From IMG/VR virus record IMGVR_UViG_3300032011_000043, positions 1 through 37,436 of that record: a stretch of DNA of 37,436 bases. One strand, 5' to 3'. The notes beneath the pieces are model-generated. The model made no database searches, was not told where the DNA came from, and saw only the letters and a program-made list of their open reading frames with translations. Below, in pieces: positions 1 through 37,436 of the stretch. A program made the position numbers and the translations under genes. The number at the start of each line of letters is the position of its first letter. Position 1 is the first letter of the stretch. Source of the stretch: a virus.

Positions 1-587
1 TTACTTGTATAGAATGGAAACACTTGATGTAGTTGTTTTGATGGAAACATTATCATTTTTCCTTCGTAACTTTTATCTACATCTAAAACATCACAACGAA
101 TATCTCCACTATAATCTGCGTTGATAAATCCAAATTTTGATGTGTAAATTTGCTCACCTTCTTTTTTTACATCTGCGAAGTATTGTTCTTCTTTTTGTAA
201 ATCATAAGGCACTTGTACAAATATAACAAAGGAATATATTCCTGAATGATCGTGGGGTGGATTAAACTCATGTTTCTTTTGGTGGTTTACCCATAGACTC
301 TCTATGTAAAAAGGTCTTGATTTGTTTAAAATTGTTAAAGTTTCTGTATGTAGTTGTATTTGTGGATGGCTTAAGCAATGTCCAAGTAGAAAATTCTCAA
401 AGTTTTTGTCCCATTCTAATTTGTATTCTTCTTTGATGTGTCCAATGAGATCGTGGTTTGCTTTTTTTGCATTTTGTTTAGCTTTTACACATTCTTTTTT
501 TAGCCAATTAAATGTATTTTTTGGTAGCTCCATGCCCGCAGCTCTTCGCCATTCTATCTTTTTTTGATCTGCTTCCCAGTTTGTCAC
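1..587 (-). CDS. 2OG-Fe(II) oxygenase-like protein, C-terminus cut by the window edge
   Basis: Partial gene: 195 residues are readable on the minus strand and the frame is still open at base 1. Start chosen as GTG at 587, because it overlaps the stop of the preceding small gene as GTGA and gives an N-terminus MTNWEADQKKIEW; an in-frame ATG at 533 is the alternative. Residues 107-116 read HEF then NPPHDHSG, a histidine/aspartate cluster (H112, D113, H114) followed by a beta-strand-rich stretch, and a second conserved-looking histidine (H187) lies in FPSKQLHQVF. This is the layout of phage Fe(II)/2-oxoglutarate dioxygenase-fold proteins. The distal arginine that would bind 2-oxoglutarate lies outside the window. 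Substrate unknown. It is the last readable gene of the leftward replication/accessory run. Confidence 0.72.
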   Translation of the reverse strand, partial: MTNWEADQKKIEWRRAAGMELPKNTFNWLKKECVKAKQNAKKANHDLIGHIKEEYKLEWDKNFENFLLGHCLSHPQIQLHTETLTILNKSRPFYIESLWVNHQKKHEFNPPHDHSGIYSFVIFVQVPYDLQKEEQYFADVKKEGEQIYTSKFGFINADYSGDIRCDVLDVDKSYEGKMIMFPSKQLHQVFPFYTS

Positions 588-715
588 CGGCCTTGGCCTC
601 GTGTGGGTTTATGACTTCTTTTTTCTGACTTGTTCATACGTTTTTTGTGTCTTCCTATCTTAGGCTTGGTACGTTTTACGTAAGAATTAACTCCGAAAAG
701 GGCTCGTTTAACCAT
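584..715 (-). CDS. Small basic conserved phage protein, 43 aa
   Basis: ATG at 715 overlaps the stop of the zinc-ribbon gene as TAATG, and the TGA at 584-586 overlaps the GTG start of the oxygenase gene. The product starts MVKRALFGVNSYVKR and ends HKPTRGQGR. It is extremely rich in lysine and arginine with almost no acidic residues. The ending KxxRGQGR resembles small basic proteins I recall from marine phages, whose function is unknown. The charge suggests nucleic-acid binding, but that is inference. The exact fit between two neighbours is the main support that it is translated. Confidence 0.72.
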   Translation of the reverse strand: MVKRALFGVNSYVKRTKPKIGRHKKRMNKSEKRSHKPTRGQGR

Positions 716-936
716 TACATCCAGTCTTTTAAATACATGTCGTAATTTTTTTGACTATTATTCGATGTAGGTATGTAACTAATTTTTCCATTTATGTGTT
801 GATGTAAATCCGCACCACAATTTACACATCTATAACTATCCCTAGTAATTCCCACTAGCATAGTGCTCTCTTCGCATGTTGGGCATTCACCGTTTACGAT
901 ATCAGCCGAGATTCTTCGAAATCTTTTTTCTGTCAT
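715..936 (-). CDS. Zinc-ribbon protein, 73 aa
   Basis: A 73-residue protein with two CxxC knuckles, C18-P-T-C21 and C37-V-N-C40, separated by 15 residues: a typical small zinc ribbon that would hold one Zn(II). The N-terminal MTEKRFRRIS is basic; the C-terminus is polar and ends KDWM. Similar zinc-ribbon proteins are common in marine phages beside replication genes, and some zinc ribbons bind DNA or RNA, but no specific role can be read here. It overlaps the 39-aa basic gene upstream by 35 nt and shares TAATG with the next gene downstream, so translation is probably coupled. Confidence 0.75.
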   Translation of the reverse strand: MTEKRFRRISADIVNGECPTCEESTMLVGITRDSYRCVNCGADLHQHINGKISYIPTSNNSQKNYDMYLKDWM

Positions 937-1021
937 ATTTCTTTTTATTCTTTATTATCTTTGAAGTAAAGTGTCTTAATTGCTGTGCAATAGGATTGCG
1001 TTTCTTATTGCGCTTTTGCAT
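902..1021 (-). CDS. Small basic conserved phage protein, 39 aa (KRNP type)
   Basis: ATG at 1021 shares its A with the stop of the 69-aa gene (TAATG). The protein begins MQKRNKKRNPIAQQLRH and has a second basic block KKKYDRKK. The pattern KRNPxAxxLR followed by KDRKK-like lysines is one I recognise from many phage microproteins (a DUF7230-like family) of unknown function. About 40 percent of residues are Lys or Arg, so RNA or DNA binding is possible but unproven. The 3' end overlaps the zinc-ribbon gene by 35 nt in another frame. Confidence 0.68.
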   Translation of the reverse strand: MQKRNKKRNPIAQQLRHFTSKIIKNKKKYDRKKISKNLG

Positions 1022-1230
1022 TACTCCAATATTATCTTCTTGATAGACTTCGTTCCATCAATATTATCTTCTAATTCTGCTTTAGTTTTAATGCATTTGT
1101 ATTCTATGTTATCATTAATCTGACGAGAAGCTTCACGCTTCCCTTTTAAACACACACTCATTGAAGGCTGAATTCTGTGCTCCTTGATTTCGTGGTCTAC
1201 AAACATTAAAAGTGCTACTACAATTTCCAT
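1021..1230 (-). CDS. Conserved phage protein of unknown function, 69 aa
   Basis: A 69-residue product starting MEIVVALLMFVDHEIKEHR and ending DGTKSIKKIILE. The N-terminal ten residues are hydrophobic and could be a beta strand or a short membrane-proximal segment. The central part has two cysteines (C27, C46) and a KxKAELEDNIDG segment. I recognise the general pattern (short hydrophobic start, EHRxQPSMS, SIKKI ending) from pelagiphage-type genomes, always without a function. It is linked by TAATG to the 39-aa basic gene downstream. Confidence 0.7.
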   Translation of the reverse strand: MEIVVALLMFVDHEIKEHRIQPSMSVCLKGKREASRQINDNIEYKCIKTKAELEDNIDGTKSIKKIILE

Positions 1231-1237
1231 AAAAATT

Positions 1238-1312
1238 TTACTTTTTCCAGCCCATAAGGGTTAATAATAATTGCTCTATCTTATCCACAAGTTTAGAAAG
1301 AAATTTTTTCAT
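1238..1312 (-). CDS. Possible 24-aa amphipathic microprotein
   Basis: ATG at 1312, TAA at 1238-1240; the peptide is MKKFLSKLVDKIEQLLLTLM followed by GWKK. It could form an amphipathic helix with lysines at both ends. It lies exactly in the gap between two better supported genes but has no clear Shine-Dalgarno sequence and no stop-start overlap, so it may be chance. The gap 1231-1347 holds nothing else I can support. Confidence 0.35.
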   Translation of the reverse strand: MKKFLSKLVDKIEQLLLTLMGWKK

Positions 1313-1347
1313 AAGTGATTATACAAACTGCCCTTAATTTATCAAGA

Positions 1348-1434
1348 TTAAAATATGAGATCCATTGTCAAGTAAAGTACAATAAAGGCATACATCGCTA
1401 CAATCTGGGTAGCGAAAGGATCGTTGGGCAACAT
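1348..1434 (-). CDS. 28-aa single-pass membrane microprotein
   Basis: ATG at 1434 shares its A with the stop of the 55-aa gene upstream (TAATG), which supports coupled translation. The peptide begins MLPNDPFATQ and continues as an uninterrupted hydrophobic run, IVAMYAFIVLYLTM, ending DLIF. That is long enough for one membrane helix with the N-terminus polar. Role unknown; small membrane peptides in phages include holin-like and exclusion proteins, but nothing here decides between them. Confidence 0.55.
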   Translation of the reverse strand: MLPNDPFATQIVAMYAFIVLYLTMDLIF

Positions 1435-1601
1435 TATCTTACTACTGTTCCTTTGTTAGGACCATGTTTAATTCTATATTTATGTGTACCCGTACCATTA
1501 ATTTCTACTTCTTTTTTCATATGCTTGATACAATGCATCTGTTTAGATTGTTTCTCTTTATCAGACATATATTGTAACACTTTTCTAGTGAGTCTTTCCA
1601 T
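1434..1601 (-). CDS. Small basic protein, 55 aa
   Basis: ATG at 1601, with an AAGG sequence 12 nt upstream and a 17-nt overlap with the end of the coiled-coil membrane gene. The product starts MERLTRKVLQYMSDKEKQSK and ends KHGPNKGTVVR. It carries a C-terminal glycine-rich basic stretch (INGTGTHKYRIKHGPNKGT) that looks like a beta-hairpin. No family recognised. Its stop overlaps the start of the membrane microprotein as TAATG. Confidence 0.6.
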   Translation of the reverse strand: MERLTRKVLQYMSDKEKQSKQMHCIKHMKKEVEINGTGTHKYRIKHGPNKGTVVR

Positions 1602-1992
1602 TAGCTCTTACCTTGTCTTTTAATTTCTCTACATCACTTAATAGTTTTTCAGTTTGTTTTTGTACAAATTCTATATTAACTTTGTTGTGCATCATGTCTT
1701 CAATTCTTACTTCTATTTTTTCTACGGATTTATAAAGATCCTCCACCAACATGAAAAGCTCCTGTATCTGAGGTGAAACCATTTTACCTTTTGGTACACC
1801 TATAATAAATTCATTCGCAGCCTCTAAATCTTTTGATGTTAATTTAGTCTGCGTTTCTAAGCTCGTGAGTCTACCCGTGATCTCTGTGTAGGCGAACACA
1901 CCCATTGCAACCATCACGATTAGTGATGCTACCGTTTTCATAGGCATTTGCACGGCTGCTGATTCTGATATTTTTAATGGCTTATTTGACAT
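1585..1992 (-). CDS. Membrane-anchored coiled-coil protein, 135 aa
   Basis: One predicted membrane helix near residues 20-36 (VASLIVMVAMGVFAYTE region) follows a short polar N-terminus. The rest is polar and heptad-like: around residues 42-60 and 80-130, with LETQTKLTSKDLEAANE and VEKIEVRIEDMMHNKVN. It ends in a lysine-rich segment. The layout is a short cytoplasmic start, a single helix and a long coiled coil, probably outside the inner membrane. It overlaps the secreted-protein gene upstream by 11 nt. A similar architecture occurs in the 103-aa protein two genes upstream. Candidates are lysis accessory, spanin-like or exclusion proteins; no diagnostic motif is visible. Confidence 0.7.
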   Translation of the reverse strand: MSNKPLKISESAAVQMPMKTVASLIVMVAMGVFAYTEITGRLTSLETQTKLTSKDLEAANEFIIGVPKGKMVSPQIQELFMLVEDLYKSVEKIEVRIEDMMHNKVNIEFVQKQTEKLLSDVEKLKDKVRANGKTH

Positions 1993-2509
1993 TTTTTAAT
2001 CTCGGGTCTTTCATTATTACCACATCTGGGTTCTCTTTTAAATACTGCTTTTTAAGTACAGTCCAGTAGCTCACTTTAGGGTCAAAATCCCTGTCTCCAT
2101 CGAATTGAGAGGCAGACATAACCCCTACTTTCATACACATATTGATTAATTCAGCAAATTCTGGTGGTGGAGGGTTGATTCTAGGTACCCTTTTGCACTC
2201 TTTGATAACCTCTAACTGAGTCTTGATCTTCATTTGTTTTTCTTGTTCAGCAATAAACTCATCTGTGCATGCTGTTCCTAAATACTTTCTCCACGTAAGT
2301 CTTACACTTCTATCATCTTCAGTGCTCTGATAATTATTACTAGGACCATAATGATTGTAGTCATATTGATCATCTCTTTGCTCAACAGAAACATCAAAGC
2401 TCCCCTGTGCGCAGGTGTTTGTGCCGTTGTTTAAATATTCGTTTCGTGCTTGTGCTGTTGTAGAGAATAGGAAGAATAAAACACTAACGGTTAAGATCCT
2501 TAATATCAT
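1982..2509 (-). CDS. Secreted or periplasmic protein with signal peptide, 175 aa
   Basis: Start chosen at ATG 2509 (MILRILTVSVLFFLFSTTAQ) because AAGGGAG lies 7 nt upstream; the ATG at 2515 would sit directly on the ribosome site. Residues 1-20 form a classical signal peptide with a TTAQA|R-type signal peptidase I site. The mature part is polar, has cysteines in an early CAQGS, in TACTDE, in KECKR and in NMCMKV, and contains a proline run (RINPPPPEFAE) near the middle. No enzyme motif was recognised. It lies between two membrane-anchored coiled-coil genes and overlaps both, so the three probably act together in the host envelope. Confidence 0.7.
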   Translation of the reverse strand: MILRILTVSVLFFLFSTTAQARNEYLNNGTNTCAQGSFDVSVEQRDDQYDYNHYGPSNNYQSTEDDRSVRLTWRKYLGTACTDEFIAEQEKQMKIKTQLEVIKECKRVPRINPPPPEFAELINMCMKVGVMSASQFDGDRDFDPKVSYWTVLKKQYLKENPDVVIMKDPRLKNVK

Positions 2510-2795
2510 ATGCATGCTCCCTTACTTGGTCTGCTAGTTGTCTATATAAATTTTCTGCCATTTCCCATGTAGCTTCGGCAGCGGATAGTCTTGTTTGTAT
2601 CCCTGTTACTTTTTCTTTAAGATCTTTAATATCTCTGTGAATTTCTGTAAGTGTTGATTTATTTGCTTCAATCGTATCTGTTAAATTTAAAACGTAACGA
2701 ATTGATGTAAAAGTTCCCGCTAAGATAGCTGCTATAACAGGAACTATTACAATATTTTTTTTAAACCAGTCTAGTTTACTTTGTTTTTTCTTCAT
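2484..2795 (-). CDS. Membrane-anchored coiled-coil protein, 103 aa
   Basis: Starts MKKKQSKLDWFKKN (positive-inside), then one hydrophobic segment at about residues 15-36 (IVIVPVIAAILAGTFTSIRY), then a long heptad-like coil with IHRDIKDLKEKVTGIQTRL and a C-terminal REHAYDIKDLNR. ATG at 2795 shares its A with the stop of the 22-aa peptide (TAATG). Overlaps the signal-peptide gene downstream. Architecture parallels the 135-aa protein. Function unknown; single-helix holin, inner-membrane spanin-like or structural anchor are possibilities. Confidence 0.7.
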   Translation of the reverse strand: MKKKQSKLDWFKKNIVIVPVIAAILAGTFTSIRYVLNLTDTIEANKSTLTEIHRDIKDLKEKVTGIQTRLSAAEATWEMAENLYRQLADQVREHAYDIKDLNR

Positions 2796-2863
2796 TATTT
2801 ATCTAATCCATCAGTGTACCAGTCAATAAATCTGTTCCACTGTTTTTTAATCCATTTAATCAT
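2795..2863 (-). CDS. 22-aa amphipathic microprotein with a strong ribosome site
   Basis: ATG at 2863 is preceded by GAGGAGAAAAAA, a strong Shine-Dalgarno sequence at good spacing. The peptide begins MIKWIKKQWNRFIDWY and ends TDGLDK: three tryptophans and alternating basic/hydrophobic residues, as in a membrane-surface helix. TAA overlaps the next ATG (TAATG). It may be a genuine membrane-active peptide or mainly a leader that feeds ribosomes to the 103-aa gene. Confidence 0.6.
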   Translation of the reverse strand: MIKWIKKQWNRFIDWYTDGLDK

Positions 2864-3506
2864 TTTTTTTCTCCTCAATTTTATAGAAGAACCTATCGGT
2901 ATCTTCTGTTTTCCATTTACCCGTATCTTCTACATTCCATTCATTAGTCTGGACTTTCCAGTCTGGTACCTCATCCTTAACTGTAAAGGAAGGTAGACTC
3001 CAGATGATACGATTGTTTGGCTGAGCCGCATAATTGCCGTCTTCTAACGCCATTATGTGCGCGCACTTATGTTCGTGCGGAATTTCCGAATGTTCGGTAT
3101 CTAGTATATTACTTTCAGGATGAGCAAAGTCAACCGTAAAAAGGTATTTACCTTTATGTAATTTCTTATCTTTTCCGAAATATTTGCCTGATTGTCCTGC
3201 TAGAAGATCGAAAGTAGTAACAGCAGGATAATAACTGAAACAATTCCAAAGCTCCAACTCGTCAAGTCTAGGTCTAGGAACTTTGTCGACTTCAAAGTCT
3301 CTTTGAATGAAGGCAGATATCGGGAGACGATAGAAGATAGCACCGTTCTCCATAATCGCATGGAATAGGATAGCCCGTCCTGTAAGAGACGCCATCCCAA
3401 AGATAATACAGTCTTCAACTTCGCCGTGATGTTGTTTAAGGTCATATAAATATTCTCTCCTTATCTGTGCGTATTGTACAGGAATATTTGCATTTAAGTA
3501 AGACAT
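2856..3506 (-). CDS. Conserved phage protein of unknown function, 216 aa
   Basis: A soluble 216-residue protein starting MSYLNANIPVQYAQIRREYL with the following YDLKQHHGEVEDC. GAGG lies 7 nt before the ATG. I recognise the N-terminal pattern from a family found widely in marine phages next to DNA polymerase, never assigned a function. The middle contains several His residues (HSEIPHEHKCAHIM near 150-162), which could bind metal, and the C-terminus is charged. It begins 9 nt after the polymerase gene stop, so it is probably co-transcribed with the replication genes. Confidence 0.75.
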   Translation of the reverse strand: MSYLNANIPVQYAQIRREYLYDLKQHHGEVEDCIIFGMASLTGRAILFHAIMENGAIFYRLPISAFIQRDFEVDKVPRPRLDELELWNCFSYYPAVTTFDLLAGQSGKYFGKDKKLHKGKYLFTVDFAHPESNILDTEHSEIPHEHKCAHIMALEDGNYAAQPNNRIIWSLPSFTVKDEVPDWKVQTNEWNVEDTGKWKTEDTDRFFYKIEEKKND

Positions 3507-3515
3507 ATTTTAACC

Positions 3516-5366
3516 TCATTTTATACTACCCCAGTTGGGACCTGATTCATAATCTACTTTGTTTGGAACTTCAAGTTTTACTGCATCTTCCATGATATTT
3601 TTTATTTTTTCTGCATGTTCAGAATTTTGCACAGATATATCAAGTTCGTCATGTACCTGTATGTGTGGAATGATACCCTCTTTATATAATTCTATCATTG
3701 CTCTCTTAGTCATGTCTGCCGCAGATCCCTGAATTAATTTATTAAGAGCTTTATACGTATATGCTCTCTTGATCCCTGGTCCGTGTTCCATGAGCGCTGC
3801 GTCGTGAGGCAATGCTTTATGGATCCCGAACTGATTCGGTTCCCATAGATGGAAGCGACAAAGGCGACCTAGAAGTGTTCTAATCTTACCGGAATCTTGG
3901 GCTCTTCTCATTACATTATCCATAAGCTGTTTAACAAAAGGCACCTTATTATGATATTGTTTGAATAGACCATCCGCTTTATCTTTAGATACACCAAGTT
4001 CTGCTTGTAATTTATTTTTTCCCATACCATAGAACAGACCAAGATTTATAGTCTTAGCCTGTGATCTAGGTATCTCTGCCATATCAGCAACGATCGTATG
4101 AAAATCCGCATCACCTTCGCGATACGCATCCAATACTTCGTCCACTCCATAGAGATTCTGTAAAGCTGCATAATGTACTACCAACCTAGGTTCTTGCTGT
4201 GAATAATCAAAACAACCCCATGTATGGTCTTTCTCAGGTATAAATAAAGCCCTGATCCGTGGTCCAAGGTCTTTGTTTCTAGCTGGTATTTGTTGTAAGT
4301 TTGGATTTGAATAACTGAATCTTCCAGTTACTGTTCCTCCATTATCTCCTCGTAGCTGATTAATTTCAGCATGAATTCTACCTTTATGTGAATACTTAAT
4401 TATGGTATCAATGAATGTGGTATGAGCCTTATTTATTTCACGGGCTTGGGCAATTTTTTTCACCAGTGGGTGGGGGTGATTTTGAAGAAAGTTCTTAGTA
4501 AAGGAAGGCGCTTTTGTTTTTTCAGTTCTATCATAATCTAGTTTCAGCTCATCAAAAACTTGTGCGATTGATCTTGCTGCCCATATTTGAGTATCTATGC
4601 CTGTTTCTTTTTTTACTGATTGTATTAATTGTGATTCTTGTAAAGCTAGTTCTTTCTTCATTATGTGAGCACCTTCAACGTCAACCTTCACGCCAAGAAA
4701 ACGCATGGCCACAAGACATGGAAAAAGTTCCGTCTCGAGATCAAAGATAGATTGTATATCTTGGTGTAAAATTTCTTTCTTAAGTTCTTGCCAAAGTTCT
4801 AAAGTTAATTCAGCATCTTTTTCGGCATATGCTCCAACATAAATGGCAGGTAGTTTATACATTTCTGCCTTGGGGTCAACCCCCCAATCCTTCGCTGCTT
4901 GATATAAAGCGCTTTCATTTTTGGACATACCCGTGTATCTTTTTGAACAGTTGTTTAAGTCATAACGCATTTGATTCTCATCAACTAGGGCCGATGCAAT
5001 CATCGTGTCTACAATTTTACCGTTAATACTTAAACCTAAAGACTTAATCCAACATACGTCATACATGGCGTTGTGGAATATTTTTAATGAGGGTGTTTTA
5101 AGTACATCTTGAAACCATCCTAGGACTTTCTTACGATCCATATTACCACCGCCTTCATGAGCAATAGGATAATAACCAGACCAGCCAGGTACAGCTACTG
5201 CAATACCAGTGACATCTCCTTTACCTACGACGTTGCCTGATCCCATTTTCATAAGATCTGGGTCTTTTGTTTCTAAGTCAATTGCGATCTCATCATATTT
5301 AGATAGATCCGGAAATTCTTCTGGTGGTAACCATTCTGTTTGTGCTTTAAATAGTGGTATCTGCAT
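3516..5366 (-). CDS. polA: Family A DNA polymerase with 3'-5' exonuclease
   Basis: Replicative polymerase of the Pol I family. Start chosen at ATG 5366 (MQIPLFKAQTEW), with GGAAG just upstream; a longer frame to 5393 exists. Numbering from that longer frame: exonuclease motif I D39-L-E41, motif II FHNAMYD (about 106-112), motif III Y189-x3-D193; polymerase GRFSYSNPNLQQIP (358-370), motif A DYSQQEPR (396-403), motif B RSQAKTINLGLFYG (443-456) with K447 and Y455, motif C HDE (581-583). No 5'-3' nuclease domain. The residue equivalent to E. coli Phe762 is Leu451, a variant known from many marine viruses. Overlaps the DUF3310 gene by 20 nt. Confidence 0.96.
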   Translation of the reverse strand: MQIPLFKAQTEWLPPEEFPDLSKYDEIAIDLETKDPDLMKMGSGNVVGKGDVTGIAVAVPGWSGYYPIAHEGGGNMDRKKVLGWFQDVLKTPSLKIFHNAMYDVCWIKSLGLSINGKIVDTMIASALVDENQMRYDLNNCSKRYTGMSKNESALYQAAKDWGVDPKAEMYKLPAIYVGAYAEKDAELTLELWQELKKEILHQDIQSIFDLETELFPCLVAMRFLGVKVDVEGAHIMKKELALQESQLIQSVKKETGIDTQIWAARSIAQVFDELKLDYDRTEKTKAPSFTKNFLQNHPHPLVKKIAQAREINKAHTTFIDTIIKYSHKGRIHAEINQLRGDNGGTVTGRFSYSNPNLQQIPARNKDLGPRIRALFIPEKDHTWGCFDYSQQEPRLVVHYAALQNLYGVDEVLDAYREGDADFHTIVADMAEIPRSQAKTINLGLFYGMGKNKLQAELGVSKDKADGLFKQYHNKVPFVKQLMDNVMRRAQDSGKIRTLLGRLCRFHLWEPNQFGIHKALPHDAALMEHGPGIKRAYTYKALNKLIQGSAADMTKRAMIELYKEGIIPHIQVHDELDISVQNSEHAEKIKNIMEDAVKLEVPNKVDYESGPNWGSIK

Positions 5367-5640
5367 TTTCTTCCTTCCATTTTTTATAACCATCGGTCCA
5401 TGTTTCTTTTTTCTTTACGCTTGTTTGGGATTGTGGATAGTCTCTCTCTATCGCCATTTCACAATAGTGAATAGCTTTTAATAAATCTTCCTTCTTATTT
5501 TTTTGCTTGTGTCTACATAAATATTTAATAGCGTTCCCCTCCGCGAACGGTATGTTATTTTTATTTATGAATTCACTGGGCTGAATGACCATCGATTGAT
5601 AGTGGGATCCACCTATTTGCTTTTTGTATGCTTTACTCAT
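5347..5640 (-). CDS. DUF3310 protein (T7 gp1.7-like family), 97 aa
   Basis: Contains the DUF3310 signature: KQIGGSHYQ near residues 7-15, PSEFINKNNIPFAEGNAIKY (21-40), CRHKQKNKKEDLLKAIHYCEM to about 62. Known proteins of this family occur in phage nucleotide-metabolism and replication regions; T7 gp1.7, which carries such a domain, is reported as a nucleotide kinase. A kinase activity here is inference only, because no P-loop is present. The C-terminal 30 residues are basic and vary in the family. It lies between the UvrD-like helicase and DNA polymerase. Confidence 0.85.
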   Translation of the reverse strand: MSKAYKKQIGGSHYQSMVIQPSEFINKNNIPFAEGNAIKYLCRHKQKNKKEDLLKAIHYCEMAIERDYPQSQTSVKKKETWTDGYKKWKEENADTTI

Positions 5641-5641
5641 A

Positions 5642-7132
5642 TTATATTAAATACCCTTTCTCGTATCGTTTTGGTTCAATTATGTGCAAGTTTTCTTTTG
5701 TTCTAGTTGCACCCACATAGAACAATCTGTTTTCATCGTCTGGATCTCTTTCATAACCTTTCATTGTATTTTGTGTTAAGTCTGTTAATAACACAACATT
5801 TTGTGATTCACCACCTTTAGCTCCATGAATTGTTGATAATTCTATTCGTGGTTTTTCATTTAACTTTTCTCCATTGGCTCTCATCTTTCTTAAGTAATCT
5901 ACATTAGTTTGTCCTGCATCATTAAATGCTTCATACCAAACTGTTTTTACTTTTAATCCATAATCTTTAGTTAATTTATCAATGCCATAAAACGCATCTT
6001 TCACCATCCCTTTTATTCTATTCTTATCCCAATGCTTAGGCGTCATGTATTTTGAGATACTTTCTATTTGTTTGTAGGATACAAGTTGTCCTTTACGTGC
6101 ATTCTCCCAAGCTGTAGCTGCTTCATGAAGATCTTTCTCTGTTCCTCTTCTGTATTTAGAAGAGTAGTAAAGTCCTCTTTGATATAAAGACTCCTCAATT
6201 TCCCTTAGTAAATATTTAGTTCTAGCTAGTATGAGCCATTCTCCAGAGGACATATCGATTGTGTCAGCGCTAAAATGTCTATGTAAACTTCCTTGGTTAA
6301 CTTTTGGTTTCCAACTCTTATCTATTCTGTTTCTTATTCTATTAATAATACCCATCGCTACACCATGAACTTTAGCGGGTATCCGATAGGATTGTGTTAA
6401 TGGTAAGTACTGTCCTTTTAAAGCTATAAAAGAATCTACATCAGCTCCTGCCCATTTATAAATAGCTTGATCATCATCACCGGCAATAAAAGAATCTTGA
6501 GTTTTATTCCAAATAGTTTTTGCCATATCCCATTGCATTAATGATAGATCTTGTGCTTCATCTATGAATACTACATCAAACTTTGGTGACTTATCTGCTT
6601 TGGTAAATTCCAAAATCATGTCATTAAAATCTATTAGGTTGTAGTCTTTCTTATATCTTTTTAATTCATTAGCTATAATTCTAAGCGTACTACGTTCTAA
6701 GTCTTGTGTGTGTTCATTTAAATCAAATTGTTGTTCCGGTGTAATATTTCTAAGTTGTGCCAGCTGTATAATTCTTAGGTATTCACTATCCGAACTAAAG
6801 GTACTTCCTTGATCTTCTTGAAAATCTGCATATGTAACTGGGAAACCTAATTTTTTTCCTAGATCTTTATAATGTCGGGGTTGCATAACTTGTTCTTTCT
6901 TAATCCCGAGTCTTCTAAAGGCTAATGAATGAAGAGTCCTAAAGTACGGAAGATCATCTTCACCTAAGTTAAATTTTTTTATTGCTCTGTCTCGTGCTTC
7001 GTAGGCAGCCTTCTGTGTAAATGCAAAATAACCTACTTTATCAGGATCGGTTTGTTTTAAATATTCATCAACCTTATTTAATAAAGTTGTAGTCTTTCCT
7101 GTACCTGGTGGTCCTAATACAATAGTTCTCAT
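5642..7132 (-). CDS. UvrD/Rep-like superfamily 1 DNA helicase
   Basis: About 496 residues from ATG 7132 (MRTIVLGPPGTGKTT); the frame could be extended to a TTG at 7165 but the ATG forms an ATGA overlap with the stop of the upstream microprotein. Walker A GPPGTGKTT lies at residues 7-15, Walker B/motif II VVFIDEAQDLS near 187-196, motif III GDDDQAIYKWAGAD near 218-231, then LTQSYRIP, a STIHGAKGGE motif V and RLFYVGATRTKENLHI as motif VI near the C-terminus. These mark an ATP-dependent 3'-5' ssDNA translocase. It follows the primase gene and precedes polymerase, consistent with fork unwinding or recombination. Confidence 0.94.
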   Translation of the reverse strand: MRTIVLGPPGTGKTTTLLNKVDEYLKQTDPDKVGYFAFTQKAAYEARDRAIKKFNLGEDDLPYFRTLHSLAFRRLGIKKEQVMQPRHYKDLGKKLGFPVTYADFQEDQGSTFSSDSEYLRIIQLAQLRNITPEQQFDLNEHTQDLERSTLRIIANELKRYKKDYNLIDFNDMILEFTKADKSPKFDVVFIDEAQDLSLMQWDMAKTIWNKTQDSFIAGDDDQAIYKWAGADVDSFIALKGQYLPLTQSYRIPAKVHGVAMGIINRIRNRIDKSWKPKVNQGSLHRHFSADTIDMSSGEWLILARTKYLLREIEESLYQRGLYYSSKYRRGTEKDLHEAATAWENARKGQLVSYKQIESISKYMTPKHWDKNRIKGMVKDAFYGIDKLTKDYGLKVKTVWYEAFNDAGQTNVDYLRKMRANGEKLNEKPRIELSTIHGAKGGESQNVVLLTDLTQNTMKGYERDPDDENRLFYVGATRTKENLHIIEPKRYEKGYLI

Positions 7133-7197
7133 AGTATGTGTGTAATTAAAATAGTTGCTACACAAACAACCGTCATCAGCGCTAAGTCATCAGTCAT
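7129..7197 (-). CDS. 22-aa hydrophobic microprotein between primase and helicase
   Basis: ATG at 7197 shares its A with the primase stop (TAATG); its TGA at 7129-7131 overlaps the helicase ATG (ATGA). The peptide is MTDDLALMTVVCVATILITH then IL, an acidic start and a single hydrophobic helix. Both junctions fit to the base, which favours a real translated link that carries ribosomes from primase to helicase. Whether the peptide has its own function is unknown. Confidence 0.5.
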   Translation of the reverse strand: MTDDLALMTVVCVATILITHIL

Positions 7198-8684
7198 TAG
7201 TATACATCCTTGGGTTTAAGTTCTTTTTGAGTATAGTCATCTGTTTTTTTATCGAATTGTTTAACAACAAATACAGAGATTCTTTCTTTACTTATACGTT
7301 TGTCGTCGCACTTACATACATCTTTCAACATTTGTGCAGTTCGTTGATAATTTACATCCCAACGTTTTCTAAGTAAGAATTGATTATAAAATTTATCAAA
7401 GATAAAATGATGGTGACCATCTTTTGTTAAGACTCCTCCACGTTTTAAATCCTTAATGTCAGACCCCATGTGTCGATCTAAACAAAACTCTTCTAAATGA
7501 TTCTGTAATTGATCTGCTGTTGTTACACCTTCCGGTGGTTCAACAGGTTCGTGGTTCTTCATTAATGGGTTTATAATCGTATCCCAATCTCTTGATTTAA
7601 CTGTAGGTGGTTTAAAATCTAGTTGTTCCATACACGCTTCCTGAAACAAACTTTGTTGTTTTAAATATTTAACGTTCTCTAAATGTAATCTTTCACCATC
7701 TACGTTCAAGTAATAATATGGTTTTTCTAATTTTATTTTTTGTAAATCTGTTAATGCAGGAAATACTATTTCTTCTCCTATACCAAACTTTCTTCCTCTA
7801 CATAATTTTTTATCACATAAGTTACACATTGGAGCATCATTACATTTGTATCCCCAATCTTTTTTACCATGTTGGGTTTTAATTATTTCTACTTCTGACT
7901 CACTCAATGGTATAGTAGATGCTGTTGCATTAAACAAAGTCATCTTACTTTTCCATTCTGCTGGCCATTTCTTTTTTGCATAAACTCCAAAATGAAATAA
8001 AGAATTATTTCTTCCACCTTCTGGAATCTTGTTTAATGCCATCAACTCTATACAAGGTGGTGCATCATCATACTCGGACTTTGGTCTTTCTATTTTAATC
8101 TTTGTAATGTCTTTTTGTTTTGTGTAATCATATAGTTCGTAAAATTCCTCAAGAGTCGCTGCTTCTCCATCACCTTTAAATGCATATCTTGTAGTCTTGT
8201 TGCCATTAAAGTAAGGTAGATTTAAAAAGTTACCTGTGTCATCTTGAGATTTTAATTGAATTTGTTTTGGAAAAACTTCTGAGTCGCCGTAGCCTAGTAG
8301 TGTTTTGATTTCTGTTAGCTTGTCTCTCATTCTTTCTGCAGCTACCGGTTGTTCTGAGAAAAGAAAGACATGTGCTCCTCCACTCTTGGATCTACACACA
8401 ATAAGTGGAAGCTTTAAAGCTATTATTTTATCTATTAATTTTTTATGATCAAATCCTGCATAGGAATCTATGTCTACACATCCCCATATGCATTCATTGC
8501 TTTCGTTAATTGGAATGATACCTAGACTTTGTTTACCTTCTAGGTGCATCTTCCAAAGATTAGAAGTGACTGGTTTTCTTACAACAAAGGACTGACCTTT
8601 TAATTTGACACCATTCTCAACAGGAGTGCTAACTTTAGTACACCCATGGGCACGCTCTAATCCTTTAAATATTTTTTCAAACAT
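7197..8684 (-). CDS. Archaeo-eukaryotic-type primase (AEP/TOTE-like)
   Basis: A 495-residue protein with AEP catalytic features: acidic pair D71-I-D73 in GCVDIDSYAGF, the S99-K-S-G-G-A-H105 motif followed by VFLF, and GNFLNLPYFN (151-160) as found in AEP palm domains. A cysteine cluster C281, C287, C290, C295 is a probable zinc or iron-sulfur site. GRNNSLFHFGVYAKKKW (224-240) resembles a PriCT-type C-terminal region. It would make primers for the Pol I-type enzyme. Unlike many phage primases it has no fused helicase domain; helicases are separate genes. Its nearest ribosome site (AGGAGG) is about 41 nt upstream with a hairpin between, see the separate entry. Confidence 0.85.
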   Translation of the reverse strand: MFEKIFKGLERAHGCTKVSTPVENGVKLKGQSFVVRKPVTSNLWKMHLEGKQSLGIIPINESNECIWGCVDIDSYAGFDHKKLIDKIIALKLPLIVCRSKSGGAHVFLFSEQPVAAERMRDKLTEIKTLLGYGDSEVFPKQIQLKSQDDTGNFLNLPYFNGNKTTRYAFKGDGEAATLEEFYELYDYTKQKDITKIKIERPKSEYDDAPPCIELMALNKIPEGGRNNSLFHFGVYAKKKWPAEWKSKMTLFNATASTIPLSESEVEIIKTQHGKKDWGYKCNDAPMCNLCDKKLCRGRKFGIGEEIVFPALTDLQKIKLEKPYYYLNVDGERLHLENVKYLKQQSLFQEACMEQLDFKPPTVKSRDWDTIINPLMKNHEPVEPPEGVTTADQLQNHLEEFCLDRHMGSDIKDLKRGGVLTKDGHHHFIFDKFYNQFLLRKRWDVNYQRTAQMLKDVCKCDDKRISKERISVFVVKQFDKKTDDYTQKELKPKDVY

Positions 8685-8694
8685 AATTTTTAAA

Positions 8695-8724
8695 CGGGCG
8701 CATCAACTCTCGCTTCCGCGCCCG
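8695..8724 (-). promoter_or_regulatory. GC-rich hairpin between ribosome site and primase start
   Basis: On the minus strand AGGAGG (8731-8726) is followed by a perfect 7-bp stem CGGGCGC/GCGCCCG with a 16-nt loop, then TTTAAAAATT and the primase ATG at 8684. If the stem folds, the ribosome site moves to about 11 nt from the ATG. The TTTAAAAA that follows is too weak a T-run for a convincing terminator, though partial termination is an alternative. Confidence 0.6.
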
Positions 8725-8740
8725 CCTCCTAGGATTTCGC

Positions 8741-9502
8741 TTAGTATGGTGAATCTGTTTTTGATTCGTCCGAAGTATGTTTAATCTTTACGTCACCTTT
8801 GCCTAATCTTTCAGCAAAGTTTTTAGCAATTTCATAAACACCTTTGTCAGACACTGGTCCTACTTTAGACACTTCCCATCCAAACCATGTTCCTTTGTCA
8901 TTAGACATCTGAACAGTTTTTAGATTGTAAATGTGGCTGTATGTAGGCGGTGTAAATAAGCCGTTCTTACCTTGTAGCTTAATACCCATCATGATTGAAT
9001 TCCACTTACGACTAATTTTTAATTGAGTCGCTTTCATAGAAATCATAGCAGTTGTTGGACTCTTGCCCAATACCACTACATAATGGTTAGCCGTGTTCTC
9101 TAGGTAATTACCATTTGGTAAACGGTCTTTAAAGGACTTATCCCTAGTAGTTGTACTCACTATATCGCTATCTGCGTTGTGAATTGCTACTGGTGCTCCT
9201 TTACCCTCACCTCTGTCTTGCCATTCTACGTATTTTCTTTCATAGAATACTGGCAAAACCTCTATCCCTTTAGTTCCGTTATAAACTTCGTTTGTAACGG
9301 TGTTTAGAATCATGCCTGGTTCAGCACCTTCGACATATTTTCCATCCCTTTTATTTACTTCAGGAGATAGCTGTCCTAATACTTTCAGAAAAGGTAACGC
9401 AAGATCATCTTGTGTCATATTCTGAGAGCCTTTGTCTGCATCAGCTTCAAACATATTGACTGCTAATGCATTTTCTTTCTTCGTTGTTACTTCTTGGTTC
9501 AT
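8741..9502 (-). CDS. Putative single-stranded DNA-binding protein, 253 aa
   Basis: A 253-residue protein of a family I recognise from many phage replication regions, often labelled ssDNA-binding. The core reads LALPFLKVLGQLSPEVNK (around 34-51), then GKYVEGAEPGMILNTVTNEV, then VLPVFYERKYVEWQDRGEG, a beta-rich series compatible with an OB-like fold. The C-terminus (SDESKTDSPY) is acidic and ends in an aromatic residue, as do T7 gp2.5-type binding proteins. It lies directly upstream of the primase gene. The function is inferred from family memory and context; no catalytic motif is seen. Confidence 0.62.
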   Translation of the reverse strand: MNQEVTTKKENALAVNMFEADADKGSQNMTQDDLALPFLKVLGQLSPEVNKRDGKYVEGAEPGMILNTVTNEVYNGTKGIEVLPVFYERKYVEWQDRGEGKGAPVAIHNADSDIVSTTTRDKSFKDRLPNGNYLENTANHYVVVLGKSPTTAMISMKATQLKISRKWNSIMMGIKLQGKNGLFTPPTYSHIYNLKTVQMSNDKGTWFGWEVSKVGPVSDKGVYEIAKNFAERLGKGDVKIKHTSDESKTDSPY

Positions 9503-9504
9503 GT

Positions 9505-10059
9505 TTATTGTTTCCTTTTTATTGTTGTCTTATTTCCAACGAATACGTTGAAAAGTTCCGTTGGCATTTCTTTTCCTGCCTCGATACGTTCACGGACTAA
9601 CGCTTTAAGCGTCATAGGTTCAACCTTCAACTTTTGTGTCGGTTGAAACCCACTCCGCTTTGCAAGTTCGGCATAATCAGCCGCCTTGTTATCTTCGTTG
9701 CGACCAAAAGATACGGATATCTCATTTTTGATTATATCTCCTAGTCCATTTTGACGAAGCCAATTAAACGCGTTCTCCTTATTTTTAATAGTGATAGTAG
9801 CGCTATAATTCGGTTTAACATCTACTGAAGAACCATCCATTAATTTTAAATGAGATAAACCCATCTCACTCATCATAGTTGGAATAACTTCTCCCGATAT
9901 ATGTTCTGTTTTCTTTTTTAGTTCCTTCAAAGTTGCCTCTTGTTTTTCTATAGTTTTTTGAAGCTGTTCCAATGTCTCAACTTGATCAGCTAATGATTGG
10001 ATATTTTCAGTTTTCTTTATTACTTGTTGTTGATCTTTTTCAAAGTCAATGTTACTCAT
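9505..10059 (-). CDS. Coiled-coil phage protein (DUF7173-like), 184 aa
   Basis: The first 60 residues are a lysine/glutamine-rich coiled coil (VETLEQLQKTIEKQEATLKE). They are followed by IPTMMSEMGLSHLKLMDGSS and VDVKPNYSATI, a pattern I recognise from a widespread phage family (DUF7173-like) near ssDNA-binding genes. The remainder has NWLRQNGLGD and a basic C-terminus. GAGGAAAG precedes the ATG. It ends 2 nt before the putative ssDNA-binding gene, so they are probably partners in replication or recombination, but no biochemical role is known to me. Confidence 0.75.
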   Translation of the reverse strand: MSNIDFEKDQQQVIKKTENIQSLADQVETLEQLQKTIEKQEATLKELKKKTEHISGEVIPTMMSEMGLSHLKLMDGSSVDVKPNYSATITIKNKENAFNWLRQNGLGDIIKNEISVSFGRNEDNKAADYAELAKRSGFQPTQKLKVEPMTLKALVRERIEAGKEMPTELFNVFVGNKTTIKRKQ

Positions 10060-10438
10060 TTATCTTTCCTCTTTCATATAAGTTGATTTCAATAGGATAA
10101 TATTTTCTTTCTTGTTTATCCCATTTCAATAGTTTGTATTTACCGTTTGTAATATCAGAAACAATAGAACATGCTACTCCAATAATAGCAGGATCACCTG
10201 TTAATAATAAATAGTCTTCAACTGTGAAGTCCTTTAAAGCACTTCTTAATTTATATATTAAAGGACCAGGAGAAAATATTATTTGAGATAACTCTGGTAA
10301 TAGGAATTTAAATTTCCCATAACTAGCAGCTCCCATAATATTTATTTTGGGTCTCCCCTCACTGGTTCCTGCGATTTCTTGTATAACATGAACAGTTGGT
10401 TTAAAACCGACTGATTTTGTTTCATTTATTACTTTCAT
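10052..10438 (-). CDS. Conserved early phage protein, unknown function, 128 aa
   Basis: Start chosen at ATG 10438 (MKVINETKSVGFKP); the frame extends to 10459, but that start lies inside the promoter palindrome. The product contains GTSEGRPKINIMGAASYGKF, LLPELSQIIFSPGPLIYKLR, LTGDPAIIGVACSIV and LLKWDKQERKYYPIE, a strongly conserved pattern I recall from marine phages, without known function. It is the first gene of the leftward replication operon and overlaps the coiled-coil gene by 8 nt. The predicted transcription start falls at or within a base or two of its ATG, so it may be translated from a leaderless message. Confidence 0.78.
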   Translation of the reverse strand: MKVINETKSVGFKPTVHVIQEIAGTSEGRPKINIMGAASYGKFKFLLPELSQIIFSPGPLIYKLRSALKDFTVEDYLLLTGDPAIIGVACSIVSDITNGKYKLLKWDKQERKYYPIEINLYERGKINE

Positions 10439-10440
10439 AC

Positions 10441-10474
10441 TTGACAATATAGTGATCAATCCCTATATTGTCAA
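10441..10474. promoter_or_regulatory. Perfect 34-bp palindromic bidirectional promoter
   Basis: TTGACAATATAG (10441-10452), a 10-nt centre, then CTATATTGTCAA (10463-10474): a perfect 12-bp inverted repeat. On the plus strand it gives TTGACA (10441-10446), 17 nt, TATATT (10464-10469). On the minus strand it gives TTGACA (10474-10469), 17 nt, TATATT (10451-10446). Each -10 overlaps the other's -35, so the two sigma70-type promoters occupy the same DNA. They drive the plus-strand helicase gene and the leftward replication operon. The symmetry also suits a dimeric repressor. Confidence 0.8.
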
Positions 10475-10498
10475 CTAGAAAGAAAAGAAATTATAATT

Positions 10499-11929
10499 AT
10501 GAATTATAAATTTAAGACGAAACCATACAACCATCAGTTGACTGCTTTAGAACGGTCATGGAATAAGGAAAGTTATGCGTATTTTCTAGAAATGGGTACT
10601 GGTAAAACAAAAGTATTGATAGATAACCTAGCTATGCTTTATGATAAAGGCAAAGTAGATGGTGCTCTTATTATAGCTCCAAAAGGAGTTATAGGAACTT
10701 GGTATAATAATGAAATACCTGCGCATCTACCTGACCATATTGAGAATAAGACCGTTTTGTGGCAAGCTAACATAACTAAGAGTCAGTCTAGAAAACTAGG
10801 TACTCTGTTTAAAACAGGCGAAGAACTTCATATTTTAATTATGAATGTAGAAGCTTTTAGCACAGCTAAAGGTGTTGATTTTGCTCAAAAGTTTTTAGGT
10901 TCCCATAATACTCTTATGGCGATTGATGAATCTACTACAATTAAAACCCCTACCGCTAAAAGAACAAAGAATATTATTAAGTTAGCAGCCAATTCTAAAT
11001 ATCGAAGGATTATGACAGGTTCTCCGGTAACAAAGAATCCATTAGACTTATTTAGTCAGTGTGAGTTCCTTGATCCGTGGTTATTGAACTTCTCATCTTA
11101 TTACGCTTTTCGAAATAGATATGCTGAAATGAAAACACTCCATATGCATGGAAGACAGATCCAAGTAGTAAACGGGTTTAAAAATTTAGGAGAGTTATCC
11201 GATAAACTTAAAGGGTTTTCTTATAGAGTGTTAAAAGAGGATTGCTTAGATCTACCCGATAAAATATTTATTAAACGTCAAATTACCTTAACACCTGATC
11301 AACGTAAATTATATGAACAGATGAAGAAAGAAGCTATGGCTATTCTTAATGGTAAAAGGGTTACTACGGTTAATGCTTTAACCCAGTTAATGAGATTACA
11401 TCAAATAACTTGTGGTCATTTTACTGCGGATGATGGCTCTTTTCAAAGAATCCCTAATAACAGAGTATCTGAATTAATGAGTATTCTTGAAGAAACTGAA
11501 GGTAAAGCAATTATTTGGGCTCATTATCAATTAGATATTAAAGACATTCTTGCTCAAGTTAAGAAAGAATATGGAACAGACTCTATTGTTGACTATTACG
11601 GACTAACTCCTCAAGACGAGAGACAGCCTAATATTAAGAAATTTCAAGACGACCCTAAGTGCAGGTTTATGGTTGGAACGCCTTCTACGGGCGGCTATGG
11701 GATTACTTTGACGGCTGCAAACACCGTAATTTACTTTTCTAACGGATATGACCTAGAGAAGCGATTACAGTCCGAGGACCGTGCTCACCGAATTGGCCAG
11801 AAAAAATCAGTGACTTATGTAGATATAAATGCTGAGGACACTGTTGATGAAAAGATTGTAAAAGCTCTACGTAAAAAAATAAACATAGCATCAGAAGTTT
11901 TAGGAGAGGAATTAAGATCTTGGATTTAG
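10499..11929 (+). CDS. SNF2-like superfamily 2 helicase/translocase
   Basis: A 476-residue ATPase with Q-like motif YNHQ (10-13), Walker A EMGTGKTK (31-38), motif II D143-E-S-T146, motif III TGSP (173-176) and motif VI QSEDRAHRIGQ (424-434) with two arginine fingers. The HRIGQ ending is typical of SNF2-type enzymes, known to translocate on duplex DNA. In phages they are placed with replication or recombination genes, and one may assist the stand-alone primase here. First gene of the only plus-strand island; the leader is about 22 nt with a weak purine-rich ribosome site. Its end overlaps the next gene by 10 nt. Confidence 0.93.
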   Translation: MNYKFKTKPYNHQLTALERSWNKESYAYFLEMGTGKTKVLIDNLAMLYDKGKVDGALIIAPKGVIGTWYNNEIPAHLPDHIENKTVLWQANITKSQSRKLGTLFKTGEELHILIMNVEAFSTAKGVDFAQKFLGSHNTLMAIDESTTIKTPTAKRTKNIIKLAANSKYRRIMTGSPVTKNPLDLFSQCEFLDPWLLNFSSYYAFRNRYAEMKTLHMHGRQIQVVNGFKNLGELSDKLKGFSYRVLKEDCLDLPDKIFIKRQITLTPDQRKLYEQMKKEAMAILNGKRVTTVNALTQLMRLHQITCGHFTADDGSFQRIPNNRVSELMSILEETEGKAIIWAHYQLDIKDILAQVKKEYGTDSIVDYYGLTPQDERQPNIKKFQDDPKCRFMVGTPSTGGYGITLTAANTVIYFSNGYDLEKRLQSEDRAHRIGQKKSVTYVDINAEDTVDEKIVKALRKKINIASEVLGEELRSWI

Positions 11930-12396
11930 TTGAAATAGAAGACTTTTTACCAAAAAAAACTTGTAATTATTGTATTAAGTTTTTTGAAGCTAATAAAAAA
12001 CATTGGAAATCTTTTCAAAAGAGACACCTTATAAAGATACCAGTAAAAGATTCATTAAAACCTATTGATAGTAGGAATCTTACTAGATTGTATATAAAAT
12101 ATATGAAACTGTATCCAAATCATAAACTAAAAAATTTAGAAATACTAAAATGGCCAAGGGGTGAATATCATGACTGGCATGATGACACAATTTATTATGA
12201 TAAAACTACTATTACTTATCTTAATGAAGGCTACGAAGGTGGTAAAACTACAGTAGAAGAGTACACAGTAGAACCAAAGACAGGAAAAATAATATTATTT
12301 GGTGCCGATAAAAAACATAAAGTTTCAATGGTAACTAAAGGCCCCAGATACGTACTACTAGCCTGGTATAATAAAAATGAATCACGTAAAACGTAG
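11920..12396 (+). CDS. 2OG-Fe(II) oxygenase (prolyl-4-hydroxylase-like)
   Basis: Starts at TTG 11920, preceded by AGGAGAGGA at good spacing; no useful ATG exists nearby. The 158-residue protein has GEYHDWHDD (81-89), giving the HxD iron ligands H87 and D89, then LNEGYEGGKT, the distal histidine H133 in KKHKVSMV, and the 2-oxoglutarate-binding arginine R143 in GPRYVLLAWY. This is a complete Fe(II)/2-oxoglutarate dioxygenase core. Target unknown: protein side chain, nucleotide or lipid. It is cotranscribed with the SNF2-like gene, which suggests early expression. Confidence 0.88.
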   Translation: MDLVEIEDFLPKKTCNYCIKFFEANKKHWKSFQKRHLIKIPVKDSLKPIDSRNLTRLYIKYMKLYPNHKLKNLEILKWPRGEYHDWHDDTIYYDKTTITYLNEGYEGGKTTVEEYTVEPKTGKIILFGADKKHKVSMVTKGPRYVLLAWYNKNESRKT

Positions 12397-12402
12397 GATA
12401 TA

Positions 12403-12431
12403 CACGCGAGGCGCGCTGTGATTTTTATTTT
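12403..12431 (+). terminator. Hairpin terminator of the plus-strand island
   Basis: CAC-GCG pairs with CGC-GTG across a 5-nt loop with one bulged T (12403-12420), followed by ATTTTTATTTT. It lies between convergent genes, directly after the oxygenase gene. The T-rich end overlaps the end of the endolysin gene on the other strand. Confidence 0.6.
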
Positions 12432-12894
12432 ACCAAGGTCGGTATTTAACTTTACCGTCTTCTCTTGTAGCTCGTAAAGATTGTTGTCTATTTTGGTTTC
12501 TTGAGTATGAACAGTGGACCCAACCTGAATTAGGCTCACCTTTTTTGTGGAATTCTAGGATCAATTGATCATATTCTAGTTCTGATTTGATCCATGTCGC
12601 CAGAACCTCGTTATCTACACCCCAGATCTCAAAGTCTGCTGCAGCTGCTTCGTTGTCTGCGCAATGTTGGCTGTTGATACTGCTACCAATTTCTAGGCAC
12701 AGCTGAGCACAACGGAATCCGCTAGATATCATTAAAGGTTTATCAAAATTTGCACGAACGGGTTGCAAAACATTTTGGGTTAATGCTTTTAAATTCTCTA
12801 TTTGTTCAGGAGAAGGATTATTGTTAATCCCTTTCCTTTCTGCGACTTGGCTTTTAATAAGCTCGTCTAATGTAAAATTAGCTGATAATTTCAT
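12430..12894 (-). CDS. Peptidase M15-family endolysin
   Basis: A 154-residue M15_3-type (D-Ala-D-Ala carboxypeptidase-like) peptidase. It contains ISSGFRC (56-62), zinc ligands H77 in NSQHCADNEAAAADF and D87, LEYDQLILEF (106-115) with the catalytic-type acidic residue, and H127 in GWVHCSY. Members of this family cut peptide cross-links of peptidoglycan and serve as phage endolysins. The distance between H77 and D87 is ten positions rather than the usual seven, so the loop has about three extra residues. No signal peptide, so a holin would be needed. It follows the 1379-aa gene by 6 nt. Confidence 0.88.
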   Translation of the reverse strand: MKLSANFTLDELIKSQVAERKGINNNPSPEQIENLKALTQNVLQPVRANFDKPLMISSGFRCAQLCLEIGSSINSQHCADNEAAAADFEIWGVDNEVLATWIKSELEYDQLILEFHKKGEPNSGWVHCSYSRNQNRQQSLRATREDGKVKYRPW

Positions 12895-12900
12895 TGTAAT

Positions 12901-15900
12901 TTAATCTCTCCCAGCAATTACTTTTTCCATGGGCGATAGTAACGCTTCTTCAGTACGTGTCAAGTTAGTAATTGGGTCTTTTTGCTGAGTTCTTGGGGCC
13001 ATATCTACCACTGGTTGCGGTTGTGGTGGTAATGGAGGTGTTACTATATTTGTTTCTTCAGGGATGTATTCAGAGACATCTACACCAAACTCATCATCTA
13101 AATCTAATTGTGCTAATTGGTTTCTAATATCAACTAAAGCTGGAAGAGCGGCATCAATGCCACCAATAAGAGGCTCACTATTAACTGGTCCTCCCTTAGA
13201 AAAACCTCTAAATCTGTCTCTTAAATTTAAATCTTTAAAACCTCTAGCAAGATCTCTTACTTCTCCAGATGCTGCTGCAAATGGATCTTCTTCATCAATA
13301 CCTGCGGCTATCTCTCTAAATTTTCTTAATATATCTTTAGAAGGAAAGTAAGGTTCAAATCTTCCTTGATTTAAATAGTTAAAATTTTTAGAACTAACTT
13401 GTCTTTCGGCAAATGTTTTTTGTAGAGATGAAGGAGTTTCTCCTAAAACTTGAGCGGCTTCTAAGTTCTTATACATATCTTTTTGTACTTCAAATCTTGC
13501 TCTGTTAGATGCAATATATCTTTCAATAACATCTGCTTCACTTACTGGACCACCTTTTAATAGTCCAAATATACCACCCGTAAATTCTCTTCTAGCATTT
13601 CTAATTCCTGTTTGATATTGGGCTATTTTAAATCCCATTGATCTTTGTGGATCTATTTTTATGGCTCTTAATCCCATAAATCCTGCTAGCTCTGGTCCTA
13701 TATCTAAAACTTGTCCAGTTTTATCTGGAGTTCCGAACGCAGCAGAACCTATTCTTAAAAATTGTTTATAAGAAGGAGCTAATGCATTTCCTAAATGCAT
13801 CATTTGAATAGCCATCTTATCTCCCGAAGAAGTTTGATCCGTATATAATTGTCTTCCTTCCTCAGTTCTTCCACCTCTAACAAATAAATCTGTCATAGCT
13901 TCTGTCCAAATAGATTCAGAAATAAAAGGATTCATTATTTCTCCGCTAGCTTCCATAGTTCCATTAACAAAACCTTTTAATAAAGTTTCACCATCTTCTT
14001 GACCTTCTTGTATATTATTCATTAAGGTTCTAAATGGTCTAGCCATTAAATCATAAGCATTACTGTGACTAAAATCTATATATCTTAAATCCCCCTCATC
14101 ATCTTTAATAGGAACAAGAGTAGAATTTTTAGACCAGTCGGGAACAAATCGTCTCATAGCATCTATTTCGTCTTCAGTGACATCGTATAGAGCTTTAGCC
14201 CCTTCTGTTACTGCAATAGGTACACCTACTAAAGTTGTACTCATACCCATTAATCTTTTAAAACCTGTTCCAAATCTACCATCAGTTAAAGCATTGTTTT
14301 TAACCACTCTTTCAGTTCCGTCTTGTAAAATTTCTGTAACTGTTAGACCTAAATTACTTCCTTTGACTCTTACGCCTGGAGCAGGTATGTGACTCATTTC
14401 TTTTATACCTTGTTCTGCAATGTTAGTTGTAGTTCTAATAATTTCAGAAGGAAACGACATGAAATTACCAACCGGAGCTAGCCTTGCTGTTTTAACAAAC
14501 TCACCAACATATGCATAGTTGGGCACAGTATTTTTTACAATCTCCGCTGCTTCTTTTTTTAATGCCCATAGTTTTTCATTTCTTATTTTAAGACCATCAG
14601 GTCCCACATTTTCTTTAAGACCTTTTTTAAACTCATCTAAAGATTGACCTGCTCTTTTTGCAGCAGATCTCATAATTCTATCTAGCTCTACTACAAAGTT
14701 TGTAATCTTAAACGTGTCATCCTCGGCCATGTATTTTCTTTGAAAAAATTCACCACCTTTTTTAAATTTGCTAAACCAACGTCCTAGGACATTATCTATT
14801 CCCATTATGCTTGCACCAGCATTTGTATCTTTTAATAGAGAGATAAGATCCCCTAATTGAACTTGTGAATTAGTAACTCCTAGTTCTAGTAAATCTTGGT
14901 ATTCTCTTTGCGCTATTTTAGATCCAGGTCCAGCTTTTAATAAAGCTGATACATCTATACCTTGTTGAAAAGCTCTTTTTAATAAACCTGGATTAGTTAA
15001 TCCTTCAAACAATAAACCATTGGCTGCACTAAATGCACCTGCACTAAAAAAGTTTCTTAGGTGTGTAGGAATTGAAAAAATAGTTTTAGCCATTTGTGAA
15101 ATCCCTTTTGGAAATAATAATAAATTTCTATAAAACCAACTAGCTGCTGCTTCTGCGCCACCCATTTTTTTATCTCCTCTAACAAAACCTTGTAAAGCTC
15201 CCATAACATCGTTAGATGCTTTAATACCCTGAGCAATTTCTCTTGTAGTGAAAGTTCCGGATAAAGGATTAATTAAATTTTTAGTTGCATCAATCTCACC
15301 TAAAACTTCATTCATATTAACAATCTCTATTCCTGTAGTTCTACTATTTACTTTTTCCGCTGCTTCTTCTGCACTATCCCAGAAAAAACCTCTTCCTCCT
15401 CTGGCTTGTACGCTAGCATTTTTAGCTTTTACTTCTGTAAGATACGCAGACGTTCTCGCTAAAGCGGAAAGGTTTGTCATACCATTGAATAAAGTAAATC
15501 TTGGGTCTTTGACTTCTCCAAATAATTCTCTTAATGCTCTCTTCTCAGCAGTCGATCCTTTAGCATCTGCTCCTAAACCTATATCTACACTTTGTAATTT
15601 TCCTGTTTCCGCTGATTTAGCAGTGTACTTAAAATCAGGTAGTGGTTTAGGCTTCTTCATATTTTGAGCTTGTGTTAAGATTTGATCCACAATTTGTCTT
15701 GATTCTTGGGGAGTTCTAGTGCCACCTGCAGAGAAAACTTTTATAGCATTTTTATAACTCTGTTCTGTTGGTTCGTATTTTCTAAAAAGGTTAAAGATAT
15801 TACTTTTAGTTTCAAAAATTTTAAAAGTGTTACCTACATAACCACCTAATCTTTTTTCAAACAAATTTTTTAATTCTTCCTGGGCCGTCTTCCCTGCTCC

Positions 15901-17040
15901 TCCTGAAGTTTTCTGTAATATTTCTACAAGATTGTTTAATTCATTTCTCCCTGCATTCAAACTATCTAGTAATAAAGCTTGAGATTCTTTAGGAATATCT
16001 TTAACTTTTAATTTGTTAATAAGATCCTCAACTTTTTTAGGATTAAGACCTGTTGATAAATCTCCATCCAAAAGAACCTCATTAAGATCTGACATGAACT
16101 TACCCTTTTGTGCCTTAATAGCTTTGTCATTTAATTCTTGGGCTACTGGAAATATACCGTCTACAACTTTTGTTATGTTTGCTACAAGCTGTTTTGCTCT
16201 ATAAGAATCTTTAGTTTTTAAACCTTGTTTTAACATTTCAGATTTAAAAACTTCGTCTGGTAAATTTCCTCTTGGACTAAAAGGTGCTCTGATATATTTG
16301 TCTATAAATCTTTCAAATTGTGAATTACTATAAGCTAATTCTTTTCCTCTTTTAGCTAATGATTTTGCTGTAGACCCTACACCAAAAGCAAAGGGTGTTA
16401 TAAATAAAGACTCAGTACCAAACTTAAATCTGTTCATTAGTTTTCTGGCAGCATCTTGTCTACCACTTAAACTCTCGTCTCTGTTTAACATTGTAGGTCC
16501 TTCAAACATGTCACCGAATGTACCTATTTCATCTGTGTCTACTACGAAACCTTCTCCTACAGCTCCTCCTGTAACAGCTAAACCAAATCTTTTATATTTA
16601 GATCTTTTATTTAAATCATTTACTTTTTGAAGAGCGTTCCTTAAATTTCCTTGATCAGGACTTTTTCCTTTTTTTCCAAATTGTAAATAAGCATTTTTTC
16701 TTTTAGCTCTTAATGCTCTAGTCGTCATTTTTCTAGCTGCTGCATTAGCTGCTTTAAAACCTATACCACCCGGAACAGCTATCTGCATCATAGCTTCTGT
16801 TAGTTTACCAATAGTTCTTTCTTCTGCTACTTCTTCAAAAGGATTTATTTTATCGAAAAATTCTTCAACGGATGCGGCTGTGTCTGAATCTGCTCCTAGG
16901 TCAATGAGTTCTGCTCCTAATGATACAATACCTTCTGGTATCTTTATAATACCTGAAGCTAGACCAGCACCAAAGGCTGTATACCAACTTGTTTCATTAT
17001 TCTTTTCAGCAGAATTTAAACTTCTATTATCTTCGGCCAT
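12901..17040 (-). CDS. Giant putative internal virion/ejection protein, 1379 aa
   Basis: The largest gene in the window, starting MAEDNRSLNSAEKNNETSWY after AGGAGAC. Residues near 23-45 (GAGLASGIIKIPEGIVSLGA) and several later stretches are hydrophobic/glycine-rich; most of the rest is alpha-helical and lysine-rich, with many Ala/Lys/Asn. Near the C-terminus are two KGGPV elements (GLLKGGPVSEADVIE and GFSKGGPVNSEPLIGG) and then a proline-rich tail. Size, helical character and place among virion genes match internal virion proteins that are ejected with DNA in podoviruses, such as T7 gp15/gp16. No transglycosylase or other enzyme motif was seen. The assignment is by context only. Confidence 0.62.
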   Translation of the reverse strand: MAEDNRSLNSAEKNNETSWYTAFGAGLASGIIKIPEGIVSLGAELIDLGADSDTAASVEEFFDKINPFEEVAEERTIGKLTEAMMQIAVPGGIGFKAANAAARKMTTRALRAKRKNAYLQFGKKGKSPDQGNLRNALQKVNDLNKRSKYKRFGLAVTGGAVGEGFVVDTDEIGTFGDMFEGPTMLNRDESLSGRQDAARKLMNRFKFGTESLFITPFAFGVGSTAKSLAKRGKELAYSNSQFERFIDKYIRAPFSPRGNLPDEVFKSEMLKQGLKTKDSYRAKQLVANITKVVDGIFPVAQELNDKAIKAQKGKFMSDLNEVLLDGDLSTGLNPKKVEDLINKLKVKDIPKESQALLLDSLNAGRNELNNLVEILQKTSGGAGKTAQEELKNLFEKRLGGYVGNTFKIFETKSNIFNLFRKYEPTEQSYKNAIKVFSAGGTRTPQESRQIVDQILTQAQNMKKPKPLPDFKYTAKSAETGKLQSVDIGLGADAKGSTAEKRALRELFGEVKDPRFTLFNGMTNLSALARTSAYLTEVKAKNASVQARGGRGFFWDSAEEAAEKVNSRTTGIEIVNMNEVLGEIDATKNLINPLSGTFTTREIAQGIKASNDVMGALQGFVRGDKKMGGAEAAASWFYRNLLLFPKGISQMAKTIFSIPTHLRNFFSAGAFSAANGLLFEGLTNPGLLKRAFQQGIDVSALLKAGPGSKIAQREYQDLLELGVTNSQVQLGDLISLLKDTNAGASIMGIDNVLGRWFSKFKKGGEFFQRKYMAEDDTFKITNFVVELDRIMRSAAKRAGQSLDEFKKGLKENVGPDGLKIRNEKLWALKKEAAEIVKNTVPNYAYVGEFVKTARLAPVGNFMSFPSEIIRTTTNIAEQGIKEMSHIPAPGVRVKGSNLGLTVTEILQDGTERVVKNNALTDGRFGTGFKRLMGMSTTLVGVPIAVTEGAKALYDVTEDEIDAMRRFVPDWSKNSTLVPIKDDEGDLRYIDFSHSNAYDLMARPFRTLMNNIQEGQEDGETLLKGFVNGTMEASGEIMNPFISESIWTEAMTDLFVRGGRTEEGRQLYTDQTSSGDKMAIQMMHLGNALAPSYKQFLRIGSAAFGTPDKTGQVLDIGPELAGFMGLRAIKIDPQRSMGFKIAQYQTGIRNARREFTGGIFGLLKGGPVSEADVIERYIASNRARFEVQKDMYKNLEAAQVLGETPSSLQKTFAERQVSSKNFNYLNQGRFEPYFPSKDILRKFREIAAGIDEEDPFAAASGEVRDLARGFKDLNLRDRFRGFSKGGPVNSEPLIGGIDAALPALVDIRNQLAQLDLDDEFGVDVSEYIPEETNIVTPPLPPQPQPVVDMAPRTQQKDPITNLTRTEEALLSPMEKVIAGRD

Positions 17041-17048
17041 TTAGTCTC

Positions 17049-17948
17049 CTAGATGCCTTCATCAAAAGTATCTAAAGGAGAGCCATATTTTTTTTTGCTC
17101 TCTATTTCTTCTCTTTTCTTTAAATTTTCTTCAGTACCTTTTAAAATTCTTTTTTGATAATCTGTTAAGTTTGAAAGATCAGGACCTTCCGTAATTGTTG
17201 TTTCTTCAATAATTTGTTCTGGGCCGTCGATTGGTTTTAAAATATATTCACCTTCAACAACAGCGACCTGCATAACTCTGTCATTAAATGGATCATAGTA
17301 AATTTTTCCTACGCCATTTTTCTTCCCTTGTTTTTTAGCAAATCTGTTGTCAGCTATTTGGTTCTTGGTTAATACACCACCTATATTTTTATATTCTTTA
17401 GATTTTCTAAAAACCCAATCTGCTTCGTTCTTAGCCGTAGTATAATTATTATAAATATTATCTGCTATTGAATCCTGTGCTCTAGCATCAATTAAATTAT
17501 CAATATTAGCCGCGCTCTCTTGTTTATATCTTCTGTCGTCAGCCGCTATTTGTTTATCTAACTGACTTCCTTTAAACGCTCTGTCCGCTTCAGCTGCAGC
17601 TCTTTTATTTTCTTGATTGATATCCATGATCTCTGCTTCCATACCAACTTGTCTCATTAGATTTTGATCTGCAGTTCTATTTTGAGCAAATTGTTTATAA
17701 GGATCTTGAGCCGCTAATGCAGCTGTTTGAAAAATATTTCCTTGTGGTGATCTAGATGCAATATCTAAACCAAAGTTAATTAAGAAATCATTAAAGTTTC
17801 TTCTTGGTGGGGCTGTACCCATAGCATCCATAATTCTTTGCTTGCTTGACTTACCTGTAGAAAAACCTTGTCTTTGTAATCCAGATGTGATTCCACCTTC
17901 AGCAGATCCACCTTTTCTAAACATAGGTCTTTTGTATAAGTTATTCAT
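17049..17948 (-). CDS. Putative internal virion protein, 299 aa
   Basis: Starts MNNLYKRPMFRKGGSAEGG with the glycine element seen in neighbouring proteins, then a polar, strongly alpha-helical middle (residues 90-190) rich in Asp, Lys, Gln and Ala, and a charged C-terminus (LKKREEIESKKKYGSPLDTF). ATG at 17948 overlaps the upstream stop as TAATG. No family with known function recognised. Genes in this position in podovirus-like marine phages encode internal or ejection proteins, so this is the likely role. Confidence 0.6.
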   Translation of the reverse strand: MNNLYKRPMFRKGGSAEGGITSGLQRQGFSTGKSSKQRIMDAMGTAPPRRNFNDFLINFGLDIASRSPQGNIFQTAALAAQDPYKQFAQNRTADQNLMRQVGMEAEIMDINQENKRAAAEADRAFKGSQLDKQIAADDRRYKQESAANIDNLIDARAQDSIADNIYNNYTTAKNEADWVFRKSKEYKNIGGVLTKNQIADNRFAKKQGKKNGVGKIYYDPFNDRVMQVAVVEGEYILKPIDGPEQIIEETTITEGPDLSNLTDYQKRILKGTEENLKKREEIESKKKYGSPLDTFDEGI

Positions 17949-18820
17949 TATGATCCTGTGTTTCTTCCTCTTAGATAATCACCGTAGTTTCCTAGTAATC
18001 CTCCACCAACTGACGCTATTCCTAGTGCAGTTTGCAACGGTGTTGGGTTAGGCATTACAGAAGATTGATATTGTCCTGGCATACCAGATGCTATTTGTGC
18101 AATTCCAGATCCAAGATAACCTAATCTCTCATATGGTTCGTAAGCTGATAATCTATTTGCTTCTCTTGTAGCATCTAGTTGAGCTTGAGCTTGTGCTTGT
18201 TGAGTCGCGCCCGCTGACCCTAAAGTACCAATGTCTCCTCTGTATAATGATGGAACTAAACCAGCTAATTGTTGTTGATTAGCTCCTAATTGCATTTGTT
18301 GACCAAAAGCTTGATTAGCTAATTGATTGGCTTGAGTAAAACCTTGTTGTTGTAATCCAGCTTGTAGTAAAGCTCTGTTTAAATCTGATTTATTTTGGTA
18401 TTGTGCTCTCATAACACCTTCTCTACCACCACTTAAATTTCCAGACATAGTAGCCATGTCAGCTATACTTTGTATTCCTCTAGAAGCTTGATCATCATAC
18501 TCTGATAATGTCGTATTAATAACATCTTGTTGATAAGGTGACATAAAAGGAGAGTAAGCTCCGGCTCCTGATAAACCTGCAGCTGAAGTATCATAAGCTC
18601 CTGCTTGAGTTATGTACGGAGTAAATGCGCCAATACCCTGACCTTGGGTTCCAGCCATAGTAGCCGCTTGTGTTTGTAATGTATCTTGACCAGCAACAGT
18701 TGGAGCAAACTTAGATGTGTCCAACGGCGTTGCCGTCATTCCTGTTAATTGTGTTCCAAAATCTTTTTGTAAATCTTCTACATATTGTGGTGGAAGTGTT
18801 TGTTGTTGTTGTATTGCCAT
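17948..18820 (-). CDS. Gln/Ala-rich putative internal virion protein, 290 aa
   Basis: Starts MAIQQQQTLPPQYVEDLQKD. The central part (residues 95-215) is very rich in glutamine and alanine, with long amphipathic stretches such as LLQAGLQQQGFTQANQLANQ, and a glycine-rich C-terminal segment (ALGIASVGGGLLGNYGDYLR). The composition resembles small podovirus ejection proteins such as P22 gp7 or T7 gp14, though no sequence match can be claimed. It is joined by TAATG overlaps to the 677-aa gene upstream and the 299-aa gene downstream, so the three are probably made in fixed proportion. Confidence 0.62.
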   Translation of the reverse strand: MAIQQQQTLPPQYVEDLQKDFGTQLTGMTATPLDTSKFAPTVAGQDTLQTQAATMAGTQGQGIGAFTPYITQAGAYDTSAAGLSGAGAYSPFMSPYQQDVINTTLSEYDDQASRGIQSIADMATMSGNLSGGREGVMRAQYQNKSDLNRALLQAGLQQQGFTQANQLANQAFGQQMQLGANQQQLAGLVPSLYRGDIGTLGSAGATQQAQAQAQLDATREANRLSAYEPYERLGYLGSGIAQIASGMPGQYQSSVMPNPTPLQTALGIASVGGGLLGNYGDYLRGRNTGS

Positions 18821-20853
18821 TATACTACCTCGCTTAATCTTTCCGAAACGTTAAACATTTCTTGAGCCCCTTGTTTACCTTTATTTTCCATATGACCCAT
18901 TAAATTTTCCATTCTTTGTGCCCCTAAATCTATATCTCCATTACCCATACCACGTACAGCGTCAGCTGTCATTACAAATTCGTTAACACTTAATCTAGCC
19001 GGAACGTCATCAGCTTTCTCTTTGGCCCCTAAATCTACAAAACCACCAGTGTTTCTATAATCTTTTTCTTTACCACCGAGGTCCATGATACCTCCGAAAG
19101 CTTTACCAATTCTTCCGCCTTGAGCATATCTTCCACCAATACCATATTTACCAGCGTACTCTTCATCATATACTGGCATTTCCATTTCCTCTGTCATTTG
19201 AGGAGAAGGTTTAAATCCAAATTTATCATAAAAATCTTTTTGTCTATTATTTCTTATATCTATTTTTTCTTCTAAAATTTCTTTTTGAGTATCTTTATCT
19301 AATTTATTGTACCATTCTGCTCCTGTGTCTAAATCTGTTCCTTTTCCACTTATAAATTCACCTAATTTGTATTTTGCAATTTGTAATGCTTTTCTGTAGT
19401 CTCCATCTTCGTCCATAAAAAGAGGATACACTTTTTTTAAAAGATCTGACCCTACACCAAACCTTTCTACAAGTTCATCTCTTTTACTAGGTGTGCCTTC
19501 AGAAAACCCTATTCTTCCGCCTTGAGCTGCCATAACTCCTTCCCTACCTTGTTTTTTACCTTTTGTAAAATATTCAATAAGTATTTCTTGTTCACTATCA
19601 TTTAATTTATCGTATGGTCTACCAAATAAATCTATGGACAGTTGATTTAGTTCACTAAATGTTGATGGCATAGATGCCATCTGACCTTGAGGAATGCCTT
19701 GATCTTGCATAAAGTCTGTAATACTTAAATCATCTTCTTGTACATCTAGAACAGGTCCAACTCCATTAGCGTAACCTATTCTTCCGCCTTCTGCTAAATT
19801 TTTATCTTCTTTTTTTCCTAAGAAAGGATACTTAATTCTAAGTGCTTCTAATGCTTCACCGCTTGGGTCTTTAAATGCTTCGATAACTTCTTTTCTAATT
19901 GATAATATACCGCTTGGAATTTCACCAGTCAGTCCAGGTCCTCTATCCACTTCTGTAAGTGACTCTTCTTCGGTACCCATACCTGCACCCATAGCCGCAG
20001 CTCCTCCTAAACCAATTATACCTAATACTGTTTTAGGATCTAATGCATACTTACTTATTTTTTTCATTGTGTTTGTTAATTGTAAACCTTCAGATGCCTT
20101 CTTAGCATTCTCAATGCCTACACCACTTTCGAATACATCTGCTCCTCCCTGCGCATATCTCTCATCTAGAGCACCTGTTTTAAGCTTTTCTATTATGCTA
20201 GCTTCAGGGTTTGCTATATTGTCAGCTGTTACTTCTGGTACTGTTGGTACTTTAGATTTAAATAAATCTTTTATACCACCCGTTCCTATAGGTTTACTAA
20301 ATGCATCTTTAGTAAATGGGTTTTGTAATTTTTGAAAATCTGCTCCTCCTAAATATCTAGCGCCTTGTCCTAACCCGTATGTCAACGCTCCAGACTTAAA
20401 TGCATCACTTATACTACCTGATTGATCAAAGGATCCTATGCCTGCCATCCCTGCGGCTAGAGCAGGGTTAAACGGTGCAACAAAAGGAGCTGCTACTGTA
20501 GCGACTTTAGATACTTCATTCGGTATAACTTTTCTTACAAAACTTTTAAGTGAACTTCCAAAACCATATTGTCTTCTTCCATCAACACCCATGATTCCGC
20601 CATAAGCAGCCATGGCTCTAGGTCCACGTGTTTGTGCTTGTTGTTCAATACTCATTCTATACCAATCTTCAAAAGATAGAACGTTAGATGGGTTGGCTTG
20701 TGCCACATATCTCTCATATTCAGCTCTTAATTGTCTCATTAAAAGAGCTTGTTCTTGTTGTTGAGGAGATTTAGGACCTTCATTGCCCCTATATTTAATA
20801 CTAGGTGCGTTAGTCTGTAATTCTTCTGAAATGTTGATATCTGTTATTGCCAT
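18820..20853 (-). CDS. 677-aa virion protein with GGRIG repeats and a VPAxLSxxEFV tail
   Basis: N-terminus MAITDINISEELQTN, a Gln-rich helix (30-75), then AAYGGIMGVDGRRQYGFGSS (82-100). The central domain includes a small hydrophobic glycine segment (277-292). Three GGRIG elements occur at residues 356-360, 445-449 and 579-583, each near AEGG, AAQGG or YAQGG. The end holds GGFVDLGAKEK then DDVPARLSVNEFVMTADAVR (615-634). The latter resembles the DxVPAxLxxGEFVvrxxAV motif seen at the ends of many tail tape-measure proteins. The protein is probably internal or tail-associated. Its role and the purpose of the motifs are unknown. Confidence 0.65.
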   Translation of the reverse strand: MAITDINISEELQTNAPSIKYRGNEGPKSPQQQEQALLMRQLRAEYERYVAQANPSNVLSFEDWYRMSIEQQAQTRGPRAMAAYGGIMGVDGRRQYGFGSSLKSFVRKVIPNEVSKVATVAAPFVAPFNPALAAGMAGIGSFDQSGSISDAFKSGALTYGLGQGARYLGGADFQKLQNPFTKDAFSKPIGTGGIKDLFKSKVPTVPEVTADNIANPEASIIEKLKTGALDERYAQGGADVFESGVGIENAKKASEGLQLTNTMKKISKYALDPKTVLGIIGLGGAAAMGAGMGTEEESLTEVDRGPGLTGEIPSGILSIRKEVIEAFKDPSGEALEALRIKYPFLGKKEDKNLAEGGRIGYANGVGPVLDVQEDDLSITDFMQDQGIPQGQMASMPSTFSELNQLSIDLFGRPYDKLNDSEQEILIEYFTKGKKQGREGVMAAQGGRIGFSEGTPSKRDELVERFGVGSDLLKKVYPLFMDEDGDYRKALQIAKYKLGEFISGKGTDLDTGAEWYNKLDKDTQKEILEEKIDIRNNRQKDFYDKFGFKPSPQMTEEMEMPVYDEEYAGKYGIGGRYAQGGRIGKAFGGIMDLGGKEKDYRNTGGFVDLGAKEKADDVPARLSVNEFVMTADAVRGMGNGDIDLGAQRMENLMGHMENKGKQGAQEMFNVSERLSEVV

Positions 20854-20883
20854 AATTTTGTCTTATTTTAAGGGTTTCCCACA

Positions 20884-21063
20884 TTACTTTGTTTTTGCAA
20901 ACAAATCAAGAGCTGGCATTATTACTTTCACATCTCTTCTAACGTCTTCTTCAGGAATATTAGCTGATTTTAAAGCTTGTTCATCCTTATAGATCTCCCC
21001 TGTTTTTTTGTTTGTTATAGTGGTTATTATCTCCTTTGGGAGCAATGTCTTTATTTCACTCAT
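20884..21063 (-). CDS. Small conserved phage protein, 59 aa
   Basis: ATG at 21063 shares its A with the stop of the 111-aa gene (TAATG). The product begins MSEIKTLLPKEIITTITNKK and ends VIMPALDLFAKTK. The segment ITTITNKKTGEIYKDEQALK is a pattern I recall from marine phage genomes between tail and internal-protein genes, without a function. Soluble and charged, with no membrane segment. The 30 nt after it, up to the next gene, shows nothing notable. Confidence 0.7.
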   Translation of the reverse strand: MSEIKTLLPKEIITTITNKKTGEIYKDEQALKSANIPEEDVRRDVKVIMPALDLFAKTK

Positions 21064-21398
21064 TATGTAGTTACCTCTTTCTTAATGTTTAAATAGCTAA
21101 CAGCTATATCAAATGAATCTGCGCTGCCGGCTTTAATTGTAAGGGTTTTTCCACCCTCTACTATTAACGGTTGGGTTAATAATTCTTTAGTTACATTAGC
21201 CGTTAAGGCTGCTGATTTAATAACTGTAATAGAGTTATTTGTAACAATAGGACTAGGAGTGCCAGCAGAAGTTACTAAAAGAGATTTAATAACATATGTT
21301 TCACTTACTAAAGGATTACCAGAACCAAAAGGATTTAGTTCTCCATTACTGGTATCATTATCTATTCCTACAAATTTATACTGGTTGACTACTGCCAT
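21063..21398 (-). CDS. Putative virion protein, 111 aa
   Basis: A beta-rich 111-residue protein, MAVVNQYKFVGIDNDTSNGE to IKKEVTT, with many Ser, Thr, Val and Ala and no cysteine. Composition matches small head or tail structural proteins. The ATG (21398) and the TAA (21063-21065) both sit in TAATG overlaps with neighbours, tying its translation to the 54-aa gene and the 59-aa gene. No function recognised. Confidence 0.6.
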   Translation of the reverse strand: MAVVNQYKFVGIDNDTSNGELNPFGSGNPLVSETYVIKSLLVTSAGTPSPIVTNNSITVIKSAALTANVTKELLTQPLIVEGGKTLTIKAGSADSFDIAVSYLNIKKEVTT

Positions 21399-21562
21399 TA
21401 ATCTAAAAAGAAACTTCTAGCTTCTATCTCCTGTTTTAATTCTTCTTGAAATGTTGTGTTTAATTTTTCTAACACAGCATCTAAATCTCTTATTAAAGAT
21501 TGAGCTGTATCTGGTTGATACTCATCACTAGCTCGAGTTAATGTTTGTACTATCTTTGCCAT
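21398..21562 (-). CDS. Small helical protein, 54 aa
   Basis: ATG at 21562 shares its A with the stop of the stabilisation-protein gene, and its TAA overlaps the next ATG (both TAATG). The protein, MAKIVQTLTRASDEYQPDTA to EEIEARSFFLD-like acidic end (QEIEARSFFLD), should be two short helices with heptad-like leucines (LIRDLDAVLEKLNTTF). Possibly a chaperone or a small virion component; no family recognised. Position and fit support that it is real. Confidence 0.68.
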   Translation of the reverse strand: MAKIVQTLTRASDEYQPDTAQSLIRDLDAVLEKLNTTFQEELKQEIEARSFFLD

Positions 21563-23787
21563 TATCTTCTTCCTCCAGCATGTATGTCTAATCTAAAGGT
21601 ACCTAACTTCCACGTTGTATCTACTGCGGTATTAGATATCTTTAATGCTATGGCTCTTCCTCGAGCACGTGTATCTACCTTTGTAGTTGTAGGTGTTAAA
21701 GTAAAAGGTCCTAAAGGTGAGCTTGCGGCTGAATCATTAGGATAATCTCGAACATCGAGTTGAGCAACCACATTATTTTGTTGGGATATAAAGTCAGGAA
21801 TAATTCTACTTATCCTCATTATAAATTCACCATCTCCTCTAAGATCCGCTAAAGTACTCGCAGCTCCTCTAATAACTTTTTGTGTAATATCATAATCTCC
21901 AGAACTAATATTTGCTGGAATAGCTGTCGTAGTCGCATTGTGGTTCGTGACTTGATTAACTCCAGTTTCATGTTCATAGTAAATGGTAGTTCCTTCGGTA
22001 TTACCAGTTACATCAAACGATGTATCAGTACTAGCATCATATGATGTACCATGAGGTAAACCAAAAACAGCGGAGTCTTCCCATGCGCTTCTTGGATATA
22101 AAGAATTTGCATTTGTAAACCAAATGGGTCTTTTTGATGTTGAATCAAGATAACTATATGTCACTGCTCTATTTACTACATTTGAATCAGACGCTGGATA
22201 AAACCAAGTTACTTCACCAAACAAGTTATTAATACCTGCATAAATTAATTGACCTGATGTTGTATTAATATCATCATAAACATAGTCTTCAACTAAACAG
22301 TCCATAGATTCTAATTTACCAGTGTATCTAAAGAAACCATTATCAGACATCCAGTAAGCAGCGCCATCTACTTCAACGGCTGCGTTCATACCAATCAATC
22401 CACAGTTCGTTCCTACTTGTTCAAACGCAAATGTAAAAGGCTGCCCAACAAAACGCATTGTGAATAAAGACGTATCAGTCCAAATGTACATCGCATTTCT
22501 ACCAAGAGTAGCTCCCATGATCCGTGATCCGGCGGCCAGTCTTTGTGTACCTGCGGTGTTGGTTGATGTTGGAATCCAAGTATTTATATCTTCTTGGTCT
22601 GAGAATCTTATATACATGTCGTCTTGAGTTGATTGAGTCCCAATTGTTGTTTCAGTACCAAATAAAACTAAGTGTCGATCAGGTGTTGAAACTAACATAT
22701 CTCGAGATGCAGTTGGTGCACCCGTAATAATAGTAGCTCTTGTTGCTGTGGCATTGGATGCATCAGCATTCCATTCAAAAACCTGACCATTATGAATTAA
22801 GGCTATAAGTTTACTACCTAGGTTATCTATTGACCATAGACCTGGATCAATCACTGTATCAGTGTTATTCGCTGTTGATCCCCATCCCGTCCAACCTGAA
22901 GTATTAGTTACCGTAGCTCCATTGCTGTGGGAAGCGTTTGAGGTACCTCTGACGTTTCGAGTAATTCCTGTTATTGTACTTCCTGAAACTCCTGTGTAAG
23001 ATATTTCTTCACTTCCTACTTGAATATAATTAGTACCCGAAGTTGGTAGACCGGTTACACTAGTTAAAGTAATCGTTGTCCCAGAACCTCCTGTTCCGTA
23101 GGCGTTCGCTGATAAAGATCCGTTTAAAGTTGTAGTCCAAGAACCTAAAACGGTACCACCAAAAAGAGATATACCATAACCATAAGCTCCCACTTGTTCT
23201 GCAGGACCAACATGATAATATTGATAATAAGTTATACCTCCCGAAGTCGTAGCTCCTGATCCACCTTCATTACCAGGCATGGTAATTGTAATAGTGGATG
23301 TATCAGGAACTGATGTGACCATAAATTTTTTGTCACAGAAATCCGAAGCTCCAAAATTAGAACCTGTAATGGCAGTAAATGTAGTTGTATCTCCAAATAA
23401 GATAATGTCTCCAGCTGTAAAGGTGTGAGGCGAACCAAATGTAATTGTTACAGTTGGATCTCCGTTAGTAGTACTAAAACAATTAGTAAGAGCAGTTCCT
23501 GATGGATTAACTAGAGGATGAATATCATAATAAACACCTCCAGAATATACATATAAAATTCTGTTAGTGCCTATAGCAGCATATTTTATTGAATCTGAGT
23601 TAACAAAATGATGTAATTTTCTACATACACCGGTTAGTTTGTCTTGTCCTAACTGACTCCAGCCACCAATTTTTTCTGGTGTACCATATCTAAAACGAAC
23701 GTTTTCTCCCCCAGTCCATTGAGATTCAGCTCCGGTAGATGTAACTTGTTTATTAAACCCTGGTAAAAAACCTAATTTTTGTAACAT
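21562..23787 (-). CDS. P22 gp10-like packaged-DNA stabilisation / tail protein, 741 aa
   Basis: Starts MLQKLGFLPGFNKQ, then GAESQWTGGENVRFRYG and TPEKIGGW. This N-terminal signature (GxNxxxTxxGA..W..G.N.RFR.GxPEKIGGW) is shared with P22 gp10-type stabilisation proteins, which close the portal and join the tail. The body is beta-rich with repeated propeller-like aromatic strands; residues 235-300 look like an inserted Ig-like domain (TSVTGLPTSGTNYIQVGSEE). The C-terminus ends DIHAGGRR. Its own promoter lies just upstream, with AGGGG as ribosome site. The family suggests short-tailed virions. Confidence 0.8.
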   Translation of the reverse strand: MLQKLGFLPGFNKQVTSTGAESQWTGGENVRFRYGTPEKIGGWSQLGQDKLTGVCRKLHHFVNSDSIKYAAIGTNRILYVYSGGVYYDIHPLVNPSGTALTNCFSTTNGDPTVTITFGSPHTFTAGDIILFGDTTTFTAITGSNFGASDFCDKKFMVTSVPDTSTITITMPGNEGGSGATTSGGITYYQYYHVGPAEQVGAYGYGISLFGGTVLGSWTTTLNGSLSANAYGTGGSGTTITLTSVTGLPTSGTNYIQVGSEEISYTGVSGSTITGITRNVRGTSNASHSNGATVTNTSGWTGWGSTANNTDTVIDPGLWSIDNLGSKLIALIHNGQVFEWNADASNATATRATIITGAPTASRDMLVSTPDRHLVLFGTETTIGTQSTQDDMYIRFSDQEDINTWIPTSTNTAGTQRLAAGSRIMGATLGRNAMYIWTDTSLFTMRFVGQPFTFAFEQVGTNCGLIGMNAAVEVDGAAYWMSDNGFFRYTGKLESMDCLVEDYVYDDINTTSGQLIYAGINNLFGEVTWFYPASDSNVVNRAVTYSYLDSTSKRPIWFTNANSLYPRSAWEDSAVFGLPHGTSYDASTDTSFDVTGNTEGTTIYYEHETGVNQVTNHNATTTAIPANISSGDYDITQKVIRGAASTLADLRGDGEFIMRISRIIPDFISQQNNVVAQLDVRDYPNDSAASSPLGPFTLTPTTTKVDTRARGRAIALKISNTAVDTTWKLGTFRLDIHAGGRR

Positions 23788-23795
23788 AATCCCCT

Positions 23796-23823
23796 ACTAT
23801 ATATCGTTTTATAGAAAACTCAA
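23796..23823 (-). promoter_or_regulatory. Promoter of the stabilisation-protein operon
   Basis: On the minus strand TTGAGT (23823-23818), 16 nt, TATAGT (23801-23796), then AGGGGATTATG at the gene start. The -10 region lies in AAAACGATATATAG (23810-23797), a 14-nt sequence found exactly again at 34641-34628 ahead of another virion gene. This supports a shared late-promoter element. Confidence 0.6.
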
Positions 23824-23850
23824 TCTAGATTTTTAGGTCTTAAATAAGGA

Positions 23851-24498
23851 TTATATCGTACGTGAGCCATCATCGTCTCCAATAGTTCCTTTAGGTAAAA
23901 TATTTAAAGCAAGAGAATGTCTATTTTGTTTTGTAAAATTAAAACCAATTTTATGTCTTAAAGTCGAAGGAAAAACTATTAAGTCTCCTTCTGTAACTCT
24001 TAAGACATATTGGTTTTGATTAAAATGTTTCCATTCTTTTGTAGGCACCGAAAAAAGACTAGGTAAACTTTTATCCAAGATTATAGACATTTCATCTTCG
24101 TAAGATCCATGAGGATAATAAACCGCACTATACCAATAATTACAATGTGTATGAAACTCCGAAACTGCATTAGGTTGACTCAGAGTTCCCCAACTGGTTT
24201 CTATAGTAAAATCTATATTATATTTAAAGTATTCTTGTATGGCTATTTTTATCTCTTTGTATAAAAGATCTTTTAAACTTTTAAATTCTCTAGTGTCTAA
24301 TACTTTTTTATTTTTTGATATGAGGTTTCCAGTAATAATTCTTTCTCTTTTATCAGAATTTAAAAGAGGGTCAGCAACAGTTACTCTATCCTTTTCTAAA
24401 TCTATCAAAGCTTGATGGTATTTTTTATGGTTGGTTTTTATATTAGTAAAATATAAACTTTCAGAAAAGATAGGTTGAATTATTCTATTACTCGTCAT
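23851..24498 (-). CDS. 2OG-Fe(II) oxygenase (PF13759-like), last gene of the sulfation cassette
   Basis: A 215-residue protein with SEFHTHCNYWYSAVYYPHGS (113-132). This is the HxHxxxxxSxVYY pattern of the phage 2OG-FeII_Oxy_5 group, giving H116 and H118 as iron-site candidates. The distal histidine H182 lies in FPSTLRHKIG, and R193 in NRHSLALNI as the 2-oxoglutarate contact. It would use Fe(II), oxygen and 2-oxoglutarate to hydroxylate an unknown target. It overlaps the preceding oxygenase gene by 11 nt. It ends about 60 nt before the stabilisation-protein start, a gap holding that gene's promoter. Confidence 0.85.
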   Translation of the reverse strand: MTSNRIIQPIFSESLYFTNIKTNHKKYHQALIDLEKDRVTVADPLLNSDKRERIITGNLISKNKKVLDTREFKSLKDLLYKEIKIAIQEYFKYNIDFTIETSWGTLSQPNAVSEFHTHCNYWYSAVYYPHGSYEDEMSIILDKSLPSLFSVPTKEWKHFNQNQYVLRVTEGDLIVFPSTLRHKIGFNFTKQNRHSLALNILPKGTIGDDDGSRTI

Positions 24499-25027
24499 TT
24501 TTTATACAAAAACCAAAAACCCACATAGTTCTTGGTATATTTCCTTTAACTGTATTACTACCATGATTTTTTTTAGATACTTCATAAACCCACAAATCTT
24601 TCTTTTTTATTTCAACAGTTTCCTTTTCTATTACTACATCTCCTTTTAAGGAATTACTTAATTTAACATTACAGTGTAGAGTAGTGTAACCTTTATACCA
24701 TATAGGGTCTAAATGCTCATAACAAGTATCTCCCTGAAAAGCACAACTAGCGACCATTCCGTATGGGTAAGGTGGTTTTTTATAATTATTTAAATTTAAT
24801 TTAGAAATAATTTTATTTCTTATCTCAAAAGCAGTTTTAGGATAAGTTATTTCATCTTCATTAGAATAGCGTGTTGTTATTCTGTTACCATTCATCCCTG
24901 CATCTTTAAAAAAAGATTTACTTTTATTTTCTAGTATCCAAGTATTCAATACTTCACATTCTTGGTCACTTATAAAATTATGATAAATTTTTAATTTTTT
25001 GTTTAATATCTTTGAGAACATTTTCAT
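24488..25027 (-). CDS. 2OG-Fe(II) oxygenase-like hydroxylase, 179 aa
   Basis: Start placed at ATG 25027 (MKMFSKILNKKLKIYHNFIS); the frame extends to 25093, but that would lie deep inside the kinase gene. The product carries an HxD iron motif in CYEHLDPIW, then TTLHCNVKLSN, the distal histidine in VSKKNHGSNT and an arginine in IPRTMWVFGF. This is a complete oxygenase core of the type fused or placed beside carbohydrate and protein hydroxylases. The gene overlaps the kinase by 50 nt in another frame and has no clear ribosome site, so translational coupling is likely. Confidence 0.8.
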   Translation of the reverse strand: MKMFSKILNKKLKIYHNFISDQECEVLNTWILENKSKSFFKDAGMNGNRITTRYSNEDEITYPKTAFEIRNKIISKLNLNNYKKPPYPYGMVASCAFQGDTCYEHLDPIWYKGYTTLHCNVKLSNSLKGDVVIEKETVEIKKKDLWVYEVSKKNHGSNTVKGNIPRTMWVFGFCIKNDE

Positions 25028-25370
25028 AATTATAGTTTTTAATTTCAAAAGTGCAATGATTTGGTTTTTCAAACATTTGGTTTGTATCATCAAATCTACC
25101 TTTCTTAATTGTATTCATCCAAACCTTTACATCATACTCATGTCTGTCTTCATCATAAGGACAAATAAAATCTATAATCGAAGGACCGTCTACAAGAGAA
25201 GATAAACATCCCATTCTCTGTGCTTGCCTTGTCCTACCTTCTGGGGAAAAATCCCAATCGTTAAACATCTTTCTAACTTCATCAGCGTTAAAATAAGCGT
25301 GACCTGCGGACAGCTGTCTTGCAAATGTTGTCTTGCCTGATCCGGGTAGTCCAAATACTAATATTCTCAT
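24978..25370 (-). CDS. Adenylylsulfate kinase-like protein (CysC-like)
   Basis: A 130-residue P-loop kinase: GLPGSGKTT (7-15). The spacing then follows APS kinase: NADEVR (28-33) aligns with DGDNVR of CysC, DFSPEGRTRQAQRM (40-53) with the GFSxxxRxxxIRR stretch, FICPYDEDR with FISPxxxxR, and GRFDDTNQMFEKP with the APS-binding GIDSVYEAP segment. CysC makes PAPS from APS and ATP. Odd points: the first acidic residue of DGD is Asn here and the protein is shorter than CysC (about 200 aa). It overlaps the sulfotransferase stop as ATGA, so the two are translated together. A different small-molecule kinase is the alternative. Confidence 0.78.
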   Translation of the reverse strand: MRILVFGLPGSGKTTFARQLSAGHAYFNADEVRKMFNDWDFSPEGRTRQAQRMGCLSSLVDGPSIIDFICPYDEDRHEYDVKVWMNTIKKGRFDDTNQMFEKPNHCTFEIKNYNYENVLKDIKQKIKNLS

Positions 25371-26107
25371 ATATGTATATGTTTAAATTTTTTTATAATT
25401 TTTTCACTTAAATACTTTTCTATTTTATAATTATTTTTTTTAATTTTATCAAATCGAATTGTGTGTAGATCTTTAACAGTATTACTATCTTCATAACTTA
25501 CATTGTCAAAGCTGTATTCTGATATTTTATTAACATTTAAATTTAATTCTTCGATATTTAGGTAATTAAAAATTTTGTTAATTTGATTTTTTGTATCTGT
25601 AACTAAATCATCATAAGTTATTTTTATGTAATTTTCATTTTGATTAATTATGTTTTTTATAGACCAAATGTTTTTTCCAATGATCCCCTCTTGATCCATC
25701 AATTCATCGCATCTTGCTTCAATGTTTTGAGGTTGTTCTATTTTAATAAAAGAAGCCAAGCATTCTAAAACAGGGCGTACTAAAATTATAAATTTTCTAT
25801 TAATAAAAATATTTTTTAACATTTCTAAATTAAAAGGGGTTCCCCACGGAGCTTTGTCTAATATGTTTTTTACATTAACGTTGCTGTAATAATTATTAAA
25901 AGAATTAGAGACTATATTATCAATTCCAGTATGATATGGAAAATTTAAAAAAATATGATTAGTTTTTAATAAGATTAATTCATGCATTATTTCAGGTAAT
26001 ATACTATTAGCAGAAACTTTTATTTGATCACTTTGATTAATTAAACTTGATAACAACGTAGAACCCGACCTTGGTAAAGCACAAAAAAAATAAAAGTTTT
26101 TATTCAC
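25367..26107 (-). CDS. PAPS-dependent sulfotransferase-like protein, 246 aa
   Basis: Starts MNKNFYFFCALPRSGSTLLS. The loop LPRSGSTLL (11-19) matches the 5'-phosphosulfate-binding loop of sulfotransferases. KFIILVRPVLECLASF (105-120) gives R111 and S119, eight residues apart, exactly as in the 3'-phosphate-binding Arg...Ser motif. The family moves a sulfuryl group from PAPS to a hydroxyl on sugar, protein or small molecule. It overlaps the small 73-aa gene by 8 nt and the kinase gene by ATGA. Acceptor unknown. The C-terminus is very lysine/asparagine-rich, reflecting the AT-rich DNA. Confidence 0.85.
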   Translation of the reverse strand: MNKNFYFFCALPRSGSTLLSSLINQSDQIKVSANSILPEIMHELILLKTNHIFLNFPYHTGIDNIVSNSFNNYYSNVNVKNILDKAPWGTPFNLEMLKNIFINRKFIILVRPVLECLASFIKIEQPQNIEARCDELMDQEGIIGKNIWSIKNIINQNENYIKITYDDLVTDTKNQINKIFNYLNIEELNLNVNKISEYSFDNVSYEDSNTVKDLHTIRFDKIKKNNYKIEKYLSEKIIKKFKHIHI

Positions 26108-26321
26108 TTTTTATTTCTTCATCTTCTCGAGTCATTTTCTGTACAAGTTGATTATCAAAATTTGAATTAAATGTTGCAACAATATGAAAAAGTGTATTGG
26201 TTAAATTTTTAAATGCTTCTGGCGAAAACTTTAATTTTTGATTTTTAATTAATATCCAAATTTCTTTCCAAGAAAAAATTATTTCAGCTGAACCGTCTTC
26301 TTTATTTTGCTTTATTATCAT
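26100..26321 (-). CDS. Small unknown protein of the cassette, 73 aa
   Basis: MIIKQNKEDGSAEIIFSWKE with the following IWILIKNQKLKFSPEAFKNL and an acidic C-terminus (MTREDEEIKSE). The N-terminal half looks like two beta strands, the C-terminal half helical. No family recognised. It overlaps the oxygenase gene upstream by 20 nt and the sulfotransferase gene downstream by 8 nt, which argues for a role in the same cassette, perhaps as a partner protein. Confidence 0.55.
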   Translation of the reverse strand: MIIKQNKEDGSAEIIFSWKEIWILIKNQKLKFSPEAFKNLTNTLFHIVATFNSNFDNQLVQKMTREDEEIKSE

Positions 26322-26850
26322 TTCTTTTTATACCCCAAAATCTACGTCTATCCATTGCCCAATCTTTATTTGGTCCATCTTGATTAACATAGTGTAAAAA
26401 AACTTGAGAATGCCAATCTCCTTGAAGATGTTCTCTAGAATGTTTTACGTCGCAACCTTTATAAACTACAGCGTCTCCGTCTTTTAAAATAATTTTTTTA
26501 CCATCCATAAAGATAGGCCATTTATATTTTTTATCGTGACCTATTTGTACAGTTACACTATATTCACACGAAGGCCTGTCCATGTGTTCAGGTAAATTAG
26601 AGCCTTGCGTATAAAGTCTCCAAAAGGAATAAGTGCAGAATAGTTTTATATTTAAATGTTTTTCTATTATTTTTTTCTTAGTCAACATTAAAGCTTCCAT
26701 AACAAAATCTCCATAGTAAGAAGTATCAAGATTGTTATTACTTGCATCAAAATTAGTAAAATTGTGCCTATGTGTAAGATCACAATAAATAGTTAGTATT
26801 TTCCTTTCTTCCTTTGTTAAAAAATTTTTTATTAATTTATATTTTTTCAT
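26302..26850 (-). CDS. 2OG-Fe(II) oxygenase-like protein, 182 aa
   Basis: Start chosen at ATG 26850 (MKKYKLIKNFLTKEER); a TTG at 26865 extends the frame by five residues. Key elements: LPEHMDRPSCEYSVTVQIG, with HxD (EHMD), DGDAVVYKGCDVKHSREHL, with distal-histidine candidates, and a tail GDWHSQVFLHYVNQDG. The 2-oxoglutarate-binding arginine position is unclear because R follows H directly in KHSREH; other proteins of this phage-type group have the same layout. The gene is second in the cassette after the PHYDPH-type oxygenase and probably shares its promoter. Confidence 0.8.
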   Translation of the reverse strand: MKKYKLIKNFLTKEERKILTIYCDLTHRHNFTNFDASNNNLDTSYYGDFVMEALMLTKKKIIEKHLNIKLFCTYSFWRLYTQGSNLPEHMDRPSCEYSVTVQIGHDKKYKWPIFMDGKKIILKDGDAVVYKGCDVKHSREHLQGDWHSQVFLHYVNQDGPNKDWAMDRRRFWGIKRNDNKAK

Positions 26851-26852
26851 AA

Positions 26853-27464
26853 TTAAATAATCCAAGAAACTACTGTGAATCTTACTCCTTTTGATACTTT
26901 ATTTACTTTATGGGGATATAAAAAATTACTTGGCCATAGTATTAATCTGCCCGCCTTTGGTTTTATAAGTATTTCTCTCTTATTAAAAACATCATAAAAG
27001 CATACTTCACCACCCTCATAATCATCATTCAAAAAAATAATACAACTTAAATTTCTAACCATTGTCGTACCATCAACATGATAATTGTAAAAATGACCTT
27101 CTTCATATTTTAATAACTGTAATTCATTCACTCGACCTTTTCCAATTTGTAAATCGTGTTTGTTTTGAAAATCTTTTATTGCTTTGTTTATAAAGAATGT
27201 TAATAAATTCGACCAATGAACATCAGTTAAAGATTTTGATAAATTATTTAAATCATATGTTAAAACTTTTCTTATATTTAAAGCTTTTTTAAAATCATCT
27301 GGACCTCCAACTTCGCCGTATGTCATTTCTTTTGTATTTGAATAAATTTTTAGAAAGTTACCTACGAGAGGTAAAGGGATGGCATTATCTGTAATCTCTA
27401 AAAATGGAATTAAATCCTTATACTCAAGTTCAGTTATTACACTAGGTTTTTCTTCTTTATTCAT
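26853..27464 (-). CDS. 2OG-Fe(II) oxygenase (prolyl-4-hydroxylase/PiuC-like), 203 aa
   Basis: First gene of the cassette. After a variable N-terminal region it has YEEGHFYNYHVDGTT, in which YNYHVDG gives the HxD pair, then LSCIIFLNDDYEGGEVCFYD, PKAGRLILWPSNFLYPHKVN (distal histidine in YPHKV) and KGVRFTVVSWI (arginine). All core residues of an Fe(II)/2-oxoglutarate hydroxylase are present. The leader is short, with the promoter TTGACT...TATATA just upstream. It is the most canonical of the six oxygenase-type genes in the window. Confidence 0.9.
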   Translation of the reverse strand: MNKEEKPSVITELEYKDLIPFLEITDNAIPLPLVGNFLKIYSNTKEMTYGEVGGPDDFKKALNIRKVLTYDLNNLSKSLTDVHWSNLLTFFINKAIKDFQNKHDLQIGKGRVNELQLLKYEEGHFYNYHVDGTTMVRNLSCIIFLNDDYEGGEVCFYDVFNKREILIKPKAGRLILWPSNFLYPHKVNKVSKGVRFTVVSWII

Positions 27465-27474
27465 TTCTAATCTG

Positions 27475-27502
27475 TATATATATCTTTATATTAAAAAGTC
27501 AA
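27475..27502 (-). promoter_or_regulatory. Promoter of the oxygenase/sulfotransferase cassette
   Basis: On the minus strand TTGACT (27502-27497), 16 nt, TATATA (27480-27475), with the first gene start at 27464. The spacer contains AAAGATATATA, similar to the AAAACGATATATAG element of the two other promoters. The -35 overlaps the 3' arm of a small hairpin. Confidence 0.55.
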
Positions 27503-27513
27503 CTACGGAGTTG
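27500..27513 (-). terminator. Small hairpin, weak terminator candidate
   Basis: CAACT-CCGT-AGTTG on the minus strand, followed by ACTTTTTAAT. A 5-bp stem with a T-run placed 24 nt after the 154-aa gene stop. The stem is weak, and its end is also the -35 box of the cassette promoter. Confidence 0.35.
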
Positions 27514-27536
27514 TTACTATGCTTTTATATAATATA

Positions 27537-28001
27537 TTAGGGGCTCGTAAAACCAGTTATTAAATTTGGAACTGGGTTGTCTATTAGATATTCTTCAGCT
27601 GTATTAATAGGATATGGTATAGTATCCACATTAATTCCTTCTAATAAGGAAATATTATTTTCGACCATTTGTTTATAAGTAGGATTTGCTTGTACTCTAT
27701 CTAGTTCTAACATTTCTTTATGTTCTGTAATATACTCTTGAATAACGACAGACATTACAGAAGCATCTATAGTCTCTCTAGCCGCTTCTTGTATATCGCT
27801 AATAACAGGTGCATCATTTTCCATTCCAGCAAAAAATTTTAAGGACTTTATCATACCTTCTTTATCTTCTGATGAGATATCATAAACAACACCAAGATCC
27901 TGATAATAAGAAAAATTTGGTAACATAAAAACTGCGTCTTCTTCATTATCTGCTACCTTAACATAGCTTGTTTTGTTTGGATTTAAAATTAACAACGCCA
28001 T
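27537..28001 (-). CDS. Conserved tail-region protein, 154 aa
   Basis: Starts MALLILNPNKTSYVKVADNE after AGGAAA. The protein is acidic, with helices in the second half (ITEHKEMLELDRVQANPTYK), and ends IDNPVPNLITGFTSP. Position directly after the glycine-rich adhesin gene is that of tail-fibre assembly or chaperone proteins in other phages, so such a role is possible, but no sequence family was recognised. The gap below it (27465-27536) contains the cassette promoter and a small hairpin. Confidence 0.6.
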   Translation of the reverse strand: MALLILNPNKTSYVKVADNEEDAVFMLPNFSYYQDLGVVYDISSEDKEGMIKSLKFFAGMENDAPVISDIQEAARETIDASVMSVVIQEYITEHKEMLELDRVQANPTYKQMVENNISLLEGINVDTIPYPINTAEEYLIDNPVPNLITGFTSP

Positions 28002-28008
28002 AAATTTC

Positions 28009-28662
28009 CTATGCTAAGTCCTCATAAAAAGCTATAAAACCTGGTCCAGCTGGTACACCGCCCCCAGAGTCGGCATAGTTTCCTACCTGTTTTGGACTAC
28101 TTGTGTTTATGCCTTGTTTTCCGCCGCCCCAGACGCGAACATAAGCGTAGTTAGTACTACTAGCTGGTCCTTCTGATAAATCATATGTAGCATTAGTCAT
28201 AGTGCCTGTTGAACCTGGTGGTTTTGGACTCCACCCATGTGTTCCTCCTCCACCGCCGCCAGCACCAAAAGTAACTGGAGAACCAATTGAAGTTTCTCCA
28301 CCGCCGCCTCCGGTTCCATTTCCAGGAGGTGAATTTCCTCCGCCACCTACAGTATAGGGTACAGAATAGGGTTGAGAGACCTCAGCAGTATAAACTCCGT
28401 ATGCTCCATATCCTCCAGGAGATCGTCCTGATTGAGTATATCTCGCTCCACCGCCACCGCCGCCCATTGCATAAACCATGATTTTACCTGTTCCTGGCTG
28501 TGCAGTAAAAGTCCCTGAACTAGGGCCACCGTATGTTTTAGTTTCTATCCAAAGTCTTCCTCCACCTTCTCCTGAAGCTGCGGTAATAACTCTTCCAGAA
28601 GAATCAACTGTAATATTTGCAGTAGTGTAGGTTCCTTTTGCCGGTTTTATAATTTTAGGCAT
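28009..28662 (-). CDS. Glycine-rich tail adhesin / receptor-binding protein
   Basis: A 217-residue protein with many poly-glycine runs: MGGGGGGARY, VGGGGNSPPGNGTGGGGGET, GAGGGGGGTHGW and SGGGVPAGPGF. Such glycine-rich segments, which can pack as polyglycine-II helices, form the adhesin tips of T-even gp38-type proteins, and related glycine-rich fibres are common in marine phages. N-terminal SSGRVITAASGEGGG looks like a fibre attachment segment. It probably contacts the host surface. The runs are coded by GC-rich DNA, unlike the AT-rich neighbours. Confidence 0.72.
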   Translation of the reverse strand: MPKIIKPAKGTYTTANITVDSSGRVITAASGEGGGRLWIETKTYGGPSSGTFTAQPGTGKIMVYAMGGGGGGARYTQSGRSPGGYGAYGVYTAEVSQPYSVPYTVGGGGNSPPGNGTGGGGGETSIGSPVTFGAGGGGGGTHGWSPKPPGSTGTMTNATYDLSEGPASSTNYAYVRVWGGGKQGINTSSPKQVGNYADSGGGVPAGPGFIAFYEDLA

Positions 28663-28684
28663 TTAATTATTTACTCCTTTATTA

Positions 28685-29050
28685 TTAGTCAGCCATCTCA
28701 ACATATGAAACATGCCAAGATAAATCACTGGCTGTTCCTGCTGTCACGGCTAATAAATCTGTTTCGTCTAACCAAATAGGTCCTGTTGCATCTAAAAAAG
28801 ATAATGTTGAATCTGCGGGTACTGAAATTGTACTACCAATTTTGTAGTATGTACTTCCGTTGTCATTACTAACTTCGATTGTAACATCACATGCGTTAGT
28901 TCCGTCTGTATTAGATATTAAAATTGTGCTTACTTTGGCAGCGTATTCTGCTGTAACGTCTACCATAGTTGTTCTGTTTGTGTCTCCTAAGTTGCCCATA
29001 GCATTCTTAGGTGTCATTGTTGCTATATTAACTATATTCGGTGTAGCCAT
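28685..29050 (-). CDS. Small virion or fibre protein, 121 aa
   Basis: Starts MATPNIVNIATMTPKNAMGN after AGGAG. Beta-rich, with an Ig- or jelly-roll-like order: ILISNTDGTNACDVTIEVSN, GSTYYKIGSTISVPADSTLS and WLDETDLLAVTAG. The order SNTDGxxACxVTIEVSNDxG is typical of small phage head-decoration or tail-fibre-associated proteins. No exact family recognised. It lies between fibre genes. Confidence 0.6.
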   Translation of the reverse strand: MATPNIVNIATMTPKNAMGNLGDTNRTTMVDVTAEYAAKVSTILISNTDGTNACDVTIEVSNDNGSTYYKIGSTISVPADSTLSFLDATGPIWLDETDLLAVTAGTASDLSWHVSYVEMAD

Positions 29051-29076
29051 AATATTTTATTACTCCTGATCCTTTT

Positions 29077-29919
29077 TTAACCGAAAACTAAAGACATTGC
29101 AATAGCTTTTCCGTCTGTTGTTATTGTTTGTGTACTCTGGTTTGTTCCAGCATTATTCGTTATTTTTGCCGCACCCGTACCATTTGGAGCGGTTGTTATA
29201 TCTCCATTTGAACCATCCGTAATGATAATAGAGCCAGAATTTGTACTTGAATTTGTGTCTAATTTTAAATCATAAGCACCATTAGATGAAACGTGACCAA
29301 CTTCTGATCCTCCACCTATGCTTACTAAATCTGTTTTAAGAACTACATTACCTGTTCCATTTGGATTAATGTCTACATCAGCGTTTGATGCTGAAGTAAT
29401 ATCGTTTCCATTAACATCTAGATCTCCACCTAATTGAGGTGAAGTGTCGTCAACAACAGCTGATATACCTGTACCAATTGCTAATGTTGCTATGTCCGGA
29501 TTACTTGAGTCATTGTATGTTGCAAAAACAACCTTGTCGCCTTTATCAGTTCCTGCAAAAGTAAATGTATCACCAGATCCTGATGCATATTTAAATTGTA
29601 CTGTTGGAGTGCCTGCTCCGTTAGTAGTTGAATTTCTTAAAAAGAACCAGCTCTCTACATCAAGAGGAATAGTTACAATTTGATTTCCTGTAATAGAACC
29701 TGTGAACTCAATCATTCTATATTGAGCTGTCCCAGTTGCTGCACCGTCCGCAATTGTTAAAGCTGTAGTTTGTGCTCCACCAGCAATAGATACTTGTTTA
29801 AATCCACCAGTAAGCTGTTCAAAAAGTTGTAAGTTAGCGTTAGTTTTCGTTCCCCATGTACCAGCGTTTTCGCCAGTTGCCATTAGTTCTACGCCGAGAG
29901 GTGTATAAGTTGATGCCAT
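29077..29919 (-). CDS. Putative tail fibre protein, 280 aa
   Basis: N-terminus MASTYTPLGVELMATGENAG followed by TWGTKTNANLQLFEQ, an N-terminal signature I recognise from many phage tail fibres. The body is made of beta-helix-like strands with GGDLDVNGNDITSASNADVD and NPNGTGNVVLKTDLVS-type segments, ending GKAIAMSLVFG. The Asn/Asp/Gly-rich strands are usual in fibre shafts. Ribosome site AGGAG is 8 nt before ATG. It probably forms part of the side fibre together with the adhesin gene downstream. Confidence 0.75.
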   Translation of the reverse strand: MASTYTPLGVELMATGENAGTWGTKTNANLQLFEQLTGGFKQVSIAGGAQTTALTIADGAATGTAQYRMIEFTGSITGNQIVTIPLDVESWFFLRNSTTNGAGTPTVQFKYASGSGDTFTFAGTDKGDKVVFATYNDSSNPDIATLAIGTGISAVVDDTSPQLGGDLDVNGNDITSASNADVDINPNGTGNVVLKTDLVSIGGGSEVGHVSSNGAYDLKLDTNSSTNSGSIIITDGSNGDITTAPNGTGAAKITNNAGTNQSTQTITTDGKAIAMSLVFG

Positions 29920-29967
29920 TTATTAAATCTCCTAATTATCTTTTTTTAATTTGTTTTATACGCATTG

Positions 29968-30855
29968 TCAATCATTTACTGCAGTATAATTTGCACTTTG
30001 TGTTGCTGTAACTGTGCTATATCCAGCTGTTTGTGTGCCTGTAATTGCTTCATAACCTAGAGGTACCACACCAATTGGTGATAAACTAATAGTAGCTGAA
30101 ACTCCTGTTAGCCCCATGACCACTGGTGGCGTAATAGATCCAACTGCTGATGTAGCTGCTAGTCCTGTTAATCCCATTACTTGATCCGAAGGATCTATTG
30201 AACCCACTGCTGATGTAGCTGCTAATCCTGTTAAGGCTATAATAGGGTTTGAAGAAATAGTCGGTGTACCTAAAGCAGAAGTAGTACCAAATCCTGTTAC
30301 TCCAATTGCATCAGCTGGTGTTATTGCTCCAACCGCTGAAGTCGCTCCTAGACCCGTTAGACCCATTACATCTGATGGAGATAATGTTCCAAGACCAGAT
30401 GTCATAGACTGACCTGTTAATGATAAACTTACATTACCTATTACGGTAGGTGTTCCTAAACTTGAAGTTGTGCTTAAGCCTGTTAGACCCATTACATCTG
30501 CTGGAGCTAATGCTCCAAGACCAGACGTCATAGACTGACCTGTTAATAAAACAGTTCCTTGAATACCCCAACCATTAGCACCCCATGTTTGTCGACCCCA
30601 ACCAGAATTTATTTCTGCTGTTACAGTTAAAGAACCCGTAGCTGTTGTTGCAGATAAACCGCTTAAAGTTATATCTAAACTACTTTCACCCCAGTTTTCA
30701 AAACCCCAATCATCTGATCCCCAACCTTGTTCAGGAAAGGATTTTACTGTTCCGATAGATGTTGATGCTGATACACCGGTTAAAGCGACTACAATTTCGT
30801 CGCTACCCCAATTGTTGGAGCTCCATGTTGAATTGCCCCAAGTTGATGTAGACAT
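29968..30855 (-). CDS. Repeat-rich virion protein with Trp-rich N-terminus, 295 aa
   Basis: The N-terminus alternates tryptophan-rich segments (WGNSTWSSNNWGSDE, GWGSDDWGFENWGE, GWGRQTWGANGWG) with a repeating unit of about 21-22 residues of the form LTGxSxTSxLGxxxPxxVMG, repeated about ten times through residues 24-265. The C-terminus ends AGYSTVTATQSANYTAVND. Short identical repeats with LTG and TS suggest a beta-solenoid or extended fibre. The DNA repeats themselves are near-identical, e.g. 30357-30422 and 30482-30547. Function unknown; placement is with tail/fibre genes. Confidence 0.72.
   Translation of the reverse strand: MSTSTWGNSTWSSNNWGSDEIVVALTGVSASTSIGTVKSFPEQGWGSDDWGFENWGESSLDITLSGLSATTATGSLTVTAEINSGWGRQTWGANGWGIQGTVLLTGQSMTSGLGALAPADVMGLTGLSTTSSLGTPTVIGNVSLSLTGQSMTSGLGTLSPSDVMGLTGLGATSAVGAITPADAIGVTGFGTTSALGTPTISSNPIIALTGLAATSAVGSIDPSDQVMGLTGLAATSAVGSITPPVVMGLTGVSATISLSPIGVVPLGYEAITGTQTAGYSTVTATQSANYTAVND
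30085..30560 (-). repeat. Tandem imperfect repeats inside the 295-aa gene
   Basis: Units of about 63-66 bp encoding the LTGxSxTSxLGxxxP pattern. Copies at 30357-30422 and 30482-30547 differ at about 4 of 65 positions; another pair lies near 30127 and 30190. The repeats are in frame, so copy-number change would keep the protein open. Confidence 0.65.
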
Positions 30856-30868
30856 AAGGAGTTCCTCC

Positions 30869-31309
30869 CTATGCTATTCGTATGATAGCGTCTGAAGCGT
30901 CTGCTGTTGGAAATTGAATTGTAAAAGTTCCACTAGTCACAGTTTTGTCTGAACCGAATGCGATAGCGCAAACGGAAGCATCTGTTGAATGTGAATCATT
31001 AAAAATTAAACATCCATTAGCTGTAAACGAAGCTGAAGTCCAAGAGACATCAGCAAAATCACAAACTGCTGTATCAGTTGATAGAGTAGGAGTCACACTT
31101 GTAAGTGCTTTTCCTTTTGCAGAATATGCAGATCCTGATGTGTTGGTGATTTCATTACTAGATGAATACGCTGTTGTTGATTTATTTAAAGTTGCTGAAC
31201 TTGTGTATAAAGCTAAATTAAAAGTGTTCCCAGTTGATGCTGTAAAGTTATGCTCAGCTTCTAAGATTTCTTGTTTAAAGCTATTACAAATTGCCGATGT
31301 TATTGCCAT
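30869..31309 (-). CDS. Putative virion protein, 146 aa
   Basis: Starts MAITSAICNSFKQEILEAEH with the following NFTASTGNTFNLALYTSSATL. A Ser/Thr/Ala-rich beta protein; FNLALYTSSATLNKSTTAYS is a pattern seen in small marine-phage tail proteins that I cannot assign further. It has paired cysteines C8, C83, C100 and C113. Ribosome site AGGAG lies upstream. Located between the adaptor gene and the repeat protein, so tail or fibre baseplate is the likely place. Confidence 0.62.
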   Translation of the reverse strand: MAITSAICNSFKQEILEAEHNFTASTGNTFNLALYTSSATLNKSTTAYSSSNEITNTSGSAYSAKGKALTSVTPTLSTDTAVCDFADVSWTSASFTANGCLIFNDSHSTDASVCAIAFGSDKTVTSGTFTIQFPTADASDAIIRIA

Positions 31310-31324
31310 AATTTAATCTCCTAA

Positions 31325-32056
31325 TTATTGAGGCGGTGACTCGATTGGTATACGGATAGTACCATCTGTATAATCGTCTCGTCTTCGTCTCCCAATTTGC
31401 ATTGCTGCAAACTTTTGTAGTTCAGTTTTATACTTTTGCTCATATAATGTCAACATATCTTGTGGACCTTTTAAAAATCCATATGCCTCCACCAAACAGG
31501 CATATAATAGCCCTTGAGGGAAATTTAAACTAACATAATTGGTCTGGTTACTACTTTCTAAGGTAGCAGGCATTTTATTATAATATATTCTAAATATATA
31601 ATTAGCGTCTGGAGTAGGGGCTAAATAGATAGATCCTGATGTCGTATCAGATAATCCTGTTGCTCCACCAAACATAGAGTAATATTTAGGTTTTGCAGTA
31701 ACATCTGCTCCTGATGTAGTTGATCCTTCTGGACCTGTTAATCTTCCTACATATTCAGTTAAAAAAGTTTGATCACGTCTTTCTAACCATGTACCTTGTT
31801 CAGTAGAATTTGTAGCGTTAAATACTTCTACACCTCTAATAAATAAAGCTCCTGCTGGAACTCTGATATTATTTACGTCTGTTGCCATTGTACCTTGCTC
31901 CACGAATCTGTCTGAATCCATAGGAAGATCCATCATAATTCTTTGTTGAGCATTTAAAATAAAATTTTCTAAAATATCTGTTGTGAAAACATTAGAGTCT
32001 ACTTCTGTGTAGTTTCTAATTTGTGTAACTAATGTATTGTAACTAATTCCTGACAT
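31325..32056 (-). CDS. Putative head-tail adaptor protein, 243 aa
   Basis: Starts MSGISYNTLVTQIRNYTEVD, then FTTDILENFILNAQQRIMMD and LPMDSDRF. This helical start (YxxLxxxIxxYxE...ILxxFIxxAQxRI) is the signature of podovirus-like adaptor or tail-tube-A-like proteins that dock on the portal. A long beta part follows, with YYSMFGGATGLSD and FRIYYNKMPATLE. The C-terminus is basic (QIGRRRRDDYTDG). Placed below the putative structural genes and 16 nt above the 146-aa gene. Confidence 0.72.
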   Translation of the reverse strand: MSGISYNTLVTQIRNYTEVDSNVFTTDILENFILNAQQRIMMDLPMDSDRFVEQGTMATDVNNIRVPAGALFIRGVEVFNATNSTEQGTWLERRDQTFLTEYVGRLTGPEGSTTSGADVTAKPKYYSMFGGATGLSDTTSGSIYLAPTPDANYIFRIYYNKMPATLESSNQTNYVSLNFPQGLLYACLVEAYGFLKGPQDMLTLYEQKYKTELQKFAAMQIGRRRRDDYTDGTIRIPIESPPQ

Positions 32057-32058
32057 AA

Positions 32059-32901
32059 TTAACCTCTATCATTAACGGGTCCAATTGTACATTGAAAACC
32101 GCCTCCTGTTTCTGCGCTTGTAGCATTAGATACTAAAGGCACTGTTAATGAATCATAATGTGTTTCTGTTTGTGATGTTTTAGGACCTACGATTACCGTA
32201 GTTCCAATAGCTGTTGCTAAATAAGATCCATACACTTTGGCTCCAGATGTGTGTGCAATCGCTGTAGTATTTGCTAAAGTCTCTCCTCTATAGGGAGCAG
32301 ATGTTCCACGTGTACACCCTGTTAATGTATGTGTGCTTCTACCTGTGTATTGAATAACTTCATTTGCATATTGTCCAACAAGTAAGGGATCAGTAATTGT
32401 ACCAGCATCTAAGTCGGCCTGACTCCAAACTTTTTCTATAACAATATATCCTGCTGTTGGAAATTCTGATCCATCAGTTAAAACAATTGATGTAGCAGAA
32501 TCAGTTAAGTTTCCATTTAATGTTGTAGATAATTCTAAAGTTGTAATTGCAACTCCACCTACTATTTGTTTAAGATTACTAAATCTTACATAAGATGTTC
32601 CAGCATTTAAACCATTGTCGGGAAATGAAACACTTAAAGTTTTTGATGCAGCTGTTGTTGTAAATGGATTGTTGGGTAAAATATCTTGAACTGGAAATTC
32701 TACTCTAGCCGGTCTTGCATGTAATAAACCTTGTGGGTCAGCTCCTACTGGATGTGGTTCTAGTTGAGGTTGTTTTGGTTCAAATTCAGAAGTATGTACC
32801 CAGGCACCTGTCCATTCTTGAACCATTTCTTTATATGGAAATGCTGCACCTGATCTATCAGATATCGCTAATGCTCTACTGCCTTTTGCAAATCTAGCCA
32901 T
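32059..32901 (-). CDS. Putative virion protein, 280 aa
   Basis: Starts MARFAKGSRALAISDRSGAA. The first 70 residues are proline/charged; the rest is beta-rich with LSTTLNGNLTDSATSIVLTD and a TGRSTHTLTGCTRGTSAPYR segment that resembles an Ig-like insertion also found in the 741-aa protein (TGVSGSTITGITRNVRGTSN). The common TGxxxxTxTGxTRxxxGT element suggests a shared domain. It shares a TAATG overlap with the 267-aa gene upstream. Its exact role is unknown; it is a structural or tail protein by place. Confidence 0.62.
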   Translation of the reverse strand: MARFAKGSRALAISDRSGAAFPYKEMVQEWTGAWVHTSEFEPKQPQLEPHPVGADPQGLLHARPARVEFPVQDILPNNPFTTTAASKTLSVSFPDNGLNAGTSYVRFSNLKQIVGGVAITTLELSTTLNGNLTDSATSIVLTDGSEFPTAGYIVIEKVWSQADLDAGTITDPLLVGQYANEVIQYTGRSTHTLTGCTRGTSAPYRGETLANTTAIAHTSGAKVYGSYLATAIGTTVIVGPKTSQTETHYDSLTVPLVSNATSAETGGGFQCTIGPVNDRG

Positions 32902-33704
32902 TATACATTTGGATAGTATGTTTTAGGAGTGATGTATGTGCTTGCTGCAGAACCGTCTTCTGACAATGCTCTAGCAAATTCATCCTCATATAACAACTTC
33001 ATCTCCTGTGTTCTTTGAGGTGCAAACTTCATAGAAAGATAATATGCAAGTCCTGAAACCATACATGGTACAAATCTATAAGGTGCATCTGATGCGTTAG
33101 TATAAGCTCCTGCATCTTGAATTCTTTTTACATAGTAAACACTTAAATAGTTTGATGCAGCAGTTGAATTAGGTAAAGGATAAATAGTTAACGTAACTTT
33201 ATCAATAAATCTTTGAACCCAATATTGTGAAGGCGTTCCAAGAGAAGCTTTGTTAGCTGTTGCAGCATAAGCATCTCTAGCAACTTTAGTTAGGCCTGTA
33301 TCTGATTGTGATGTTGTATTATAATTTTGTCTGTAAGCAACATTCAAGATATCTGTAATACCATAAATGTTTGTTACAGGAGTAGTTGTCGCTTGTGGGG
33401 GTTCGTTACCTCCAGGCACGTCTGTAGAATTTCTATAAAAAGTATAAATACCAGATCCTTCAGCAGTAGCATCTACATTTGTTGATGAACCTACTATTAG
33501 ATTTATGTTAGTATTTCCAACTTCCCAAAAATGAACTCCTCTATTTCCCCATTCTTGGAAAAGAATATTTAAAGATCTTCTTGCAGTTTTAATTTGATGC
33601 CCTCCGGTACCAACTAAACCGATACGTTCATAAGCATCAGCAATGATTTCATCGATTGAGAAATCCTGATCAAATGAATATGATGAGGAAGTAGTATTCG
33701 CCAT
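32901..33704 (-). CDS. Putative tail tube / connector protein, 267 aa
   Basis: Starts MANTTSSSYSFDQDFSIDEI, then ADAYERIGLVGTGGHQIKTA and RRSLNILFQEWGNRGVHFWE. The helical block (IADAYERIG...AxRSLNxLxxxWxNRGxxxWxV) is a family widely found in marine phages downstream of capsid genes, proposed to be part of the head-tail connector. The later half has YRFVPCMVSGLAYYLSMKFA, then MKLLYEDEFARALSEDG. AAAGGAG lies before the ATG. Sequence resembles the adaptor next to it, so the two may be related. Confidence 0.7.
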   Translation of the reverse strand: MANTTSSSYSFDQDFSIDEIIADAYERIGLVGTGGHQIKTARRSLNILFQEWGNRGVHFWEVGNTNINLIVGSSTNVDATAEGSGIYTFYRNSTDVPGGNEPPQATTTPVTNIYGITDILNVAYRQNYNTTSQSDTGLTKVARDAYAATANKASLGTPSQYWVQRFIDKVTLTIYPLPNSTAASNYLSVYYVKRIQDAGAYTNASDAPYRFVPCMVSGLAYYLSMKFAPQRTQEMKLLYEDEFARALSEDGSAASTYITPKTYYPNV

Positions 33705-33715
33705 TGGCTACTCCT

Positions 33716-34054
33716 TTAAAATGTTCCGACTACGTAACAAAAATCACAGTTAGTAAGATCGACGTAAGCTCCATCATTACAATAAATACCAGCTCCTGGT
33801 AATTTAAATTCTTGAACGGCATTAGCAGCTGCTCCAAACTTACCATGAAAAACTAAATTTTTTGCTGTCGCACTTCCAGTTTCATTGTAAATTTTTATTT
33901 CAGCATCTGCATCACTAGATTGTCCAAAAACAGTCATAATATTAATCTTTTTAAGATTAGTAGCTGTTGATGTAGTTGCAGTATTTACTAAACCCTGTAA
34001 CTGACCATCTGCAGTTAAAACAACTGATTGTCTTACTTTTGATGTTATTGACAT
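33716..34054 (-). CDS. Small structural protein, 112 aa
   Basis: Starts MSITSKVRQSVVLTADGQLQ. Beta-rich; includes NETGSATAKNLVFHGKF, LPGAGIYCNDGAYVDLTNCD and a cysteine-containing end (FCYVVGTF). Matches the composition of small capsid-decoration or tail-completion proteins of marine phages, with KFGAAANAVQEFKLPGAGIY typical. The ribosome site AAGGAG is only a few nt after the strong UUCG-loop terminator, so this gene may be read at a lower level than the gene above it. Confidence 0.6.
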   Translation of the reverse strand: MSITSKVRQSVVLTADGQLQGLVNTATTSTATNLKKINIMTVFGQSSDADAEIKIYNETGSATAKNLVFHGKFGAAANAVQEFKLPGAGIYCNDGAYVDLTNCDFCYVVGTF

Positions 34055-34065
34055 AATTTTTATCT

Positions 34066-34095
34066 CCTTAAAAAGTGCTCCCGAAGGAGCACTTT
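34066..34095 (-). terminator. Strong intrinsic terminator with UUCG loop
   Basis: On the minus strand a perfect 10-bp stem AAAGTGCTCC/GGAGCACTTT (arms 34095-34086 and 34081-34072) encloses TTCG, then TTTTTAAGG. Lies 10 nt after the 154-aa gene stop and before the 112-aa gene ribosome site. Likely a partial terminator that lets less message into the tail genes. Confidence 0.85.
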
Positions 34096-34104
34096 AATTA
34101 TTTA

Positions 34105-34569
34105 TTATGAAAGGTTATTGTTCTGTAAGTAACTAATAGTTACTGTACAAGCACCTGCTGTAGCATCATTGTTTGCACCATTATAAATGTATGCAACTCT
34201 AACGTCAGAAGATCCAATATCTTTCCAATTATTACACAGTCCAGCTGTTCCCATAGCTATAGAACCAACTGCTGATATAACGGTATCATTAACATATAAA
34301 TCAGTATCCGCAACTGAACCAACCTCAAGTATGTCTGCACCTGAATCATTAAACGCAGTTTCTACGTTCACATCAACAGATACGATTTGAGAGTTAGCTG
34401 GAATTACAACGCTTGTAGACGTTGCAGCTCCTTCCTCTGCGTAACCAACAGAAAATGATTGTCCCATTACCACTTGTCCTGTGTTTTTCATATTCGTTCC
34501 AACAGTAGTACCAGTAGTATTTTTAATAGTACCAGCTAATATTGGTCCCGAAAAAGTTGTATTTGCCAT
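34105..34569 (-). CDS. Putative capsid decoration protein, 154 aa
   Basis: Starts MANTTFSGPILAGTIKNTTG with strong AAGGAG ribosome site. Contains VVIPANSQIVSVDVNVETAF and TDLYVNDTVISAVGSIAMG, a beta-rich low-charge protein typical of decoration or spike proteins. It is flanked by its own promoter region (34596-34655) and a strong terminator, a design seen with abundant virion proteins. No enzyme motif. Function inferred from composition and placement. Confidence 0.6.
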   Translation of the reverse strand: MANTTFSGPILAGTIKNTTGTTVGTNMKNTGQVVMGQSFSVGYAEEGAATSTSVVIPANSQIVSVDVNVETAFNDSGADILEVGSVADTDLYVNDTVISAVGSIAMGTAGLCNNWKDIGSSDVRVAYIYNGANNDATAGACTVTISYLQNNNLS

Positions 34570-34627
34570 AATTTTCTCCTTTTCCTAGTTTTTGATACAT
34601 AGTCTCTAGGCCGTCGACTATACGCGT

Positions 34628-34641
34628 CTATATATCGTTTT
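34628..34641 (-). promoter_or_regulatory. Late-promoter-like element upstream of the 154-aa gene
   Basis: AAAACGATATATAG on the minus strand, identical over 14 nt to the sequence at 23797-23810 upstream of the stabilisation-protein gene. A TATAGA -10 is included, but there is no good -35, so use by an activator or altered polymerase is possible. Leader about 58 nt. Confidence 0.5.
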
Positions 34642-34734
34642 TAAAATTGTATAGTAGGTTATTTGTATACTAGATTTTGGTAGAGTGCAAGAGATCCTTA
34701 AGGGAAAGTGTGATTCCAGTGATGTGACTTTTAT
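34642..34734. other. Non-coding gap with direct repeats
   Basis: 93 nt between the 74-aa-frame gene and the promoter element. On the minus strand two TATACAA copies lie 16 nt apart (34646-34668 area), a possible activator-binding pair. I see no gene; a tRNA-like GGTAGAG and ATTCC pair does not fold as a tRNA. Confidence 0.35.
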
Positions 34735-34944
34735 TTAAGTAGCCACAGAAACTTCGGGGGCAGAATTAACAATTGCATTTTCTCTATCTGCAATTTTAGT
34801 CTCTTCGAGTTTGATCTCATTGATAGTATCTCTAATAGCTTTATCAATGTTGACCATATTGAGAGTATATTTTCCGTTTTGCTCATACTCCAACTGCCAC
34901 CTCAACTCCAAGGACCTTTTTTGTTTGTACAGGTCGTGTACCAT
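34735..34944 (-). CDS. Small helical protein, 69 aa
   Basis: Start chosen at ATG 34944 (MVHDLYKQKRSLELRWQLEY) because AGGAGG is 6 nt upstream; the frame continues upstream to 34959, where that ribosome site itself would be coded. The product is charged and helical (IDKAIRDTINEIKLEETKIA), ending NSAPEVSVAT, with no family recognised. It overlaps the 83-aa gene by 62 nt in another frame. It lies in the gap between the capsid gene and decoration-like genes. Confidence 0.62.
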   Translation of the reverse strand: MVHDLYKQKRSLELRWQLEYEQNGKYTLNMVNIDKAIRDTINEIKLEETKIADRENAIVNSAPEVSVAT

Positions 34945-35134
34945 CAACAACCTCCTCATAGGTTATTCGTTTTATCCTGTTATCATAATGATTTCCAAGA
35001 TATTCCCACTTTATAGACTTTTCTCCTATCTTGTCAAGGATTGATTGCTCAATAGAAGGCAAGCTATCTTCGGCTTTCACCTTAAAAGCTGCATAATGAC
35101 TATAAGCCCATATTTTTACTAGGAATTCCTTCAT
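34883..35134 (-). CDS. Conserved small phage protein, 83 aa
   Basis: Starts MKEFLVKIWAYSHYAAFKVK. The segment FKVKAEDSLPSIEQSILDKI with YEEVVDGTRPVQTKKVLGVE follows. Similar short proteins lie after capsid genes in marine phages I recall, with no function. No ribosome site is obvious. The next gene starts 62 nt before this one ends. The order and content look real but nothing is known of the role. Confidence 0.6.
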   Translation of the reverse strand: MKEFLVKIWAYSHYAAFKVKAEDSLPSIEQSILDKIGEKSIKWEYLGNHYDNRIKRITYEEVVDGTRPVQTKKVLGVEVAVGV

Positions 35135-35193
35135 TTTAATTTCTTATATTACAATTGTGTCTAAAATTTGTCCTTACTTTCTTTTCTTAATTC

Positions 35194-35216
35194 TGTGGCG
35201 AGCAATGCCCGCCACA
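35194..35216 (-). terminator. Stem-loop after the capsid gene
   Basis: TGTGGCG and CGCCACA arms (35216-35210 and 35200-35194), extendable by GGC/GCT to about 10 bp with loop ATT. It lies 17 nt after the major capsid gene stop. No T-run follows on the minus strand, so an mRNA-stability or processing element fits better than a classical terminator. Confidence 0.5.
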
Positions 35217-35232
35217 AAAAATACTTTAATGC

Positions 35233-36153
35233 TTACGCGCCTTCAACGCCGTAAATACCTCTAAAGTCAGATGCGCCAAAAGCGTATCTTTCTCTAGCTT
35301 TGTATCTAACGTTGCCAGTATCAAAGTCTCCTTCCATTGAAGTTGTCAATGGAGTTCTGTTAAATACTTTCATACCATTTGGAACGTCCGTGATAATGTA
35401 CCAAGAATCAGCATCAGTTAAAAAGTTATTAACTCTGTAACCTTGTGGGATCATTCCCATGCTGTTGATTGCGTTGATGTCATTGTCAGCAGTCTGAGTT
35501 CTACCTTGAGATTTCATCAATCTCTCAGCATTAAACTGATTTGCAGAAGGAACGATCATTTTCACTCCTTTAGCTGCAATTCTTAAACCTCTTTCATCAG
35601 TCATAGCAGCGATATCAATCAATGCTTGTTCTAATGAAGTTTCGTTTAAGTCTGCTTGAGTTGCTAAAGTATTAGATACAGTTCCAGCGATAGTCGCGTG
35701 GTCTGTAGCCATTAGGTTAGATCCATCACCTGTTTTGAACGTTGATGTTCCCGTCACTGACGGTAGACCATTGTTCAAAGGTGAAGCACCTTTAACTTCT
35801 TTAGCGTTGGACATAGATCTAGCTAAAGCTTTTGTGTATCTAGAAGAAAGTCTGTCATAAAGGTTGTCCTCTATTGCTTCTTCTGTGATAGCGAAAGCTA
35901 AAGCGATCGTTTCCATAGTGTAACGAGCAGTGTAAGTTTCTTGCGCGTCGTCGTACGCAATTCCTTGACCTTCTGCTTTTACATCTGCGTTAGCGAATCC
36001 AGATAACATTACTTCCTCTTCGAAAGCTCTGTCACTTGATTCTGATGTATAAATCTCAGCGTGCTGATTTTCATACCTTTTGTACTCCAGTCCGAATAGT
36101 GCATTCAGGCCTGGTTCTAGTTCTTTAACTAGCTGTGCTCGTGATATTGCCAT
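35233..36153 (-). CDS. Major capsid protein (HK97-type fold expected)
   Basis: A 306-residue protein starting MAISRAQLVKELEPGLNALF after AGGAG. The layout YENQHAEIYTSESSDRAFEE then VMLSGFANADVKAEGQGIAY matches the N-arm and E-loop of marine-phage major capsid proteins of the Mu gpT/HK97-like kind. A later YTARYTMETIALAFAITEEA and LARSMSNAKEVKGA block forms the spine helix. The C-terminus (RERYAFGASDFRGIYGVEGA) is typical. It is expected to build the shell with about 415 or more copies. The preceding genes are scaffold-like, agreeing with head morphogenesis. Confidence 0.9.
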   Translation of the reverse strand: MAISRAQLVKELEPGLNALFGLEYKRYENQHAEIYTSESSDRAFEEEVMLSGFANADVKAEGQGIAYDDAQETYTARYTMETIALAFAITEEAIEDNLYDRLSSRYTKALARSMSNAKEVKGASPLNNGLPSVTGTSTFKTGDGSNLMATDHATIAGTVSNTLATQADLNETSLEQALIDIAAMTDERGLRIAAKGVKMIVPSANQFNAERLMKSQGRTQTADNDINAINSMGMIPQGYRVNNFLTDADSWYIITDVPNGMKVFNRTPLTTSMEGDFDTGNVRYKARERYAFGASDFRGIYGVEGA

Positions 36154-36168
36154 GTCTATATGCTCCTA

Positions 36169-36750
36169 TTAACTCATTGTCACGCCGTTATTATACTGGT
36201 TAAGATTCTGAACAAAGATAACAGAGCAGTTAACTGCTGTGATGTCTGAGTTTTCAGGATCTTCTGCTATTCTTACAGTTCTCCAAGTATTATTTGTAGC
36301 GTGAGCCCCTGCTAACAACATTTTGTTTGTTGACTGACCACTAGTTGTTGAACCAGTAGTACTAGCGAAACCGAAAGTTTTACCCATATTTGCTATAGGT
36401 ATAGCTGTGTCAATCATCCCAACATAAAGTTGGTAAGGATTGTCGATTACAAACGCTGTGATGTTTTCAGAGTTGGCTGGAGTAACTTGTGAATAGTAGT
36501 TCTGCCAAGTTGGCTTCTCTGTAGTAGCCGCATTGTAGAACACACCATTTAAAACACCAATAGTAGTATTGGTGATAGCTGCCTGTGCTGTAATTATATA
36601 ACCGCCAGTCTGATTAACAGACGTACCATTATATAGACTTGTAGCATAGTTAGCTTGGATGTAGTACTTACCTTGACCGCCAGTAGCTGGTGTTGAACCA
36701 AGCGTACCTTGAGCAATAAGACCAAATCCTGTGCTGTTTCTATTTGCCAT
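36169..36750 (-). CDS. Putative capsid-associated protein, 193 aa
   Basis: Starts MANRNSTGFGLIAQGTLGST with the pattern GQGKYYIQANYATSLYNGTS, then TTIGVLNGVFYNAATTEKPT and TAFVIDNPYQLYVGM. Gene immediately upstream of the major capsid gene in this genus-like group of marine phages is often a capsid-proximal protein. Here the Gly/Asn/Thr-rich beta composition suggests decoration. AAGGAG lies 5-6 nt before ATG. A UUCG-loop hairpin (36771-36786) precedes the ribosome site. Confidence 0.65.
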   Translation of the reverse strand: MANRNSTGFGLIAQGTLGSTPATGGQGKYYIQANYATSLYNGTSVNQTGGYIITAQAAITNTTIGVLNGVFYNAATTEKPTWQNYYSQVTPANSENITAFVIDNPYQLYVGMIDTAIPIANMGKTFGFASTTGSTTSGQSTNKMLLAGAHATNNTWRTVRIAEDPENSDITAVNCSVIFVQNLNQYNNGVTMS

Positions 36751-36770
36751 AGTTTACTCCTTGTGAACCT

Positions 36771-36786
36771 GCCTTTCGAAAAAGGC
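36771..36786 (-). promoter_or_regulatory. UUCG-loop hairpin before the 193-aa gene
   Basis: GCCTTT and AAAGGC with a TTCG loop (minus strand 36786-36771), no T-run after it. Placed 21 nt upstream of the start codon, so it may protect or space the message end. Confidence 0.5.
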
Positions 36787-36827
36787 CTCCGGTTCGGTTG
36801 ATAGATATTTCGGATAGTCTTTAGAAT

Positions 36828-37283
36828 TTACTTCTTTGTACCACCGAAAGTGTGCTTAGAATTCCTATCAACTTTGATAGGCATTCTTTTATCCTGATCC
36901 CTAAGTAAGTCGGTTTCGACTGACTCATCTTGACCTTCAGTTTGTCTTCTCTGATAGTCCATACGAGCCTCGGCGAGTTCTTCGGGTATCCTTGCCAGGA
37001 GAAGGCCACCTACTCCAATCACTCCAGCGTATTTTCCGTCTAAGACTACAGGGTATTGATCTGAATCATATTCGTCAGCTCTCACTAACTCATAACCGGA
37101 TCTCAATCTTCCATGAATATTCTTGGTATCATTGAAACCTAGTGACTCAGCTCTAATCCATCTGTGCCTAAATCCGTCAGGCGCTGGTGGTGCATCTAGA
37201 GATGATGGGTGCTTGTACTCTTTAGGCCTTTCAGTTTTTGACCGAGTTACAGCAGCACGAGAAGTTTTATTTTTGTTTGTCAT
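36828..37283 (-). CDS. Conserved capsid-region protein, 151 aa
   Basis: Starts MTNKNKTSRAAVTRSKTERP after GGAAGGAG. Basic, disordered N-terminus, then APDGFRHRWIRAESLGFNDT and KNIHGRLRSGYELVRADEYD, with DGKYAGVIGVGGLLLARIPE and LLRDQDKRMPIKVDRNSKHT to the end. I recognise this as a family that recurs just upstream of the capsid gene in many marine phages. It is plausibly a scaffold or assembly factor, but no activity has been shown to my knowledge. Confidence 0.72.
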   Translation of the reverse strand: MTNKNKTSRAAVTRSKTERPKEYKHPSSLDAPPAPDGFRHRWIRAESLGFNDTKNIHGRLRSGYELVRADEYDSDQYPVVLDGKYAGVIGVGGLLLARIPEELAEARMDYQRRQTEGQDESVETDLLRDQDKRMPIKVDRNSKHTFGGTKK

Positions 37284-37284
37284 A

Positions 37285-37436
37285 TTATGCTCCTTCCGTG
37301 AGTTTTAATTGTTTAGCATACTCTTCGAGTGGCACACCTAATTTTTTAGCTATTGCTACTTGAGACGATGTGAGTCTCACTTGTTTGCGACCAGGTTTTG
37401 AGCTTCTGTTAGCCGAAGCTACCGACTGAACGGCCC
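37285..37436 (-). CDS. C-terminus of a putative capsid-assembly/scaffold protein (partial)
   Basis: The frame is open to the right edge and stops at 37285. The last fifty residues read ...SKPGRKQVRLTSSQVAIAKK, then LGVPLEEYAKQLKLTEGA. The ending LTxSQVxxAKKLGVxxEEYA matches the C-terminal helix of marine-phage capsid-assembly or scaffold-type proteins by my recollection. The rest is outside the window, so the family is uncertain. The stop is 2 nt before the next gene's start. Confidence 0.55.
   Translation of the reverse strand, partial: AVQSVASANRSSKPGRKQVRLTSSQVAIAKKLGVPLEEYAKQLKLTEGA

Follow-up and report, generated by a model that had tools for sequence, protein, structure and literature searches.

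Gene layout and setting of the cassette

Does a phage that carries oxygenase, sulfotransferase and kinase genes side by side hydroxylate a target and then sulfate it, with a PAPS-forming step of its own? A seven-gene cassette was originally predicted to do so, and we investigated it within the whole 37,436-nt stretch of viral DNA in which it lies (the window). ORF analysis of the window confirmed seven minus-strand ORFs at 23851-27464 (Table 1), and overlaps, originally predicted at most joints, occur at all six, by 13, 20, 8, 4, ~50 and 11 nt in the order oxyA to oxyD, the 4-nt joint being that of the kinase start with the sulfotransferase stop. The single promoter proposed at 27475-27502 was not borne out, as a scan gave no minus-strand site there and the 22 promoter-like sites in the region did not exceed the number in shuffles (25.2 ± 4.8). 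It is the overlap of the ORFs, not a promoter, that suggests a single operon.

The window is a fragment of an HTVC023P-type pelagiphage, a type infecting SAR11, the most abundant bacteria of the ocean. The cassette is flanked on one side by a tail stabilisation gene, whose product is 44-45% identical to those of HTVC027P, HTVC023P and 023Pt_psg01, and on the other by a glycine-rich tail-fibre-like gene, which is also upstream of the cassette in the closest relatives. A search for close nucleotide relatives among annotated phages gave one weak match. The GC content of the cassette (27.1%, versus 36.3% in the rest of the window) is near the window minimum. The 73-aa protein had six members among the 81 sequences searched, and its Pfam match to Ssu72 was below cut-off. 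A defence system was considered and rejected, as PADLOC offered nothing beyond P-loop noise and a generic '2OG' model of the CRISPR-associated kind.

Table 1. Features of the cassette and its flanks (window coordinates)
Feature	Coordinates	Strand	Matches and motifs
Tail stabilisation-like structural protein	21562..23787	-	phrog_3287 6.1e-98
oxyD, 2OG oxygenase, 215 aa	23851..24498	-	PF13759 6e-14; phrog_81 2.5e-27; HTH116...H182...R193
oxyC, probable 2OG oxygenase, 179 aa from internal ATG	24488..25027	-	phrog_274 5.9e-4; HLD105...H155...R166
Short-lid APS-kinase-like P-loop kinase, 130 aa	24978..25370	-	PF01583; APS-kinase fold; invariant D30, R33, F41, R46
Sulfotransferase, 246 aa, GTG start	25367..26107	-	PF13469 2e-11; PF00685 1.6e-10; LPRSGSTLL 5'-PSB, R111/S119 3'-PB
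73-aa protein, no assigned function	26100..26321	-	present only in closest cassettes
oxyB, probable 2OG-type oxygenase, 187 aa	26302..26865	-	phrog_2954 2.7e-45 (PHROGs label 'ferrochelatase')
oxyA, 2OG-Fe(II) oxygenase, 203 aa	26853..27464	-	PF13640 1.3e-18; phrog_61 1.3e-32; HVD129...H185...R195
Glycine-rich tail-fibre-like protein, candidate substrate	28009..28662	-	phrog_863 'tail fiber assembly' 7.7e-9; Gly_rich_2 below cut-off

Oxygenases

By sequence, oxyA and oxyD are 2OG-Fe(II) oxygenases, each combining the HxD/HxH...H...R motif with a Pfam score. In oxyB, HMD94 and H142-x-R144 were invariant, with an Arg only at +2 of the distal His and none at +10/11; a Pfam search found no family at E<=1, and profile-profile comparison of its family with that of oxyA by hhalign gave 44% probability. 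oxyC had no Pfam match and reached 1% probability in the profile comparison; its orthologues in three other cassettes (L066, L067 and L072) are 77-78% identical, and a TTG at 25093 is a possible alternative start. Of the four 2OG oxygenases originally predicted, two are thus backed by both Pfam and motif, and the other two, which lack a Pfam match, are only probable.

Partner auxiliary metabolic genes (AMGs) of HTVC023P-type pelagiphages, namely 2OG-Fe(II) oxygenases and 'ferrochelatases', have been read as iron/heme-related (PMC9599517). The window shares with them the phage type, the kind of oxygenase and the oxyB-like 'ferrochelatase' genes, but the sulfotransferase, APS kinase and nucleotidyltransferase are not reported in the text of that paper. 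Moreover, the window 'ferrochelatase' matched no ferrochelatase family (PF00762 included) and has an HxD...H core instead, and a role for oxyB as a ferrochelatase or heme enzyme was rejected.

Sulfotransferase

The sulfotransferase scored above the Pfam gathering thresholds of both PF13469 (45.0 versus 27 bits) and PF00685 (41.3 versus 22 bits) and matched the CurM sulfotransferase (4gbm, 1.4e-4). Its predicted PAPS motifs were confirmed, with R111 and S119 at the positions given for them: the PRxGxT of the 5'-PSB and R111/S119 of the 3'-PB were invariant in 14 relatives, down to ~34% identity. Phage Sulfotransfer_3 genes are known from OM43 phages and S-SKS1, where their role was called unclear (PMC10580990); the window gene belongs to the same family but is linked with oxygenases and with a dedicated kinase.

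Short-lid kinase

The predicted model of the kinase (pLDDT 92.7) was compared with the PDB by Foldseek, and all of the top 42 matches were APS-kinase domains (best E 3e-7, TMq 0.70-0.81): APS kinases and PAPS synthetases made up all but one, a fungal ATP sulfurylase matched through its APS-kinase-like domain. The P-loop GLPGSGK(S/T) was present in 21/21 family members. The window kinase passed the PF01583 cut-off (23.9 versus 21.1 bits; fused homologues, 27.9-37.9) and fell far below that of the NCBIfam apsK equivalog (19.9 versus 138.7 bits).

Conclusions about the APS contacts and the lid rest on PDB structure alignments. The APS binders in Mycobacterium tuberculosis CysC are Asp480, Arg483, Phe492 and Arg497, and its lid carries Arg559, which stacks on ATP, and the catalytic Lys562 (PMC4373884). 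The four APS binders have as counterparts the invariant D30, R33, F41 and R46 of the window kinase, but most of the lid is missing (22 residues, versus 57 in 3cr7), and the lid motif RDxKxxY was absent from the family alignment. The kinase also has Asn where the LDGD motif has its first Asp. Its description as CysC-like therefore holds for the fold, the P-loop and the APS-contact positions, which it shares with CysC and the APS-kinase domain of PAPS synthetase, but a 130-aa protein with most of the lid missing is not a canonical CysC.

Recurrence in viral contigs

The gene block recurred in well over 100 other viral contigs. When IMG/VR was scanned with the kinase, a sulfotransferase was found in 77/80 contigs, belonging to one family in 66 (family 1) and to a distinct, Sulfotransfer_2-like family in 11. 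In 56 of those 66 contigs, the family 1 gene and the kinase gene share 4-38 nt. The three contigs with no sulfotransferase comprise a DNA-replication contig and contigs that have 69 nt or 229 nt of sequence where the gene would lie. A scan that started from the sulfotransferase found oxygenases in 71/73 contigs and the kinase in 19/73. Such an imbalance would be predicted for a kinase that works for the sulfotransferase in phages whose hosts can often provide PAPS. The scanned contigs are related to each other, and the counts are not independent events. Gene order, the loss of which was to have told against the original prediction, varies, as does the oxygenase set, but the association of kinase, sulfotransferase and oxygenases is conserved. 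The cap also differs among cassettes: that of L072 contains, in addition, the two halves of a carbamoyltransferase (9e-59, 2.9e-25), and that of L005 an Asp/Asn hydroxylase.

Partner nucleotidyltransferase

A ~116-aa nucleotidyltransferase of the HIGH superfamily was also present in 57 of the kinase-found contigs; a six-frame profile search found none in the window. Scanning with the nucleotidyltransferase recovered the kinase in 67/70 new contigs and the sulfotransferase in 46 of the 54 with sufficient upstream sequence. The protein shares the motifs GRFQPxHxGH and ISxTxIR with Sat and NadM but is under the cut-offs of both families (PF01747, 16.3 bits versus gathering 24.3; NCBIfam arch_NMN_Atrans equivalog, 33.2 versus 181.2). 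NMN adenylyltransferases resemble it more than ATP sulfurylase does, the best matches being archaeal-type enzymes (1f9a, 4e-10; NCBIfam, 2.6e-9). Its model (pLDDT 72) gave only weak fold matches, to CoaD and Sat alike, so the fold does not choose the substrate.

Kinase-nucleotidyltransferase pair in host chromosomes

Chromosomes of SAR11, SAR86 and SAR116 likewise carry the kinase-nucleotidyltransferase pair, either fused or as overlapping genes. SAR11 has long been described as lacking cysDNCHIJ and sat (PMC5069961), and the CysD/Sat route was missing in nearly every host-group genome tested. Among 148 SAR11 genomes, the nucleotidyltransferase was present in 116 and CysD in 6, with no genome containing both (p = 6.9e-5, uncorrected for phylogeny). 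In two alphaproteobacterial loci, cysQ (equivalog, 294.8 bits versus cut-off 228.8) directly precedes the pair, at ~14 nt in L100 and similarly in L099. The SAR11 pair adjoins C1/osmolyte-type genes, not sulfotransferases, and showed no association with PF13469 (89/116 versus 23/32, p = 0.64); 18 SAR11 genomes contained a sulfotransferase and neither the pair nor the CysD route. A PAPS step in the phage was expected to matter if the host lacked the pathway. The CysD/Sat route is indeed nearly absent, but the host encodes its own kinase-nucleotidyltransferase pair, and the phage therefore probably boosts an existing host step instead of bringing a missing one.

Proposed function

We consider it rather likely, though well short of certain, that this is a late-region decoration cassette that hydroxylates a target and then sulfates it with PAPS from the short-lid APS kinase. 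Hydroxylation followed by sulfation with a phage PAPS step was the core of the original prediction and is still the best reading, given that kinase contigs nearly always contain a sulfotransferase and that the top 42 fold matches are APS-kinase domains; the promoter and a canonical CysC are the parts that did not stand, and two of the oxygenases are only probable.

From gene content, conservation, the predicted kinase fold, the conserved APS-contact residues and the sulfotransferase association, we infer the following activities, product and target. The 2OG-Fe(II) oxygenases would create hydroxyl groups, most likely on residues of the neighbouring tail fibre and less likely on a host surface glycan, and the sulfotransferase would cap them with sulfate, using PAPS that the co-translated kinase would make from APS. 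In related phages and in SAR11 and SAR86, the nucleotidyltransferase would produce APS from ATP and sulfate, and together with the kinase it would be a compact PAPS synthetase. For the phage of the window, it may be supplied by the host or encoded in a portion of the phage genome beyond the sequenced fragment, or host APS (AprBA) may be used.

A broader proposal, which we put forward tentatively, is that kinase and nucleotidyltransferase constitute a miniature PAPS synthetase of an undescribed kind, which would stand in for CysDN/CysC or Sat/CysC in SAR11 and SAR86 as well as in the phages of both, and which would serve pelagiphages for the sulfation of hydroxylated residues in their tail fibres. 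If so, phage sulfotransferases would gain a function and virions are predicted to be hydroxylated and sulfated, and SAR11 could activate sulfate by a route concealed in a core pair of kinase and nucleotidyltransferase; small soluble proteins would allow direct tests of both predictions. Viral cysC and cysD genes, including adenylylsulfate kinase annotations, are already known (e.g. PMC12766990), but there they were presented as AMGs of sulfur metabolism and not as part of a sulfation cassette. The short lid, the apsK score, the NMNAT-like partner, the three cultured phages in which a search for PF13469 found no sulfotransferase with the fused pair, the lack of a PF13469 link in SAR11, the 18 SAR11 genomes that combine a sulfotransferase with neither route, the C1/osmolyte-type neighbours of the SAR11 pair and the lack of a nucleotidyltransferase in the window count against the PAPS reading.

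Alternative explanations

The sulfated target could instead be the envelope of the host or a small molecule, with a role in signalling or superinfection exclusion, a quite conceivable outcome that we nevertheless would not put first and that overlaps with the proposed function, since the target changes and the chemistry does not. Glycans and lipids are frequent substrates of bacterial sulfotransferases, and three loci (L092, L105 and L154) have polysaccharide-type genes next to the chromosomal pair. That the cassette lies in the late tail region, with a fibre gene on one side and a stabilisation gene on the other, argues for the virion, and the Asp/Asn hydroxylase of the sister cassette hints at protein substrates.

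It is unlikely, in our analysis, that the activated 3'-phosphonucleotide made by the pair is not PAPS but another one, whose group the 'sulfotransferase' would move. Campylobacter capsule biosynthesis has a CysC-like CDP-amidate kinase, the missing lid and catalytic Lys suggest an altered active site, and family searches do not place the nucleotidyltransferase with Sat. However, the positions of the phosphosulfate-binding Arg pair and the adenine-stacking Phe are invariant and the kinase pairs with sulfotransferases of two families. The adjacency to cysQ in two loci, which also fits other 3'-phosphonucleotides, and the exclusion of CysD indicate PAPS.

Synthesis of NAD by a NadR-like pair (nicotinamide riboside kinase and NMN adenylyltransferase) that merely shares a hypervariable locus with the sulfotransferase is improbable. 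It would explain the best matches of the nucleotidyltransferase, the separation of the pair from sulfotransferase genes in SAR11 and the finding that three cultured phages with a fused kinase-nucleotidyltransferase have no PF13469 sulfotransferase (PF13469 being the only family searched). Yet the kinase resembles APS kinases, not ribosylnicotinamide kinases, by both profile and fold and is paired with a sulfotransferase in nearly all phage contigs, the NMNAT equivalog cut-off is far off, and NadD scored above cut-off in 9/16 host genomes.

Equally hard to credit is a gathering of oxygenases, sulfotransferase and kinase as independent morons, with no common pathway, in a hypervariable tail-fibre locus: the low GC content, the variable gene order and oxygenase set, and the cultured phages HTVC023P and HTVC027P, which have oxygenases at the locus and no annotated sulfotransferase or kinase, would fit it, but the kinase-sulfotransferase overlap in 56 contigs and the near-constant presence of oxygenases beside the sulfotransferase speak against it, and the one-way dependence of kinase on sulfotransferase would need more than hitchhiking.

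A low-GC cassette in an HTVC023P-type phage

The window's DNA polymerase shares 65% identity with that of phage 023Pt_psg01 and 62% with that of Pelagibacter phage HTVC027P, and the tail protein flanking the cassette shares 44-45% identity with the same phage group. Since the record is 37.4 kb long, compared with 57-61 kb in those relatives, it is probably a fragment. As originally predicted, the cassette consists of seven minus-strand ORFs with overlapping joints (oxyA, oxyB, a 73-aa protein, sulfotransferase, kinase, oxyC and oxyD); it is flanked by a glycine-rich tail-fibre-like gene on one side and a stabilisation gene on the other. Its GC content is 27.1%, versus 36.3% in the rest of the window, which is close to the window minimum for stretches of equal length.

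Four of the seven proteins passed Pfam cut-offs: the oxygenases oxyA and oxyD, the sulfotransferase and the APS-kinase-like protein. Four 2OG oxygenases had been proposed; oxyA and oxyD were confirmed by Pfam, and oxyB and oxyC are only probable, on the basis of HxD...H motifs and PHROG matches. The sulfotransferase residues named in the original prediction were correct, but the promoter that it placed at 27475-27502 was not found, promoter-like sites occurring at chance level. No family was found for the 73-aa protein, which is present only in the cassettes closest to the window's.

The Pfam search gave no ferrochelatase family match for oxyB, and the protein has an HxD...H core; the 'ferrochelatase' label on its PHROG family therefore looks, from sequence, like a misannotation. 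An iron/heme interpretation in the literature rests on this label. Wittmers et al. reported that HTVC023P-type phages carry oxygenases and 'ferrochelatases' as partner genes, and their text mentions neither a sulfotransferase nor an APS kinase (PMC9599517). At the corresponding site, the cultured phages HTVC023P and HTVC027P have oxygenases but lack an annotated sulfotransferase or kinase. Sulfotransferases were noted in OM43 phages with their function called unclear (PMC10580990), and viral cysC was reported as an AMG (PMC12766990). No earlier description of the sulfation cassette or of the kinase-nucleotidyltransferase pair was found in the literature covered (excluding subscription papers and preprints).

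Coordinates of the cassette and of genes in the window and related contigs
Feature	Location	Strand	Label or match	Remark
Seven-ORF cassette	23851-27464	-
73-aa protein	26100-26321	-
oxyB	26302-26865	-	'ferrochelatase' (phrog_2954/phrog_3531)	HxD...H core
2OG-oxygenase-like gene	11920-12396	+	phrog_2297/phrog_61	outside cassette
2OG-oxygenase-like gene	3-587	-	phrog_81	outside cassette
Gene adjoining DNA polymerase	2856-3506		phrog_3704, 'ferredoxin'
O-carbamoyltransferase	L072:4629-6280			C- and N-terminal halves as separate ORFs, between oxyC and nucleotidyltransferase
Kinase-nucleotidyltransferase pair	L079:5414-6128

The short-lid kinase accompanies a sulfotransferase

The AlphaFold2 model of the kinase (pLDDT 92.7) matched APS kinases or PAPS synthetases, several with APS bound, in PDB matches 1-42, one of which is the APS-kinase-like domain of a fungal ATP sulfurylase. 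In M. tuberculosis CysC, APS is contacted by Asp480, Arg483, Phe492, Arg497 and Phe576, and the lid (residues 552-581) contributes Arg559 and Lys562 (PMC4373884). D30, R33, F41 and R46 of the kinase are the counterparts of the first four and are invariant in 21 phage members; their equivalents are likewise invariant in fused homologues. Structure alignment showed that the lid is mostly absent (22 residues versus 57 in 3cr7). The predicted CysC-like kinase thus retains the APS-kinase fold and four APS-contact residues, but we did not classify it as a canonical CysC because this defining feature is largely missing. The short form, which is also common to cellular homologues, may work like CysC.

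A kinase-only query of IMG/VR retrieved 102 contigs, of which 80 were kept; the contigs counted are interrelated, so that the counts do not represent independent events. The window's sulfotransferase family was present in 66 of the 80, overlapping the kinase by 4-38 nt in 56, and 11 further contigs encoded a distinct Sulfotransfer_2-like protein (PF03567, 19.8 bits versus a cut-off of 22). Only three lacked a sulfotransferase: two were truncated on the needed side, and the third, L079, is a 7-kb DNA-replication contig, on which genes resembling those of a clamp loader, a DNA polymerase and MT-A70 were seen. Most of the 80 also contained several oxygenases and the tail gene. A sulfotransferase-first scan found oxygenases in 71 of 73 new contigs, but the kinase in only 19. 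The kinase thus depends on the sulfotransferase and not vice versa, the pattern expected of a donor-supply enzyme.

A partner nucleotidyltransferase

A further ORF, of ~116 aa, accompanies the kinase in 57 of the 80 contigs, in most cases with an overlap of 14-26 nt at the kinase stop. Its product contains the motifs GRFQPxHxGH and ISxTxIR and is a member of the HIGH nucleotidyltransferase superfamily (PF01467), closer to NMN adenylyltransferases than to ATP sulfurylase. No copy was found in the window. When the scan started from the nucleotidyltransferase instead, 67 of 70 new contigs also encoded the kinase; of the 54 that extend 2.5 kb or more upstream, 46 had a sulfotransferase. The kinase and nucleotidyltransferase are fused into one protein, with the kinase domain first, in Stenotrophomonas phage DLP_6, Clavibacter phage 33 and Xanthomonas phage AhaSv; animal PAPS synthetases have the same domain order. 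These fused proteins of cultured phages (L087, L088, L089) are annotated as 'kinase' or hypothetical.

Among bacterial genomes scanned, SAR11, SAR86, SAR116 and Marinimicrobia were found to carry the pair, either fused or as overlapping genes. CysD was missing from 15 and Sat from 14 of the 16 pair-bearing genomes, many of which are incomplete, making these absences soft; 14 of the 16 contained a PF13469 sulfotransferase. NadD was above cut-off in 9 of the 16, indicating that NMN adenylyltransferase is not generally missing. At loci L099 and L100, a cysQ-like gene lies directly upstream of the pair, passing the equivalog cut-off in L100; the CysQ enzyme removes PAP, which is produced when PAPS is consumed. 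Among 148 SAR11 genomes, 116 contained the nucleotidyltransferase and six CysD, with zero overlap (p = 6.9e-5, uncorrected for phylogeny). Two observations count against the PAPS reading: the pair and PF13469 showed no association across SAR11 (p = 0.64), and 18 SAR11 genomes carried a sulfotransferase without either route. According to an earlier description, cysDNCHIJ and sat are absent from SAR11, which does possess AprBA, an enzyme that can form APS (PMC5069961). The SAR11 pair (L112, L116, L139 and other loci) adjoins a PhyH-like dioxygenase-like or enoyl-CoA-hydratase-like gene, in a vicinity of genes reading as C1/osmolyte metabolism.

Proposed mechanism and target

In the proposed scheme, the oxygenases would hydroxylate a target and the sulfotransferase would then add sulfate, with PAPS supplied by the short-lid kinase and APS by the nucleotidyltransferase (phage or host) or by host AprBA. 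The tail fibre is the most likely target, given that the cassette is located beside fibre genes; the main alternative is a surface glycan. Two sister cassettes contain additional genes, a complete carbamoyltransferase in L072 and an Asp/Asn hydroxylase in L005, which fit a general scheme of creating a hydroxyl and then capping it.
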